The notes under the pieces: generated by a model
What the model saw: only the letters and a program-made list of their open reading frames with translations
What the model was told of the DNA's origin: nothing
The model's database searches: none
Translations under genes and position numbers: made by a program
Assembly (NCBI RefSeq): GCF_011455875.1
Contig: NZ_CP015031.1
Location: forward strand, 911,405-975,404
Reading direction: 5' to 3'
From: Basfia succiniciproducens
Lineage (GTDB): Bacteria; Pseudomonadota; Gammaproteobacteria; Enterobacterales; Pasteurellaceae
DNA length: 64,000 nt
In this document: piece by piece, positions 1-64,000 of the stretch
Layout: each line of letters opens with the position of its first letter
Position numbering within the stretch: position 1 is the first letter of the stretch

Positions 1-1732
1 TAATGACAAACAAACTCAATTACTACCCGCTGACGAATTAAACCGATGCCGTTTAATTAGCGCCACCTGTGAATTTACTCAATGGGATAACAATCATCGG
101 CCGCAAAAAATACAATATCCGATTCATGACTGGGAAAGCTTTTATCAGGTACTGCAACAACACCAACAAAAAGTGCGGTCGGTTTTTAATAATTTAATCG
201 GATTTAATAATGAAAATGAGGCTGACGATTCGGACAATGCCTGGAGTGATTTTCTTGATGCGGATCTGGAACAAGGTGAAATCGCGGATATTCTTGCACA
301 ACAGGGGGTCAGCGAAGAAGAACGCGACGAGATTATCGGCAGACTGGAAGCTTTTCGTCATAGTGTCAGCCACCGTTCAATCGGGATCCGCGGGCGAGAA
401 GTGCTGACTCAACTTATGCCGCTCCTGTTGCTGCAAATTTTTTCCAACAAAAAATACCGCACTTTGCTGCCGAGAATGTTGAATATTGTCGAAAAGATTC
501 TTACCAGAACCACTTATTTAGAACTGCTACTGGAAAATCCGCAGGCACTAACGCAATTGATCGAACTTTGTGCCAAATCACAGCTGATTGCCGAACAAGT
601 GGCGCAACATCCTATTTTATTGGACGAATTATTGGATCGCGAGGCATTGCTCAATCCGCCTTCCTTTGAGCAATATCCGGCGGAATTACAACAATATTTA
701 TTGCGTCTGCCTGAAGATGACGACGAACAATTTATTACCGCACTACGTCAATTCAAACAGGCGACGCTGTTGCGTATTGCCGCGGCGGACATTCTCGGCG
801 CATTGCCGGTCATGAAAGTCAGTGATCACCTGACGTTCCTGGCGGAAACCATTTTGCATACGGTAGTCAACCTTGCATGGCAACAGATTACCGCCCGTTT
901 CGGCAAACCCGAACATTTACAGAATAATGAAAAGGGATTTTTAGTGGTGGGCTATGGCAAACTTGGCGGTATTGAGCTGGGCTATCGTTCGGATTTGGAT
1001 CTGGTTTTTCTCTGTGACGAAATCCATTCCGGTCAAACCGTCGGTGGCAAGAAAGTGATCGACAGTCACCAGTTTTATCTGCGGCTGGCTCAAAAAATTA
1101 TCAGTATTTTCAGCATGACCACCAGCGCGGGAATTCTCTATGAAGTGGATTTGCGTTTACGCCCGTCCGGTGAAGCGGGGCCTTTATGTTGTTCATTCAA
1201 GGCTTTCGAAGATTATCAAATGAACGAAGCCTGGACATGGGAAAAACAATCGCTGGTTCGCAGCCGGGCGGTCTATGGCGAACCGGCATTGCGGGAAAAA
1301 TTCGAATTAATACGAACCGGAATCCTCGCCTCACCCAGAGATTTAACCCGACTAAAAATTGACGTGCGGGAAATGCGTGAAAAAATGTATCGGCATTTTG
1401 CCGGTGCCGACGACAATAAATTCAATATTAAAAAGGATCAGGGCGGCATTACGGACATTGAATTTATCGCGCAATATCTGGTACTTGCCCATGCACCTGA
1501 AAATCCTAACTTAGCGTATTGGTCGGATAACGTGCGGATTTTTGACATTATGGCGGAACATGGAATTATTACACTTAATGAAGCCGAAAAGCTGAAAAAT
1601 TGCTATACGGGCTTACGCAACCAAATTCATCACCTGAATCTGCTGGGCGAACCGCCAATTGTATCAAAAGAAGAATTTGCCGATGAGCGCCGGTTCATTC
1701 ATCAAATCTGGCAAAAATTATTTTTTGAGTAG
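1..1732 (+). CDS. glnE: Glutamine synthetase adenylyltransferase/deadenylase, 5'-truncated by window edge
   Basis: Bifunctional enzyme that adenylylates and deadenylylates glutamine synthetase in response to PII. The reading frame is open from base 2, so about 576 residues of the C-terminal part are present (the E. coli enzyme has about 946). The C-terminal adenylyltransferase domain is clear: GYGKLGG followed by SDLDLVF (DNA about 950-1012), then [11 protein letters not shown] (about 1150) and GGITDIEF (about 1441). The GTG at 173 is not a start: it lies inside an uptake signal (171-179) read through as K-V-R-S. GlnD, the PII-modifying sensor of the same cascade, is 27 kb away. The end is followed by another uptake signal at 1746. 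Confidence 0.95.
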
Positions 1733-1773
1733 TTAAAGTAGTTAAAAGTGCGGTCGGTTTTGTCGGATTTTTA

Positions 1774-1816
1774 ATAAAAAAGGGGTAAAGCACAAAATAC
1801 TTTAACCCTCTTTAAT
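1774..1816 (-). terminator. Probable terminator of sspAB
   Basis: On the minus strand an imperfect stem (GGGTTAAAG paired with CTTTACCCC) is followed by a run of T. It lies between the convergent ends of glnE and sspB. Confidence 0.55.
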
Positions 1817-1825
1817 CAACTCTGC

Positions 1826-2311
1826 TTATTTTACAATGCGTAAATGAGATGCCGATTTTTTATCCTTAGTTTTCTTATTCGCAGTTTTCGTGGTTTTAGC
1901 TTCTTTCTTCGCATTGTCAACCACATCTGTAAAACCTAAAGGCTGATCATGAGTAAGTTCAGCCGGTTTTTTATCTAATTCGTCATAAATCGGCTCAGGT
2001 TCGAACATCACTCCGTCACCGTTTTCTCTTGCATAAATCGCTAAAGCCGCACCGAGCGGAATGTAAATTTCGCGGGGAACACCCTGAAAACGCGCATTAA
2101 ACATCACCGCATCATTAGTTAACTGCAAATTAGCTACCGCGCCGGAAGAAAGATTTAATACGATTTGCCCGTCTCTTACATATTCCTGCGGTACATCCAC
2201 ACCATAATAAGTAGCATCCACCACTAAATATGGAGTAAACTCATTATCAACTAACCAATCATAATAAGCTCTTAATAAATAAGGGCGCTTTGGCGATGAT
2301 TTATATTCCAT
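1826..2311 (-). CDS. sspB: Stringent starvation protein B, ClpXP adaptor
   Basis: Adaptor that delivers ssrA-tagged and other substrates to ClpXP. The N-terminal substrate-binding fold is recognisable (KRPYLLRAYYDW, YVRDGQIVLNLS, FNARFQGVPR, AIYARENG). It is followed by a low-complexity Lys-rich linker and a C-terminal LRIVK tail, which matches the ClpX-binding motif (LRVVK in E. coli). I chose the ATG at 2311 (MEYKSS, 161 aa) because it aligns with the E. coli start and has GGATG upstream; an in-frame ATG at 2323 also exists. One base separates it from the sspA stop, so the pair is translated as one operon. The linker is shorter and more basic than the acidic one in E. coli. Confidence 0.93.
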   Translation of the reverse strand: MEYKSSPKRPYLLRAYYDWLVDNEFTPYLVVDATYYGVDVPQEYVRDGQIVLNLSSGAVANLQLTNDAVMFNARFQGVPREIYIPLGAALAIYARENGDGVMFEPEPIYDELDKKPAELTHDQPLGFTDVVDNAKKEAKTTKTANKKTKDKKSASHLRIVK

Positions 2312-2312
2312 T

Positions 2313-2951
2313 TTATTTTTCATCCATTAAATTTTTAGGTGCGTTATTGCCTAGTGATTGAACAAATGATTCGCGTTCAAAAACTTTCGCCATATAACCT
2401 TTGATGGCTTTTGCACCCGCACCGCCGAATTCCACACCTAATTCTTGCATTCTCCATAATAACGGCGCTATATAGCAATCCACTAAGCTGAATTCTTCAC
2501 TCATAAAGTATGGGGTCTGTGTGAAAATCGGCGCAATAGCTAACATTTCTTCTTTTAATTGTTTTAATGCCGTTGCACGTTCTTCTTCAGTGCCTTTTTC
2601 CGCTTTTTCTAAAGCGGGATACCAGTCTTGTTCGATACGTAGCATTAATAAACGGGTTTTACCTCGAGCAACCGGATAAACCGGCATTAACGGCGGATGA
2701 GGAAAACGTTCGTCAAGGTATTCCATAATAATACGAGAATTAAACAGCACTAAATCGCGATCAACCAACGTAGGTAAAGTGCCATAGGGATTTAATTCCA
2801 TTAAATCTTCCGATAATGCTTGCGGATCTACAATTTCCGTCTCATAAGCAACACCTTTTTCTGCTAATACGATACGTACTTGATGGCAATAAATATCTGA
2901 TTTATCTGAAAAAAGGGTCATTATTGAACGTTTATTTGCAGCGCTTGTCAT
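2313..2951 (-). CDS. sspA: Stringent starvation protein A, RNA polymerase-associated GST-fold protein
   Basis: 212 aa protein with a glutathione-S-transferase fold but no enzymatic role; in E. coli it binds RNA polymerase and supports acid and starvation survival. Thioredoxin-like N-domain: RSIMTLFSDKSDIYCHQVRI. The conserved block ESRIIMEYLDERFPHPPLMP of the family appears here as NSRIIMEYLDERFPHPP. The helical C-domain contains PYFMSEEFSLVDCYIAPLLW. It is the first gene of sspA-sspB, downstream of rpsI in the same direction, the same order as in E. coli. The 250-base gap to rpsI holds the rpsI terminator and presumably the sspA promoter. Confidence 0.95.
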   Translation of the reverse strand: MTSAANKRSIMTLFSDKSDIYCHQVRIVLAEKGVAYETEIVDPQALSEDLMELNPYGTLPTLVDRDLVLFNSRIIMEYLDERFPHPPLMPVYPVARGKTRLLMLRIEQDWYPALEKAEKGTEEERATALKQLKEEMLAIAPIFTQTPYFMSEEFSLVDCYIAPLLWRMQELGVEFGGAGAKAIKGYMAKVFERESFVQSLGNNAPKNLMDEK

Positions 2952-3143
2952 CTATTCCTCCGACGACTTAAAATAAATTATGAATATTAGCTTAAAGCTT
3001 ATTAAAAATACTAAGTTCTTAAAAAATTGGCGTTTATTTTACCATAAATCAGCAAGCGTTTTCCAAACGATCTACATTTTTTTAGGAAAAAACCTATTTT
3101 TAATAATTTTAAGGAAATGGTTAGAATTTGTTTATTAATTGAG

Positions 3144-3175
3144 CAAAAAAAATTGCAAGCCCGAAAGCTTGCAAT
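3144..3175 (-). terminator. Rho-independent terminator of rplM-rpsI
   Basis: Minus-strand stem ATTGCAAGC / GCTTGCAAT (9 bp, 6-base loop) followed directly by eight T residues. It lies 27 bases past the rpsI stop. Confidence 0.9.
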
Positions 3176-3201
3176 CTCTGAATACAAACGAAAATATAAA
3201 A

Positions 3202-3597
3202 TTAACGTTTTGAGAATTGTGGACGACGACGCGCTTTGCGAAGACCCACTTTTTTACGTTCAACACGACGTGCGTCACGAGTAACAAAGCCCGCTGCACG
3301 TAATACCGGACGTAAAGATTCATCGTATTCCATTAATGCACGAGTGATACCGTGACGGATTGCACCCGCTTGACCTGAAATACCGCCACCCTTAACTGTG
3401 ATGTAAAGGTCTAGTTTTTCAGTCATCTCAACCAATTCTAACGGTTGACGTACGATCATGCGTGAAGTTTCACGGCCGAAATATACGTCTAGTTCACGTT
3501 GGTTGATAGTGATTTTACCACTGCCCGGTTTGATGAAAACACGAGCTGAAGAGCTTTTGCGGCGACCTGTGCCGTAGTTTTGATTTGCTGCTGTCAT
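3202..3597 (-). CDS. rpsI: 30S ribosomal protein S9
   Basis: 131 aa protein of the small subunit. The family N-terminus ([14 protein letters not shown]) and the Arg/Lys-rich C-terminal tail ending in FSKR, which reaches the P-site tRNA in the ribosome, are both intact. It follows rplM with a 15-base gap and is followed by a strong terminator, so rplM-rpsI is a two-gene operon as in E. coli. Confidence 0.98.
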
Positions 3598-3612
3598 TTT
3601 CGTGCTCCGTGA

Positions 3613-4065
<453 letters not shown>

Positions 4066-4111
4066 TTAATACCCAGTGTTCTCTCTTTTATTTATTAGAT
4101 GAACACAACCA

Positions 4112-4125
4112 TTGATCTCAATCAA
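4112..4125. promoter_or_regulatory. FNR-box-like palindrome, or small hairpin, in the rplM leader
   Basis: TTGAT-CTCA-ATCAA matches the FNR consensus TTGATNNNNATCAA exactly. It lies about 70 bases downstream of the predicted rplM transcription start, so it would be in RNA as a 5-bp stem with a 4-base loop. It could be an FNR site, part of an L13 autoregulatory structure, or coincidence. Confidence 0.4.
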
Positions 4126-4196
4126 GCACCCCTTCGAGTGTGATCTCGACGAATTAATGTGCGGTGGGAAAACCGCCACATTTACAGGGTCGGAGG

Positions 4197-4225
4197 ATTA
4201 TACATAAAATATAAGGAGAATGCCA
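4197..4225 (-). promoter_or_regulatory. Promoter of rplM-rpsI
   Basis: Minus-strand -35 TGGCAT (4220-4225), 17-base spacer, -10 TATAAT (4197-4202). The bases after the -10 (CCTCCGACCC) are C-rich, typical of stringently controlled ribosomal promoters. Downstream, the leader forms a GCGGT/ACCGC hairpin at about 4159-4177. Confidence 0.65.
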
Positions 4226-4337
4226 GCCATAAAATAAACAATTTCGATAAAAGTGCGGTCAAAAAATTGAGAATTTAAAGCTGATTTTGATTTCACCAAA
4301 ACGACAAAACCCGCTCAAATAAGCGGGTCTTACTATA

Positions 4338-4423
4338 TGGTGCTTCGGGCGAGACTCGAACTCGCACATCCCAAGGACACTGCCACCTGAAGACAGCGTG
4401 TCTACCAATTCCACCACCGAAGC
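4338..4423 (-). tRNA. tRNA-Leu (anticodon CAG)
   Basis: 86 bases with encoded CCA. Acceptor stem GCTTCGG/CCGAAGC, class II long variable arm, D-arm GTGGAATTGGTAGACAC, anticodon stem CTGTC/GGCAG with loop TTCAGGT (CAG at the centre), T-arm GAGTTCGAGTCTC. It stands alone between the rplM operon and zapG. Confidence 0.96.
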
Positions 4424-4666
4424 ATGTACGGCGCAAATTTTATCGGGGATCTGACATATCGGCAAGTACTTTCTTCACAAAACTTCTCTTTTTTTAAATA
4501 TGATTCAAAAATTGAATGTGCCCTATGCCGTCAAAATCATATTAATCATTATAATAAGCCGGCTTAAATACCGTGATCCAGTTCAAAGAAACGGCGGACA
4601 AATAAGACAAAGTACAAAAATCAAGTTATGATATTGGTAATCGTTTTACCATGAGGAGTATTTATT

Positions 4667-5089
4667 ATGCAAAGCGAAATGTTATTACCCGCAATCGGCG
4701 GTTTTATTGCCGGTGTGATTCTCACTTATTTAGTACTGCGTTTGACTAAAGGCTCGATAAAAAACCAAGCCAAAACGGAAAACGCCTTGCAACAGGCGAA
4801 AGCCGAATTGGCGGAACAAAAGAAACAGCTTGAAAGACACTTTGCCGAAAGCGCAAGTTTATTGAAAACCTTATCCGAAGATTATCAAAAACTTTATCGC
4901 CATTTAGCCGCTTCGTCCACCACTTTACTGCCCGAATTTAAAGAACTCTTTAACGGTTCGACGGTAAATCAGGATAAACCGCGTATTGAACCGACAATTT
5001 CCGACCTTAAAACGATTACCGAAGAAAACGAAGATCAGCCTCGGGATTATTCCGAAGGCGCATCCGGTATTCTGAGCGTAGAACGCTAA
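4667..5089 (+). CDS. zapG: YhcB/DUF1043 family inner-membrane protein
   Basis: 140 aa. One N-terminal membrane segment (about residues 7-26, AIGGFIAGVILTYLVLRL) is followed by a long charged coiled coil (about 30-75) and a disordered tail. This is the architecture of YhcB (ZapG), an envelope protein tied to cell division and cell-wall synthesis in E. coli. The upstream ATGAGGAG gives a good ribosome site at 4651-4657. It is monocistronic and convergent with rsmI, with a shared terminator between them. Confidence 0.88.
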   Translation: MQSEMLLPAIGGFIAGVILTYLVLRLTKGSIKNQAKTENALQQAKAELAEQKKQLERHFAESASLLKTLSEDYQKLYRHLAASSTTLLPEFKELFNGSTVNQDKPRIEPTISDLKTITEENEDQPRDYSEGASGILSVER

Positions 5090-5115
5090 CCCGGCGGAAC
5101 CTTACAAAAATCCGA

Positions 5116-5157
5116 AAAAAACAACCGCACTTTTGCTTCGAAGTGCGGTTGTTTTTT
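5116..5157. terminator. Bidirectional terminator built from an inverted uptake-signal pair
   Basis: 17-bp stem: a run of A, CAACCGCACTT, a loop of 8, then AAGTGCGGTTG and six T. It serves zapG (+) and rsmI (-). Uptake-signal cores are at 5124 (inverted) and 5141. Confidence 0.92.
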
Positions 5158-5179
5158 CTGAATTTTCTGCGAAAATCAA

Positions 5180-6028
5180 TTAATCTAAATATTCTAAGCC
5201 ATATTGATACAAGGCATTTTTTTTATATCCGTAAAGTTCCGCAACAATCGCCGCCGCTTTTTTTAACGGCAGTTCCTTCGCTAGCAACGCTAAAGCTTTT
5301 ATAGCCTGAGGGCTTATTTCTTCGGCATCATCCGATTTAGCTTTGCCTTCAATAACCAACACCATTTCACCTTTAGTCCGATTCGGATCTTCCGCCAGCC
5401 ATTTTCGTAGATTGGCAACCGTATCACCTGTAATCGTTTCCCAGGTTTTCGTAATTTCCCGGGCAAGTACGATGTAACGTTCCGCGCCTAATACCGCTTC
5501 AATATCTTCGAGCGTATCAAGAATACGGTGCGTGCTTTCATAGAAAATTAAAGTGCGGTCTTCTTCGGCAATATTTTGCAATTTATCTTTTCTGGCTTTG
5601 CTTTTTGCCGGCAAGAATCCCTCAAAACAAAAACGATCGGAAGCAATACCCGAGGCGCACAATGCGGTAATCGCCGCACAAGCGCCCGGCAGCGGCACAA
5701 CTTTTAAACCTGTCTGACGGCATTTACGCACGAGATGAAAACCGGGGTCGCTGATAAGCGGTGTGCCCGCATCCGAAATTAAGGCGATATTCGTGCCTTG
5801 GCGTAATTTTTCCACCAATGCATCCGCTTTTTGTTGTTCATTATGATCATGCAGGGCAAAAAATGGTTTCTTTATACCATAATGGCTCAATAATAAGCCG
5901 CTATGACGGGTGTCTTCAGCCGCGATTAAATCTACTTGGGTAAAAATATCTAATGCCCGTTGAGTAATATCTTGTAAATTACCTATTGGGGTCGCAACAA
6001 TATATAAAGTTCCGTAGGAATTATTCAT
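5180..6028 (-). CDS. rsmI: 16S rRNA (cytidine1402-2'-O)-methyltransferase
   Basis: 282 aa SAM-dependent methyltransferase of the tetrapyrrole-methylase fold that 2'-O-methylates C1402 in the decoding centre. Diagnostic: [17 protein letters not shown] at the N-terminus, [24 protein letters not shown] (SAM site) and [14 protein letters not shown]. It is divergent from lpoA with a 76-base gap, the same arrangement as in E. coli and H. influenzae. An uptake signal at 5551 lies inside the gene. Confidence 0.95.
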
Positions 6029-6104
6029 TTTGTCGATTCTTTTTATTTGCTTTTAATGAGTTAGAGAAGTAAGATCGCCCCATTCTTTTAGATACGGAGT
6101 AACT

Positions 6105-7829
6105 ATGACTATTCTATTACAACGCGCCAAATTTAAAAAACGTTTAATGCCGATTTTATTTCCGCTGATGCTTGCGGGATGTACCAATTTATTTGGCAGT
6201 AATTTTCAAGATGTTTTAAAAAATGATGCGAACGCAAGTTCCGAATTTTATATGAATAAAATTGAACAAACCAGAGAAGTCGAAGACCAACAAACCTATA
6301 AACTTCTCGCCGCTCGCGTGCTTGTAACCGAAAATAAAACCGCTCAAGCCGAAGCCTTACTTGCCGAGTTAACCAAACTTACGCCTGAACAACAATTAGA
6401 CAAATCTATTCTAGATGCGTTAATTGCCGCGGTGAAACGTGATAATGACAGCGCATCAACTTTGTTAAAAACGATTCCGTTGGCGCAGTTAAGTCAGTCT
6501 CAAACTTCCCGTTATTACGAAGTTCAAGCCCGTATTGCAGAAAACAAAACGGATATTATTGAAGCCGTTAAAGCCCGTATTCAAATGGATATGGCGTTAA
6601 CCGACGTACAAAGAAAACAGGATAATATCGATAAAATCTGGGCATTATTACGTAGTGGCAATAAAACTCTTATTAATACCACTCAACCGGAAGGTAATGT
6701 CGCCTTGGCCGGTTGGTTGGATTTAACCAAAGCTTATAATGATAATTTAAGCCAGCCGAGCCAATTGGCACAAGCATTGCAAAACTGGAAAACCACCTAT
6801 CCGAACCACAGCGCCGCCTATTTATTTCCGACGGAATTAAAAAGCCTTTCTAACTTTACCCAGACCCAAGTAAATAAAATTGCATTATTACTACCGTTAA
6901 GCGGTAATGCGTCTATTTTAGGCAGTACTATTAAATCCGGTTTCGATGATTCAAGAGGGGCGGATAAATCCGTCCAGGTTGATGTTATCGATACCATGGC
7001 AATGCCGGTAACCGATGCTATAACGCTGGCGAAACAAAATGGCGACGGAATGATTGTCGGTCCGTTATTAAAAGATAATGTGGATGTAATTTTAAGCAAC
7101 CCGACCGCAGTTCAGGGAATGAATGTGTTAGCGCTGAACTCTACGCCGAATGCTCGAGCTATCGATAAAATGTGTTATTACGGTTTAGCGCCGGAAGATG
7201 AAGCGGAAGCGGCGGCAAACAGAATGTGGAATGACGGCGTTCGTCAACCGATCGTTGCTGTGCCGCAAAGTGATTTAGGTCAACGTACCGCTTCCGCATT
7301 TAACGTTCGCTGGCAGCAACTTGCCGCTAGCGATGCAGATGTACGTTATTATAATCAGCCTGATGACGCCGCTTATAATTTAACCGCCGATCCTGCACAA
7401 AATCAGGCAATCTACATTGTGGTTACCGACAGCGAACAACTAATGTCCATTAAGGGAGCACTGGATAATTCCGGCGTAAAAGCGAAAATTTATACCAACT
7501 CTCGCAATAATTCATCAAATAATGCGGTTGAATATCGTCTGGCAATGGAAGGCGTTACCTTCAGTGATATTCCGTTCTTTAAAGATTTAGACGGCGAACA
7601 ATATAAGAAAATCGAAGCGGCTACCGGCGGCGATTATTCTCTCATGCGTTTATACGCAATGGGTGCCGATTCCTGGCTGTTAGCGCATTCATTTAATGAA
7701 TTACGCCAGGTTCCGGGCTTTTCATTAAGCGGTTTAACCGGTAAATTAACAGCCGGACCAAACTGCAATGTCGAACGTGATTTGACTTGGTATTCTTACC
7801 AAGGCGGTAATATTGTGCCATTAAACTAA
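6105..7829 (+). CDS. lpoA: Outer-membrane lipoprotein activator of PBP1a
   Basis: 574 aa. The signal peptide ends in a lipobox (LMLAGC, Cys about residue 26). Residues about 30-250 form the helical TPR-like N-domain; about 255-574 form a periplasmic-binding-protein-like C-domain beginning [16 protein letters not shown]. LpoA activates the transpeptidase of PBP1a from the outer membrane and is essential in H. influenzae. RBS GGAG precedes the start. It heads lpoA-yraN-diaA-dolP with almost no gap to yraN (1 base). PBP1a itself is not in the window, but PBP1b (mrcB) is. Confidence 0.94.
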
Positions 7830-7830
7830 T

Positions 7831-8190
7831 ATGTTTAGTCTAAAACGGCAACAAGGGGCGAGCTTTGAGCAACAAGCTCGCCTTTTTTTAGAATCACAAG
7901 GTTTACAATTTATCGCAGCGAATCAAAACTTCAAATGCGGTGAATTGGATCTCATCATGCTGGACGGTGAAACCATTGTATTTGTTGAAGTCCGTCAACG
8001 CAAAAATGATCACTTCGGCTCCGCAGTGGAAAGTGTTGATTGGCAAAAACAGCAAAAATGGATAAATGCCGCAAGTCTTTGGCTGGCAACACAAAACCAC
8101 AGCTTAGAAGATACGGATTGCCGATTTGATTTAGTCGCTTTTGGCGCTACCGCTTCAAATGTTCAATGGCTTAAAAATTTTATTGAATAA
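7831..8190 (+). CDS. yraN: UPF0102/YraN family endonuclease-like protein
   Basis: 119 aa. A small protein with the restriction-endonuclease-like fold: [14 protein letters not shown], then [23 protein letters not shown], which carries the E-x-D ... E-V-K/R pattern of the fold. The physiological role of the family is not settled. It is one base after lpoA and one base before the diaA start, so translation is probably coupled in the operon. Confidence 0.9.
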
Positions 8191-8191
8191 T

Positions 8192-8779
8192 ATGTTAGAA
8201 AAAATTAAAGATCTTTATACTGAAAATATTCAAACACAAATTTCCGCTTCCCGCCTTCTTCCCGAAACCATTGTCGAAGCAACTACAAAATTGGTGAGTT
8301 GTTTATTACGAGGCAATAAAATTATAGTGTGCGGACACGGCCGATCATACGCCAATGCTCAGTTTTTAGTGGCTAATTTACTGAATCGTTATGAGTTGGA
8401 ACGTCCTAGTTTCCCTTCTGTATTACTAACCATTGATAGTGCGGTCGGTTCCGCTATCGTTTCGGATAATCACATAACAACCCTTTATCAGCGCCAATTT
8501 AATGCTATTGCACAACAAGGGGATATTCTGGTGGCGTTAGTACCGAATTCCGGTGATGAATCCATTATTAATGTGATTAATTGTGCGACAAATAAGGATG
8601 TTGAAATTATCGCCTTAACCGGTGCTAACGATGATCATTTACAGGGTTTAATTTCCGAAAACGATCTTGAAGTCCAAACTCCGGCGATAAAAGAAAGCCG
8701 GATTTTAGAAGGCCATTTATTCATTATTAACGCATTGTGCGAATTAATCGACCATACTCTGTTTACACAAAGTGGTTGA
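8192..8779 (+). CDS. diaA: DnaA initiator-associating protein, SIS domain
   Basis: 195 aa, close to E. coli DiaA (196). One SIS (phosphosugar-isomerase-type) domain: GNKIIVCGHGRSYANAQFLVANLLNRYELERPS, then the ILVALVPNSGDESIINVI loop. DiaA promotes assembly of DnaA on oriC. A related family is GmhA, but the order lpoA-yraN-diaA-dolP matches E. coli and supports DiaA. I take the ATG at 8192 over an upstream in-frame ATG at 8141 that would overlap yraN by 50 bases. Confidence 0.9.
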   Translation: MLEKIKDLYTENIQTQISASRLLPETIVEATTKLVSCLLRGNKIIVCGHGRSYANAQFLVANLLNRYELERPSFPSVLLTIDSAVGSAIVSDNHITTLYQRQFNAIAQQGDILVALVPNSGDESIINVINCATNKDVEIIALTGANDDHLQGLISENDLEVQTPAIKESRILEGHLFIINALCELIDHTLFTQSG

Positions 8780-8836
8780 CAAAGCAGTTAACTCAAACCA
8801 CACTAGAAACGTCCAATACTCTAGGAGATTATATAA

Positions 8837-9418
8837 ATGAATATGCATAAATTAAAAAAACTGACATTTATTATTGGTTCGGCGCTTTTATTGCAAGGCT
8901 GTGTCGCCGCACTTGTAGGCGGTGGTGCGGTGGCGACAAAAGTCGGCACTGATCCTCGAACAACCGGCACACAATTAGATGATGAAACTCTAAAATTCCA
9001 AGTGTATAACGCGGTCAACAAAGACGAACAAATTAAGCAGGAAGGGCGTATTGTCGTATCGTCTTATAGCGGACGCGTGTTGTTATTAGGGCAAGTTCCG
9101 ACAGAAAGCTTAAAATCTGTGGCAACCAGCCTGGCAAAAGGGGTTGACGGTGTAGGCGACGTATATAATGAAATCCGCGTCGGCTCCCCTATTACAGTTA
9201 CTCAAAAAACAAAAGATAGTTGGATTACAAGTAAAATCAAATCGGATATGTTGCTAAATTCATCCGTCAAAACAACGGATATCAAAGTGATTACCGAAAA
9301 CGGTGAAGTTTTCCTGATGGGTAATGTTACTCAAGAACAGGCAAATGCGGCCGCGGAAGTTGCTCGAAATATCAGCGGTGTTGAAAAAGTCGTAAAAGTA
9401 TTTAAATATCTGGACTAA
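8837..9418 (+). CDS. dolP: BON-domain outer-membrane lipoprotein
   Basis: 193 aa. Signal peptide with lipobox (LLLQGC, Cys about residue 22), then two BON domains (about 50-115 and 125-190), each with the GxVxLxGxV pattern (GRVLLLGQV; GEVFLMGNV). DolP (YraP) supports outer-membrane integrity and BAM function. Ribosome site TAGGAG lies 10 bases before the ATG. It is last in the lpoA-yraN-diaA-dolP cluster, though 57 bases from diaA, so it may have its own promoter. Confidence 0.93.
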   Translation: MNMHKLKKLTFIIGSALLLQGCVAALVGGGAVATKVGTDPRTTGTQLDDETLKFQVYNAVNKDEQIKQEGRIVVSSYSGRVLLLGQVPTESLKSVATSLAKGVDGVGDVYNEIRVGSPITVTQKTKDSWITSKIKSDMLLNSSVKTTDIKVITENGEVFLMGNVTQEQANAAAEVARNISGVEKVVKVFKYLD

Positions 9419-9429
9419 TTTGATTTCAC

Positions 9430-9466
9430 TAAAAAAACTGCGGTAAAATTTACCGCAGTTTTTTAC
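9430..9466. terminator. Terminator after dolP
   Basis: 16-bp perfect stem (AAAAAACTGCGGTAAA and complement) with a one-base gap, then T residues. The core is ACTGCGGT, one base away from the uptake signal. Confidence 0.9.
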
Positions 9467-9485
9467 TTCTTTATTATCTGAAAAA

Positions 9486-9514
9486 ACAAAATGGCGCTAT
9501 AAGCGCCATTTTTC
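9486..9514. terminator. Terminator of the Nramp-like gene
   Basis: Stem AAAATGGCGCT / AGCGCCATTTT with a 3-base loop, with A and T runs on both sides. It works for the minus-strand gene ending at 9521 and as a second stop for dolP. Confidence 0.88.
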
Positions 9515-9520
9515 ATATCC

Positions 9521-10792
9521 TTAAGCTAGCCAACCGGCTTGATTTGCAATAAATAATCCCGCAAAACTGATTAAGAAGATTAATCCGGCAATAGAAAGCC
9601 AGAATAATCCGCCACGTACTTTATGCTCGCCTTTTAATACTAATGAAAGATTTAACCAGGCAAATAATGGAGCAAAGACGAATGAGGTAATCATAGCAAA
9701 ACTTAACATCGGACCTACCGCATTATTAAAATAGAAAATAATGGCTAACCCGGAAAGCGCTGCCAAGATGACCGCAAGGTTTAAATATTTCGGTGAGCTT
9801 TCTTTACGTTTAAGCAATAAGCGCAGACTTTCAACATTAGTCCGAGAATAACCGTCAATTACCGTAATGGTTGTTCCGAACATACACATGAAGGCGATAA
9901 AGGCGATTAGACCGCGTGCCCAATCCCCGATAGTAGAAGCATACATATTGATAAGCTGGGCAATATACTTACCGCCGACCATTTGTACTTGTTCACCGGA
10001 ACCAAATTGAACTAAAGCCCCTAATGCCAAAAAGACTAACGCCAAAACGGCAGTACCTATATAGCCCACATTAAAGTCAAAAATACCGTCTCTATAAGTC
10101 ACTTTCGTTAAGCGACGTTTTGCCACAACCCACATAGAATTCAACGCGGAAATCTCAATAGGTGCCGGCATCCAACCCATTAACGCAACGATAAAACCCA
10201 AACCCAACGGACCTAAATTCCATGGTGACGGCGCAACGTAATCTGCCTGTGCAACCCCCTGAATACCGTTACGGAATAAAGCAATCAGTACCGCCATTAC
10301 CGTTGTTACGGTTAATGCAATCATAATCAACTTAGACAAGCCGTCTAGCATTCTATATTTACCTAATAATAAAATGCCGGAGCTAACCGTAATCACAATT
10401 AAACTGAGTATTGGAACGGGAACCGGGAAAGGCAGTACAAAAGTAAGAATCGCCGCACATAATAACCCTACGGCGGCGGTATTAATGATAGTAGCAAAGA
10501 TATTCAATAGGAAGAAAAACCACAGATAAAATTTTCCTTTTTGCAGATAACCTTCAAGTAAGGTATTTCCGCTATCTAAGGTATATTGTGCGCCGAAACG
10601 GAAAAAAGGATATTTAAATAAATTAGCTAAAATAATGATAGGTACTAATTGCCAACTATAAATTGCGCCGGCTTGAGTGGACATAATAATATGGGAACCG
10701 CCGACAGCTGCGGATGCCATTAAAATACCGGGACCCAAAGCACCTAATTTAGATCGCCATGACGATTTTTCTGAGGTTATTTCATTGTTCAT
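9521..10792 (-). CDS. Nramp-like membrane transporter without the canonical metal-site motifs
   Basis: 423 aa, about 11 hydrophobic segments. Nramp (SLC11) family by overall pattern: GPGILMASAAVGGSH near the N-terminus and the LPFxFA-like packing of later helices. In classical manganese/iron Nramps, TM1 carries DPGN and TM6 carries MPHN. Here the equivalent stretches read AAVGGSHI and MGWMPAPIEISA, so the Asp, Asn and His are absent. Substrate is therefore open. The ATG at 10792 (MNNEIT) has GGAA eight bases upstream; an alternative ATG lies at 10804. Monocistronic, between dolP and the tRNA operon. Confidence 0.8.
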   Translation of the reverse strand: MNNEITSEKSSWRSKLGALGPGILMASAAVGGSHIIMSTQAGAIYSWQLVPIIILANLFKYPFFRFGAQYTLDSGNTLLEGYLQKGKFYLWFFFLLNIFATIINTAAVGLLCAAILTFVLPFPVPVPILSLIVITVSSGILLLGKYRMLDGLSKLIMIALTVTTVMAVLIALFRNGIQGVAQADYVAPSPWNLGPLGLGFIVALMGWMPAPIEISALNSMWVVAKRRLTKVTYRDGIFDFNVGYIGTAVLALVFLALGALVQFGSGEQVQMVGGKYIAQLINMYASTIGDWARGLIAFIAFMCMFGTTITVIDGYSRTNVESLRLLLKRKESSPKYLNLAVILAALSGLAIIFYFNNAVGPMLSFAMITSFVFAPLFAWLNLSLVLKGEHKVRGGLFWLSIAGLIFLISFAGLFIANQAGWLA

Positions 10793-10933
10793 TTTAATTT
10801 CCATTAATTGTAAAGATAACAGTACGATTTTACGTGTTTTTTACACTTTTACAAATATAATTTAATAGATATTAAAATTTAATGAATAAAATTTAGAATA
10901 AAGAATCAGTCGAAATTTATTTTGATGAAAAGA

Positions 10934-11008
10934 TGGCTGGGGTACTAGGATTCGAACCTAGGAATGCTGAGATCAAAACCCAGTGCCTTACCGCTTGGCG
11001 ATACCCCA
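10934..11008 (-). tRNA. tRNA-Gln (anticodon TTG), copy 2
   Basis: 75 bases with encoded CCA. Acceptor TGGGGTA/TACCCCA, anticodon stem CTGGG/CTCAG with loop TTTTGAT, T-arm TAGGTTCGAATCCTA. Identical to the copy at 11053 over the full length as read. Last gene of the four-tRNA operon. Confidence 0.97.
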
Positions 11009-11052
11009 TCAGATTATCTTGCATAAGATTTTTTAGAATTCGTTTGATAGTA

Positions 11053-11127
11053 TGGCTGGGGTACTAGGATTCGAACCTAGGAATGCTGAGATCAAAACCC
11101 AGTGCCTTACCGCTTGGCGATACCCCA
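11053..11127 (-). tRNA. tRNA-Gln (anticodon TTG), copy 1
   Basis: 75 bases with encoded CCA, same sequence as the next copy; 44 bases separate the two. Equivalent to glnU/glnW of E. coli. Confidence 0.97.
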
Positions 11128-11154
11128 CCTACTAAAAGACTTGCAAGCAATGAA

Positions 11155-11239
11155 TGGTGCGGGACGAGGGACTTGAACCCACACACCTCGCGGCGCCAGA
11201 ACCTAAATCTGGTGCGTCTACCAATTTCGCCAGTCCCGC
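11155..11239 (-). tRNA. tRNA-Leu (anticodon TAG)
   Basis: 85 bases with encoded CCA. Acceptor GCGGGAC/GTCCCGC, anticodon stem CCAGA/TCTGG with loop TTTAGGT, long variable arm. Equivalent to E. coli leuW. Confidence 0.97.
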
Positions 11240-11243
11240 ATTA

Positions 11244-11320
11244 TGGTGGCTACAGCGAGATTCGAACTTGCGACCCCAACATTATGAGTGTTGTGCTCTA
11301 ACCAGCTGAGCTATGTAGCC
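11244..11320 (-). tRNA. tRNA-Met, elongator (anticodon CAT)
   Basis: 77 bases with encoded CCA. GGCTACA acceptor, anticodon loop CTCATAA, first gene of the operon. Base pairs at the acceptor end and the family sequence fit elongator metT rather than initiator tRNA. Confidence 0.96.
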
Positions 11321-11359
11321 ATTTCATATTGCGTCACCATCATCGGCTTTGCGGGGCGT

Positions 11360-11388
11360 ATTATGCGGATATAATCCAGCTTCGTCAA
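11360..11388 (-). promoter_or_regulatory. Promoter of the tRNA operon, stringent type
   Basis: Minus-strand -35 TTGACG (11383-11388), 17-base spacer, -10 CATAAT (11360-11365), then a GC-rich discriminator ACGCCCCGC (11351-11359). The discriminator is the signature of ppGpp-controlled stable RNA promoters. The tRNA-Met begins about 30 bases further on. Confidence 0.88.
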
Positions 11389-11724
11389 CTACTTTTTTCA
11401 AAAAATTCAATTTTTTGCATCATTCGCATAGAGATTAAACGATTTGATTCAAATTTAGACTTATTTAACCGTTTACATATGGAAAGATATGTCATTTCAC
11501 CGAAAAAACAATAAATTAAATTAACTTAAAAAGATTCTAACCTGTTGAATTTTATTTAAATCATTTGAGAAAAAATAAAATTATCATCTTGTAAAAATTA
11601 TGAATAAAAAATCGAAAATTTTTCAAAGAATTGCAAGTTAACGGAAATGTGCGGAAATTTGTAAAAATAAGCTGAAGAAAACCGAATAATCCTTCCTTAG
11701 ACAATCCAATTAACTTCAGCCGGT

Positions 11725-11754
11725 TTGAGTAATAAATGTATATCCGTTTATAAT
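11725..11754 (+). promoter_or_regulatory. Promoter-like sequence in the gene-free stretch
   Basis: -35 TTGAGT (11725-11730), 18-base spacer, -10 TATAAT (11749-11754) on the plus strand. Transcription would enter the structured element at 11899-11993. In AT-rich DNA such matches can be chance. Confidence 0.35.
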
Positions 11755-11898
11755 ATCACTCGAAATATTTCGTTATCTTTTTGTATTTAATAGCAATTAT
11801 TTTTGATAATCCGTTACATAAAATATCCAAACAACATTGTTTGCTTTGTTCAGGCTATTAAATGATTCCCTTGCTTAAAAGACAATCGAGATATTGAT

Positions 11899-11993
11899 AA
11901 AATTTAGTTGCCGCTATGACTATAAAATCAAATTTTTGATATAAAAACCTAAATTTCCTTCCTTTTGTCAGTCATCCGGCACAACTAAATTTT
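11899..11993 (+). ncRNA. Candidate structured transcript or MITE-like inverted repeat
   Basis: 12-bp perfect outer arms (AAAATTTAGTTG 11899-11910; CAACTAAATTTT 11982-11993), extended inward by CCG/CGG and ATGAC/GTCAT with small bulges, and enclosing a hairpin ATCAAA-TT-TTTGAT (11928-11941). The plus strand ends in a T run, like a terminator. It could be a small RNA made from the promoter-like pair at 11725, or a short mobile element with terminal repeats. Confidence 0.35.
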
Positions 11994-12163
11994 TTAGAAC
12001 AAAATCCGTTTATTCTATCTTTCCATGCATTGTGTGACTAATCCCTTAGAATCTAGTCCCTTAGATAGTTAAACAATGCGCACACGCAAAAAAATTTGGT
12101 ATTAAGAAAGCCGGAGAATGATATATTCAAAATATATTTTTGAAAATAGTTATTATTTATAAA

Positions 12164-12179
12164 TGTGATAATCATCACA
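12164..12179. promoter_or_regulatory. CRP-site-like perfect palindrome without an obvious target gene
   Basis: TGTGA-TAATCA-TCACA matches both CRP half-sites at the right 6-base spacing. The nearest genes point away or end here: the CDF gene ends 150 bases to the right on the minus strand, and the tRNA operon starts 800 bases to the left. A -10-like TATATT lies at 12194-12199 on the plus strand. Confidence 0.55.
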
Positions 12180-12253
12180 AAAAATAAACTTTTTATATTT
12201 GTTCGAACGGAAATACGTTTTTAAGTAATCCTAATTTTTCTTTAATCAAAACA

Positions 12254-12284
12254 CAAAAAAGCGAGCCTTTCTGCCCGCTCTTAT
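12254..12284 (-). terminator. Terminator of the CDF transporter gene
   Basis: Minus-strand stem AGCGGGC / GCTCGCT (7 bp with one G-T pair, 6-base loop) followed by a T run. It lies about 40 bases past the stop. Confidence 0.8.
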
Positions 12285-12326
12285 CAATTAATTTATTAGC
12301 ATTATGTTACATTCTTTAAGAAAAAA

Positions 12327-13469
12327 CTAAGCGCAGGCGGTTACAAGACCCGTTGAACTAAAATCGGGATCAACCACAATGCTAAACTCAAATTCCGAAT
12401 AGTCTTTTTTAATTCGCTGAATAATTTCTTCTTTCAAACTCTCTACATTTTTAGTTTCAAAATCAAAAATCAAATCAAAGGTGACTTGTTTTAATTCTCT
12501 GTCCACATAAAAGGCATGAAACTCTAAAATTTCCTGATAACTGTGTAAAATACGCAGTAAATCGGCTTTCAATTTTGCTACATAAGGTTCCGAATCATTT
12601 GCCGCATAAACGCCGATAGTCATTTCAATACTGAAATCTCTCATAATATCCGCTTTTATACTACGCGTTAGGCGATGAATTTCCCGTGCGGTCATATCGT
12701 CAGGCACTTCAATATGCACTGAACCGATAATTTCTGTCGGACCGTAATTGTGCAAAATCAAATCATAAGCGCCGACAACCCCCTGATAACGGCGGATATG
12801 GCATTTTATTTTTGACGTAAGCGCTTCATCGGCTCTGACACCGATAATGTTGTCTAAAGTTTCCTTTAAGCGGTCAAAGCCGGATTTCATAATACCTAAT
12901 GCGATAACAGCCCCAAGAAACGCGTCAATGGTGATATTCCAGAAAAAACTTAAAATAGCGCAAAATAACGTACCTATGGCTAATACACTGTCAAATAAGG
13001 CTTCCGTACCGGATGCGATTAAGGCTTGTGAACCAAGCTCTTCACCGGAATTTTTAACAAATCGTCCTAACCCATATTTGACGACAATACCGATGCTGAT
13101 AATAACAATTGCGGTAATATTATAGTTTGTTTCTTCCGGCGTAATAATTTTCGCAATGGACTCTTTTAAGGCTGTTGCCCCAGCAAGAAAGATAATGGCG
13201 CCGATAACAATTGCCGTGATATATTCGATCCGTCCGTAGCCGTAAGGATGTTTTTTATCCGGTGCCCGAGTAGCTAATTTGGTACCTACAATAGTCACCA
13301 ACGAAGATAAAGAATCACTTAAATTGTTTAACGCATCAAGCATTACGGCTAAGGAATTAGTGAAAAAACCAATTGTGACCTTTACCGCAACAAGGATGAT
13401 GTTGGTGAAGATGCTAATAAAACTAACATTGATAATTTGACGACTTCTACTAACCACATTAAACCCCAT
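12327..13469 (-). CDS. Cation diffusion facilitator (CDF) family metal exporter
   Basis: 380 aa. Six membrane segments in the first ~215 residues, then a cytoplasmic domain longer than in FieF (E. coli FieF is 300 aa). CDF landmarks: LAVMLDALNNLSDSLSS in TM2 and HPYGYGRIEY after TM2. The metal-site positions read N-x3-D in TM2 (NNLSD) and E-x3-D in TM5 (EALFD), not the H-x3-D typical of zinc-selective members, so manganese, iron or another metal is more likely than zinc (inference). Monocistronic. Ends in ...VTACA. Confidence 0.85.
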   Translation of the reverse strand: MGFNVVSRSRQIINVSFISIFTNIILVAVKVTIGFFTNSLAVMLDALNNLSDSLSSLVTIVGTKLATRAPDKKHPYGYGRIEYITAIVIGAIIFLAGATALKESIAKIITPEETNYNITAIVIISIGIVVKYGLGRFVKNSGEELGSQALIASGTEALFDSVLAIGTLFCAILSFFWNITIDAFLGAVIALGIMKSGFDRLKETLDNIIGVRADEALTSKIKCHIRRYQGVVGAYDLILHNYGPTEIIGSVHIEVPDDMTAREIHRLTRSIKADIMRDFSIEMTIGVYAANDSEPYVAKLKADLLRILHSYQEILEFHAFYVDRELKQVTFDLIFDFETKNVESLKEEIIQRIKKDYSEFEFSIVVDPDFSSTGLVTACA

Positions 13470-13571
13470 ATAAAGATTATTTTCCGTTATTCTAACAAAG
13501 TATAAATGATAAGTATTCCTATTAATTTGAATGGTTATTACTATTTAAGCAAGAAAACAAAACTTAAAGAA

Positions 13572-13856
13572 CTAGTGTGAATTTATTCGAATCAAAAAAA
13601 CGACCGGCAAAATTACGATAAAAAGTACCGCACTTAGCATAACCGCCGCATGAAACCGCCAGTTTTTCGTCTTATGACGAAAATGCACCATACCTAAATG
13701 AATACCGATAAAACCGCCCATAAAACAAAAACTGAAAAATAAAATTTCCTCTATTCGCCATTCCTTGTTTTTTGCCCGTTTTTTATCAATTTTCATCAAA
13801 AAATAAGCGGCGATATTTACCGCCGCTAAATAAATAACTAAAACGTTGATAACCAT
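13572..13856 (-). CDS. DUF1294 small membrane protein
   Basis: 94 aa from the ATG at 13856, which overlaps the glyA stop as TAATG; a longer frame to 13886 exists but would run inside glyA. Three or four hydrophobic segments, with the DUF1294 core (MKIDKKRAKNKEWRIEE, then FFSFCFMGGFIGIHLGM and FRHKTK). The family has no assigned function. The overlap means its translation is coupled to serine hydroxymethyltransferase, which may be positional only. Confidence 0.82.
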   Translation of the reverse strand: MVINVLVIYLAAVNIAAYFLMKIDKKRAKNKEWRIEEILFFSFCFMGGFIGIHLGMVHFRHKTKNWRFHAAVMLSAVLFIVILPVVFLIRINSH

Positions 13857-15118
13857 TAGTCGCCGTAAACCGGTAAGCGTTTGCAAATTTCCAATACTTT
13901 CGCTCTGGTTTCCGCAATCACTTGGTCATAGTTGTCTTTACCGATGCTTTCTAACACATCGCACATCCAGCCAGCTAAAGTTGAGGCGTCAGCTTCATTG
14001 AAACCGCGACGGGTAATAGACGGAGACCCCACGCGAATCCCAGAAGTGATAAATGGTTTTTGCGGGTCGTTCGGCACAGAGTTTTTATTTACCGTAATAT
14101 TTGCCTCTCCCAGCGCCGCATCCGCCGCTTTACCCGTCAAGCCTTGTTTTACAAAACTTACCAGAAATAAATGGTTTTCGGTACCCTTTGATACCACTTC
14201 AAAACCGCGTTGTTTAAATACTTCAACCATGGCTTTTGCATTTTTTAACACTTGAGCCTGATAAGCTTTAAATTCCGGTTGTAACGCTTCTTTGAAACAT
14301 ACAGCTTTTGCCGCGATCACATGCATTAACGGACCGCCTTGGTTTGCCGGAAATACGGAACTGTTTAGTTTTTTGTAGATTTCTTCATCTCCGCAGGCTG
14401 ATAAAATCAAACCGCCGCGGGGACCTGCTAATGTTTTATGGGTTGTAGTAGTAACCACATGAGCGTGAGGTAACGGATTCGGATATAAGCCGGCTGCGAT
14501 TAAACCCGCGACATGTGCCATATCAACGAACAAATATGCACCCACTTCGTCCGCGATTTCACGCATTTTTGCCCAATCCACCACTTGAGAATAAGCGGAG
14601 AAACCTGCAACGATCATTTTCGGTTTACTTTCCAGCGCTTTTACACGCACATCTTCATAATCAATTAAACCTTCGGCCGTAATGCCGTAAAGCACCGAAT
14701 TATAAATTTTACCGGAAAAGCTGACTTTCGCACCATGAGTTAAGTGACCGCCGTGCGCAAGATCCATACCTAAAATAGTATCGCCGGCATTTAATAGCGC
14801 ACCGTAAACTGCCGCATTCGCTTGCGATCCCGAATGAGGCTGTACATTGGCATAATCCGCACCGAATAATTCTTTTGCGCGGTCAATCGCTAATTGCTCC
14901 ACGATATCGACATATTCACAACCACCGTAATAACGTTTGCCCGGATAACCTTCCGCATATTTATTTGTTAATTGAGAACCTTGCGCTTCCATTACCGCTT
15001 TCGTTACATAGTTTTCAGAAGCGATTAATTCAATATGTTCTTCCTGACGACGATTCTCATTTTGGATCGCGTCCCATAATACTGGGTCAAATTCTGCAAT
15101 ACTGTGGTTTTGTAACAT
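13856..15118 (-). CDS. glyA: Serine hydroxymethyltransferase
   Basis: 420 aa PLP enzyme interconverting serine and glycine with tetrahydrofolate, the main source of one-carbon units for purine synthesis. Family blocks: [79 protein letters not shown] (PLP lysine). Full length. Its transcript continues into the DUF1294 gene. It lies next to purD and purH, which use the one-carbon units it makes. In E. coli glyA is under PurR and MetR; I do not see a clear PurR operator here. Confidence 0.98.
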
Positions 15119-15372
15119 GAGTGTTTCCTTCTAGATCTTAGGGATGTAAAACCTTTGCGATTTTACATTATTCTTGTGTTTAACGTTAGCAAAAAAATTT
15201 TTTGCGATGAAATTAATTGAGCGAAAATAAAAACTGAAGTTTATTAACAATTCCGTTTCAAGCAAACCGAATTATATTCTTTAGCTATAATTTATTGTTG
15301 CATTAGCCGTATTTTTGTCCCTTTGCAGGTAGCCAATGAAACTAATACTAACCGTTTTCATAATATTTCCAT
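15119..15372. other. glyA upstream region with two hairpins
   Basis: Two perfect inverted repeats: ATGTAAAA / TTTTACAT (15144-15151 and 15161-15168) and GCAAAAAA / TTTTTTGC (15189-15196 and 15198-15205). Both would lie in the glyA 5' leader or promoter. I cannot place a firm promoter and see no gene. Confidence 0.5.
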
Positions 15373-15415
15373 AAAAATGACCGCACTTTGCACTGAAAAA
15401 AGTGCGGTCAAAATT
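15373..15415 (-). terminator. Terminator of purD, inverted uptake signals
   Basis: Uptake signals at 15380 (inverted) and 15400 form a stem of about 14 bp (TTTTGACCGCACTT with AAGTGCGGTCA...). It begins immediately after the purD stop and is followed by T residues on the minus strand. Confidence 0.85.
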
Positions 15416-16705
15416 TTAACCGTTTTGCTCTCTTGCCACGGCACGGTAACCGATATCGCGACGATAGAAACGCCCCGTCCAGTTCACCTGTTCTGCCAGT
15501 TTTAACGCTTTTTGCTGCGCGCTCAGAACGGAATTTCCTAACGCGGTCACACAAAGCACACGGCCGCCGTTAGTGACTAATTTACCCTCTTTTTCCGCAA
15601 CGCCCGCCAGGAATACTTTTTCATCTTGGCTTGCTTGAACCGGAATACCGCTGATTTCATCGCCTTTGCGATAATCGCCCGGATAACCTTCTGCGGCTAA
15701 CACGATACCCAGTGCCGCTTGCGGATCCCATTCCGATTTGATTTGGTCCAATTCCCCTTTACAGGCTTTCAGGCAAAGCTCCACCAAATCCGATTGCATG
15801 CGCATCATAATCGGCTGGGTTTCAGGGTCGCCGAAACGGCAGTTGAATTCGATCACTTTCGGTTGTCCGTTTTTATCGATCATCAAGCCCGCATATAGGA
15901 AACCTTTGTATACATTATTTTCCGCCGCCATTCCGCGCACGGTAGGATAAATAATTTGTTCCATTACCCGCTGATGAATTTCCTGCGTGACTACCGGTGC
16001 CGGAGAATAAGCTCCCATACCGCCGGTATTCAAGCCTTTGTCCCCCTCGCCCACACGTTTGTGGTCCTGCGAGGTTGCCATAGGTTCTACATTTTTGCCG
16101 TCTACCATTACGATAAAGCTGGCTTCTTCGCCGTCCAGAAATTCTTCAATCACTACTCGACTGCCCGCCTCGCCGAAAGCATTACCGGAAAGCATATCCT
16201 TCACCGCCGCTTCCGCTTCGGCTAAGGTCATTGCCACAATCACGCCTTTTCCCGCAGCCAAACCGTCCGCTTTAATCACAATAGGAGCACCTTTTTCACG
16301 CAGATATGCCAATGCCGGCTCCACTTCGGTAAAGTTTTGATATTCCGCAGTAGGAACGTTGTGACGAGCCAGAAAATCTTTGGTAAAGGCTTTGGAACCC
16401 TCCAATTGTGCCGCGGACTGACGCGGCCCGAAAATGGTTAAGCCCGCTTGTTCGAACGCGTCCACCACGCCGACCACCAAAGGCGCTTCAGGCCCCACAA
16501 TGGTTAAACCCACATTATTGTCTTGGGCAAACTTCACTAAGGCCGGCACATCCGTTGCGGAAACATCGACATTTTCCACCGCACTTTCACGAGCCGTCCC
16601 CGCATTCCCCGGTGCCACAAATACTTTACTTGCCAATGGAGATTGTGCCGCTTTCCAAGCCAAGGCATGTTCACGACCGCCGTTTCCGATGATAAGAATG
16701 TTCAT
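15416..16705 (-). CDS. purD: Phosphoribosylamine--glycine ligase (GAR synthetase)
   Basis: 429 aa ATP-grasp enzyme, second step of purine synthesis. N-terminal IIGNGGREHALAWKAAQS, phosphate-binding VVGPEAPLVVGVVDAF, ATP-grasp KADGLAAGKGVIVA, and GEGDKGLNTGGMGAYSPAP then EFNCRFGDPETQ. Complete. It follows purH in the same direction but 299 bases away, where E. coli has only a few; the gap holds a multi-hairpin element. Contains an uptake signal at 16578 (inverted). Confidence 0.98.
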   Translation of the reverse strand: MNILIIGNGGREHALAWKAAQSPLASKVFVAPGNAGTARESAVENVDVSATDVPALVKFAQDNNVGLTIVGPEAPLVVGVVDAFEQAGLTIFGPRQSAAQLEGSKAFTKDFLARHNVPTAEYQNFTEVEPALAYLREKGAPIVIKADGLAAGKGVIVAMTLAEAEAAVKDMLSGNAFGEAGSRVVIEEFLDGEEASFIVMVDGKNVEPMATSQDHKRVGEGDKGLNTGGMGAYSPAPVVTQEIHQRVMEQIIYPTVRGMAAENNVYKGFLYAGLMIDKNGQPKVIEFNCRFGDPETQPIMMRMQSDLVELCLKACKGELDQIKSEWDPQAALGIVLAAEGYPGDYRKGDEISGIPVQASQDEKVFLAGVAEKEGKLVTNGGRVLCVTALGNSVLSAQQKALKLAEQVNWTGRFYRRDIGYRAVAREQNG

Positions 16706-16738
16706 TTTTGTATCCTTTTTATAGTTCGAAATTAATTT

Positions 16739-17003
16739 CGAGCTTCAATAAATCATTTTTCGTCCGATGGACAACCTACTTTCTTTTGCGTTTCCGTCAC
16801 TTTTCTTTTAGTAACGCTCAAAAATAAGTCCCCCGTCTGAAGCGCCTGAACGACTTGTGATTTTTAGGCAAATTTGTACTGTTTGAGCGAAGCGAGTTGA
16901 CAAATTTGCCGTTTAAAAAATCACAACAAAGTTCAGTTCAGCGGTGAAGTCGGGGTATGTTCTTTGGTTACTTTCTTGCACAAGCAAGAAAGTAACAAAA
17001 CAC
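16739..17003. repeat. Multi-hairpin intergenic element between purH and purD
   Basis: Two strong hairpins: GTTACTTTCTTGC / GCAAGAAAGTAAC, 13 bp perfect with a 4-base loop (16967-16996), and GGCAAATTTGT / ACAAATTTGCC, 11 bp perfect (16867-16877, 16900-16910). Further pieces such as TTACTTTC-like and AAAGTGACGG-like stretches recur in both orientations. It looks like a dispersed intergenic repeat rather than a gene: no frame with a start and ribosome site is evident. No T run follows the stems, so it is not a standard terminator. Confidence 0.6.
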
Positions 17004-17004
17004 C

Positions 17005-18603
17005 TTAATGTCTAAAATGTCTCATTTTAGTTAAAACCATCACCATATTATGTTCATCCGCCGCGTCAATCACTTCTTGGTCGCGCATTGAACCGCCCGG
17101 GTGGATAACGCATTCGATTCCCACTTCGGCGGCGGCGTCGATGCCGTCACGGAACGGGAAGAAGGCGTCAGATGCCATCACGCAGCCTTTCACTTCAAGG
17201 CCTTCGTCCTGTGCCTTGATACCGGCGATTTTTGCCGAATAGACTCGACTCATTTGGCCTGCGCCGATACCGATGGTTTGATTGTTTTTAGCATACACGA
17301 TAGCGTTGGATTTCACGAATTTCGCCACTTTCCAGCAGAACAGCATATCTTCCAATTCCTGTTTGGTCGGTTTACGTTTGCTCACCACTTCCAAATCATC
17401 AATACTCACAGCCCCTAAATCCGCATCCTGTACTAATAAACCGCCGTTTACCCGTTTAACATCTAGGCGTGCCTGCGGTTTGATCAGTTCGCCGCATGCC
17501 AATAAACGTACGTTTTTCTTACGTTTCACCACTTCTACCGCAGCAGCGGAAACCGTCGGCGCAATAATCACTTCCACAAATTGACGATCCACGATAGCCG
17601 TTGCCGTCGCTTCGTCTAATTCTCGGTTGAAGGCGATAATACCGCCGAATGCGGAAGTCGGGTCGGTTTGGTAGGCACGATTGTAAGCTTCCAACACATC
17701 TTTACCTAAGGCTACGCCGCACGGATTGGCATGTTTCACAATCACGCAAGCCGGCTCGTCAAAACTTTTTACACATTCCAACGCTGCGTCGGTATCAGCG
17801 ATATTGTTGTAAGAAAGGGCTTTACCTTGTAGTTGTTTGGCGGTAGATACGGAGGCTTCTTTAACCTCTTTTTCTACATAAAATGCCGCATTTTGATGAC
17901 TGTTTTCACCGTAACGCATGGTTTGTTTGCGGATAAAGTTGAGATTTAAAGTACGCGGGAATTGACCGCACTTCGCATCTTTGTCTTCTTCCTCGGCGGC
18001 AAAATACGGTTTCACCAGTTGACCGAAGTAATTGGCAATCATGGAATCATATTGTGCCGTATGTTCGAAGGCGCGAATGGCTAAATCGAAACGGGTTTCC
18101 AGCGTTAAGCTGTTTTGATTTTGATCCATTTCCGCCAAAATCATATGGAAATCCGCATTATTCACCACGATAGCTACATCTTTGTGGTTTTTCGCAGCAG
18201 AACGCACCATGGTCGGCCCGCCGATGTCGATATTTTCCACCGCATCTTCAAGGGTGCAATTCGGTTTTGCCACGGTTTGCGCAAAAGGATAAAGATTCAC
18301 AACCACCATATCGATACCTTCGATACCGTGTTTTTGCATCACTTCATCATCGGTACCGCGACGGCCTAAAATCCCGCCGTGTACTTTCGGGTGTAAGGTT
18401 TTCACCCGGCCGTCCATCATTTCGGGAAACCCGGTATAATCCGACACTTCCGTCACCGGCAAACCGCTGTCTGCCAATAATTTGGCGGTGCCGCCGGTTG
18501 ATAATAATTTAACACCACGTTGCACCAGGCCTTGTGCGAATTCCACAATACCGGTTTTGTCAGACACGCTTAATAAGGCTTGACGGATAGGACGAATTTG
18601 CAT
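17005..18603 (-). CDS. purH: Bifunctional AICAR transformylase/IMP cyclohydrolase
   Basis: 532 aa, last two steps to IMP. N-terminal cyclohydrolase domain (about 1-195): [47 protein letters not shown]-terminal transformylase domain (about 200-532): [27 protein letters not shown], and the C-terminal [10 protein letters not shown]. Full length. The promoter carries a perfect PurR palindrome, and purD follows in the same direction. An uptake signal at 17965 falls in the linker between domains. Confidence 0.98.
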
Positions 18604-18645
18604 TGATAATTTCCTTTAAATTTAAAGATAAATAAAAACGGAAAT

Positions 18646-18674
18646 ATTATAACGCAAACGTTTGCGCTTATACA
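18646..18674 (-). promoter_or_regulatory. purH promoter with PurR operator in the spacer
   Basis: Operator ACGCAAACGTTTGCGC at 18652-18667 matches the PurR consensus ACGCAAACGTTTGCGT except for the last base. On the minus strand the -10 TATAAT (18646-18651) abuts it, with a weak -35 (TGTATA, 18669-18674) at 17-base spacing. The repressor would sit between the two promoter boxes, blocking RNA polymerase when hypoxanthine or guanine is abundant. Confidence 0.9.
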
Positions 18675-18773
18675 GAAAAATATTCGTTTCAGATAAAATT
18701 TATTGACGAACAAACCTTGTCTTTCACTCCTTCCCATTATGAAAACACAGAAAAATCATGAAGTTGAATCAGG

Positions 18774-18803
18774 GGCTGTTGATCTTTTATAAACAGATCC
18801 TAG
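18774..18803. repeat. Short palindromic repeat, copy A
   Basis: GGGGCTGTTGATC...TAAACAGATCCTA, resembling the sequence at 31495-31518 (GGGTCTGTTTATTA...TAGACAGGCCCTA). Both sit just past minus-strand genes. Either a shared terminator form or two solo ends of a mobile element. Confidence 0.35.
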
Positions 18804-19288
18804 TTTTCAGTGGCAAATTCAATTAATTGCGGATTGGCTATACGTTGATAATCCTGTGTATTCAACAACAAAGAACGCTCTAAAGTACCGGCGTTAAACG
18901 CCAACTCTTCATAGATCCCAAATAAACCGGGATCCGCCACTAACTTTAGCTTTTCATGAAAACTGAAAGGCGGAATAGCGCCGAATACGCAATCGGTCAG
19001 TTCATGCACCTCGGCAGGGCTTGCCAAAGAAGCGCGCGTACCGCCTAATGCAAGGGCGATTTTTTGCAAATCGGCTTTTTTATTTGCCGGCAATATTGCC
19101 AGAACATGTTGTTTTATGCCGTTTCCTTTCACCACGCAAAGCAATGCTTTAGCTCCCTGTCCCAATTCCGTGCCTCTCATTTTAGCCACTTCTTCCGATT
19201 TACCGGCACGAGGGTGTTCAATAACCCGGAATGAAGCCCGGTTCTCCGTTAAAAGTGCGGTCAATTTTTCAAAAGTTTTTTCAGACAT
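18800..19288 (-). CDS. yeaK: YbaK/YeaK-type aminoacyl-tRNA deacylase
   Basis: 162 aa from the ATG at 19288, which has GGATG nine bases upstream; an ATG at 19300 is also in frame. Close to E. coli YeaK throughout: RVIEHPRAGKSEEVAKMRGTELGQGAKALLC, NGIKQHVLAILPANKKADL, GGTRASLASPAEVHELTDCVFGAIPPFSFH. The family hydrolyses mischarged aminoacyl-tRNAs in trans; the exact tRNA is not visible from sequence. Monocistronic. A short palindromic repeat starts right at the stop codon (18774-18801). Uptake signal at 19253. Confidence 0.88.
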   Translation of the reverse strand: MSEKTFEKLTALLTENRASFRVIEHPRAGKSEEVAKMRGTELGQGAKALLCVVKGNGIKQHVLAILPANKKADLQKIALALGGTRASLASPAEVHELTDCVFGAIPPFSFHEKLKLVADPGLFGIYEELAFNAGTLERSLLLNTQDYQRIANPQLIEFATEN

Positions 19289-19407
19289 ATTTACATCCAT
19301 AATAAAAAACGGAGTAAGACCACTCCATTCAACTAGATCTTGCCGTTATTCTAGCAAATTAGAAAAAATTAAAACCGATAAAAATAACCGACGCAGAAAT
19401 TTTACGC

Positions 19408-19437
19408 AAAAAAAAAAAGCCTGCTAATTAAGCAGGC
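19408..19437 (-). terminator. Strong terminator with no known gene upstream
   Basis: Minus-strand stem GCCTGCTTA / TAGCAGGC (about 8 bp, tight loop) followed by ten or more T. dsbD already has its own terminator at about 19791-19830, so this one would end a transcript beginning between 19438 and 19790, or catch dsbD read-through. Confidence 0.85.
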
Positions 19438-19790
19438 AAATTGTAAGGAAATTTAGATTTTGTAATATAGGGGTTCTATATTATCTAATGTTGTCAAGAC
19501 AAGGGGAATCTCAACAACGGAATGGAGTTTACTTCAAGTTTTTTTTTCATACAAGCTTACTAAAAAGAAAAAGTATTTTTACTAATAGTTAAAAATAAAC
19601 TTTACTGAAAGGATTTTGTTCCCTCTTTTTGTTGATTATTTGTGAAATTTTCTTTTCTAAAACGGTTTTTTATTAAAAACAAAATTTCCTTTGAAGCTAG
19701 GTCGTAAAAGGGCTAATGACACTTACCAAGTTAATCGTTTGCGTACCTTGAAAAATCTGATGAAGATAAAATATCGACAAAATTTAAAAT
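19438..19790 (-). other. Gene-free stretch that may encode a small RNA
   Basis: No coding frame. Contains inverted repeats TAATATAG / CTATATTA (19464-19484) and TTGTC / GACAA (19491-19502) close to the strong minus-strand terminator at 19408-19437. I cannot identify a convincing promoter. Match to a known RNA family was not recognised. Confidence 0.35.
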
Positions 19791-19831
19791 AAAAAAACAG
19801 CACGATTTTTAACAAAATTCATGCTGTTTAA
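19790..19831 (-). terminator. Terminator of dsbD
   Basis: Minus-strand stem AAACAGCA(T)GA / TC(G)TGCTGTTT with a loop of about 15 bases, followed by seven T. It begins about 65 bases past the dsbD stop. Confidence 0.75.
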
Positions 19832-19896
19832 AACTCATCCAACCACTTAAAATTTACAATTTTTCGTGTTTGCAACTGAAAAAAACAGTTAACTCT

Positions 19897-21609
19897 TCAT
19901 AAATACTTTTCAATTAATGAAAGAAATTGCTTTGCATTTAAAAAGCCGGTAATACGGGAGTTAACAATTTCATTCCCCTGCCGGTCAAAGAAAATAATCG
20001 TCGGCAAACCCAATACGGATAGTTTTTCCATTAATTCGGCATTTTCAGGGCTATTTTTAGTCATATCCACCTGAAGCAATAAAACCTGTTCAAACTTATG
20101 TTTAACATCGGGATGAGAAAAAGTATATTTTTCAAATTCTTTGCAAGCTACACACCAATCGGCATAAAGATCCAACATGGCAATGGCTTTAGGATTACTG
20201 GTTAACGCCTGCTTTAGTTGCGCATAGTTATTGATCTGCTTAAAACGCGTCGAAGATGAAATTTCCGATTTTTCCACCGCACTTTGAGGATTACCAGCAG
20301 GAGCCGAATAATCACCCCAGATAAAATTCTGCAACGGACGAACGGCAATCATCGCTAAAATAAGAAATAAAATCCGCAGCGACCGGCCTAATTTTCCTTT
20401 TGGCATAGAAAATGAAAGCCAGGCAAAAAAACTCACCGTCAACAATGACCAAAGCAGATTTTCCCACATACCCGGCAGTACCCGAGCAAGCAGAAATACA
20501 GGTAATGCAAGCAATACAAAGCCGAAAGCGGTTTTTACTTTTTCCATCCATGCGCCGGATTTCGGTAGAATCCGATTACCGAATACCGTGATGAGTACCA
20601 AAGGCATCCCCATACCAAGGGCTAACAAATAAAGGGTAATAGCACCGAAAAATAAATCACCGGTTTGCGCCACATAAAGCAAGGCACCGGACAACGGCGC
20701 CGAAGTGCACGGCGAGGCTATTAATCCCGCAATCATGCCCATAATAAATACCCCGCCTAAGGCGCCGCTCTGCTGTTTTTGGCTGAATAAAGCTAATTTT
20801 GTTTGTAACGAACTAGGTAACTGCAGGTTAAATAAGCCGAACATAGAAAGCGCTAAAAGCACAAAAACAGCGGAAAGCGTCACCAATACATAAGGGCTTT
20901 GCAAGGCAACCTGAAACGGCAGCCCGATTGCAGCGACAATCAAGCCAAGCAAAGTGTAGGTCAATGCCATACCTTGTACATAAACAAAACTTAATAATAA
21001 CGCACGCCCTGTGCTTGCTCGTTTTCCTTGCCCGATAACGATAGCGGACAACAGCGGCAACATCGGCAAAACGCAAGGCGTAAAGGCAAGACCAATGCCC
21101 AGCAGAAAGAACCCAAATACCGCATATTTACTTTTTAACAAATTTTGAGACAGGCTGTCCTGAGCCGTCAACGTTTGTGATTCCTGCCCTATAGGCAAGC
21201 TAGCTAATTCAAGCACTGTAGTTTCGGGCGGATAACAAAAACCTTTCGTACACCCTTGATAAGTGACTTCCAGCCGACTTGCCGCATTTTGTTCATTAAC
21301 GGGAACCGCAAGAAATAATTCATGACGAAAAATCTCTGTTTCGCCAAAAAATTCATCCTGATGTTTATCGGCTTGCGGATAGATAATTTCACCGATTTTG
21401 CTGTTTTCGCCGGTAATACGCAGTTCTTTTTTATAAAGATAATAATTATCCGCAATTTTCCAGTGTAAGTTTATTTGCGCATCTTGCTTATTTGCCGACA
21501 AAATAAAAGCTTCATGAGGCTTTAAAAACTGGGGTTTGCCGGTAAAAAGCCCACTATGCGCAACAAATGTTGTCAAACTTAAAATCAAAAAAAGTAAAAA
21601 ATTTCTCAT
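19897..21609 (-). CDS. dsbD: Thiol:disulfide interchange protein DsbD
   Basis: 570 aa. It passes electrons from cytoplasmic thioredoxin across the inner membrane to DsbC, DsbG and CcmG. Signal peptide 1-19; N-terminal immunoglobulin-like domain with CTKGFCYP (two active cysteines); eight-helix core with FTPCVLPMLPLLSAI and SPCTSAPLSGALL (one cysteine each); C-terminal thioredoxin domain with YADWCVACKEFE. All six catalytic cysteines are present. Monocistronic with its own terminator. Uptake signal at 20276 falls in the linker before the thioredoxin domain. Confidence 0.96.
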   Translation of the reverse strand: MRNFLLFLILSLTTFVAHSGLFTGKPQFLKPHEAFILSANKQDAQINLHWKIADNYYLYKKELRITGENSKIGEIIYPQADKHQDEFFGETEIFRHELFLAVPVNEQNAASRLEVTYQGCTKGFCYPPETTVLELASLPIGQESQTLTAQDSLSQNLLKSKYAVFGFFLLGIGLAFTPCVLPMLPLLSAIVIGQGKRASTGRALLLSFVYVQGMALTYTLLGLIVAAIGLPFQVALQSPYVLVTLSAVFVLLALSMFGLFNLQLPSSLQTKLALFSQKQQSGALGGVFIMGMIAGLIASPCTSAPLSGALLYVAQTGDLFFGAITLYLLALGMGMPLVLITVFGNRILPKSGAWMEKVKTAFGFVLLALPVFLLARVLPGMWENLLWSLLTVSFFAWLSFSMPKGKLGRSLRILFLILAMIAVRPLQNFIWGDYSAPAGNPQSAVEKSEISSSTRFKQINNYAQLKQALTSNPKAIAMLDLYADWCVACKEFEKYTFSHPDVKHKFEQVLLLQVDMTKNSPENAELMEKLSVLGLPTIIFFDRQGNEIVNSRITGFLNAKQFLSLIEKYL

Positions 21610-21716
21610 TAGCCAAACAATATCAAAAAGGGAAACTAAGCGGGAATTCTAGCATAAGATAATGAATAAAAAAGTGTAATTTCTACGGATAAGCTAAAAC
21701 GGCCAGGTATTTTTAT

Positions 21717-22265
21717 CTATTTGATAATCAAAAGATTAAATACGGACTCTATATCACCGACAATTACACTCGGATCCGGCAATTCGCCTTTTTCCACAAA
21801 ATAGCGAATGGTTCCCAGTGAAACAATAGCAAATAAATAACCTTGAAAATCCAGTTCTTCACTGCTTTGAGGCTGCTCTCTTACCGCTTGCTTAATATAT
21901 TCTTCTTTAATAACCAGCGCTAAATCTTTATATAAATGAATGCGAGGGTTCTCAATTTTACCGATTAAATGAATTAAATCGCGATGTTGCCAAAAAATGG
22001 GCACCATTTTTTGCGCAAATTCGGTGGTAGGAATCGAAAATCGGTTTTCAAAGTTTTCCGTTAACAATTGTTTAATCTCATCAACCAGCATAAGCGCGAC
22101 CGCATGCTTATTTTGAAAATGCTTATAAAAAGTAGAACGGTTAATTTGCGCGCGGTCCAAAATATCCTGTACCACAATATGTTCAAACCCTTTTTCTTCC
22201 AATAATTCTAAAAATACGTGCCGAATAAGCCCTAAGGTTTTTGTTATGCGGATATCCTGTTTCAA
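21717..22265 (-). CDS. TetR/AcrR family transcriptional regulator of the export operon
   Basis: 182 aa. N-terminal helix-turn-helix (about 10-55): the recognition helix region reads RAQINRSTFYKHFQNKHAVALML, a typical TetR pattern. The C-terminal ligand domain is not informative. It is divergent from the hlyD-rbbA-yhhJ-OMF operon with 145 bases between starts, which holds a 9-bp inverted repeat and a good promoter. By analogy with AcrR-type regulators it probably represses that operon and itself; the ligand is unknown. Confidence 0.88.
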   Translation of the reverse strand: MKQDIRITKTLGLIRHVFLELLEEKGFEHIVVQDILDRAQINRSTFYKHFQNKHAVALMLVDEIKQLLTENFENRFSIPTTEFAQKMVPIFWQHRDLIHLIGKIENPRIHLYKDLALVIKEEYIKQAVREQPQSSEELDFQGYLFAIVSLGTIRYFVEKGELPDPSVIVGDIESVFNLLIIK

Positions 22266-22292
22266 TGCCTGTATTCTCCCTTTCCCTCAAAT

Positions 22293-22341
22293 AACCGACA
22301 ATTTAGCTAATTTTGTAGGAATAAGCAACATTTTGTCGGTT
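22293..22341. promoter_or_regulatory. Inverted repeat, candidate TetR-family operator
   Basis: AACCGACAA (22293-22301) and TTGTCGGTT (22333-22341) are perfect inverted copies with centres 40 bp apart, close to four helical turns. They lie between the divergent regulator and export genes, just upstream of the export promoter. Confidence 0.55.
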
Positions 22342-22349
22342 TTTGATGG

Positions 22350-22378
22350 TTGAGCTTGACCGCCTTGCTTTTTATAAT
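22350..22378 (+). promoter_or_regulatory. Promoter of the tripartite export operon
   Basis: -35 TTGAGC (22350-22355), 17-base spacer, -10 TATAAT (22373-22378). The first gene starts at 22411 with AAAGGAATC as its ribosome site. Confidence 0.75.
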
Positions 22379-22410
22379 TCGTAAATCTGTCAGTTTAAAA
22401 AGGAATCACC

Positions 22411-23391
22411 ATGAAAGCGAAATATGTTGTTGCCATACTTGCGGCGGTTGCCGTTGCGGGCGGAACCATCTGGTATAACGCTCAATTAAAAGCCGAGAAA
22501 TTAGCCGGTATTGCCGCTGTCAACGGCCGTTTAGAACTGAAACGACTGGATATTGCCACGCTATATGCGGGGCGGGTGGAAGAAATGTACGTGCAGGAAG
22601 GCGATGAAGTGCAACCCGGGCAAAACCTTGCCCGTCTTTCTTCCAGCATCTCACAAACCCAGGTGGACGCCGCCAATGCGCAAAAACAACGGGCGCAGGA
22701 AGCCGTCACCCGTGCCGTCGCGCAAATCGATTCCCAGCAGCAACAGCTTAAAGTAGCGAAATTAGAATTGGATAACGCGCAAAAATTGCGCCGTGATAAT
22801 CTGGTGTCTGCCAGTGAATTAGAACGCCGGCAGGCAAATTATCGTGCAGCGGTAGCGGCGGTAAATACGGCGAAAGCCGCTAAAGCGGAAGCGGATGCCG
22901 CCGTGAATCAGGCTCAGGCCCAATTGGAACAGGCCCTATCGCAAAACAGCGACATGCTGATCAAGGCGCCGAAAGCAGGCTGGGTGGAATATCAAATTGC
23001 CGAAGTGGGAAACGTACTCGGCATCGGCGGTCGCGTAGTGAGTCTGCTGGATCCCACCGATACTTATATCAATGTGTTCTTAACTTCCGCTCAATCCAAT
23101 CAGGTCAAGGTGGGCGAAGAGGCGCGCATTGTGGTTGACGGTATGAATGCGGTTTTCCCGGCTAAAATCACCTATGTTGCGGCGGATGCGCAATTTACGC
23201 CGAAATCGGTGGAAACCACGGAGGAACGGGCAAAATTAATGTTCAAAGTGAAATTGCAGATTCCCGCCGAAATCGCCCTTCAATACAATAAACTGCTGAA
23301 AGGCGGTATGACCGCATTGGGTTATGTGAAATACGGACAAGAGGCGCTATGGCCGGAAAATCTGACCGTGAAACTTCCGCAAGGTGAATAA
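22411..23391 (+). CDS. HlyD/EmrA-type periplasmic adaptor (YhiI-like)
   Basis: 326 aa membrane-fusion protein. N-terminal membrane anchor (about 5-22, YVVAILAAVAVAGGTIWY), biotinyl-lipoyl-like halves (RVEEMYVQEGDEVQPGQNLARL and IKAPKAGWVEYQIAEVGNVLGIGG) around a long coiled-coil hairpin (about 80-185, Ala/Gln rich), then a beta-barrel domain. It links the inner-membrane ABC transporter to the outer-membrane channel encoded downstream. First gene of the operon; two bases separate it from the next start. E. coli YhiI is the neighbour of rbbA-yhhJ in the same order. Confidence 0.9.
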   Translation: MKAKYVVAILAAVAVAGGTIWYNAQLKAEKLAGIAAVNGRLELKRLDIATLYAGRVEEMYVQEGDEVQPGQNLARLSSSISQTQVDAANAQKQRAQEAVTRAVAQIDSQQQQLKVAKLELDNAQKLRRDNLVSASELERRQANYRAAVAAVNTAKAAKAEADAAVNQAQAQLEQALSQNSDMLIKAPKAGWVEYQIAEVGNVLGIGGRVVSLLDPTDTYINVFLTSAQSNQVKVGEEARIVVDGMNAVFPAKITYVAADAQFTPKSVETTEERAKLMFKVKLQIPAEIALQYNKLLKGGMTALGYVKYGQEALWPENLTVKLPQGE

Positions 23392-23393
23392 AG

Positions 23394-26129
23394 ATGGCGG
23401 ATACATTACTTGCCGTGCAGGTGGATAAGCTTAAACATTGTTACGGAAAAACCACCGCACTTTGCGACCTGTCATTACAGATTCCGCGCGGTAAAATCAT
23501 CGGCTTGATCGGTCCCGACGGCGTGGGTAAATCCACGCTGTTGTCGCTGATTGCCGGCGTAAAAATTATTCAATCCGGCAGCGTAACCGTCTTCGGTCTC
23601 AATGTAGCGGAAAAAAAGGCGCGCGACCTGTTATCCCACAAAATTGCCTTTATGCCGCAGGGTCTGGGTAAAAATCTTTATCTGACTTTATCAATTTATG
23701 AAAATATTGATTTTCACGCCCGTCTTTTCGGGCTGCCCAAAGCCCATCGCAAAGCGCGCATCGAACGTCTTTTAAACGCGACCGGTCTGGCGCCCTTTGC
23801 GGATCGCGCGGCGGGCAAACTGTCCGGCGGAATGAAACAAAAGCTCAGTCTTTGTTGCGCCTTGGTACACAGTCCCGATTTACTTATTTTAGACGAACCT
23901 ACCACCGGTGTAGACCCCCTCTCCCGTCGCCAATTCTGGCAATTGGTGGAGGATCTGCGTCGGGAAACGCCGGGCATGACGGTGATCGTCGCGACCGCCT
24001 ATATTGACGAGGCGGAAGGTTTTGAACAGGTCATTGCCATGGATGACGGCAAGCTGATTGCCTATAAGCCGACCAAACAGCTGATTGCGGAAACCGAAAG
24101 CGAAAATCTGGAACAGGCCTATGTAAAATTGCTGCCGGCGGACAAACGCGGGTCGGGGAAGGGCTTGACCATCCCGCCTTTCGAAGTCGATGCGAACGAG
24201 CCGCCCGTTATTGTTGCGGAAGGATTAACCAAACGTTTCGGCGATTTTACTTCGGTGGATAATGTCAGTTTTACCATTCCTAAAGGGGAAATCTTCGGCT
24301 TTTTGGGTTCCAACGGCTGCGGCAAATCCACCACCATGAAAATGCTCACCGGTTTACTCGACCCTAGCGAAGGTACGGCAACCTTATTGGGACAGCCCAT
24401 TGACGCCAGCAATATAGATACCCGCAAACGAGTGGGTTATATGTCGCAGGCATTCTCGTTATATGAAGAATTGACGGTACGCGAGAACCTGGAATTGCAC
24501 GCAAAACTGTTCCAGATTCCGCCGGCACAATGGAATACCTATGTTCATTCCGCCATGGAACAATTCGATCTCGCCGATCTGGCGGATGAAAAACCCTCTT
24601 CCCTGCCCTTGGGCATTCGTCAGCGTTTACAACTCGCCGCCGCCTGTTTGCACAAACCCGAACTGTTAATTTTAGACGAACCCACCTCCGGCGTGGATCC
24701 TGCGGCACGGGATATGTTCTGGGAATATTTGATTAAACTCTCCCGCGAGGATCGCATCACCATTTTCGTCACCACCCATTTTATGAACGAAGCCGCCCGC
24801 TGCGACCGCATTTCCTTTATGCACCGCGGACGCGTACTGGCTGTAGGAACGCCGGAAGAATTACGAACCGGCAAAAATGCAGCGACCCTGGAAGAAGCTT
24901 TTATCATTTATCTGGAAGAACAGGCGGACGACATTACCGCGCCAAGCAATGAAACCGGCCAAAGTGCGGTCAAAAATGACGAAGTTTTACCGCCAGCTGA
25001 AGGATTATGGACATGGTGGTCTTTAATCTGGACCTTTGCCGTGCGTGAAGGTAAAGAGCTGCTGCGGGATAATATCCGCTTATTCTTTGCTTTTTGCGGA
25101 CCAATTATTATGTTGATGGCAATGGCGGGCAGCATTTCCTTTGATATTAATCCGTCAAACTTCAAAGTATTGGATCACGATAACAGTTCCGCAAGCCGTA
25201 AGTTTGTAGAATACTTCACCGGTTCGCCATATTTCATCAGACAGGCGGATCTTCATTCGGTGGATGAAATCAACCCGGCCCTGCAGACCGGCGAAATCAA
25301 ATTAGTGATTGAAATCCCGATTGATTTCGGCAAGAAAATGTTAAACGGTCAACAACCTGAAGTGGGGCTGTTTATTGACGGTGCCTTCCCTTCCGTAGCG
25401 GAAAATCTAAACGGTTCCGCCTCCGGGGTGATTCGCCAATATATAACGGAAACCCTGAAAGAACAGGGATTTAACCCTCCGTCTAACGCCGCCACCGAGA
25501 CTCGTTTCGTTTATAATCAGGACTTTAAAAGTGTTTATGCGATAACGCCGGGCATCATTATGCTGGCGATGATTTTAATTCCGGCAATGATGACGGCTCT
25601 CGGCGTAGTACGGGAACGGGAAATCGGTTCGATTATGAACTTGTACGGTTCACCGGCCTCCAAACTTCAATTTTTACTGGGCAAACAATTACCCTATATA
25701 TTACTGTCTTTTCTCAGTTATCTGCTGTTAGTGACGGTATCCATTGTGATCTTTGGCGTCCCCATTAAAGGCTCGATATTTGCGATGTTTTTCGGCTGCT
25801 TGATAGGCATTTGCGCTTCAACGGCATTCGGTTTATTCGTTTCCAGTTTTGTCAAATCGCAAGTCGCTGCAATTTTTGCCACCGCCATTATCAGCATTGT
25901 ACCAGCCATTAATCTGGCGGGGATCTTCTATCCGACTTCTGCGTTGGACGAACATTTGTTAATGGTATCCCAAATATTCCCCGGCGCATGGTTTCAAAAT
26001 ATCAGTCTGGGCGGTTTCACCAAAGGATTGGGATTTGCCGAATTAAGTTCGAATTATCTTCAGCTGGCTATTATCTATGCAATGTATATTAGTCTTGCCG
26101 TGCTGTTCTTAAAGAAACAGGAGAAATAA
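23394..26129 (+). CDS. rbbA: RbbA-like ABC transporter: two ATPase domains fused to an ABC-2 permease
   Basis: 911 aa, the length I recall for E. coli RbbA. NBD1 (about 5-240): Walker A GPDGVGKST, signature LSGGMKQK, Walker B LLILDEPT. NBD2 (about 275-500): Walker A GSNGCGKST, Walker B LLILDEPT, but the signature reads LPLGIRQRL in place of LSGG. Residues about 550-911 are an ABC-2 permease with six helices (one early, five late) around a periplasmic domain. RbbA was described as ribosome-associated, but this operon context points to export. An uptake signal at 24962 encodes QSAVKN in the linker between NBD2 and the permease. Confidence 0.9.
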   Translation: MADTLLAVQVDKLKHCYGKTTALCDLSLQIPRGKIIGLIGPDGVGKSTLLSLIAGVKIIQSGSVTVFGLNVAEKKARDLLSHKIAFMPQGLGKNLYLTLSIYENIDFHARLFGLPKAHRKARIERLLNATGLAPFADRAAGKLSGGMKQKLSLCCALVHSPDLLILDEPTTGVDPLSRRQFWQLVEDLRRETPGMTVIVATAYIDEAEGFEQVIAMDDGKLIAYKPTKQLIAETESENLEQAYVKLLPADKRGSGKGLTIPPFEVDANEPPVIVAEGLTKRFGDFTSVDNVSFTIPKGEIFGFLGSNGCGKSTTMKMLTGLLDPSEGTATLLGQPIDASNIDTRKRVGYMSQAFSLYEELTVRENLELHAKLFQIPPAQWNTYVHSAMEQFDLADLADEKPSSLPLGIRQRLQLAAACLHKPELLILDEPTSGVDPAARDMFWEYLIKLSREDRITIFVTTHFMNEAARCDRISFMHRGRVLAVGTPEELRTGKNAATLEEAFIIYLEEQADDITAPSNETGQSAVKNDEVLPPAEGLWTWWSLIWTFAVREGKELLRDNIRLFFAFCGPIIMLMAMAGSISFDINPSNFKVLDHDNSSASRKFVEYFTGSPYFIRQADLHSVDEINPALQTGEIKLVIEIPIDFGKKMLNGQQPEVGLFIDGAFPSVAENLNGSASGVIRQYITETLKEQGFNPPSNAATETRFVYNQDFKSVYAITPGIIMLAMILIPAMMTALGVVREREIGSIMNLYGSPASKLQFLLGKQLPYILLSFLSYLLLVTVSIVIFGVPIKGSIFAMFFGCLIGICASTAFGLFVSSFVKSQVAAIFATAIISIVPAINLAGIFYPTSALDEHLLMVSQIFPGAWFQNISLGGFTKGLGFAELSSNYLQLAIIYAMYISLAVLFLKKQEK

Positions 26130-26130
26130 A

Positions 26131-27255
26131 ATGTCACGTTGGTTAAAAAATGTCTTTTTTCTCTGCGGTAAAGAATTCAAAAGTTTATTTAGCGATCTTA
26201 CTTTGCTGATTTTAATCATATATATGTTTACGGTCGCCTTAGTTACCGTGGCAAATCTGCCGACTACAGAAGTAAAAAATGCCTCTGTCGGGATTGTCGA
26301 TCATGATCATTCCGCCCTTTCCTATCGTTTAAAAGATGCGTTACTCAAGCCCTATTTCAAAAAAGTCGAACATATTTCACAAGAACAGATTGACGATTTA
26401 ATGGATAACGGTAATTTTACCTTTATCATCGATATTCCGCCTAATTATCAGCAGGATATCTTAGCCGGTCATAATCCGACCGTTCAAATTTTAATCGATG
26501 CTACAGCCATGACCCAGGCCAGTATCGGCTCATCTTATATTACTCAGATTTTTACCGGCGAAGTGAATCGTTTCCTCAAGACGACCAATTCGCCTACGCC
26601 GATAAAAACGGCGGTAAATGTGCTGTATAACCCGAATTATTCCAGTAAATGGTTTATGGGAGCGGTTCAGACGGTGGGAAATCTGAATCTGCTCACCATG
26701 CTATTGGTCGGTGCCGCGATTATTCGTGAACGCGAGCGCGGCACCATAGAACATCTATTGGTAATGCCCGTGCGTTCCAGTGAAATTGCCGTAGCCAAAG
26801 TGCTGGCAAACGGTCTGGTTCTGTTCGTCGTCGCGATGCTCTCGCTCAAATTTGTGGTGCAAGGCTATTTGGCTATTCCCATTACTAATTCGTCTATTTG
26901 GTTATTCGGCTTGGGCGTGATTATTTTTATTTTCTCCATCGCCTCGCTGGGTATTTTATTAGCCGTATTTGCCCCCACTATGCCGCAATTCGGCTTACTA
27001 TGCCTGCCGGTTTATATGGTGATGTATATGCTTTCGGGTACGATGTCTCCCTTAGAAAATATGCCGCAAATCGCCCAATATTTAACCCAGTTTTCGCCGA
27101 CCACTATTTTAGGTTCTTACGCAAAAGACGTACTGTTCCGGGGCGCCGGTCTGAATATGGTGTGGGACGATTTAGTCAAAATGGCGGCGTTAGGCGCATT
27201 ATTCTTAGGTATTGCGCTCATGCAATTTAAATCCATGCTTTCCAAACAAGGATAA
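26131..27255 (+). CDS. yhhJ: ABC-2 type permease (YhhJ-like)
   Basis: 374 aa. Helix at about 25-45, a large periplasmic domain (50-180) and five C-terminal helices (about 190-370), with the ABC-2 motif RERERGTIEHLLVMPVRSSEIAVAK at the coupling region. It pairs with the permease half of the RbbA-like protein to form a heterodimeric channel. One base after rbbA; ribosome site GGAGA. Confidence 0.9.
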   Translation: MSRWLKNVFFLCGKEFKSLFSDLTLLILIIYMFTVALVTVANLPTTEVKNASVGIVDHDHSALSYRLKDALLKPYFKKVEHISQEQIDDLMDNGNFTFIIDIPPNYQQDILAGHNPTVQILIDATAMTQASIGSSYITQIFTGEVNRFLKTTNSPTPIKTAVNVLYNPNYSSKWFMGAVQTVGNLNLLTMLLVGAAIIRERERGTIEHLLVMPVRSSEIAVAKVLANGLVLFVVAMLSLKFVVQGYLAIPITNSSIWLFGLGVIIFIFSIASLGILLAVFAPTMPQFGLLCLPVYMVMYMLSGTMSPLENMPQIAQYLTQFSPTTILGSYAKDVLFRGAGLNMVWDDLVKMAALGALFLGIALMQFKSMLSKQG

Positions 27256-27359
27256 AAGTGCGGTTAAAAAAACAGTTATTTTTGAATGCCGGCTACGCCG
27301 GAAAAAATAATCCGTTATAGGGATGATGAATATTTTCAGCAAATTTTGTAGGATAAATT

Positions 27360-28763
27360 ATGAAATCAATGCATAAACTTTCGCTTATCGCCGTGCTGGT
27401 TACTCTTGCAGCCTGCTCAAGCACCAATGTGGATCTCAACTCACAAATTGAAATGCCGGCACAGTTTGAACAAACCGCGCAGGCCACGGGTACCGCTGAG
27501 ATCACGCAATGGTGGCGCAATTGGAATGATCCCCAATTAACCGCACTGATCGAACAAGGCTTGCAGCAAAACTTAGAGGTCGCCATGGCTAGAAGCCGTT
27601 TAGCGGAAGCACAAGCCAATGCGGCTTACACTGATGCGGATTTAGGCCCTTCCGTTTCCGCCAGTGGCAGCGCGAGCGGTTCCCGTGCCAGAGTGGATAA
27701 TCCCCTGACCGGCGGATCCTCCACCTCTTCCGGCAGCTACCAGTATGCCGCCGTCACCGCAAGCTGGGAATTAGACTTTTTCGGCAAAAAACGAAGCGAT
27801 CGGGATGCGGCTGAAGCTCAGGCGTTAAGCGCGCAGGATCAGGTGTATGCAGCCCAAATGCTGGTTGCCGGCCAAATTGCCGAAAGCTATTTCAACATCG
27901 CCGCCCTGCAGCAACGTCAAGCGGTATTACAACAATATGCGGACGTATTAGGCAAATTAAAAACCTATGTCCAAGGGCGTTTCAACGCCGGCCAGGCCAA
28001 TGCTAACGACGTATTACAAACGGAAAGCCGTTTAAGCTCAATACAAGCGAATCTGGCGACCTTCGACAGCCAAATTGACAGCAACCGACGGGCCATTGCG
28101 ATTTTAACCGGCAAACCCGCACAAGGTTTTCGCTTATCCCCGGCGGTCAAAAATCCGTTAATCAACCTGCCGGCGGCACCTGCGGGCGTATTACCGGGCG
28201 AAGTACTCGCCCGTCGTCCGGATTTGCATTCTTACCGAAACCAGGTACAAGCGGCGGCGGCAAAATTAGCCAGCGCCAAAGCGGATCTGTATCCGAGATT
28301 TGACATTCAATTTATGGGCGGCACGGGTCGCATTGATGTGAATTCCGATATTTCCGAATTAAAAGGCTGGGCGGGCTTGGTCAGCGGCGGAATCAGCCTG
28401 CCGATATTCACCAACGGACGAATCCAAGCCAATATTGATGCGGCGGACGCCCGCTTAAAAACCGCATTATTGCAATATGACAAAGCGCTTATCCAAGCCC
28501 TTGCCGACGTAGATAACAGCTATCAGGCACAGTTTGCACTAAACCGCCAAATCCGGCTATTACAAACCGCAGCCGCCCAAACACAAAAAAGTGCGGTCAA
28601 TGCGGAGAAATTATTTCAATACGGTGAAAAAACCTTAAACAATACCCTTTCCGAACGAATCAACGCCCTGAATGCCCGGGAACAACTGATTCAGGCAAGA
28701 CTCACCCACGCCAAAAATTTAGTCAGCCTATATAAGGCGCTGGGCGGCGGTTGGGTTAAATAA
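27360..28763 (+). CDS. Outer-membrane efflux lipoprotein (NodT/OprM type)
   Basis: 467 aa. Lipobox VTLAAC (Cys about residue 19), then two OEP repeats (about 60-240 and 260-455): WWRNWNDPQLTALIEQGLQQN, VAASWELDFFGKKRSDRDA, RRPDLHSYRNQVQAAAAKLASAKADLYPR. It is the outer-membrane channel of the tripartite pump. The gap to yhhJ is 104 bases with an uptake signal (27256), so it could be partly separately expressed. Uptake signal at 28589 lies inside the gene. Confidence 0.92.
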   Translation: MKSMHKLSLIAVLVTLAACSSTNVDLNSQIEMPAQFEQTAQATGTAEITQWWRNWNDPQLTALIEQGLQQNLEVAMARSRLAEAQANAAYTDADLGPSVSASGSASGSRARVDNPLTGGSSTSSGSYQYAAVTASWELDFFGKKRSDRDAAEAQALSAQDQVYAAQMLVAGQIAESYFNIAALQQRQAVLQQYADVLGKLKTYVQGRFNAGQANANDVLQTESRLSSIQANLATFDSQIDSNRRAIAILTGKPAQGFRLSPAVKNPLINLPAAPAGVLPGEVLARRPDLHSYRNQVQAAAAKLASAKADLYPRFDIQFMGGTGRIDVNSDISELKGWAGLVSGGISLPIFTNGRIQANIDAADARLKTALLQYDKALIQALADVDNSYQAQFALNRQIRLLQTAAAQTQKSAVNAEKLFQYGEKTLNNTLSERINALNAREQLIQARLTHAKNLVSLYKALGGGWVK

Positions 28764-28805
28764 AAAGTGCGGTCAAAAAATCAAAAATTTTGACCGCACT
28801 TTTTA
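28761..28805. terminator. Bidirectional terminator, inverted uptake signals
   Basis: 17-bp perfect stem AAAAAGTGCGGTCAAAA / complement (28762-28778, 28788-28804). It serves the export operon (+) and overlaps the last bases of glnD (-). Confidence 0.93.
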
Positions 28806-31379
28806 ATCTAACCTTGCTTGCAATTTTTCACTAAGCGATTGGCGTTCCCGCTCGCTTAAAGCCTCTCCTTTTGCGTTGGTGAGGATAAAAAAATCCTGAG
28901 CTTTTTCGCCTATTGTGGTGATTTTGGCATTTTGAATACTTAAATTCAGTTCACTGAACACAAGACTTACATCTGCCAATAGCCCGGCTTTATCCAAAGT
29001 GAAAAGCTCCATTTCCGTGTGGGTCGTTTTTTCCGTATTTAGAAATCGTACTTCCGTTTTTACATTAAAATGCTGTAATTTATGATTTTCCGAACCCTGT
29101 AACTTTGGCAGTTCGTTTGAGTTTAGTGAGTTTATAATTGCTTTTTCCAGCACTCTTCTTCTATCAAATTTAAGTAACGAACCATCCAATTCCGTTACAA
29201 TAAAACTATCGAAGGCATAACCGTCTAAGCTGGTAATAATTTGTGCGTCATGAATACTGAGTTTTTTGTTGCCGATAGCGGCGACAACTTTTAAGAATAA
29301 ATTCGGCCGGTCTTTGCAATAAATGAATACTTCCGTTCCGCCGGCGGAAAAGCGATTACTGATTTTAACCAAAAGTTCGGTTTCAACGCCGGCAAGCAAT
29401 ACCGCATGCCAGGCAAGTTCTTTCGGCGTATTGCGTAAAAAATAATCGCCCGGGCACCGTTTCCAAAGGGATTGAACATCTTCCGTAAAGCCTTGAGACT
29501 GCAATATTTCCAGCGCTAATGCCTTATTCTGTTCTTCCTGTTCCTGATTGTCTAAAAGATTATCCATGCCCTGATTGAATTGCTGGTTGGTATATTGATA
29601 AAGGCTGGCGAATAAAGAACGCTTCCAACTGTTCCATAAGGTGGTATTGGTTGCACAAATATCGGCGACCGTTAAACAAACGAGATAATTCAGCCGCACT
29701 TGATTTTGCACTTCGGCGGCAAAATTCATTACTACTTCAGGGTCATGAATATCCCGCCGTTGCGCCGTAACCGACATAAATAAATGCTGTTTTACCAGCC
29801 ATTTCATAGTCTCTATTTCACGGCAATCAAAACCGTGCTGTGCTGCAAAGCGGCCCACGTCAACCGCGCCAAGATCCGCATGATTACCACCCCGCCCTTT
29901 GGCAATATCATGAAATAAGGCGGCAATATAGATCAATGCCCGATCCGGTAAGGAAGGGAATAATTTTACGCAAAGCGGATGGGCTTCCGCCGTTTCTTCC
30001 GACAGGAATGTCTCTAATTTGGCTAAAACCCGCATGGTATGTTCATCTACGGTGTAGATATGGAATAAATCAAATTGCATTAATCCTTCAATGCCTTTCC
30101 ATTCCGGAATATAAGCGGTCAACACGCCGTATTTGTGCATGGGAATTAGCGCCCGCTCTATCCCTCTTGGTTGAGTGAGTAAGCGTAAAAATTTTTCCCG
30201 GGCGGCAGGCAATTCCGATAAATAACCGTTCAATTGCCCTAAAGCCAAATGCAGGAGGCGCAACGTAGAGGAATGCAGTTCCGCTTGGGAATGAATAATT
30301 AAATGGCTGAATAAATCCAAAATAGTATCGGGCTGTTGAACAAAACAATCCTCACGCACAAGAAAAATGGCGTTATTGATCATTTGGAAATTATCATCAA
30401 GAACCTGGCATTCTTCTTCTCCATTCTCATCCACAAAATGTTCTTTATAATGCTTGGCGAGAATATCGCTGGCTAAAGAAATCGCCTGTAAGGATTGGAA
30501 AAAGGCTTTCATCATGGTTTCCACCCCTTGATTTCCCTCCCCCTGATAACCGAGCAATTCGCTGACTTTCACTTGTCGGTCGAACAAAAGGCGATTATCG
30601 TAGCGTTTTAAAATCAGGTGTAAAGCGAACCGCACTTTAAACAGAAATTGCTGATTTCGTTCCAGTTCCGCATATTCTTCCGGGTAAATAAAGCCGGATT
30701 GCAGGATTTCCTCAAGGCTTAAGGCATTAGAATGGCGCAGAGCAATCCAGTAAATCAAATGCAGATCGCGCAATCCGCCGGGGTTGTATTTGATATCGGG
30801 TTCAAGGTTGTAGCTGGTATTGTTATAACGTTGATAACGTTGTTTTTTTTCTTTAATTTTGGCTTCAAAAAATGTTTTCCGCGGCCAGAAATCCTCCCGT
30901 CCGACAATAGAACTTAATTTATCGAATAAGGCTTCATTACCCGTCAACAAGCGGCTTTCAAGCAAATTGGTAGCGATAGTAATATCCGCTCTGCCTTGGC
31001 TATCGCAATCTTCAAGAGTTCTGACGCTTGCCCCCACATCAAACCCGCAATCCCACACAAACTGAATAAACTCTTCTACTTTTTTCGCTAAATCCGCCGG
31101 CATTGGTTGTTCCGTTAAAATCAGAAAATCCAAATCCGATAACGGAAAAATTTCTCGCCGCCCGTAACCGCCTACGGCAATCAGCGCCAGATCCGTCACT
31201 TCATGTAATGAAAACTGTCGCCAAAGCCGAATAAGAAAATTATCACAAAACAAAGTGCGGTGAGAAATCAACGAATTTACATCGGCTTGAGCGAAATTTT
31301 CCAATTCCGTTTGTTTAAGTTGCTCTTTTTGTTGTTTGATAAGGCCGGGCGTTAATAGACCTTCGACAGACTGGAACAT
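28803..31379 (-). CDS. glnD: PII uridylyltransferase/uridylyl-removing enzyme
   Basis: 858 aa. Glutamine sensor that uridylylates and de-uridylylates PII. Nucleotidyltransferase domain: [23 protein letters not shown] (about 80-105), then [13 protein letters not shown] domain with [19 protein letters not shown] (about 490-510) and VKQHLFM; two C-terminal ACT domains (about 690-770, 795-858). I start at the ATG at 31379 (MFQSVEG) rather than 31430, which would add 17 residues lacking family similarity. It is transcribed in the same direction as map, the order found in E. coli. Uptake signals at 30629 and 31253. Confidence 0.95.
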
Positions 31380-31494
31380 AAAAAATCTCAATATAACTGA
31401 CTGAATAATGAAATTATTATGACCGATCAAAAAAGGAAAATCACCTAAAAATACGACTTTTTCGACCGCACTTTCAATGACTTATTAGGAGGGT

Positions 31495-31550
31495 CTGTTT
31501 ATTATAGACAGGCCCTAAGTTAAACGAACTAAGGCGGGCTATGAACCCGC
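31495..31550. repeat. Two hairpins downstream of map; first is palindromic repeat copy B
   Basis: GGGTCTGT...ACAGGCCC (about 31495-31516) resembles the repeat at 18774. Next to it GGCGGG / CCCGCC (31533-31552) forms a strong stem on the minus strand after the map stop, but the T run after it is poor. Together they probably end the map transcript or reduce read-through into glnD. Confidence 0.45.
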
Positions 31551-31584
31551 CTTTGCAATAGAAAGGTTAAACTATAGCAGAAAA

Positions 31585-32397
31585 TTAAGCTTCGGCATTG
31601 ACCATAATACGGGAAATACGCCCTTCCTTTTCTTCTTCTTCACGAATGGTCATTACTTCGCAACCGGTTTCGGTTACCACTAATTCATGTTCGAATTGTG
31701 CGGAATGACTGCGGTCTTTCGTTTTCACCGTCCAGCCGTCGCCCATTAAGCGCACCTCTTTTTTACCCGCGTTAACCATCGGTTCAATAGTGAACACCAT
31801 GCCCGGTTTTAACACCACACCGCCGTCGTCACCGAAATAATGCAATACTTGCGGTTCCGTATGATATTGATCGCCGATTCCGTGACCGCAATATTCACGC
31901 ACCACGGAAAAGCCCTGTTTTTCCACATATTGCTGAATGGCTTTGCCGATTTGGTTCAAACGCACACCGGCTCTTACCGCGCGAATTCCCACATAAAGGG
32001 CTTCTTGAGTCACTTCGCATAGTAATTTGCTGCGAACGGAGGTTTCGCCGCCAACGATATACATTTTTGAGTTGTCGCCGTAATAACCGTCTTTAATCAC
32101 GGTAACGTCCAAATTTAAAATATCACCGTTCTTTAAAATTTTATCTTCGCTCGGAATACCGTGACAAACGACGTCATTCAATGAAATACAGGTCGCTTTA
32201 GGAAAACCGTGATAACCCACATTAGCAGGCGTTGCACCCTGAACCCGCTCGATATATTCATGGCAAATACGGTCTAATTCGCCGGTAGATACGCCTTCTT
32301 TAATATAAGGTTCAATCATCACTAAAATATCTGACGCCAATTTACAAGCAATACGGATTTTTTCTAATTCTGCTTCTGTTCTTAATGGAATTGCCAT
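31585..32397 (-). CDS. map: Methionine aminopeptidase, type I
   Basis: 270 aa. Removes N-terminal methionine from new proteins; dinuclear metal site. Ligands are visible in order: Asp in LNLDVTVI, Asp in YYGDNSKMYIVG, His in CGHGIGDQYHTEPQVL, Glu in VFTIEPMV, Glu in AQFEHELVVT. The C-terminus is a few residues longer than in E. coli (264 aa) and acidic (REEEEKEGRI). It is divergent from erpA. The neighbourhood map-glnD is conserved in gammaproteobacteria. Confidence 0.97.
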   Translation of the reverse strand: MAIPLRTEAELEKIRIACKLASDILVMIEPYIKEGVSTGELDRICHEYIERVQGATPANVGYHGFPKATCISLNDVVCHGIPSEDKILKNGDILNLDVTVIKDGYYGDNSKMYIVGGETSVRSKLLCEVTQEALYVGIRAVRAGVRLNQIGKAIQQYVEKQGFSVVREYCGHGIGDQYHTEPQVLHYFGDDGGVVLKPGMVFTIEPMVNAGKKEVRLMGDGWTVKTKDRSHSAQFEHELVVTETGCEVMTIREEEEKEGRISRIMVNAEA

Positions 32398-32574
32398 TAT
32401 CTCTCTCTTTTATAAATTTATTGTCAAAAAATGTACGCATATGATAACACTTTTTATTTGCAGCCTCCATATTTTAAAAATCGGCAATATCTATAGATTT
32501 TTTGGTTGAACGAATTAGTCGGTTATTAGATAATAGCCGATCATTTAGGAACGATTTCAGTTTAGGATAAAATT

Positions 32575-32916
32575 ATGACAGATATGACAATACCTCTTAC
32601 TTTTACTGACGCTGCGGCAAAAAAAGTAAAAAATTTAATTATTGAAGAAGAAAATCAGGATCTTAAATTACGCGTCTATATTACCGGCGGCGGTTGCAGC
32701 GGCTTCCAGTACGGCTTTACTTTTGACGAAAAAGTCAATGACGGCGATTTAACCATTGAAAACGACGGCGTTAAGCTGGTTATCGACCCGATGAGCTTAC
32801 AATATCTTATCGGCGGTACCGTGGATTATACGGAAGGTCTGGAAGGTTCGCGCTTTGTTGTGCACAACCCGAATGCCACAACGACTTGCGGCTGCGGCTC
32901 CTCCTTCAGCATTTAG
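32575..32916 (+). CDS. erpA: Iron-sulfur cluster insertion protein ErpA
   Basis: 113 aa A-type carrier that delivers 4Fe-4S clusters to apoproteins. The three conserved cysteines are present: [11 protein letters not shown] and TTCGCGSSF. Ribosome site AGGA eight bases upstream. The stop is followed after two bases by yacL, so the two are cotranslated. Divergent from map with a 177-base gap. Confidence 0.97.
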
Positions 32917-32918
32917 TT

Positions 32919-33287
32919 ATGGACTTCCAATTCACCCGTTATTTAGGTTCCGTCGAGGCAAAATGTTCCATGGGGCATGAAGCGGTGGCGAACTGGTTTA
33001 ACAGCGAAGTGCGGTCTGATTCTCAGAAAATTTACACCGCACTTTCCGTTCTCGCGCAAGCAAAAAAGCAATCCTATGAGCAGGAAATTCGTTTAATCGG
33101 TGCGGAATACAGCCTTTTCATTAATGCCGATGAGGTTATGGTTAAAGCCAATAATCTGGATATGACGGACAGTTCCGAGCAAGATTTGGAAAAAGATTTT
33201 CATTATTATGATGAAGAAAGCATCGCTTTTTGCGGGCTTGAAGATTTCGAAAACTTCTTAACTTCCTATTTGAATTTTATCGCTTAA
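32919..33287 (+). CDS. yacL: UPF0231/YacL family protein
   Basis: 122 aa from the ATG at 32919, two bases after the erpA stop; a longer frame from 32886 would overlap erpA and lacks similarity. Family core: SMGHEAVANWFNSEV, GAEYSLFINADEVMVKANNL, FHYYDEESIAFCGLEDFENFL. No known function. Two uptake signals in opposite orientation fall inside (33007 and 33036). Confidence 0.88.
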   Translation: MDFQFTRYLGSVEAKCSMGHEAVANWFNSEVRSDSQKIYTALSVLAQAKKQSYEQEIRLIGAEYSLFINADEVMVKANNLDMTDSSEQDLEKDFHYYDEESIAFCGLEDFENFLTSYLNFIA

Positions 33288-33503
33288 AATTTCACCGCAC
33301 TTTTGCTGAAAAACAATTTTCGCAGAAAAGTACCGGCAATGCGCATTTATCAAGGCAAAATCAGTAATATTTTTGCAACTGTGATGGGATAATCGCAATT
33401 TCTGCGGTTACCTATGGACTATTTCAAAATTTAGTCTAAAATCTCGCGTTTCTATAGAATCTGTTTATCCCTTTAACGTGAATAAGATAAAAAGGATAAA
33501 ATA

Positions 33504-33521
33504 ATGAGAATCAAAATATGA
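33504..33521 (+). other. Five-codon minicistron overlapping the sdaA start
   Basis: ATG AGA ATC AAA ATA TGA, with AAGGAT at 33492-33497 at ideal spacing. Its stop overlaps the sdaA start as ATGA. It may feed ribosomes to sdaA or be a chance frame. Confidence 0.4.
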
Positions 33522-34882
33522 TTAGTGTATTTGATATGTTTAAAGTCGGCATCGGTCCCTCAAGTTCGCATACGGTAGGCCCGATGAAAGCGGGTAAACA
33601 GTTTATCGATGATTTAATTACACAAGGGAACATTGGAAAAATCACCCGAATTCATGCCGATGTGTACGGTTCGCTTTCCATGACGGGGCTCGGGCACAAT
33701 ACGGATATTGCCATTATTATGGGGCTTGCGGGCTACCTTCCGCATAATGTAGACATCGACAGCATTGCCGATTTCATTTCCCGGGTAAAACAGACCGCAC
33801 TTTTACCTGTTGCCGGAGGTTCGTATACGGTCAACTTCCATTTCAAACAGGATATGCAGTTCCATGATTCCTTTTTATCTCTCCATGAAAACGGCATGAC
33901 ATTAACCGCATTTATGAATGATGAAATCGCTTATCGCCAAACCTATTATTCCATTGGCGGCGGTTTTATTGTTGACGAAGCGCATTTTAATCAAGCGCAA
34001 AATGAAGAAGTACCGGTGCCTTATCCTTATAACAATGCGGCGGATATTCTCCGCCATTGCCATGATACCGGGCTGCCGATTTCCACCGTAGTTTTCCGAA
34101 ACGAAGTGGCATTGCACGGCAAAGAATCCGTCGAACATCATTTATCCCTGATTTGGCAAACCATGCAGGATTGCATTAAACACGGACTAAAAACCGAAGG
34201 CTTATTGCCCGGCCCGTTAAAAGTGAGCCGCAGGGCACCCGCATTACATCGTTTATTACAGGCGAACAGTAATCTGAATAATGATCCGATGCAGGTTATC
34301 GACTGGATCAATATGTTCGCCCTTGCCGTTAATGAAGAAAATGCGGCGGGCGGGCGCGTTGTTACCGCACCGACGAACGGCGCCTGCGGTATCGTGCCGG
34401 CGGTACTTTCTTATTATGAAAAATTTATCTCGCCGCTAAATGCCGAAACCGTCGAACGTTATTTATTGGTTTGCAGTGTAATCGGTTCTCTTTACAAAAT
34501 GAATGCCTCAATTTCAGGTGCCGAAGTGGGTTGTCAAGGCGAAGTGGGCGTTGCCTGTTCCATGGCGGCAGCCGGCTTAACCGAAATTTTAGGCGGAAAT
34601 CCCGAACAAGTATGTATTGCTGCGGAAATTGCTATGGAACACAATTTAGGTTTGACCTGCGACCCCGTTGGCGGGCAGGTTCAAGTACCTTGCATCGAGC
34701 GTAACGCCATTGCCTCCGTAAAAGCCATCAATGCCGCTCGCATGGCGCTACGCCGAAGCACTAATCCGCGCGTAACTTTAGATAAAGTCATCGAAACCAT
34801 GTACGAAACCGGCAAAGATATGAATGCAAAATATCGGGAAACTTCAAAAGGCGGGTTGGCAATTAAAGTGGTATGTAGCTGA
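33518..34882 (+). CDS. sdaA: L-serine ammonia-lyase (iron-sulfur type)
   Basis: 454 aa. Deaminates serine to pyruvate using a 4Fe-4S cluster. N-terminal FDMFKVGIGPSSSHTVGPM, DVYGSLSMTGLGHNTDIAIIMG; cluster cysteines in APTNGACGIVPAV, EVGCQGEVGVACSMAAAG and GLTCDPVGGQVQVPC. The start is set by alignment to E. coli SdaA (MISLFDMFK). Its own Shine-Dalgarno is weak (GAGA), while a better one precedes a 5-codon minicistron that overlaps the start. Uptake signal at 33794. The 230-base upstream gap holds an uptake signal at 33294 and no gene. Confidence 0.97.
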   Translation: MISVFDMFKVGIGPSSSHTVGPMKAGKQFIDDLITQGNIGKITRIHADVYGSLSMTGLGHNTDIAIIMGLAGYLPHNVDIDSIADFISRVKQTALLPVAGGSYTVNFHFKQDMQFHDSFLSLHENGMTLTAFMNDEIAYRQTYYSIGGGFIVDEAHFNQAQNEEVPVPYPYNNAADILRHCHDTGLPISTVVFRNEVALHGKESVEHHLSLIWQTMQDCIKHGLKTEGLLPGPLKVSRRAPALHRLLQANSNLNNDPMQVIDWINMFALAVNEENAAGGRVVTAPTNGACGIVPAVLSYYEKFISPLNAETVERYLLVCSVIGSLYKMNASISGAEVGCQGEVGVACSMAAAGLTEILGGNPEQVCIAAEIAMEHNLGLTCDPVGGQVQVPCIERNAIASVKAINAARMALRRSTNPRVTLDKVIETMYETGKDMNAKYRETSKGGLAIKVVCS

Positions 34883-34936
34883 CAAATCCCCGCACCGCTT
34901 TAAATAATCCGGGCGTTTCCCGCTAAAATTTCACAA

Positions 34937-34990
34937 AAACGTACCGCACTTTTACTGATAGTTCACGGATAAAAGTGCGGTACGCTTTTT
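34937..34990 (+). terminator. Terminator of sdaA, inverted uptake signals
   Basis: Stem of about 16 bp: CGTACCGCACTTTTA (uptake core 34943) paired with TAAAAGTGCGGTACG (core 34973), then five T. Confidence 0.9.
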
Positions 34991-35074
34991 CAAAATTTCA
35001 TATCTTTAGCGTTTTCTTTATTAATTCTATGATAGAATTTCTTTCGATATTTTTATGAGAAACGGGTCAATAGA

Positions 35075-37414
35075 ATGTCAACCGAGCAAGACAAATCCGC
35101 ACAAAACAATACATCGAACAAACCGGCTAAAACCCTGCAAAATAAAAAACGCCGTTTTACCCTTTTTATGGCAAAACTGGCATTTACCGGCGCTTGTTTA
35201 ATCGGCGCCTACGGTATTTATTTAGACGGGCAAATCCGTTCAAAAATGGACGGCCAAATTTGGCGTTTGCCCGCTGAAGTTTACAGCCGCATTGAGAGTA
35301 TTCGTTTAGAAGATAATTGGTCGTTGGACAAAATTAAGCAAACCTTATTGGAAAACGATTATCGTCAAACCACTCTGGTTGCCGCGCCCGGCGATTTCAA
35401 AATTGAAGATAACAGCATTGTGTTGATTCGCCGCGCCTTTCCGTTTCCCGAGCAAGCAGAAGCGCAACGGGTTTTCCGCCTGCGCTTTACGGACAACAAA
35501 CTTAGTGTAATTGAAGATTTAATCAATCTAAAAGCGATTAATGAATTCAAATTATCGCCTAAATTAATCGCCATGCTGCAATCCGAGAAAGAAGAGCGTC
35601 TTGCGATTCCGCTGCAAAACTATCCTCGTTTATTAATTGATGCGCTACTTCTCACTGAAGACCGCAATTTTTATCAGCACGAAGGTATTAGCCCGCTCGG
35701 TATGGCCCGCGCTATGATTACGAATATTCGCGCCGGTCATACGGTGCAAGGCGGCAGTACGCTCACCCAGCAGTTAGTAAAAAACCTTTTTTTAACCAAC
35801 GAACGTTCTATTTCCCGCAAAATTCACGAAGCCTTGATGGCTATTTTGTTAGACTTTCGTTACGATAAAAACACCATTTTGGAAACCTACCTTAATGAAA
35901 TTTATTTAGGACAGAGCGGTGATATTCAAATTCACGGATTCGAATTAGCCAGCCATTTTTATTTCGGTTTGCCTATTAGAGAAATCAGTCTTGATCAAAT
36001 TGCCTTACTTGTGGGTATGGTTAAAGGCCCGTCTTTATACAATCCTTGGCGTAACCCCGGCTACGCGTTGGAGCGTCGCAATGTGGTATTGCGCTTGTTA
36101 CTGGAGCATAAAATCATCGGGCAGGAACTTTACGATATGTTGAGCAAGCGTCCGTTAGGCGTGCAGGAAAAAGGAAAAATCACAAGAAATTATCCGTCTT
36201 TTATTCAAACCTTGCAGGCGGAACTGCGGGATAATCTGGGCGAAAACCGTGAAAATAAATTACTAGGCGCCCGTATTTTTACCACCTTGGATCCTAAACA
36301 ACAACGTGCGGCGGAACAGGCGGTAGTGAAAGCAACCGGCGAATTACAGCTCAAAACAAAAAATCCCGATTTACAGGCGGCCATGATTATTGCCGATTAT
36401 AAAAGCGGGCAGATTTTGGCTATTGTCGGCGGCACGCAAATTCAATATGCCGGCTTTAACCGCGCGTTTATGGCGAAACGACAAATCGGTTCATTGGTAA
36501 AACCTTCGGTTTATTTAGCCGCACTTTCCGAACCGGATAAATTCCGTTTGAACACACCGTTAAATAACCGCCCGATCACTATCACCATTAAAGGCAGTCC
36601 GCCTTGGTCGCCACGCAATTATGACAATCGTTTCAGCGGTTCGGTGATGTTAATTGATGCCTTGGCCCGCTCTTTAAATGTGCCAACCGTTAACCTGGGT
36701 ATGAAAACAGGGCTTAAAAAAGTAATCGAAACCCAGCAGGCAATGGGCTGGGATAAAGTCAATATCCCTAAAGTACCCTCTATGTTACTGGGTTCGTTGC
36801 AAGTATCGCCTTATGATGTAACAAAGTTGTATCAGACCATTGCCAATAACGGCGGCAAGGTTCGGTTAACAACAATTCAAAGCATTACGGACAGACAAGG
36901 TAACCTGCTTTATCACCATGATAACAATGCCGAACAAGTAGTGCCGGAAGAAGCCGCTTATCAAACGCTGTATGCCATGCAACAGGTAGTAGATCGAGGC
37001 ACCGCGCGTAGTTTAATGGAAAACTTCGGACAATATCATTTGGCCGGTAAAACAGGTACGACGAATGACGCCCGTGATACTTGGTATGTGGGCATTGACG
37101 GGCAAAACCTTGCGACGGTTTGGGTCGGTCGCGATGATAACGGCGAAACCAAACTCACCGGTGCAAGCGGCGCGCTTTATCTTTATAAAGATTATTTAAC
37201 AAGAGTACCGGTTAAAACCTTAAAGTTAACTAAACCCAAAGGTATTAAATTCGTCGGCATTAACAGCTATGGCGGTTGGAATTGCGATAATCCGATCCGC
37301 ACCATTCCGGTCTGGGCGGGAAAAGATCAGGTTTTCTGTGCGCCGACACCAAAACCCGCACCGGTTGAACAAGCTCAACCTGCGGTAGTTGAAGAAGCCG
37401 CGCCGGCTCAATAA
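35075..37414 (+). CDS. mrcB: Penicillin-binding protein 1B
   Basis: 779 aa bifunctional glycosyltransferase/transpeptidase. Cytoplasmic basic tail, one membrane helix (about 29-48), UB2H domain (about 60-145, LPAEVYSRIESIRLEDNWS), GT51 domain (about 175-345) with the catalytic Glu in LLTEDRNFYQHEGIS and QGGSTLTQQLVKN, transpeptidase domain (about 420-700) with SLVK (catalytic Ser), SLN and KTGTTND. A short Pro/Ala-rich C-tail follows. Its activator LpoB is not seen here; LpoA upstream serves PBP1a. Confidence 0.96.
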   Translation: MSTEQDKSAQNNTSNKPAKTLQNKKRRFTLFMAKLAFTGACLIGAYGIYLDGQIRSKMDGQIWRLPAEVYSRIESIRLEDNWSLDKIKQTLLENDYRQTTLVAAPGDFKIEDNSIVLIRRAFPFPEQAEAQRVFRLRFTDNKLSVIEDLINLKAINEFKLSPKLIAMLQSEKEERLAIPLQNYPRLLIDALLLTEDRNFYQHEGISPLGMARAMITNIRAGHTVQGGSTLTQQLVKNLFLTNERSISRKIHEALMAILLDFRYDKNTILETYLNEIYLGQSGDIQIHGFELASHFYFGLPIREISLDQIALLVGMVKGPSLYNPWRNPGYALERRNVVLRLLLEHKIIGQELYDMLSKRPLGVQEKGKITRNYPSFIQTLQAELRDNLGENRENKLLGARIFTTLDPKQQRAAEQAVVKATGELQLKTKNPDLQAAMIIADYKSGQILAIVGGTQIQYAGFNRAFMAKRQIGSLVKPSVYLAALSEPDKFRLNTPLNNRPITITIKGSPPWSPRNYDNRFSGSVMLIDALARSLNVPTVNLGMKTGLKKVIETQQAMGWDKVNIPKVPSMLLGSLQVSPYDVTKLYQTIANNGGKVRLTTIQSITDRQGNLLYHHDNNAEQVVPEEAAYQTLYAMQQVVDRGTARSLMENFGQYHLAGKTGTTNDARDTWYVGIDGQNLATVWVGRDDNGETKLTGASGALYLYKDYLTRVPVKTLKLTKPKGIKFVGINSYGGWNCDNPIRTIPVWAGKDQVFCAPTPKPAPVEQAQPAVVEEAAPAQ

Positions 37415-37432
37415 ATCTTATATAATCTATAC

Positions 37433-37463
37433 AAAAAGTGCGGTAAATTTTACCGCACTTTTG
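37433..37463. terminator. Bidirectional terminator, inverted uptake signals
   Basis: 14-bp perfect stem AAAAGTGCGGTAAA / complement (37434-37447, 37449-37462), between mrcB (+) and ribE (-). Confidence 0.9.
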
Positions 37464-37479
37464 CTATTTAAACCGAAAA

Positions 37480-38091
37480 TCAAACCTTACTTGCCAAATA
37501 ACGTTCCACCGTATCCACAATGGCCTGGGTTTGCGGGTCAATTTCAATATTCACTTTCGAGCCGATTTTGCGCTGCCCGATTAAAGTACGGTGAATAGTT
37601 TCCGGAATTAAATTCACACAAAACTTATTATCTTTCACTTCACCGATGGTTAAACTGATTCCGTCCACCGCAATAAAACCTTTGGTCAGGATATATTTCA
37701 TTACCTCATTCGTCGGCAGTTTAAACCAAAGCTGCAGGTTATTTTCCGAAGGAATAATTTCGACGACTTCGGCAGTGCAGTAAACATGCCCGGAAAGAAG
37801 ATGACCGCCGATCTCCGAACCCATTTTCATTGCCCGTTCGATATTAACGAAATCCCCTTCCTTCACATCACCGAGATTGGTGATTCTCAGGGTTTCCGTC
37901 ATTAAATCGAAGCTCACAAGATCACCCTTAATATCGGTGACGGTTAAACAAACGCCATTATGCGCTACCGATGCGCCGATTTCTAAATCCGCTAATAATT
38001 TCTGTGGCATTTTAATAATGTGTGTTCTAAAATTCCGTTTGGAAATAATTGACTGAATTTGCGCAGTCCCCTGAACAATACCTGTAAACAT
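37480..38091 (-). CDS. ribE: Riboflavin synthase, alpha subunit
   Basis: 203 aa. Dismutates two lumazines to riboflavin. Two lumazine-binding barrels in tandem (about 1-95 and 96-190): [25 protein letters not shown]; then [39 protein letters not shown]. The ATG at 38091 gives the invariant MFTGIVQ and has GGAG seven bases upstream; the longer frame starts at a TTG and is not used. Divergent from norM (75 bases), the same pairing as ribC-mdtK in E. coli. Named ribC in some genomes. Confidence 0.96.
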
Positions 38092-38166
38092 AATTTTCTC
38101 CAATAAGAATTGCAGATCCGACTATCTGCAAAATTTTATCTATTATAAAGTAAAATATTCACATTT

Positions 38167-39564
38167 ATGCAAAAAATTACTCATTGGCAAGAATATAAAA
38201 TAGAAGCCAAAAGCCTGATTCTCCTTTCTTTACCGATTTTATTAGCACAAATTGCACAAAATTCAATGGGGCTGGTAGATACCATTATGGCCGGGCGTGT
38301 TAGCGCGGCGGATATGGCGGCAATTTCTGTAGGCGCATCAATTTGGATGCCGTTGGTGCTGTTCGGGCAGGGTTTGCTCCTTGCGCTACCACCGACAATT
38401 TCTTATCTGAACGGTTCGGCGCAGCGTCACCGCATTGCCCATCAGGTCAGACAAGGTATTTGGATTATTTTGTTCTCAATTGTTCCCCTCGCATTGCTGA
38501 TTTATCACAGTGATACGGTCATTAACCGAATGGGCATGGAAGAACACTTAGCACAAATTACCATTAAATACCTCCACGCCATGCTGTTTGGCTTGCCCGC
38601 CTATTTGTTGCTGGTTAATTTTCGCTGTTTAAACGACGGTTTGGCAAAAACCAAACCGGCAATGATTATTACCCTGATCGGTTTACTGCTGAATATTCCG
38701 CTGAATTACATTTTCATCTACGGGAAATTGGGCGTGCCTGCCTTTGGTGCGGTCGGTTGCGGAATCGCCACTACTATCGTGAATTGGATTATGTGCATAT
38801 TGATGATAAGTTACACAAAATCCGCACGCAACCAGCGGGATTTAAAAGTATTTGAAAACATTATTGAATTACCTAACCCGGCGACTCTGAAAAAACTGTT
38901 TAAATTAGGTTTGCCTATTGCAATTGCGATATGTAGCGAGGTGGCGCTTTTCGCTCTAACCTCTTTGCTGCTTTCACCATTAGGTACGAATGCGGTTGCA
39001 AGCCACCAAATTGCGTTAAATACCAGTTCGTTTATTTTTATGCTGCCGATGTCTTTAGGTATGGCAACGACTATTCTGGTCGGACAAAGCCTTGGTGAAC
39101 GCTCGCCGTTGAAAGCTAAGGATATCAGTTATGTCGCCCTGTTTATAGGTTTAGCCACTGCAACCCTAACGGCATTTTTAACTGTCGTTTTACGTTACCA
39201 AATCGCCGGTATTTTTGTTAAGGATACGGAAGTTATCTCCCTTGCGGCTTCCCTTTTATTGCTCAATGCCCTTTATCAGTTTTCCGATGCGGTACAAGTG
39301 GTAGTGGGCGGCGCATTGCGCGGTTATAAAGATACCAAAGCGATTTTATACATCACATTATTCTGCTACTGGGTGTTAGGTATGCCTATTGGTTATATTT
39401 TATCAAGAACGGATTTAATAACCGCCCACATGGGACCTACGGGATTCTGGATAGCTTTTGTGGTAAGCCTCACGGTAGCGGCCGTTTTGTTATTTTACCG
39501 GATGTATAAAATTCAAAAACAATCCGATGAACAATTATTAACGAAACTGGAAAAATTGAAATAA
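38167..39564 (+). CDS. norM: MATE family multidrug efflux protein
   Basis: 465 aa, twelve predicted helices. Na+ or H+ coupled exporter of cationic drugs. Family features: [30 protein letters not shown] in TM1-2, [16 protein letters not shown], and [18 protein letters not shown] at the start of the second half; [17 protein letters not shown] in TM10 region. Close to NorM/MdtK (457 aa). The ribosome site is weak. Monocistronic, divergent from ribE. Confidence 0.93.
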
Positions 39565-39635
39565 TCTGATTTTAGGGCGTAATCATACGCCTTGTTTTTC
39601 ATATGAACCCGCCGATTAATCTAAATAAAAATAAT

Positions 39636-39650
39636 TCTTATTGTATAAGA
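39636..39650. promoter_or_regulatory. Fur-like palindrome upstream of the TonB-dependent receptor
   Basis: TCTTAT-TGT-ATAAGA, a perfect 6-bp inverted repeat flanked by AAT and TAA, in A/T-rich DNA 100 bases before the receptor start. It resembles a degenerate Fur box (GATAATGATAATCATTATC) but does not match it closely. Confidence 0.35.
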
Positions 39651-39749
39651 TAAGGATTTTCTATATACTTTCCGCAATTTTTATCGCATAAATTTGCGTA
39701 TCTATTTTTTATCAATACCCTAATAATCTTAAATAATCTAAGGTTTCTT

Positions 39750-41891
39750 ATGAATTTTAAATTTAACTTAATTTATACCGCACTTTTCAGCGGGCTTGCT
39801 TTTTCGTCCTATGCAACTGAAACGAATCAGGAAGTAAATACCGAATTAGAACAAATTAACGTCGCTACCGAATTAGAAAAAGCAAAAGCTGCCGGCAATA
39901 AACAAAAGGACATTGTGAATTTAAGTTTATTAGGCCGTCAACCCGCCTTTACCTCACCTATTTCCGTGGTGAATTATGACGAAAAAGCCTTTGAAGACAA
40001 GCAACCCCGTAATGTAGTGGATGCCATTGCAAAAACCGATGCTTCCGTAATGAATTTTGGCGGCGAAACCAATACGCTTTCGGGAATTTATGTGCGCGGC
40101 TTGCAGCTTGATGCGCGCCAAATCAGCGTAAACGGCTTAGCCGGCCTTTATTCCACTTACAACTCGCCGACCGCCGCAGTCAGCTCGGCACAATTAATTA
40201 AAGGCGCATCAACCGCCACAACAGGTATGGATCCTGAAGGTTCCGCCGGTTCAGCTATGAATATTGAAACCAAACACGCAACGGATAATCCGATTAATAA
40301 AATCGGTTTTGGCTGGTTCAGTAACAACCGTTTGCAGGAATCTTTTGATTTTGGCCGCCGATTCGGCGAAAACAATGCCTGGGGTGTACGTGTTAACGGT
40401 AAATATCGTGACGGCGATACCGCCCGCCACGGATATGACGAGATTAATAAGGAATTTGCCGTTGCCGCAGACTACCGCGGCGATAAATTTCGCGCAGCCA
40501 TAGACTATATGTACGCCAAACGCGCCACCAACGGCGGACGTGCGCGTGTACAGGATATTCAAAATCTTGATTTTGCCATGCCGAAAGCGCCGGACGGAAA
40601 AATTAATTTAATTCCGAACTGGTCAGGACAAACTACCGAAGATCAAACCGTTATGGGTACCTTTGAGTATGATTTGCCTTATAACATGATGTTGTCCGGC
40701 GGACTTGGCCATATGGAATCTAAATATTACGGTTCTTTTACCCAATTAACCATGAAAAATACCGACGGTGATTACAGTGCCGCAAATTCTACCTTAATTG
40801 ATTATCGCACCCGCACCACAAGCGCAAACTTAAAGCTGCAAGGCGAGTTTGAAACAGGTTCGATTTACCATATGTGGAATACTTCCTTTGATATAGTCGA
40901 ACGTCAGCGCGATTTCGATAACAATCCGAGCAAAAAACGAACCGGTAAATTCAGCACTAATATTTATAATCCCGTCTTTATCAGTACACCTGAGCAAGAC
41001 GGTCTGGCTCAGGAAACGGATGTTAAATTAAAAAGTTATAGCTGGGCATTAGCGGATACCGCCGGCTTCTTTGACAATAGTCTGCGTTTAACCCTTGGCG
41101 GTCGTTTCCAATGGATAAAACAGCACAATTATAAAAACGATAGCAAAGGCGATAAAAACCGCTTTAGCCCGATGGTCACGCTGGCTTATGTGCCGAATCC
41201 TGATTTAGTGTTCTACGGTAACTATCTGGAGGATTTAGAGCCGGGTTATGTGGATGAAGACGGCAATATGGCAAAACCGGTAGTAAGCCGCCAGATTGAA
41301 CTTGGCGTGCGTAAAAACTGGGGAGATTTATTCACCACTACCGCCAGCATTTACCAAATTCGTCGCCCGGGTACTGTCACGACTAATTTAGCTAAAACAG
41401 TCGGCGAAGAACAGGGTGAAGAACGCAATCGCGGTATCGAATTTAATATTTATGCCAGCCTGTTTAACAACACAGTACGCCCAAGCTTAGGCATTACCTA
41501 TAACAAAGGGGAATTAATCGACTATTCCACTTATGCCGGCGCAATTAAAACCGGAACCCAAGTCGCAAGCCCTAGAATTATCAGTAAAGCCAATATCGAC
41601 TGGGATACGCCGTTTATTGAGAATCTGACCTTAAACGCCGCTCTGCAGTATTACGGCAAATCCTATCAGGATATTGATAAAAAATATAAACTACCCGCTT
41701 ACACAACAGTGGATCTGGGAGCGAAATATCTGATTAAGCTCAATGAAACTCAAACTCTGACGTTACGTGCGGCGGTAGAAAATGTATTCGACAAAAACTA
41801 CTGGCAGGTACAACGCGGCAAATATGACCGCAGTTTTGCCGTGGTGGGTATGCCCCGTACTTACTGGCTAACCGCAGAATATACATTCTAA
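39750..41891 (+). CDS. TonB-dependent siderophore-type receptor
   Basis: 713 aa outer-membrane receptor. Signal peptide 1-22 (cleavage after SSYA); short TonB-box-like ELEQINVATE; plug domain (about 45-175) with SVVNYDEKAFEDKQPRNVVDAI and IYVRGLQLDARQISVNG; 22-strand barrel to the C-terminal TAEYTF with terminal Phe. It belongs to the FhuE/FhuA-like siderophore group rather than haemoglobin or transferrin receptors. Substrate not deducible. 59 bases before an SbmA-type ABC transporter, probably one operon. An uptake signal (39777) lies in the signal-peptide region. Confidence 0.9.
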   Translation: MNFKFNLIYTALFSGLAFSSYATETNQEVNTELEQINVATELEKAKAAGNKQKDIVNLSLLGRQPAFTSPISVVNYDEKAFEDKQPRNVVDAIAKTDASVMNFGGETNTLSGIYVRGLQLDARQISVNGLAGLYSTYNSPTAAVSSAQLIKGASTATTGMDPEGSAGSAMNIETKHATDNPINKIGFGWFSNNRLQESFDFGRRFGENNAWGVRVNGKYRDGDTARHGYDEINKEFAVAADYRGDKFRAAIDYMYAKRATNGGRARVQDIQNLDFAMPKAPDGKINLIPNWSGQTTEDQTVMGTFEYDLPYNMMLSGGLGHMESKYYGSFTQLTMKNTDGDYSAANSTLIDYRTRTTSANLKLQGEFETGSIYHMWNTSFDIVERQRDFDNNPSKKRTGKFSTNIYNPVFISTPEQDGLAQETDVKLKSYSWALADTAGFFDNSLRLTLGGRFQWIKQHNYKNDSKGDKNRFSPMVTLAYVPNPDLVFYGNYLEDLEPGYVDEDGNMAKPVVSRQIELGVRKNWGDLFTTTASIYQIRRPGTVTTNLAKTVGEEQGEERNRGIEFNIYASLFNNTVRPSLGITYNKGELIDYSTYAGAIKTGTQVASPRIISKANIDWDTPFIENLTLNAALQYYGKSYQDIDKKYKLPAYTTVDLGAKYLIKLNETQTLTLRAAVENVFDKNYWQVQRGKYDRSFAVVGMPRTYWLTAEYTF

Positions 41892-41950
41892 TTATCACCG
41901 CCAATCTAAGGGCAGTTCACTGCCCTTTTGTCTTATTCGGAAAACAATGC

Positions 41951-43726
41951 ATGAACTGGCAAACAGAATTAAATAACAGTTTTTCATGGCTGATTACCAC
42001 CCTCATTTGGGTGTCTTTGGCATTCACTTTTTTTGCTTTATTACTAAGAAAAACGGATTTTGGTGAGAAATTCTGGTTAGTAACCAAACCCTGTATTGAG
42101 CAATCCAATAAATTTAAAACCATCGGGCTGATACTATTTCTATTTTTATTGATCTTATTGGAAGTACGCATCAGCGTCTTAAACTCCTTTTTCTATAATG
42201 GGTTATATAGCGCGTTGCAAGATAAAAAAGCCGATGCCTTTTGGTTTTTCGCCACAATTAACGCCATGCTGGTAGGCTTTAAAATCATCCATTCCATTAT
42301 AAATTACCTAATTCGTCAGATATTTGAAATCCGCTGGCTGGAAAAATTCAACGACGACATGCTCAGCCGCTGGCTTGATCATAAAAATTATTATCGGCTG
42401 AAATATGAAAAAGATCTGCCCGATAATATTGACCAACGTATCGAACAAGATGCCCGCGAATTTATTACCGGGACCGTGGATCTAGTGGATGGTATTTTAG
42501 GTGCCATTGTTTCCATTATTGAATTCACCATTATTCTATGGGGGCTTTCCGGCTTGCTTGTATTATTTGATATCAGCATTCCAAAAGGCGTCGTATTTTT
42601 TATTTATACCTTTATCATTATTGCCACTGCCCTTTCCGTCTGGATTGGCTATCCACTGATTAAATTGAATTTCAATAAAGAAAAACTGAACGGTGATTAC
42701 CGTTATTCTTTAATCCGTATCCGGGATAATGCGGAAAGTATTGCCTTTTACGACGGCGAGCAAAAGGAACGCCAATATTTAAACGAAATATTTAAAGCCA
42801 TCATAAAAAACCGTTGGGCAATCGTGCGGCAAATGCTGGGGCTGGACGGTTTTAACACTGGGGTAACGCAAATCGCTATGATTTTACCCCTAATGTTACA
42901 GGCACCGCGATTTTTCGCCGGGCAAGCCACATTAGGAGATATGCACCAAACAGTACAAGCCTTTAATCGCTTAATGCGCGCCCTTTCGTTTTTCCGTTTG
43001 TTTTACGAACAATTCACGCTTTATCAAGCGCGGCTGAACCGTTTGTATGGTTTTATGGGGAAATTAAACGAACTGGACACCCATTTAATCCCGAATCCTA
43101 TTGAATGCAGCCAGCGCGTTGCTTTAGAGAATTTCGGTTTAAAAGATGCAAAAGGCAATGTGCTGTTCGAGGGAATTAATTTAGAACTTTCCGCCGGCGA
43201 CGCATTACTGATTCAAGGCGCTTCCGGCACCGGAAAAACCACTCTTTTAAAAGCCATTGCCGGTATTTATCCTTTTGAAACCGTCGGGCGTTCAAAACGT
43301 CCGTGCAACGGCAAAATTTTATTCTTACCGCAGCGCCCTTATATGCCGCAAGGTTCATTACGCGAAGCGATTTGTTATCCCAACATTGACCCTCACCATC
43401 CCGAACTTGAAAGTTATATGTTGAAATGCCATTTGGATAAATACATTTTCGCCCTCGATCAGGAAAATGACTGGCAGGCGATTCTTTCCCCGGGAGAACT
43501 GCAACGGGTGGCGTTTATCCGGATTTTCCTGACTAAACCGGATGTGGTTTTTCTGGATGAAACCACATCCGCTCTGGACGAGCCGACGGAACATAGTTTA
43601 TACAGCAAGATCCGACAGGCGTTGCCGGGCATGATTATACTGAGTGTCGGGCATCGCTGCACATTACAACAATTCCACACCAAACATTTGGTTATCGGGC
43701 TCGACAAATCCAGCCGGACAATATAA
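41951..43726 (+). CDS. SbmA/BacA-like ABC transporter with fused ATPase (YddA type)
   Basis: 591 aa. N-terminal SbmA/BacA-like membrane domain, about six helices (residues 15-330; RWLEKFNDDMLSRWLDHKNYYRL, NIDQRIEQDAREF, AESIAFYDGE), then an ABC ATPase (about 380-591): Walker A GASGTGKTT, signature region LSPGELQRVAF (LSPGE in place of LSGGQ), Walker B DVVFLDETTSALDE. Same architecture as E. coli YddA and mycobacterial Rv1819c. In E. coli yddA follows a TonB receptor gene (pqqU/yddB), as here, but the receptor class differs. Import or export of a peptide-like compound is possible. Confidence 0.87.
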   Translation: MNWQTELNNSFSWLITTLIWVSLAFTFFALLLRKTDFGEKFWLVTKPCIEQSNKFKTIGLILFLFLLILLEVRISVLNSFFYNGLYSALQDKKADAFWFFATINAMLVGFKIIHSIINYLIRQIFEIRWLEKFNDDMLSRWLDHKNYYRLKYEKDLPDNIDQRIEQDAREFITGTVDLVDGILGAIVSIIEFTIILWGLSGLLVLFDISIPKGVVFFIYTFIIIATALSVWIGYPLIKLNFNKEKLNGDYRYSLIRIRDNAESIAFYDGEQKERQYLNEIFKAIIKNRWAIVRQMLGLDGFNTGVTQIAMILPLMLQAPRFFAGQATLGDMHQTVQAFNRLMRALSFFRLFYEQFTLYQARLNRLYGFMGKLNELDTHLIPNPIECSQRVALENFGLKDAKGNVLFEGINLELSAGDALLIQGASGTGKTTLLKAIAGIYPFETVGRSKRPCNGKILFLPQRPYMPQGSLREAICYPNIDPHHPELESYMLKCHLDKYIFALDQENDWQAILSPGELQRVAFIRIFLTKPDVVFLDETTSALDEPTEHSLYSKIRQALPGMIILSVGHRCTLQQFHTKHLVIGLDKSSRTI

Positions 43727-43758
43727 AAAAACTGCGGTAATTTTTACCGCAGTTTTTA
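43724..43758. terminator. Bidirectional terminator with ACTGCGGT stem
   Basis: Stem AAAAACTGCGGTAA / TTACCGCAGTTTTT with a short T loop, between the ABC gene (+) and cra (-). Like the one at 9430, the core differs from the uptake signal by one base. Confidence 0.88.
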
Positions 43759-43774
43759 TCAATGGAAAATAGGT

Positions 43775-44767
43775 TTATTGCCAGTTATGGTAAGCCAATC
43801 TACGCTGAATAACGGGATGAAGCTGTTTTAATTTTTTAATGCGCATTTTGTGCAGCGCCAAATCCAACAACGCCTGCACTACCTTACTGTGATCCTGCAC
43901 GCTGCACACAATTTTATTTTCCAGTAACTCAAGCATTTCATGCCACCCGAAGGTGGCAATCACCAAATCTTTCAGAAAAGCTTCATTGCGTTTAATAAAA
44001 GACATCAATAGACCCTGCAATAAAGTCAATGACGTGGAGAAAATAGCATCAGGTACGATTCCGTTCTTCTCAATCCATTCGCTCACTAATTGCTCGGCAT
44101 TTTCCTTACGGAATTGGCTCGCATAAAGATAATCAACCTGCAGCTGCTTTTTGCCCAGCGCCTGTTTAAATCCTTCCTCGCGGGCTTTACTCATCGGTAA
44201 TTCAGGCAATGCGCCTAAAAATAAAATACGTTGATAATCCGCTTTATCAAACAAAGACACGGCAAGCTCATAGGCATCATGTTTATCGTCGGTAAGTACG
44301 TTATCTACCCCCTCGGAATCAATATGGCGATCAAAACCGATAATCGGAATGGCGTTATTTTGCTGATAATAATGATTATCCGCCGGCAATACGGTGGAAA
44401 CGAACAACGCGTCAACCTGACGCTGAAACAGATGTTTCGCACATTCAAGTTCATTTGCCACATTATCGTTAGAACAGGTGATCAATAGCTGGTAGCCATT
44501 CTCACGACAGGATTTTTCCAGCTGATTAGCAATTTTGGCATAACTTAAATTTTCAAAATCCGGGATAATCAAACCGATAGTGTTGCTCTTGCCCGCTCGT
44601 AACCCCGCCGCCATGGCATTGGGCTTAAAGTCATATTCTTTTATTAAGGCTTGCACTTTTTCTATGGTTTTGTCACTGACCCGGTATTGTTTAGCTTTGC
44701 CGTTAACCACATAACTGGCGGTAGTGCGAGAAACACCCGCCAATTTTGCCAATTCTTCTAACTTCAT
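43775..44767 (-). CDS. cra: Catabolite repressor/activator (fructose repressor), LacI family
   Basis: 330 aa. Helix-turn-helix MKLEELAKLAGVSRTTASYVVNGKAKQYRVSDKT is nearly that of E. coli Cra; hinge FKPNAMAAGLRAG; periplasmic-binding-like core from NTIGLIIPDFENLSYA with LLITCSND and ERILFLGALPELP-type blocks. Cra represses glycolytic and activates gluconeogenic genes, and is released by fructose-1-phosphate. The core is more diverged than the DNA-binding domain, so operator recognition should be conserved. A full Cra operator match overlaps its own promoter. Confidence 0.93.
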   Translation of the reverse strand: MKLEELAKLAGVSRTTASYVVNGKAKQYRVSDKTIEKVQALIKEYDFKPNAMAAGLRAGKSNTIGLIIPDFENLSYAKIANQLEKSCRENGYQLLITCSNDNVANELECAKHLFQRQVDALFVSTVLPADNHYYQQNNAIPIIGFDRHIDSEGVDNVLTDDKHDAYELAVSLFDKADYQRILFLGALPELPMSKAREEGFKQALGKKQLQVDYLYASQFRKENAEQLVSEWIEKNGIVPDAIFSTSLTLLQGLLMSFIKRNEAFLKDLVIATFGWHEMLELLENKIVCSVQDHSKVVQALLDLALHKMRIKKLKQLHPVIQRRLAYHNWQ

Positions 44768-44792
44768 TATTTTATCCTTAAAACGTGAAACT

Positions 44793-44807
44793 GCTGAAAC
44801 GATTATA
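44793..44807. promoter_or_regulatory. cra promoter -10 overlapped by a Cra operator
   Basis: GCTGAAACGATTAT (plus strand, 44793-44806) fits the Cra consensus RSTGAAWCSNTHHW at every position. The minus-strand extended -10 TGCTATAAT (44802-44810) overlaps it, and cra starts at 44767 with AAGGAT upstream. This predicts autorepression. Confidence 0.7.
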
Positions 44808-44934
44808 GCACCTGAATGTTAAATATTTAGTACGGAATTATAAATATTTGATCTAGTTCTCACTAATTATTGATGAAGTCATATTTTTTATGACAATTTG
44901 CAACCGGGTGGCAGGTTGAAAGGTGAAGAAAAAG

Positions 44935-44967
44935 AAAAAAGTGCGGTAAATTTTACCGCACTTTTAG
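44935..44967 (-). terminator. Terminator of ilvIH, inverted uptake signals
   Basis: 14-bp perfect stem AAAAGTGCGGTAAA / complement (44937-44950, 44952-44965), followed by T on the minus strand; 15 bases after the ilvH stop. Confidence 0.9.
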
Positions 44968-44981
44968 TAAAGAAGAGAAAC

Positions 44982-45473
44982 TTATAGACAGTTTTTCTCG
45001 CCGCGAGACAAACTGATTAAGCCCGAACGTACAATCTCAATAATTGTAGTCTCTTCTTTTACCGCGCTAACAAAGGCGTTTAATTTGTCCTTTGTACCGG
45101 CTAATTGAATCGTATAGGATTTGGTTGTTACATCTACAATCTGACCGCGGAAAATATCCGTTAAACGTTTAATTTCATCACGGGTCGAACCGGTAGCGCG
45201 CAATTTCAATAACATGACTTCACGCTCAACATGTTCGCAATCACTTAAATTAATGACTTTAAACACATCCACCAATTTGTGTAATTGTTTTTCGATTTGC
45301 TCCAATATCGCTTCATCTCCCGAGGCTTCGATAGTCATACGTGACAAAGTCGGATCATCGGTCGGCGCTACGGTTAAACTTTCGATATTGAATGCACGTT
45401 GAGAAAATAAAGCAACCACACGAGATAATGCACCCGATTCATTTTCTAGTAATACTGATAAAATTCTACGCAT
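44982..45473 (-). CDS. ilvH: Acetolactate synthase small (regulatory) subunit
   Basis: 163 aa. N-terminal ACT domain (about 1-75): RRILSVLLENESGALSRVVALFSQRAFNIESLTVAPT, the valine-binding regulator of the large subunit; C-terminal ferredoxin-like domain (about 85-160) with RGQIVDVTTKSYTIQLAG. Length matches E. coli IlvH (163). Its ribosome site GGAG lies within the end of ilvI, one base between the genes. Confidence 0.97.
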   Translation of the reverse strand: MRRILSVLLENESGALSRVVALFSQRAFNIESLTVAPTDDPTLSRMTIEASGDEAILEQIEKQLHKLVDVFKVINLSDCEHVEREVMLLKLRATGSTRDEIKRLTDIFRGQIVDVTTKSYTIQLAGTKDKLNAFVSAVKEETTIIEIVRSGLISLSRGEKNCL

Positions 45474-45474
45474 A

Positions 45475-47193
45475 TTATTTCTCCGCTGGTTTACCTAAAA
45501 GCATTTCATTCATTCCGCCGCCTGTAATTTGCATCGGATATACATTTTCCGTGGCATCCACAAGTACATCGACAAACACTAATTTATCTTTAACCGCAAA
45601 GGCTTGAGTCAGTTTTTCCTCTAACTCGTCTGCCGTATTGATTTGAATCCCTACATGACCGTAAGCTTCCGCCAATTTGGCAAAATCAGGTAACGAATTC
45701 ATATAAACCTGTGAATGACGGCCCGAATAAATCAAATCCTGCCATTGTTTTACCATGCCTAAGAAGCGATTGTTCAGACTTACAATCACAATCGGCGTAC
45801 CATATTGTTTTGCGGTTGAAAGCTCTTGAATATTCATTTGAATACTACCGTCACCGGTAATACACACAACCCGGCTGTCCGGATGGGCGAATTTCGTCCC
45901 GATCGCCGCCGGCAAACCGAATCCCATTGTACCTGCGCCGCCGGAATTGATCCAATGACGAGGCTTATCAAACGGATAATGCAATGCGGCAAACATTTGG
46001 TGCTGGCCTACATCGGAAGCAATATAAGCCTCACCTTTGGTTAAACGATAAATCGCTTCAACCACGGCTTGCGGTTTAATCGCTTGAGAAGTGCGGTCGA
46101 ATTCCAGACATTTTTTCGCCTTCCATTCATCAATTTGTTTCCACCATTCCGTTAAATCCGATTGTGATTTTGATAAATTGTCATCTTCCAGTAAAGATAA
46201 AAATTCGGTTAATACATTATCCACGCTACCTACAATCGGAATATCCGCCGCGATATTTTTAGAAATGGATGTCGGGTCGATATCCACGTGGATCACTTTT
46301 GCATGCGGACAATATTTCTCTACATTATTGGTGGTACGGTCGTCAAAACGTACGCCGATACCTAAAATTAAATCCGCATTGTGCATTGCCATGTTGGCTT
46401 GGTAAGTTCCGTGCATACCCAGCATACCGAGGAATTGTTTATCCGTGCCGGGATAACCGCCCAACCCCATTAATGAGGAAGTCACCGGCAAATTAAGCAA
46501 CTGGGCAAATTGGGTTAATTTTTCGCTGCTGTTGCCGATAATTACACCGCCGCCGATAAATAATACCGGTTTTTTCGCCACCAATAACGCTTTCAACGCT
46601 TTTTTGATTTGGCCTTTGTGTCCTTGTACATTCGGGTTATAAGAACGCAAGCTTACTTCTTTCGGATATTCGTAAGTATATTTATTGGCAGGGTTGACCA
46701 CATCTTTCGGAATATCAATAACTACCGGACCCGGGCGACCGGAAGACGCAATATAAAACGCTTTTTTAATGGTTTCCGGAATATCTTCCGCACGTTTAAC
46801 CATAAAACTGTGTTTAACAACCGGACGGGTTAAGCCGATAGTGTCACATTCCTGGAAAGCATCGGTACCGATTAAATTGGAACGCACCTGACCGGTAATA
46901 ATAACGAGAGGCACCGAATCGGTATAAGCGGTTAAAATACCTGTTACCGCGTTAGTTGAACCCGGGCCTGAAGTCACTAATACGCACCCCACCTCACCGG
47001 TTGAACGGGCGTAACCGTCCGCCATGTGCACCGCGGCTTGTTCATGACGAACCAGTACGTGTTCGATTCCGCCTAAAGTATGAATCGCGTCATAAATGTC
47101 TAAAACCGAACCGCCCGGATAGCCGAACAAATATTTAACGCCTTGATCACGCAATGACTGCACAACCATTTCCGCACCAGATAATTTTTTCAT
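45475..47193 (-). CDS. ilvI: Acetolactate synthase large (catalytic) subunit
   Basis: 572 aa, first common step of branched-chain amino acid synthesis; ThDP, FAD and Mg2+ dependent. ThDP Glu region [15 protein letters not shown] and [18 protein letters not shown] region [15 protein letters not shown], ThDP motif [16 protein letters not shown] start at the ATG at 47193 (AGAGG upstream); the GTG at 47199 is part of the ribosome-site region. Resembles AHAS III (ilvI) by pairing with ilvH. Uptake signal at 46089. Confidence 0.96.
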
Positions 47194-47259
47194 TTTCACC
47201 TCTCAAATACCCATAGAAGGAAGTTGATTACTATGGATAAATTACTTATCAATGGAAAC

Positions 47260-47287
47260 AGTTTACCGATCCGAAACGGATTGTCTA
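47260..47287 (-). promoter_or_regulatory. Candidate ilvIH promoter with palindrome in the spacer
   Basis: -35 TAGACA (47282-47287), 16-base spacer, -10 TAAACT (47260-47265). The spacer contains ATCCG-TTT-CGGAT (47269-47281), an operator-like inverted repeat. No leader peptide rich in branched-chain residues is seen between here and ilvI. Confidence 0.4.
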
Positions 47288-47384
47288 TCAATTTTTACTT
47301 AAATTACATCAATAAAAACAGAATAAAATTCTAATTTAATTAAAATTTTAGAATTTTATAAATTAAAAATAATAAAATATAAAA

Positions 47385-47413
47385 AAAATGCGACTTTATG
47401 TCGCATTTTATAA
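47385..47413. terminator. Terminator of the NhaC-family gene
   Basis: Stem AAATGCGAC / GTCGCATTT with a small loop and T runs on both strands; about 50 bases past the stop of the minus-strand transporter. Confidence 0.88.
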
Positions 47414-47462
47414 AATATACAAAATTAAATTTTTATTTAAATTTATGACTAAGATCACGCTT

Positions 47463-49001
47463 TTAACGTTTTTTAGTGATGAAAATCAGCAAAAATAACG
47501 CCATGCCCGTAGTGATAAAGCCAAATAATGGTGTTTCAGTAAAACCGACCACTAAATAACCCAGAATTGTGGCCGTGGCAACAAGTAAGGCATAAGGTAA
47601 TTGTGTCGTTACATGATCCATATGATTACATTTTGCCCCGGTCGACGACAAAATGGTGGTATCCGATACCGGAGAACAATGGTCTCCGCACACGGCTCCC
47701 GCCATTACGGCAGATAAACAAGGCAATAGTAATTCCGGAGCGGCATTAACCGCAATTGCCGCCGCTATCGGCAACATAATACCGAAGGTTCCCCAGCTGG
47801 TACCGGTGGAAAATGCCATCGCAGCGCCTAAAACAAATAATAAAGCCGGCAATAATGCGGGCGTTAAGTTGCCTGAAATCAAACTTGATAAATATTTACC
47901 GGTCTGCATATCGCCGACCACTTTGTTGATTGTCCAGGCAAAACATAAGATCAAAATTGCGCCTACCATAGATTTCATGCCTGCGATAACCGCTTTGGCA
48001 TAATTGCCGGAAGATAATTTTTTTGCCAATACAATCAAAATTGTGGAAATAAGAACCGCAGTCATACCACCGACAACTAAAGAAATTCCGACGGTTGTAT
48101 TCTCAAAAGCGCCTAATACGCTGAATTCTTTACCGTCAGCCAATAGTGCCTGATTACCGGTATGCATCATCATTGTAACAGTGCCGATAATCAATCCCAC
48201 AATCGGCAATACGAGATTTCTAACCTGCCCCTGAACTGCCGAATTAGTTTCTTGCACATTGTTGGCTTGTTCCATAGCTAATTTTTCATGATGCGCCATA
48301 GGCCCGATATCAAATGAAAAATAAGCGACGATAAACACCATAACAATAGAAAAAATCGCATAGAAATTCATCGCACTCATGGTCATAAAAGCGCCAATCG
48401 GCGTATAACCGGTAATAGAATGTTCGGCTAATAATCCCGCAACTAAAGTAATAATATAAGCCCCCCAGCTTGAAACGGGCATTAAAACGCACATCGGTGC
48501 CGCCGTGGAATCAAGAATATAGGCTAATTTCGGGCGGGATACATGGAATTTATCGGTAACGGGGCGTGCAATCGCACCTACCGCAAGGCTGTGGAAATAA
48601 TCGTCAATAAAGGTAATAAAGACTAAACACGCCGCCATAATTTTAGCGCCCCGACGGCCTTTAATACGTTTTTGCGCCCATTCCGCAAATGCCTGATTAC
48701 TACCGGAAACACTTAAAAGTGCGGTTAAAATTCCCAGCAATAATAAAAAAACAAGAATATTTACATTATTATCATTTAATACGAAATGGTTTTCTTCATC
48801 AAAATTAAAAATTAATGAAGTCACACTGTCAAATAAATAACTAACCCCTTGTGCGAGACTTCCGTTAGATAACATTAATGAACCGACAATGATCCCGACA
48901 CTTAACGAAAGCAATACTTTACGAGTAAAAATCGCTAATGTGAGGGCTAAAATCGGTGGTAGAATTGACCAAAGAGAAGTCGAAAAATCTGCAAGTTGCA
49001 T
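47463..49001 (-). CDS. lysW: NhaC-family transporter, probable lysine transporter under a lysine riboswitch
   Basis: 512 aa, about 11-12 helices. Na+/H+ antiporter NhaC superfamily: ITFIDDYFHSLAVGAIARPVTDKFHVSR, STAAPMCVLMPVSSWGAYI, FSTGTSWGTFGIMLPIA, VCGDHCSPVSDTTILSSTGAKCNHMDHV. Annotation as a sodium/proton antiporter is the default, but a lysine riboswitch in its leader argues for lysine uptake, as proposed for the NhaC-type LysW group from comparative genomics. Uptake signal at 48717. Monocistronic. Confidence 0.88.
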   Translation of the reverse strand: MQLADFSTSLWSILPPILALTLAIFTRKVLLSLSVGIIVGSLMLSNGSLAQGVSYLFDSVTSLIFNFDEENHFVLNDNNVNILVFLLLLGILTALLSVSGSNQAFAEWAQKRIKGRRGAKIMAACLVFITFIDDYFHSLAVGAIARPVTDKFHVSRPKLAYILDSTAAPMCVLMPVSSWGAYIITLVAGLLAEHSITGYTPIGAFMTMSAMNFYAIFSIVMVFIVAYFSFDIGPMAHHEKLAMEQANNVQETNSAVQGQVRNLVLPIVGLIIGTVTMMMHTGNQALLADGKEFSVLGAFENTTVGISLVVGGMTAVLISTILIVLAKKLSSGNYAKAVIAGMKSMVGAILILCFAWTINKVVGDMQTGKYLSSLISGNLTPALLPALLFVLGAAMAFSTGTSWGTFGIMLPIAAAIAVNAAPELLLPCLSAVMAGAVCGDHCSPVSDTTILSSTGAKCNHMDHVTTQLPYALLVATATILGYLVVGFTETPLFGFITTGMALFLLIFITKKR

Positions 49002-49004
49002 TGG

Positions 49005-49072
49005 TTTACCTAAAATAATATTTATTAGGAAGAGCTACTTAGATTAAATAATCAATGATTAAGGCAGGTAAA
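49005..49072 (-). promoter_or_regulatory. Expression platform: ribosome-site sequestering hairpin
   Basis: The ribosome site AGGTAAA (minus strand, 49005-49011), seven bases before the ATG, is perfectly complementary to TTTACCT (49066-49072) just 3' of the lysine aptamer. Between them lies GTAGCTC (49032-49038), which can pair with the aptamer's 3' P1 strand. This suggests translational control. Confidence 0.6.
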
Positions 49073-49089
49073 ATACAGAAAGAAACCGA

Positions 49090-49266
49090 CCCACGAGTAG
49101 CGCTCCATAGTTAATCAAAAATGACTATGGCAGTAACGTTCCTTTCGGTGACGTTACCAACCAGTTAAGATGACGCTTAACTGATTTCGGCAAATATTCC
49201 TTTCAATTTCCTTCATTGTTATCCACTCTGGAAAAATACTTATAATATTCGCACCTCTACATGTGT
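49090..49266 (-). ncRNA. Lysine riboswitch (L box)
   Basis: Minus-strand core elements in order: P1 5' GTAG then AGGTGCG (49250-49260 on the plus strand); TGCCGAA; hairpin CAGTTAAG/CTTAACTG; hairpin GTAACGT/ACGTTAC; hairpin CCATAGT/ACTATGG; and the 3' closing GGAGCGCTAC (49097-49106). This is the known lysine aptamer pattern (AGAGGNGC ... GCCGAAG ... GGAGNGCTA). It controls the NhaC-family gene that follows. Confidence 0.93.
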
Positions 49267-49277
49267 AGGGACTGTAA

Positions 49278-49306
49278 AGATTACAATAAGACAATGAAAT
49301 TGCCAA
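49278..49306 (-). promoter_or_regulatory. Candidate promoter of the riboswitch transcript
   Basis: -35 TTGGCA (49301-49306), 17-base spacer, weak -10 TAATCT (49278-49283), placing the start just before the aptamer. From here to 49546 the DNA is very AT-rich and must also hold the hns promoter, which I cannot place firmly. Confidence 0.45.
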
Positions 49307-49546
49307 GAATAATTAGCTAATAAAATGTAGATTCCGTTTATCTTTGTTTATTATTTGAGCTATAACCTGTTTTTTAACGAGTAATAGATCTTATTATTTC
49401 ACGAGTAATTTATTATAAATAATAAAGTCCGTGTACTAGCTCTAATTAATTTTACATTTACGATTTTTTTAATTTCCTATATATTATAGAACCTGGCTAA
49501 TTTAGCTTCATATTTTTTAATTAAATAACATTTAAGGATAATAAAA

Positions 49547-49951
49547 ATGAATGAAGTCATTAAAACATTAAATAATCTGCGTCGTTTACGTTCTATGGCA
49601 AAAGAATTATCCATAGAACAATTAGAAAACATAATTGAAAAGTTTCAACTTGTTATAGAGGAAAAAAAAGCGGAAGAATTAGAAATTAAACGCTTAGAAG
49701 AAGAACGTAAAAATCGTCTTGAAAAATATCGCGAATTATTAAAAGAAGACGGTATTACCGCAGACGAATTAGCACAAATCCTTGCCGGGAAAAACAATAC
49801 CGTGAAAGCAAAAAGAGCGCCGTTATCCGCCAAATACAAATATATCAATGAAAACGGCGAACAAAAAACCTGGACCGGTCAAGGGCGTATGCCAAAAGCA
49901 ATTCAACTTCAATTAAATGCAGGTAAAAGTTTATCTGATTTTGCTATTTAA
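49547..49951 (+). CDS. hns: H-NS family nucleoid protein
   Basis: 134 aa. N-terminal coiled-coil dimerisation region (about 1-60, heptads of Leu/Ile with Glu/Lys), flexible linker (about 85-100), and the C-terminal DNA-binding domain KYKYINENGEQKTWTGQGRMPKAIQ with the TWTGQGRMP hook for AT-rich minor grooves. Silences AT-rich and acquired DNA. Ribosome site AAGGA. Followed after 29 bases by purU. Long AT-rich upstream region fits autoregulation (inference). Confidence 0.95.
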   Translation: MNEVIKTLNNLRRLRSMAKELSIEQLENIIEKFQLVIEEKKAEELEIKRLEEERKNRLEKYRELLKEDGITADELAQILAGKNNTVKAKRAPLSAKYKYINENGEQKTWTGQGRMPKAIQLQLNAGKSLSDFAI

Positions 49952-49980
49952 TTTATTAACTTTGCCGTAAACACACCAAT

Positions 49981-50820
49981 ATGATCGAAAAGAAAATTCT
50001 CCTTACCGATTGCCCTGACGATAAAGGATTAATCGCTAAAATTACAAACATTTGTTATAAACACCAACTTAATATTCTGCATAATAATGAATTTGTAGAT
50101 TTTGAAACAAAACATTTTTTTATGCGTAGTGAATTAGAAGGTATTTTTAATGAAGCGACATTACGTGCCGATTTAGAATTCAGTCTTCCCGAAGGCGCTA
50201 ATTTCCGCTTAATTGATGCACAAAAAAGAAAACGGGTCGTTATTCTGGTAACAAAAGAAGCCCATTGTATCGGCGATATTTTGATGAAAAACTATTACGG
50301 CGGCCTGGATGTAGAAATTGCGGCGGTGGTCGGTAATCATGAGACTTTAAAAGAATTGGTCGAACGTTTCGATATCCCGTTCCATTGCGTGAGCCACGAA
50401 GGCTTGACCCGAGTGGAACATGACAAGCTATTAGCGGAAAAAATTGATGAATACGCACCGGACTTTATCGTTTTAGCAAAATATATGCGTGTATTAAACC
50501 CTGACTTTGTTGCCCGCTATCCAAATCGCGTAGTGAATATTCACCATTCGTTTTTGCCTGCATTCATCGGCGCCAAACCTTATCAGCAAGCCTATGAACG
50601 CGGTGTAAAAATTATCGGCGCTACCGCCCATTTTATTAATAATGAATTGGACCAAGGCCCGATTATTATGCAAAACGTCATTAATATCGATCACACCTAT
50701 TCCGCAGATGCGATGATGAAAGCCGGACGCGACGTAGAAAAAACCGTACTGAGCCGAGCGCTGGACTTGGTTTTACATGATCGTGTTTTCGTCTATAAAA
50801 ATAAAACTATCGTACTGTAA
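49981..50820 (+). CDS. purU: Formyltetrahydrofolate deformylase
   Basis: 279 aa. Hydrolyses 10-formyl-THF to formate and THF, balancing the one-carbon pool. N-terminal ACT domain (about 5-75, LLTDCPDDKGLIAKITNICYKHQLNILHN), C-terminal formyltransferase domain with the catalytic set Asn-His-Asp: VVNIHHSFLPAFIGAKPY and ATAHFINNELDQGPII. It may be cotranscribed with hns (29-base gap) but no strong ribosome site is seen. Confidence 0.96.
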   Translation: MIEKKILLTDCPDDKGLIAKITNICYKHQLNILHNNEFVDFETKHFFMRSELEGIFNEATLRADLEFSLPEGANFRLIDAQKRKRVVILVTKEAHCIGDILMKNYYGGLDVEIAAVVGNHETLKELVERFDIPFHCVSHEGLTRVEHDKLLAEKIDEYAPDFIVLAKYMRVLNPDFVARYPNRVVNIHHSFLPAFIGAKPYQQAYERGVKIIGATAHFINNELDQGPIIMQNVINIDHTYSADAMMKAGRDVEKTVLSRALDLVLHDRVFVYKNKTIVL

Positions 50821-50826
50821 AAAACA

Positions 50827-50860
50827 CAAAAAAAGTGAGCTTAAAAACTCACTTTTTTAT
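50827..50860. terminator. Bidirectional terminator, purU/hemA
   Basis: Stem AAAAAAGTGAG / CTCACTTTTTT with an 8-base loop. The stem resembles an uptake signal (AAGTGAG) but is not one. Confidence 0.9.
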
Positions 50861-50863
50861 TTT

Positions 50864-52198
50864 CTATTTCTGCGGATTCCGCTCTTTTTTATCCGCAATG
50901 CCTAAGGCCGATGAAAAGCTGCGTAATCCTTGAATACTGCCCTGTTTCATCATGGTTTGCATAGCCTGAGTAGGCGAATGAATCAGTTTATTCATTAATT
51001 TATAGCTCAACTCCTGCAATACCGTTTCAGGATCTTCGTTTTGTCCGATAGCCTGCACCGCTTTTTCTAATAAATCTTGTCGAATTTGTTCCGCACTTTC
51101 ACGATAGGTACGGATTAAATTAGAAAACTGATGAACCTTCATCCACTCAAAGAAATCCGACGCTTCCGCATCAATAATAGTCTCCGCTTCTTTTGAGGCC
51201 TTTTCCCGCTCGGAAAGATTACGCTGGATAATACTGTGCAAATCATCTACGGTATAATGATAAACGCCGTCCAGTTTTTCCACGCGTTCGTCCACATCAC
51301 GCGGCACAGCAATATCCACAATCAGCATCGGCGCATTACGGCGTTTTTGTTGAGCCTGTTTGACCATTTCAGCAGTAATTAAAACTATCGGGCTGCCCGT
51401 CGAGCTAATCACAATATCCGCCTGATTCAAACCATCCTGCAACTGTTGCAAAGACAACACCTGAATATATTTATTATGCTCTAATTTTTCAACCAATAAC
51501 TCGGCTCTTGCCAAAGTGCGGTTAGAAATCATCAATTTTTTCACACCGTGACGTAACAAATGGCGCGCCACCAATTCAATGGTTTCACCGGCACCGACGA
51601 GGAGAATATTGAGATCTTTCAGTCCTTCAAAAATCTGACGGGCCAAACTGCAAGCCGCATAGGCAACGGATACCGCGCTATTGCCGATATTCGTTTCAGT
51701 ACGTACGCGTTTTGCCACGGAAAAGGTTTTTTGAAACAGGCGAGAGAATTCGCTGGACATCGGCATATGCTGCGCCTGACAGTAATCTTCCGAGTATTGA
51801 TAGGCTTGCTTCACCTGACCGAGAATTTGCGGTTCGCCTAAAACTAAAGAGTCCAATCCGCAGGAAACCCGCATTAAATGGTTAACCGCACTTTGATTTT
51901 GTTTGATATATAAACAATTTCTTAATTCATCGACATCTAATTGATGCACATCGGCAAACCATTGAATACATTGTTCCAGCCAACGTTGATTTTCTTGATC
52001 AGTTTCAGGAGAAATATGTTTATTGTGCAAATAAATTTCAGTCCGATTACAGGTTGATAAAATAACCTCGCTTTGCGCCAATTCGGATTGAGCGATTTGT
52101 TGAAAGGCTAAATCCCGCTTTTCAGGAGAAAAAGCGACCTTTTCGCGCAATGCCACACTCGCTGTTTTATGGTTAATACCTAGAACTAAAATTGTCAT
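50864..52198 (-). CDS. hemA: Glutamyl-tRNA reductase
   Basis: 444 aa, first committed step of C5-pathway haem synthesis. [18 protein letters not shown] at the N-terminus, [10 protein letters not shown] with the catalytic Cys (about 50), [26 protein letters not shown]-binding [27 protein letters not shown]. Its presence shows the organism can make haem, unlike H. influenzae. Uptake signals at 51514 and 51885 (inverted). The gap to the next gene (52199-52394) holds no gene. Confidence 0.97.
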
Positions 52199-52394
52199 GT
52201 AAGAAAATCACTCAACTTTATTTTGCCGATTAGCCGCCAACCGACAAAATGCCCGCATAAAAAATTTTTAAAATAAAAACCCTGTCATTTTAATCAATTA
52301 CAACAAGCCGGGCAAATGTAACTCATCTAAATTTTGACGAATACATCTTTCGGGTTATCCCTTGAGAACAAATTTTAAGCACAATAATAAAACC

Positions 52395-54023
52395 TTAATT
52401 TTTCTGCCGCATCGGTTTGCGTGAAAGATCTTTACTGTAAATCACTTCAGTGGGATTATGAATGTCGAATCCTTGTAACGTCGGATTTAAGTATACCGCT
52501 TTTGCATATTGAAAAATCGGCAAAAACAAATGTTCTTGGCGAGAAATAAGCAATACTTGCCGATAAAGCTCGTTTCGTTCCGGTTCAGAAATTGTCTGCT
52601 GCGCTTTTTCAAGCAGTTTATCCACCCTTTCCTGGCTGAATCCGGTTTTATTATCCGGATTTTTTGAATAAAGCAAATTTAAAAATGCCGAAGGATCATT
52701 ATAATCCGCACACCAACCCGAACGAATAATCTGAAAATCACCTTTTGCACGCTTTTCCTGCAACTGTGACCAATTCACAGGCTCCATTTTTACCGAAATC
52801 AAATCCGATTGAGACCAACTACGCGCAAGACGGTTTGCAATATTCGGGTGTATACCCTCCTGTTCATAAGTTAATTTAAATTGCAACGGATTCTTCTCTG
52901 AAAAATCAGCCTGTTGCAGAATTTGCTCCACTACCGTCGCTTGCCAGCTTTCATCCGATTCAAATTCCATATTACGCGGCACAAAATAACTGACGGCAAA
53001 ACCGGATAACCCGCTGTCCCGTACAATATTATGAGAAGAAATCATAGAATTTAGCGCATTTCTTACCGCAGTTTTTGCCAGATTCGGATCCTTTAAATTA
53101 AATTCATAAAAATACGTACATAATTTAGGGAAATTTACGACATTTTCCATTTTGATTTGACGAAAATCAGTGACTAAATCTACCTTTTTCACATCCGTAT
53201 TGTCGGCTAATTTTTGGTAATGCACCTGTGGAAAACTAACCTTTTCGGCATTCCAATAAAATTCATTTTTTACCAGCGAAATTGTATCCGCCTTTTGTCC
53301 TGTCAATTTATATGCGCCATTACTGATAAGCTCTCCCTTATTTGAATTTCCGCCGGAATAAGCCGGCAATAGTGCAATATGCGCCAGCATTTCAGGCAAA
53401 TAAGAGATGGGTTTATCAAGACTGATTTGTAGATGATATTCATCCTGCGCTTTAATGCCTAATTGAGAAATATCTGATTTGCCTTCCAAAATTTCTTGTG
53501 CCTGATCTATATGAATAAAGGCAAGATATTGTCGCAATGGTGAAGAAGATAAGGCTAATAACTTCCAGGCTTGAGCAAAATCCTCAGCGGTCACGGCCTC
53601 GCCGTTTGACCATTTGGCATCCTGACGTAAAGTAAAAATCCAGGTTTTGTTATCTTTGGTTTCCCAACTTTCCGCTACTGCCGGTTGAATATTGCCGTGA
53701 ATATCAAAAATAACCAAGCCTTCAAAAAGGTCTCGCATAAAATCCGCTTGTTCGCTTGATTTTATATCGCGAATATTCAGTACTAAATCCGAATATACTC
53801 CCCGGCTCAATATGTGTTGTTCCGGCACTGTTTCAGTCTGTATTTGCTTGGTTGATGTCATACTTTCTGCGGGCTGCTCGGAGACGGATTGTTTGGTATC
53901 GGAGAGCAAATCCTTAATTCGATCACACCCAACCGAACTCAAAAAACAGCAAAAAATGACCGCACTTTTTGCTACTAAAGAAAACTTTCCCGAAAATAAT
54001 GAAGATCTCATTTTATTACTCAT
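52395..54023 (-). CDS. OppA/DppA-type solute-binding lipoprotein
   Basis: 542 aa. Lipobox region FLSSVGC (Cys about residue 33), then the family-5 peptide-binding fold: LVLNIRDIKSSEQADFMRDLFEGLVIFD, AESWETKDNKTWIFTLRQDAKWSNGEAVTAEDF, SGWCADYNDPSAFLNLL near the C-terminus. Typical ligands are peptides. No permease or ATPase genes are adjacent, so it must share a transporter encoded elsewhere. Start could be 54023 or the ATG at 54011. Uptake signal at 53959 in the signal peptide region. Confidence 0.87.
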   Translation of the reverse strand: MSNKMRSSLFSGKFSLVAKSAVIFCCFLSSVGCDRIKDLLSDTKQSVSEQPAESMTSTKQIQTETVPEQHILSRGVYSDLVLNIRDIKSSEQADFMRDLFEGLVIFDIHGNIQPAVAESWETKDNKTWIFTLRQDAKWSNGEAVTAEDFAQAWKLLALSSSPLRQYLAFIHIDQAQEILEGKSDISQLGIKAQDEYHLQISLDKPISYLPEMLAHIALLPAYSGGNSNKGELISNGAYKLTGQKADTISLVKNEFYWNAEKVSFPQVHYQKLADNTDVKKVDLVTDFRQIKMENVVNFPKLCTYFYEFNLKDPNLAKTAVRNALNSMISSHNIVRDSGLSGFAVSYFVPRNMEFESDESWQATVVEQILQQADFSEKNPLQFKLTYEQEGIHPNIANRLARSWSQSDLISVKMEPVNWSQLQEKRAKGDFQIIRSGWCADYNDPSAFLNLLYSKNPDNKTGFSQERVDKLLEKAQQTISEPERNELYRQVLLISRQEHLFLPIFQYAKAVYLNPTLQGFDIHNPTEVIYSKDLSRKPMRQKN

Positions 54024-54089
54024 AACAAACCAAACAATAAAGGCTTTTGATATTACACCAAAAGCCTTTAAAGATCTTAAAAATTCTAA

Positions 54090-54551
54090 TTAAATTGCAG
54101 ATACGTTAAGTGTTGAACCGCCAACGATACGAACTCGAGCGCCGGCTTTCAAAGAAGCATCCGCTTTTTGAACAACAACGATTTCTTTACCGTCGTCTTT
54201 CTTAATTACAAGCTCTAACGCATCAACCTGGCTTACTTTTTCTTCGATTTTGCTACCTGCAACCGCACCGGCTATCGCACCGACTGCACTTGCCACCGCA
54301 CGGCCAGAACCGCCGCCGATAGTTGAGCCTGTAATGCCGCCTAACACGCCGCCGCCTACGGTTCCGATAACGCCTTGGTTATTAGCCTGGATTTTTACCG
54401 GACGAGCCGAAACAATCGTACCGTAACTGATTGAACGCGCTTCTTTCGATTGCGCACCGGTATAAACATCACCACTGTACACGTCAGTGTTCGCGCAACC
54501 GGTTAAACCTAAACTAACTAAAACTGCTAGTGCTAATGTCATTTTTTTCAT
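54090..54551 (-). CDS. slyB: SlyB/Pcp-type outer-membrane lipoprotein
   Basis: 153 aa. Lipobox LGLTGC (Cys about 19). Central glycine-zipper segment GVIGTVGGGVLGGITGSTIGGG..., a membrane-inserting hairpin, then a C-terminal domain KADASLKAGARVRIVGG. SlyB/Pcp family, PhoP-linked and envelope-stress related in enteric bacteria. Last of a three-gene cluster yecM - small lipoprotein - slyB. Confidence 0.92.
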   Translation of the reverse strand: MKKMTLALAVLVSLGLTGCANTDVYSGDVYTGAQSKEARSISYGTIVSARPVKIQANNQGVIGTVGGGVLGGITGSTIGGGSGRAVASAVGAIAGAVAGSKIEEKVSQVDALELVIKKDDGKEIVVVQKADASLKAGARVRIVGGSTLNVSAI

Positions 54552-54571
54552 AATTTTTAACCTTTAAAAAA

Positions 54572-54904
54572 TTAACGAATGATACCTGTTCTAGATAACC
54601 AAGATCTTGAAACCGATCTTGAAATATTTCGAATATTTTTTGTACCGTCTTCAGCTGTCGATACTCGAACGCAAGTGCCGACAGGCAAATCCGAATCATA
54701 AGGTTGAGTAATTACAAGATTTTCAACCTTGCCTTCCTTTCCGTCACAATTATTATAGCGAACGGTTAATTTAAGATTTGAACCTTCATATTGGCTAAAT
54801 AAAATCTCGCCGGCATAACCATCATCATATTGTTTTTGGCTGCCGGAACAAGCCGTTAACCCCAAACCGACTATCATAGCAATTGTCAGAGTAACTTTTT
54901 TCAT
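54572..54904 (-). CDS. Small lipoprotein, not recognised
   Basis: 110 aa from the ATG at 54904, two bases after the yecM stop; a GTG two codons earlier is the alternative. Signal peptide with lipobox GLTACS (Cys about 19) nearly the same as that of slyB next door (MKKVTLTIAMIVGLGLTAC versus MKKMTLALAVLVSLGLTGC). The mature part, about 90 residues, has two cysteines (NNCDGKEG and PVGTCVRV) that could form a disulfide, and ends basic. I do not recognise a domain. Shared context suggests an envelope role. Confidence 0.8.
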   Translation of the reverse strand: MKKVTLTIAMIVGLGLTACSGSQKQYDDGYAGEILFSQYEGSNLKLTVRYNNCDGKEGKVENLVITQPYDSDLPVGTCVRVSTAEDGTKNIRNISRSVSRSWLSRTGIIR

Positions 54905-54906
54905 AT

Positions 54907-55497
54907 TCACGAAACCTTAATAATATTTTTGATATTAAACGGGTGGACTTTTATACAAACATGGTTTTGCGATTTATCTGCAAAGCTCACGGCTATTGAC
55001 GGATTCGGCAACTGTTCGCCATCAACTTTAGGTTCATCCACTTTGATAGTTAAATTGCCCGATTGGTTCCATAAAAATTGTTGTTGAACCCGCTCTACCC
55101 ATTCAATTGATGATTCATTAGGCAAAAACGGTATAACAAACTCAATGTGCTCCCAGGATTCAACGGGATAATGCTTATTTTTAGGAAACGGCAATTCAAT
55201 AATAAAGACCCGCTGCCCCATAAATAACAGCGGTTGCTCTAATTCGATTAAATAAATGGCCCGTCCGTTAACAAGATTATTGCTCAAAATTTTACCGTAG
55301 TTTAACAAAGTTGTCAGCCAACTTTTCGCTTTATCCTCGGTATTTACACGAATTGACAAATGATCAATTTCATACAAAGATAAATCCACTTTCATCTCTT
55401 GAGCCAGCGTTGCGATTTTTTGCTCAAAATCTGAAAATTCCCCATAATTTGCCGGCAAATGCTCAAATAACGAATGTATTTGGTTAAATTTTTGCAT
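54907..55497 (-). CDS. yecM: YecM family VOC-fold protein
   Basis: 196 aa. YecM family: YEIDHLSIRVNTEDKAKSWL, GRAIYLIELEQPLLFMGQRVFIIELPFPKNKHYPVESWEHIEFVIP, AVSFADKSQNHVCIKVHP; metal-ligand-like His, Glu and His positions of a VOC fold are kept. Function unknown. I start at the ATG at 55497 because the longer frame begins at TTG. Divergent from argS by 98 bases, the same neighbour as in E. coli. Confidence 0.85.
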   Translation of the reverse strand: MQKFNQIHSLFEHLPANYGEFSDFEQKIATLAQEMKVDLSLYEIDHLSIRVNTEDKAKSWLTTLLNYGKILSNNLVNGRAIYLIELEQPLLFMGQRVFIIELPFPKNKHYPVESWEHIEFVIPFLPNESSIEWVERVQQQFLWNQSGNLTIKVDEPKVDGEQLPNPSIAVSFADKSQNHVCIKVHPFNIKNIIKVS

Positions 55498-55595
55498 TTT
55501 TTCTCGCTTTATCTTTTCCAACTAGCTAAAGCACGTTATCATAACGGATTATTTTTTGAAATCAAATAACATAAAAAAATATAGGTAATAGGACA

Positions 55596-57326
55596 GTGAA
55601 TATTCAATGGATTTTATCGGACAAAATTAAACGGGCAATGATTGCGGCGGGAGCAGAACAAAATGCGGAACCTCTTGTTCGTCAATCGGGCAAACCGCAA
55701 TTCGGCGACTATCAAGCCAACGGAATTATGGGGGCGGCTAAAAAATTGGGTTTAAATCCCCGCGAATTTGCCCAAAAAGTATTAGAGCAAGTGGATTTAT
55801 CAGACATTGCTGAAAAAACCGAAATAGCAGGTCCCGGTTTTATTAATATCTTTTTAAATAAAAACTGGGTGGCGCAACAGGCGGATACCGCTTTAAACGC
55901 GCCCAATTTCGGTATTAAAACCGCGCATCCGCAAACAGTAGTGATTGATTATTCTTCGCCGAACGTCGCTAAAGAAATGCACGTGGGCCATTTGCGTTCG
56001 ACAATTATCGGTGATGCGGTAGCGCGGGCATTAGAATTTATGGGCAATCACGTTATCCGCGCAAATCATGTGGGCGACTGGGGAACGCAATTCGGTATGC
56101 TTATCGCCTATTTGGAAAAAATGGAAAACGAGCATGCGGACGCCATGCAGTTAAGCGATTTAGAAGCCTTTTATCGCGCGGCAAAAGAAACTTACGACAA
56201 TGATGAAGAATTTGCCGTGAAAGCGCGCAGTTACGTAGTGAAGTTGCAAAGCGGCGATGAATATTGCCGTACTATGTGGAAAAAATTAGTTGATATGACC
56301 ATGCAACAAAATCAACGTAACTATGAACGCTTAAACGTTACGCTTACGGAAAAAGACGTAATGGGTGAAAGCCTGTATAACCCGATGTTGCCCGCCATAG
56401 TGGAAGATCTGAAAAAACAAGGGCTTGCCGTGGAAGACGATGGCGCGCTTGTTGTTTATCTTGATGAGTTCAAAAATAAAGACGGCGATCCGATGGGCGT
56501 TATCGTTCAGAAAAAAGACGGCGGCTTCCTTTACACCACCACCGATATTGCCGCGGCAAAATATCGTTACCATACTCTACACGCCGATCGCGCATTAGTC
56601 TTCTCCGATACGCGCCAGAGCCAGCATATGCAACAAGCCTGGTTGATTACCCGTAAGGCTGGCTATGTGCCGGATTCATTCAGCCTTGAACACCATAACT
56701 TCGGTATGATGCTGGGTAAAGACGGCAAACCCTTTAAAACCCGTTCGGGCGGCACGGTAAAATTAGCGGATCTGCTGGATGAAGCGGTGGAACGCGCTAC
56801 CCTGTTAATTAATGAAAAAAATACCGCGCTTTCCGAACAGGAAAAAGCGGCGGTAATTGAAGCGGTGGCGATCGGCTCGGTAAAATATGCCGACTTATCC
56901 AAAAACCGAACCACCGACTATGTATTCGACTGGGATAACATGCTGAGTTTTGAAGGGAATACGGCACCTTATATGCAATACGCCTATACCCGTATTCGTT
57001 CTATCTTCAACAAAACTGACGTAAATCCGACCGCACTTTCAGCCGCACATATTGAAATCCGCAATGACAAAGAACGCGCGCTGGCGATTAAATTATTACA
57101 ATTTGAAGAAGCGGTACAAACCGTAGCTAAAGACGGCACACCGCATATTTTATGTAACTATTTGTATGAATTAGCCGGTGTATTCTCAAGTTTCTATGAA
57201 CACTGCCCGATTTTAAATGCGGAAGAACCTGTTAAATTAAGCCGCCTGAAATTGGCTAAATTGACGGAAAAAACGTTAAAACAGGGATTGGATTTACTCG
57301 GCATTAAAACCGTCGAAAAAATGTAA
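55596..57326 (+). CDS. argS: Arginyl-tRNA synthetase
   Basis: 576 aa class I synthetase. Starts with GTG at 55596 (AGGA just upstream), which aligns with E. coli MNIQALLSEK. N-terminal additional domain (about 1-115), HIGH-like motif HVGHLRS in [16 protein letters not shown], catalytic domain to about 370, KMSK-type loop replaced as in this family by [10 protein letters not shown], and DALR anticodon domain (about 450-576) with [22 protein letters not shown]. Uptake signals at 57030 and 57333. Confidence 0.97.
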
Positions 57327-57351
57327 TTTCCGACCGCACTTTTTTATCGTC

Positions 57352-57388
57352 AAGGCAAGCAATTATAAACGCTTGCCTTGTTTATTTA
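57352..57388 (+). terminator. Terminator of argS
   Basis: AAGGCAAGC / GCTTGCCTT (9 bp, 10-base loop) followed by a T-rich stretch. Confidence 0.75.
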
Positions 57389-57469
57389 GCGCTTCCACAA
57401 GCGCTAAGACAGGCATATAATACTCACGAATTTCACTCCTATCCTAAGCTGTAATCCCAAGGAACAACC

Positions 57470-58396
57470 ATGAATAAAGCTTTACTTCCCGTTCTTGTCT
57501 CTTCAATTTTTATGCTCTCTGCCTGCAATGAAGAAAAAAACATAGAATTGGCGGCTCAATTACAACATTATCAGCAACAAGTTGACCAATTAAAAACCGA
57601 ATTAGAAAACGCCAATAATAAATTAACCCAAACGCAAAATGAATTAACTGCTCAACAGCAAGCTTTCCCCGCATTAAAAACTACGGAAGAAAAAATTTTT
57701 ACCCGCAACGAAGAAATTAGCTTTACGGAAAACCGACCGACCGGCAGCGGTATTATTAATTATTACATTGATACGGTAAAAACCAGTATTCCCTGGCTGG
57801 ATAAACTGCTTATCAGCCAAGCGATTGACATATTAAATCAGGATGCCGAACCTAAAGATAAACTAACAATCAACGATTCCGATTCGGATCAACAAAAAGC
57901 GGTGCTGACTGAAAAGCTGGAAAACAATTATCAACGGGATTTGGACATTCTTACCGCCAATAAACTGCCAGGTATCGATTATATTATTGAAACGAGCTAT
58001 CTCGGTCAGCGCGAAAATCTAGTCAGTTTTTCACTATTTCGTCATGCCTATTATGGCGGTGAACGTAGCAGTTTTTACACTCGTTATCTGAATATCGATA
58101 GTGAAACGCAGTCTATTATCCGTTTAAGTGACGTTATTCCGCCGGTAAAACAAAAAGAATTAAAAGAATTGTTGTGGAATAGCTACGCAAATGCGCTTGG
58201 CAATAATAAACCCTATATAAAAAAACAGAATTTTTATATTGCAAAAGACTTTTATTTCACGCCTGACGGTATGAATTTTGTTTATAGTCCTTCCTCGATT
58301 GCCCCATTCTCTGCCGGAGAAATTACATTACAACTTTACTGGAATGAAATTAATACGCTAATTAATGGTCAATATATATGGCATGACATTAAATAA
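57470..58396 (+). CDS. DUF3298-type lipoprotein, tandem copy 1
   Basis: 308 aa. Lipobox FMLSAC (Cys about 19), coiled coil with Gln/Leu heptads (about 25-65), then a C-terminal domain (about 90-308) like DUF3298/RsiV: LGQRENLVSFSLFRHAYYGG, YLNIDSETQSIIRLSDVI, FYFTPDGMNFVYSPSSIAPFSAGEITLQL. DUF3298 occurs in extracytoplasmic proteins including the anti-sigma factor RsiV, but no sigma factor is near. Ribosome site AAGGAAC. The next gene is its paralogue, 19 bases on. Confidence 0.82.
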   Translation: MNKALLPVLVSSIFMLSACNEEKNIELAAQLQHYQQQVDQLKTELENANNKLTQTQNELTAQQQAFPALKTTEEKIFTRNEEISFTENRPTGSGIINYYIDTVKTSIPWLDKLLISQAIDILNQDAEPKDKLTINDSDSDQQKAVLTEKLENNYQRDLDILTANKLPGIDYIIETSYLGQRENLVSFSLFRHAYYGGERSSFYTRYLNIDSETQSIIRLSDVIPPVKQKELKELLWNSYANALGNNKPYIKKQNFYIAKDFYFTPDGMNFVYSPSSIAPFSAGEITLQLYWNEINTLINGQYIWHDIK

Positions 58397-58415
58397 TAGA
58401 CCCAGGAGTTTAATC

Positions 58416-59420
58416 ATGAGTAAAACCACGCTTAGCTTGCTAATTTCCGCCACGTTATTACTTTCTGCCTGTAATGATGAAGAAGTCCGTAGCTTAAAAG
58501 AACAACTACAAACCAGCCGGCAGCAAATTGCACAACTGCAAGCAGAATTACAGCAAACCAATGCGACTTCAACCATAAAGGCGGATTCGGCACAACCTGA
58601 AGCGGCAATTTCACCCACTGAAGATACGGCGATTCAAGGTAAAATTATTCAAGATGAAATTCCTACCCTGTATGTAAAACCGGTGACGGTATTTGATAAA
58701 ACGGAAAAATTTAATTTTAACGTTAGTAAAAAACCTAAAAACAATGAACCGCTCTATGAAGAAAGCCACATTCATTATGCAATGCATACGGTAGAAACGG
58801 GAATCGAATGGCTGGATTCTCTGCTTTATCAAAATTTAATGGCGGATATCACCATTGAAGATGCCGACAAGCAAAAAGAGTTTGAGTCGATTCCAAATGC
58901 AAAAGACCGCTATGCGGCATTTATCGAATACTTTTATAACAACGCCTTGCCCGAAATTAAAAACGGTACTACTTTAGGCTCGGATTATTACATTAATTTG
59001 GATTATGTCGGTCAAAGAGAAAATATTCTTACTTTTAAAGTGGCAAATTACATGTATGACGGCGGTGCACATGGTATGTACAGCACCGATTACATTAATA
59101 TTGATAGCCGAAAAAAAGCCGTTATCGACTTAAATACGTTGGTAAATAAAGATAAACAGAACCAATTAAAAGAATTACTGTGGAAATCATATCTCGCTTA
59201 TACTAATAACGATAATTCAGACATACCGTTTACCGAAAAACAGGATTTCGATATCTCACAACAATTCTATTTCAGCTCTGAAGGCGTAAATTTCGTTTAT
59301 CCGCCTTATGCCCTAGGCTCCTTTGCGGAAGGCGAAATAACCTTATCTATCAGCTGGTCTGACGCTAAAAACATCATTAATAAAGACTATCTTCGAGAAG
59401 GTTTTACTATACAGGAGTAA
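58416..59420 (+). CDS. DUF3298-type lipoprotein, tandem copy 2
   Basis: 334 aa from the ATG at 58416 (AGGAG upstream). Lipobox LLLSAC (Cys about 17), short coiled coil (about 20-45), linker, then the same domain as copy 1: YVGQRENILTFKVANYMYDGGAHG, YINIDSRKKAVIDLNTLV, KQNQLKELLWKSY, FYFSSEGVNFVYPPYALGSFAEGEITL. Here the motif G-A-H-G matches other DUF3298 proteins better than copy 1 (G-E-R-S), so copy 1 seems the more diverged. Confidence 0.82.
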   Translation: MSKTTLSLLISATLLLSACNDEEVRSLKEQLQTSRQQIAQLQAELQQTNATSTIKADSAQPEAAISPTEDTAIQGKIIQDEIPTLYVKPVTVFDKTEKFNFNVSKKPKNNEPLYEESHIHYAMHTVETGIEWLDSLLYQNLMADITIEDADKQKEFESIPNAKDRYAAFIEYFYNNALPEIKNGTTLGSDYYINLDYVGQRENILTFKVANYMYDGGAHGMYSTDYINIDSRKKAVIDLNTLVNKDKQNQLKELLWKSYLAYTNNDNSDIPFTEKQDFDISQQFYFSSEGVNFVYPPYALGSFAEGEITLSISWSDAKNIINKDYLREGFTIQE

Positions 59421-59436
59421 AACCAAACGAAATAAA

Positions 59437-59472
59437 GCAAAAAGTGCGGTAAATTTTACCGCACTTTTTTTG
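59437..59472. terminator. Bidirectional terminator, inverted uptake signals
   Basis: 15-bp perfect stem AAAAAGTGCGGTAAA / complement (59439-59453, 59455-59469) followed by T. Between the DUF3298 pair (+) and mepS (-). Confidence 0.92.
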
Positions 59473-59493
59473 TATTTGAGTGAATTTTAAAAA

Positions 59494-60054
59494 TTATAAA
59501 ACCCGACGTGATTGCGTATAGGTTCTTGACCAGTAACCGTCGTCTAACGAGCTAATTGTTACGCCTTCTTTTGTACTGGAATGCATAAAGCGGTTACCGC
59601 CCAAATACACGCCTACATGACGATTACCTCGGAAAAAAACTAAATCGCCTTGCTTCAATTCGCTTTTCTGAATTTTCTTACCGACGGAACGCTGTTCGGA
59701 TGTGGAGCGCGGTAAATCAATACCAAACGCAGTGGAAAAGGCTTCTTGCATAAATGCGGAACAATCAATACCGCGTGTTGTCGTACCGCCCAAGCGATAG
59801 CGGGTACCTGCCCACGCACTATAGACTTGCATTAATTTCTTATTATTAATCTGCGCATTTTTGGTTGAATGAATTGAATTGGAACGCACATCATATTGTG
59901 GTTTATTGGTTTTTAAAGAACCGATTAATTCGGTTAACTGAGTATCATTTGTTTCATCCGCCGAGGGATAAACTGCGGCATCCAGCCTGGAAGAGTTAGA
60001 GCAAGCGGTCATTACCAGCGCTGCCGTAACTAGCAAAAATTTCTTAATCATCAT
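59494..60054 (-). CDS. mepS: NlpC/P60 peptidoglycan endopeptidase lipoprotein
   Basis: 186 aa. Lipobox ALVMTAC (Cys about 18). NlpC/P60 domain (about 75-186) with catalytic Cys in TRGIDCSAFMQEAF, His in NRHVGVYLGG and third polar residue (His) in FMHSSTKEGV. MepS (Spr) cuts 4-3 cross-links to let peptidoglycan expand. Related NlpC proteins share the motif, so the exact paralogue is a judgement on length and signal peptide. Confidence 0.88.
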   Translation of the reverse strand: MMIKKFLLVTAALVMTACSNSSRLDAAVYPSADETNDTQLTELIGSLKTNKPQYDVRSNSIHSTKNAQINNKKLMQVYSAWAGTRYRLGGTTTRGIDCSAFMQEAFSTAFGIDLPRSTSEQRSVGKKIQKSELKQGDLVFFRGNRHVGVYLGGNRFMHSSTKEGVTISSLDDGYWSRTYTQSRRVL

Positions 60055-60188
60055 ACTAAAATTGGTTACTTAAACTATAAACGGGATAATCCTACCTAAA
60101 TTACGCACCAATTACCAGCTTTAATTCATATTTATGCAAATTTATCTGTATTTTTGTGAATAAAATCACATTTTTATGCATTTTATTC

Positions 60189-60228
60189 AATAAAAAAGCC
60201 TTTCTATTAATATAAGAAAGGCTTTTAA
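60189..60228 (-). terminator. Terminator of the pdh operon
   Basis: Stem AAAAGCCTTTCT / AGAAAGGCTTTT with a 9-base loop; minus-strand T run follows. Begins about 15 bases past the lpdA stop. Confidence 0.9.
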
Positions 60229-60242
60229 GCTATTAAGCGATA

Positions 60243-61670
60243 TTATTTTTTCTTCGCTTTCGGATTTGGCAAGTCTGTCACAGACCCTTCGAATACCTCT
60301 GCGGCAAGACCGACAGATTCATGTAAAGTCGGGTGAGCATGAATAGTTAAAGCGATATCTTCCGCGTCACATCCCATCTCGATAGCAAGGCCGATTTCGC
60401 CTAACAATTCACCGGCATTTGTACCTACAATCGCACCACCTAAAATACGATGTGAATCTTTATCGAAAATCAGTTTGGTCATACCGTCCGCACAATCCGA
60501 CGCGATTGCACGACCGGAGGCGGCCCACGGGAATGTCGCCACTTCGTAATTTAAGTTTTCCGCTTTACATTCTTTCTCCGTTTTACCGACCCAAGCCACT
60601 TCAGGTTCGGTATAAGCAATTGACGGAATCACTTTCGGATCGAAATAATGTTTTTTACCTGCGATAACTTCAGCGGCAACATGACCTTCATGCACACCTT
60701 TATGAGCAAGCATAGGTTGACCGACAATATCACCAATCGCAAAAATATGCGGTACATTGGTACGCATTTGTTTATCAACATTGATAAAACCGCGATCAGT
60801 TACTTCGATACCCGCTTTTTCGGCACCGATTAATTTACCGTTCGGCGTACGACCGATAGCAACCAACACCGCATCATAAACTCGGGTTTCAACCTTACCG
60901 TCTTTGGCTTCCATGGAAACATGAATACCGTCTTCTTTCGCTTCCACCGTAGTTACTTTTGTTTCTAACAATAAATTGAATTTTTGTTCGATACGTTTAG
61001 TAAAGATTTTAACAATATCTTTATCCGCAGCAGGAATCACTTGATCAAACATTTCAACCACATCAATTTGCGAACCTAATGCGCTATAAACGGTACCCAT
61101 TTCTAAACCGATGATACCGCCGCCCATAACCAATAAGTTTTTCGGCACTTCACGCAATGCAAGGGCATCAGTTGAATCCCAAACTCGCGGATCTTCATGA
61201 GGAATAAACGGTAATTGAACCGGTCGGGAACCCGCTGCAATAATAGCGTTATCGAATTTAATCGTGGTCGGGTTACCTTCGCGATCTTTAGCCACTAAAG
61301 TATGGCTGTCGGCAAATTCCGCCAAACCTTCGACAACAGTAACCTTACGCATTTTCGCCATGCCCGCTAAGCCGCCGGTTAAACGGCCTACTACTGCATT
61401 TTTGCCTTCGCGTACTTTATCTAAATCAATAGTAGGTTCGCCAAAAACAATGCCGTGATGTTCCACATGTTTTGCATCTTCAATCACTTTTGCTACATGT
61501 AATAACGCTTTAGAAGGGATACAACCAACATTTAAACACACACCGCCTAAAGTCGAATAACGTTCGACCAATACGGTTTCAAGACCAAGGTCCGCACAAC
61601 GGAACGCCGAAGAATAACCTGCAGGGCCTGCACCAAGCACCACAACTTGAGTTTTAATTTCTTTGCTCAT
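60243..61670 (-). CDS. lpdA: Dihydrolipoamide dehydrogenase (E3)
   Basis: 475 aa flavoprotein of the pyruvate and 2-oxoglutarate dehydrogenase complexes. FAD motif VVVLGAGPAGYSSAFRCADLG, redox disulfide GGVCLNVGCIPSKALL, NAD motif VMGGGIIGLEMGTVYSALG, second FAD motif FAIGDIVGQPMLAHKG, catalytic HAHPTLHE. The ATG at 61670 (AGGT upstream) is used; 13 extra residues to 61709 are not conserved. Last gene of aceE-aceF-lpdA. Confidence 0.97.
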   Translation of the reverse strand: MSKEIKTQVVVLGAGPAGYSSAFRCADLGLETVLVERYSTLGGVCLNVGCIPSKALLHVAKVIEDAKHVEHHGIVFGEPTIDLDKVREGKNAVVGRLTGGLAGMAKMRKVTVVEGLAEFADSHTLVAKDREGNPTTIKFDNAIIAAGSRPVQLPFIPHEDPRVWDSTDALALREVPKNLLVMGGGIIGLEMGTVYSALGSQIDVVEMFDQVIPAADKDIVKIFTKRIEQKFNLLLETKVTTVEAKEDGIHVSMEAKDGKVETRVYDAVLVAIGRTPNGKLIGAEKAGIEVTDRGFINVDKQMRTNVPHIFAIGDIVGQPMLAHKGVHEGHVAAEVIAGKKHYFDPKVIPSIAYTEPEVAWVGKTEKECKAENLNYEVATFPWAASGRAIASDCADGMTKLIFDKDSHRILGGAIVGTNAGELLGEIGLAIEMGCDAEDIALTIHAHPTLHESVGLAAEVFEGSVTDLPNPKAKKK

Positions 61671-61751
61671 ATTTTTACCTATATAAGAGCAGGCTGATTT
61701 GCCCGCCAAAGTAACTGGTAAACAGAGGGAATTCCCTCTTTACGAAAATCT

Positions 61752-61796
61752 GCAAGTGCGGTCAAAATTTTGAAAATTTCCACCGCACTTTTCTCA
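61752..61796. repeat. Inverted uptake-signal pair between aceF and lpdA, no T tract
   Basis: AAGTGCGGT (61754) and ACCGCACTT (61782) with CAAAATTTTG and AAAATTT between. Unlike the other pairs it lacks a T run after the stem on the minus strand, so it may not terminate; read-through into lpdA is needed. Confidence 0.65.
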
Positions 61797-61801
61797 TTCG
61801 A

Positions 61802-63685
61802 CTACATCACTAGACGACGTAAATCGGATAATACACCATTAATATAACTAATAAAACGCGCACCGTCCGCACCGTCAATTACACGGTGGTCGAAAGATAA
61901 CGATAACGGCAACATTAAGCGAGGCATGAACTCTTTGCCGTTCCATACCGGCGCCATTTCGGATTTAGATACGCCTAAAATCGCTACTTCCGGCGCATTT
62001 ACAATCGGTGCGAAGTGGGTTGTACCCAAACCGCCGATACTTGAAATGGTAAAACAGCCGCCTTGCATATCCGATGCGGTTAATTTACCGTCACGGGCTT
62101 TTTTCGACACTTCCATTAATTCGCGGGAAAGTTCGATAATGCCTTTTTTGTTCACGTCTTTAAATACAGGCACCACTAAGCCGTTTGGCGTATCCACGGC
62201 AACACCGATGTTTACATATTTTTTCAATGTTAATCGTTGACCGTCTTCGGAAATCGAGCTGTTGAAACGCGGATAGGCTTCTAATGCTTTCGCCGCCGCT
62301 TTCATAATAAATACCACCGGAGTAATTTTCACACCCAGTTTTTGTTTTTCCGCTAACACATTTTGTTCTTTACGGAATGCTTCTAAATCGGTGATATCCG
62401 CACGATCAAAATGGGTAACATGAGGAATCATCACCCAGTTACGGTGTAAATTCGCGCCTGAAATTTTATTAATACGGGTTAATTCAATTTCTTCCACTTC
62501 ACCGAATTTACTGAAATCAACTTTCGGCCATGGTAATAAACCTAAGCCGGCACCGCTTGCCGCACCGGTTGATGCAGTCGCACCGCTTTCAAGAGCTTTA
62601 AGCGCGTTTTTCACATATTCCTGAACGTCTTCTTTTAAGATACGACCTTTACGCCCCGTACCTTTTACTTTATCCAGATTTACGCCGAATTCACGGGCTA
62701 AACGACGAACAACCGGCGTTGCATGCGCATAGCTTGCGCTAGTCGCAATTGAATCCTGATTCACAGGAGCAAGAGATTGTGCCGGAGCCGCTTGTGGCGC
62801 AGGTGCCACTGGAGCCGATGCCGCTTGAGCCGGTGCCGCCGCTTGAACTGCAGGCGCGCTACCCGCCACGTCAAAACGCATAATCAATGAACCGGTAGAA
62901 ACTTTGTCACCGGATTTCACTAAAATTTCTTTTACCACGCCGGCAAACGGCGCAGGTACTTCCATTGACGCTTTGTCGCCTTCCACCGTAATTAATGACT
63001 GTTCTTCCGCAACGCTGTCACCGACTTTAACCATAATCTCGGTAACATTCACTTCGTCACCGCCGATATCCGGTACATTTACATCCTGAACGGCACTTGC
63101 CGCCGGAGCCGCTTGAACAGTGGTCGCAGGTGTTTCAGCCGCAGGCGCACCACCGCCCGCTACTTCAAATTTCATGATAAGCGAACCGGTAGAAACCTTA
63201 TCGCCTTCTTTGATTAAAATTTCTTTCACCACACCCGCTTGTGGTGCAGGCACTTCCATTGAGGCTTTATCGCCTTCAACATTGATAATTGATTGTTCTT
63301 CCGCAACGCTGTCGCCGACCTTAACCATAATCTCGGTAACATTTACTTCGTCGGAACCGATATCAGGCACATGAATTTCGATCACAGCGCTTGTAGTTGG
63401 TGCCGCCGCAGGCTCTACCGCCGCCGCTTGAGGTGCAGAGGCAGGTGCGGAATCCGCTGATTCTAAAACAAACATAGGTGAACCGGTTGTAACCTTGTCA
63501 CCTACTTTCACTAAAATTTCTTTTACTACGCCCGCTTCCGGAGACGGCACTTCCATTGAGGCTTTGTCGCCTTCAACATTGATGATTGATTGTTCTTCTG
63601 TAACTGTATCACCAACTTTCACCATTACTTCGGTAACGGTAACTTCATCAGCACCAATATCTGGAATTTGAATTTGTTTTGACAT
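61802..63685 (-). CDS. aceF: Pyruvate dehydrogenase dihydrolipoyl acetyltransferase (E2)
   Basis: 627 aa. Three lipoyl domains (about 1-75, 105-180, 205-285), each with the lipoylated Lys in [10 protein letters not shown], joined by Ala/Pro-rich linkers; peripheral-subunit-binding domain (about 330-370, [15 protein letters not shown]...GRKGRI); catalytic acetyltransferase domain to the end with [12 protein letters not shown] (active His). ATG at 63685 has GGATG upstream. The three lipoyl repeats are close copies of each other at DNA level, so assembly or recombination could alter their number. Confidence 0.97.
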
Positions 63686-63703
63686 ATTTATCATCCTTCG
63701 TAA

Positions 63704-63797
63704 GGTGGGCATGTTTGCCCACCATAAAATTTGATGTGTCGATCAAATTAAAAATATGAGTTTTTTGACCGCACTTTGGTGGGCTTACAAGCCCACC
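63704..63797. repeat. Three-hairpin spacer between aceE and aceF
   Basis: Hairpins GGTGGGCA/TGCCCACC (63704-63723), AATTTGAT/ATCAAATT (63728-63749) and GGTGGGCT/AGCCCACC (63778-63797), with an uptake signal at 63768. The first and third share GGTGGGC...GCCCACC and look like copies of a dispersed repeat. Confidence 0.65.
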
Positions 63798-63810
63798 CTA
63801 CCATCTATAA

Positions 63811-64000
63811 TTATGCGTATAACGGGTTAATACGATCTACATCTAAACCGAATTTCGCAATAGCATCGGCAACAACTTGTTTTTCCAGTTTGCCTTGTTT
63901 TGCTAATTCGTTTAATGCGGCAACCACGACATAATGCGCATCCACTTCAAAGTGTTCACGCAAGTTTTCACGGCTGTCCGAACGACCGAAACCGTCAGTA
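63811..64000 (-). CDS. aceE: Pyruvate dehydrogenase E1 component, C-terminal end only
   Basis: Partial, 62 codons plus stop on the minus strand. The frame reads TDGFGRSDSRENLREHFEVD, then AHYVVVAALNELAKQGKLEK and ends in DVDRINPLYA. This is the conserved C-terminus of the homodimeric E1 (TDGFGRSD ... FEVDAxYVVxAAL). First gene of the pdh operon; the rest lies beyond the window. Confidence 0.96.
   Translation of the reverse strand, partial: TDGFGRSDSRENLREHFEVDAHYVVVAALNELAKQGKLEKQVVADAIAKFGLDVDRINPLYA

Follow-up and report, generated by a model that had tools for sequence, protein, structure and literature searches.

A lysine riboswitch ahead of lysW, a predicted lysine importer gene of Basfia succiniciproducens with relatives annotated as tet(35) in Vibrio

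A lysine riboswitch lies ahead of lysW, a gene of the NhaC superfamily, in the window (the whole 64,000-nucleotide stretch of Basfia succiniciproducens DNA that was analysed). We consider it probable that this riboswitch is a translational OFF switch and that its target, LysW, is a lysine importer. The observations behind this explanation are the aptamer itself, its conservation with lysW, the complementarities within the leader, and the lack of both a terminator in the leader and a PF01276 decarboxylase in the genome. The pairing of lysine riboswitches with lysW was reportedly first proposed by Rodionov et al. in 2003. This association is already known, also within Pasteurellales, across which a lysine riboswitch upstream of lysW has been reported (PMC5584792). 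The Basfia locus is an ordinary, well-formed case of it, and its value is mainly for annotation: the closest curated model of the transporter is an antibiotic-resistance entry, Tet(35), and the Vibrio members of that entry share the lysine riboswitch.

Aptamer

The window was scanned with the Rfam covariance model of the Lysine family (RF00168, gathering score 30 bits). The model matched positions 49267-49090 of the minus strand from its first to its last position (1-182 of 182; 135.4 bits, E 3.3e-36), and this element is with certainty a lysine riboswitch, as an earlier note on this DNA had claimed. No second lysine riboswitch was found in the genome (2,253,194 bp, one contig). The aptamer is located 89-266 bases upstream of the lysW start codon (position 49001) on the same strand, in agreement with the 90-260 bases on the minus strand given before, and the range 49005-49266 proposed for the whole element correctly takes in both the aptamer and the expression platform. 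All L-box core elements were found in the order described (GUAGAGGUGC, AGUA, GAAAGG, GCCGAA, CUGCCA, GGAGCGCUAC). The three hairpins described as perfect correspond to P3, P4 and P5; however, P3 (AAUCAGUUAAG/CUUAACUGGUU) is nearly rather than strictly perfect because it contains one G-U pair. The L2 and L3 loops contain AUGA and UCAU, respectively, which could form a kissing interaction. The aptamer presumably binds lysine. The positions of all features are collected in Table 1.

Table 1. Features of the lysW locus (window positions; all on the minus strand)
Feature	Position	Strand	Basis or remark
Putative promoter TTGGCA ... TTGTAATCT, weak consensus	49278..49306	-	Sequence reading
Lysine riboswitch aptamer, P1-P5, five-way junction	49090..49267	-	RF00168, 135.4 bits, full length
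P1 3' strand GCUACU	49096..49101	-	Partner GUAG (49260-49257) in P1, or antisequestor
Predicted antisequestor AGUAGC, 6 bp to P1 3' strand	49034..49039	-	Sequence; position and complementarity kept in relatives
Predicted Shine-Dalgarno (SD) sequestor hairpin CCUAA (49029-49025)/UUAGG (49013-49009), with SD AGG (49011-49009) inside	49009..49029	-	Sequence and folding
Alternative sequestor UUUACCU (49072-49066)/AGGUAAA (49011-49005), 7 bp	49005..49072	-	Sequence reading; data do not separate it from CCUAA/UUAGG
lysW, 512-aa NhaC-superfamily transporter, predicted lysine importer	47463..49001	-	PF03553; NCBIfam; IT-superfamily-like fold
Intrinsic terminator-like hairpin AAAUGCGACAUAAAGUCGCAUUUUUUUU, then U run, after lysW	47382..47406	-	Sequence reading

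Expression platform

In the window leader, the duplex between the P1 3' strand and the antisequestor has an energy of -8.4 kcal/mol, compared to -3.5 kcal/mol in shuffled sequences. The SD is almost completely buried, with an unpaired probability of 0.01 versus 0.22 for the shuffles. The antisequestor adjoins the sequestor arm and does not overlap with it. Because the SD is predicted to be sequestered downstream of the aptamer and the antisequestor would compete with P1, the platform fits a translational switch that would be turned OFF by lysine, as expected for an importer. A transcription-termination platform was ruled out, since the terminator scan revealed no terminator-like site in the leader. 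The putative promoter was read by eye from the letters and was not called by the consensus promoter scan.

In all 34 Pasteurellaceae taxa compared (one sequence per lineage), the leader has a segment 3' of the aptamer that is complementary to the P1 3' strand, and the duplex is more stable than the mean of its own dinucleotide shuffles in each of these leaders (mean -7.44 versus -3.91 kcal/mol), with the reservation that the leaders share descent and the Wilcoxon p-values are not those of independent tests. The common pairing in the leader alignment, present in most Pasteurellaceae, is CUACUG with CAGUAG or CAGUGG. Haemophilus and Rodentibacter have CUACGG with CCGU instead, a two-sided change from U-A to G-C relative to CUACUG/CAGU, and the pairing of Gallibacterium is displaced (CGAGUU with AACUCG, as read off the leader alignment). 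Across the group, most leaders fold with the SD inside a hairpin (mean unpaired probability 0.14 versus 0.20 in shuffles). The SD is open in the plain fold of the Haemophilus and Rodentibacter leaders, where sequestration was not seen. In Vibrio, the alternative helix comprises 9 bp (CUACUGUAG/CUGCAGUAG), and the antisequestor continues into the arm whose partner is the SD region (CUGCAGUAGAUCUC ... GAAGAUCAUG). When 68 leaders were folded at equilibrium with or without the P1 3' strand, SD accessibility was unchanged (p 0.44). This is the weak point of the OFF reading; switching may require folding during transcription, or helices outside the model.

Taken with the transporter, the leader suggests the following course of events. 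Plentiful lysine would bind in the five-way junction and lock P1; the antisequestor would then stay unpaired, the SD AGG would fold into its hairpin, and the transporter would not be made. When lysine is scarce, GCUACU of the P1 3' strand would pair with the antisequestor AGUAGC, which would disfavour the sequestor and allow the ribosome to bind. LysW, as a Na+- or H+-coupled importer, would bring lysine into the cell once the internal pool declines. The OFF direction of this scheme is inferred from the leader; lysine riboswitches are OFF switches in Bacillus subtilis and Escherichia coli (PMC11477304).

LysW protein

The product of lysW matched PF03553, the NhaC-type 'Na+/H+ antiporter family', with 289.7 bits, which bears out the family assignment made earlier for the downstream gene. 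Its score with the NhaC equivalog TIGR00931 was 38.2 bits, below the cut-off of 370. The top NCBIfam match was NF000013, Tet(35), with 369.4 bits, under the curated cut-off of 750, and a weak match to the ArcD arginine/ornithine antiporter (34 bits) was also obtained. The earlier warning that a default antiporter label would mislead is upheld, as even the closest curated label is that of a tetracycline efflux pump. The label 'Na+/H+ antiporter' is probably wrong for lysW.

The nearest relatives of LysW are those of Pasteurella bettyae (82% identity) and of Actinobacillus and Lonepinella (76%-78%), and in the tree it falls within a clade of riboswitch-controlled Pasteurellaceae LysW proteins. 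A PDB sequence search with LysW gave no match. A fold model of moderate confidence (pLDDT 80) has a layout like that of the ion-transporter superfamily, as in MleN, INDY, YdaH, and MtrF. The best fold matches, the NhaC-group malate/lactate antiporter MleN (9a59, an integrative model) and the INDY/AbgT folds, reached TM values of 0.4-0.55; they share only ~13% identity with LysW and transport other substrates. This match of a predicted fold gives the superfamily alone and is silent on the substrate.

Distribution of the riboswitch and lysW

The best 30 riboswitch matches in 296 genomes of the order were all located ahead of a lysW relative (53%-100% identity). Among 80 named loci of the Pasteurellaceae set that encode close relatives (L065-L144), most have the riboswitch. 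The Rfam scan found it absent from the lysW leaders of Actinobacillus sp. GY-402, A. porcinus, Cricetibacter, Spirabiliibacterium, Neisseria, Bergeriella, and others, and some of these riboswitch-less relatives, from Actinobacillus, are near the window protein in the tree. Six loci (L066, L068, L071, L109, L127, and L130) have no riboswitch in the ~200 bases before lysW; L073, also without a match, was not counted because its coordinates begin elsewhere than at the gene start. In three of the six (L066, L068, and L109), an element similar to TTGTAATCT is found 30-60 bases ahead of the start codon, as if the riboswitch had dropped out from between promoter and gene. Such loci may be natural losses of the switch. 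A lysine riboswitch of one Vibrio genome (L165:21-198) is located ahead of a distant NhaC-family gene; the product of this gene (499 residues) lies outside the LysW group and shares ~29% identity with the window protein.

The lysW systems of Pasteurellales, Vibrionales, and Alteromonadales (COG1757; PMC5584792) agree with that of Basfia in RNA class, transporter group, bacterial order, and layout, and nothing essential differs; the only particular of Basfia is that its sole lysine riboswitch is at lysW, with lysC lacking one. The genome carries lysA and two aspartokinase genes (a ThrA-sized frame of 819 residues and a 450-residue LysC), and no lysine riboswitch was detected in its lysC leader even with permissive filters. 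Ten other Pasteurellaceae genomes were found to have two lysine riboswitches: one is ahead of lysW, and the second is ahead of lysC in all ten. The Pasteurellaceae regulon thus appears to consist of lysW, with or without lysC. The E. coli lysC riboswitch, as treated in the part of PMC11477304 that cites Caron et al. 2012, shares with the switch predicted here the translational OFF logic, the hidden ribosome-binding site, and the lack of a terminator, but it controls an aspartokinase, whereas the Basfia riboswitch controls a transporter. The AA_permease family gave a single weak match in the genome (76 bits, 469 residues, arginine/ornithine-antiporter-like by appearance); hence, there is no obvious LysP.

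Relationship to Tet(35)

Tet(35) is the best NCBIfam match not only of the window protein but also of its relatives. In the 118 genomes of the genus of G021, taken as Vibrio, a Tet(35) match was found in 117, and it exceeded the curated cut-off in 18. The riboswitch profile was present at each of the best 30 Vibrio Tet(35)-like loci (L035-L064), the 18 above the cut-off among them, and the Rfam lysine riboswitch was detected at 20 of the 20 loci scanned among them, usually 109-117 bases ahead of the start codon. At L041 this distance is 312 bases, and the profile match ends early at an apparent insertion. The riboswitch at this locus (L041:3398-3555) scores lower (100 bits), and the insertion, well over 100 bases, is near P5. 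In most of the loci L035-L054, a histidine operon leader (RF00514) is located 3' of lysW.

The window protein is 54% identical to the Vibrio proteins above the cut-off, with which it shares the clade, the riboswitch, and the antisequestor, although it scores below that cut-off itself. In the tree, Tet(35) proteins nest among riboswitch-controlled LysW proteins; its deep branches, which involve distant NhaC proteins, are long and uncertain. The Tet(35) model differs in length: its 369 residues correspond to the C-terminal 369 of the 533-residue Vibrio LysW, starting at an internal Met (AAP-MCVIMPASSWGAY), so that ~164 N-terminal residues are left out. Among these is the region of a conserved DD pair, D133-D134 of the window protein.

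In a survey of 489 Vibrio genomes tet35 was ubiquitous, and the isolates tested were susceptible to tetracycline (PMC11921324); Norwegian V. alginolyticus likewise combined tet35 with tetracycline susceptibility (PMC7520990). In Vibrio campbellii LMB29, tet35 is on chromosome 1, with 99.7% identity to AF353562 (PMC5660062). Among the titles, abstracts, and passages returned by a literature search, none joined tet35 to a riboswitch or to lysine. Chromosomal tet(35) of Vibrio is probably lysW, that is, the gene for a riboswitch-controlled lysine importer whose database entry represents the C-terminal 369 residues from an internal Met, and its presence would then not predict tetracycline resistance. 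This reading would explain the mismatch between tet35 genotype and susceptible phenotype. Tet(35) proteins may nevertheless have a side activity on tetracycline. If Tet(35) imports lysine, a gene that resistome surveys score as a resistance determinant in almost all Vibrio encodes a core nutrient transporter.

Alternative functions of LysW

The main alternative is that LysW is a true Na+/H+ antiporter that serves pH or sodium homeostasis and is produced at low lysine, when proton-consuming lysine decarboxylation cannot help. The idea of an antiporter standing in for lysine decarboxylase is published and has been reviewed (PMC11477304 and PMC5584792), and it agrees with the name of PF03553 and the membership of LysW in the NhaC superfamily. 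However, PF01276 (ornithine/lysine/arginine decarboxylase) is absent from the genome and exceeded the cut-off in just 46 of the 140 genomes of the family, so complementing a decarboxylase cannot be the general rationale; G000, G074, and G150 have the riboswitch, and no PF01276 was found in them. With the low NhaC equivalog score and the position of the other Pasteurellaceae lysine riboswitch before lysC also against it, we regard antiport as unlikely. Amino acid transport, moreover, is not odd for this superfamily, since tyrosine T-boxes also control genes of the NhaC group (PMC2494555).

Tetracycline efflux of the Tet(35) kind would account for the top NCBIfam match, and in PMC11921324, with reference to the first report, tet35 is described as an energy-dependent efflux pump. 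The score, though, is half of the cut-off, the model covers just the C-terminal two thirds of the protein, lysine riboswitches precede the Vibrio Tet(35) genes themselves, and the isolates that carry them were susceptible, which leaves efflux a most improbable function for LysW. Export of lysine, or its exchange for another cation, would go with an ON switch; the OFF direction is itself deduced, and the ArcD match, weak as it is, points to an exchanger. SD sequestration and an antisequestor in competition with P1 nonetheless fit an OFF switch, and a riboswitch of the same class precedes lysC in the family, where repression is expected, so that export appears very unlikely. Lysine import is the simplest reading; it has been proposed for lysW in published work, and the present analysis strengthens it. 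LysW most likely imports lysine, presumably coupled to Na+ or H+.

Genomic surroundings

The hairpin and U run 3' of lysW suggest that the gene is monocistronic. Beyond it are ilvI, ilvH, and a gene for a Cra-type regulator. A gene of the H-NS/StpA type is oriented divergently. A plasmid search revealed no close copies of lysW, all matches being below 60% identity to the window protein. Elsewhere in the window, a cluster of four tRNA genes contains two of identical sequence and score (10937-11008 and 11056-11127), which lie 119 bases from each other.
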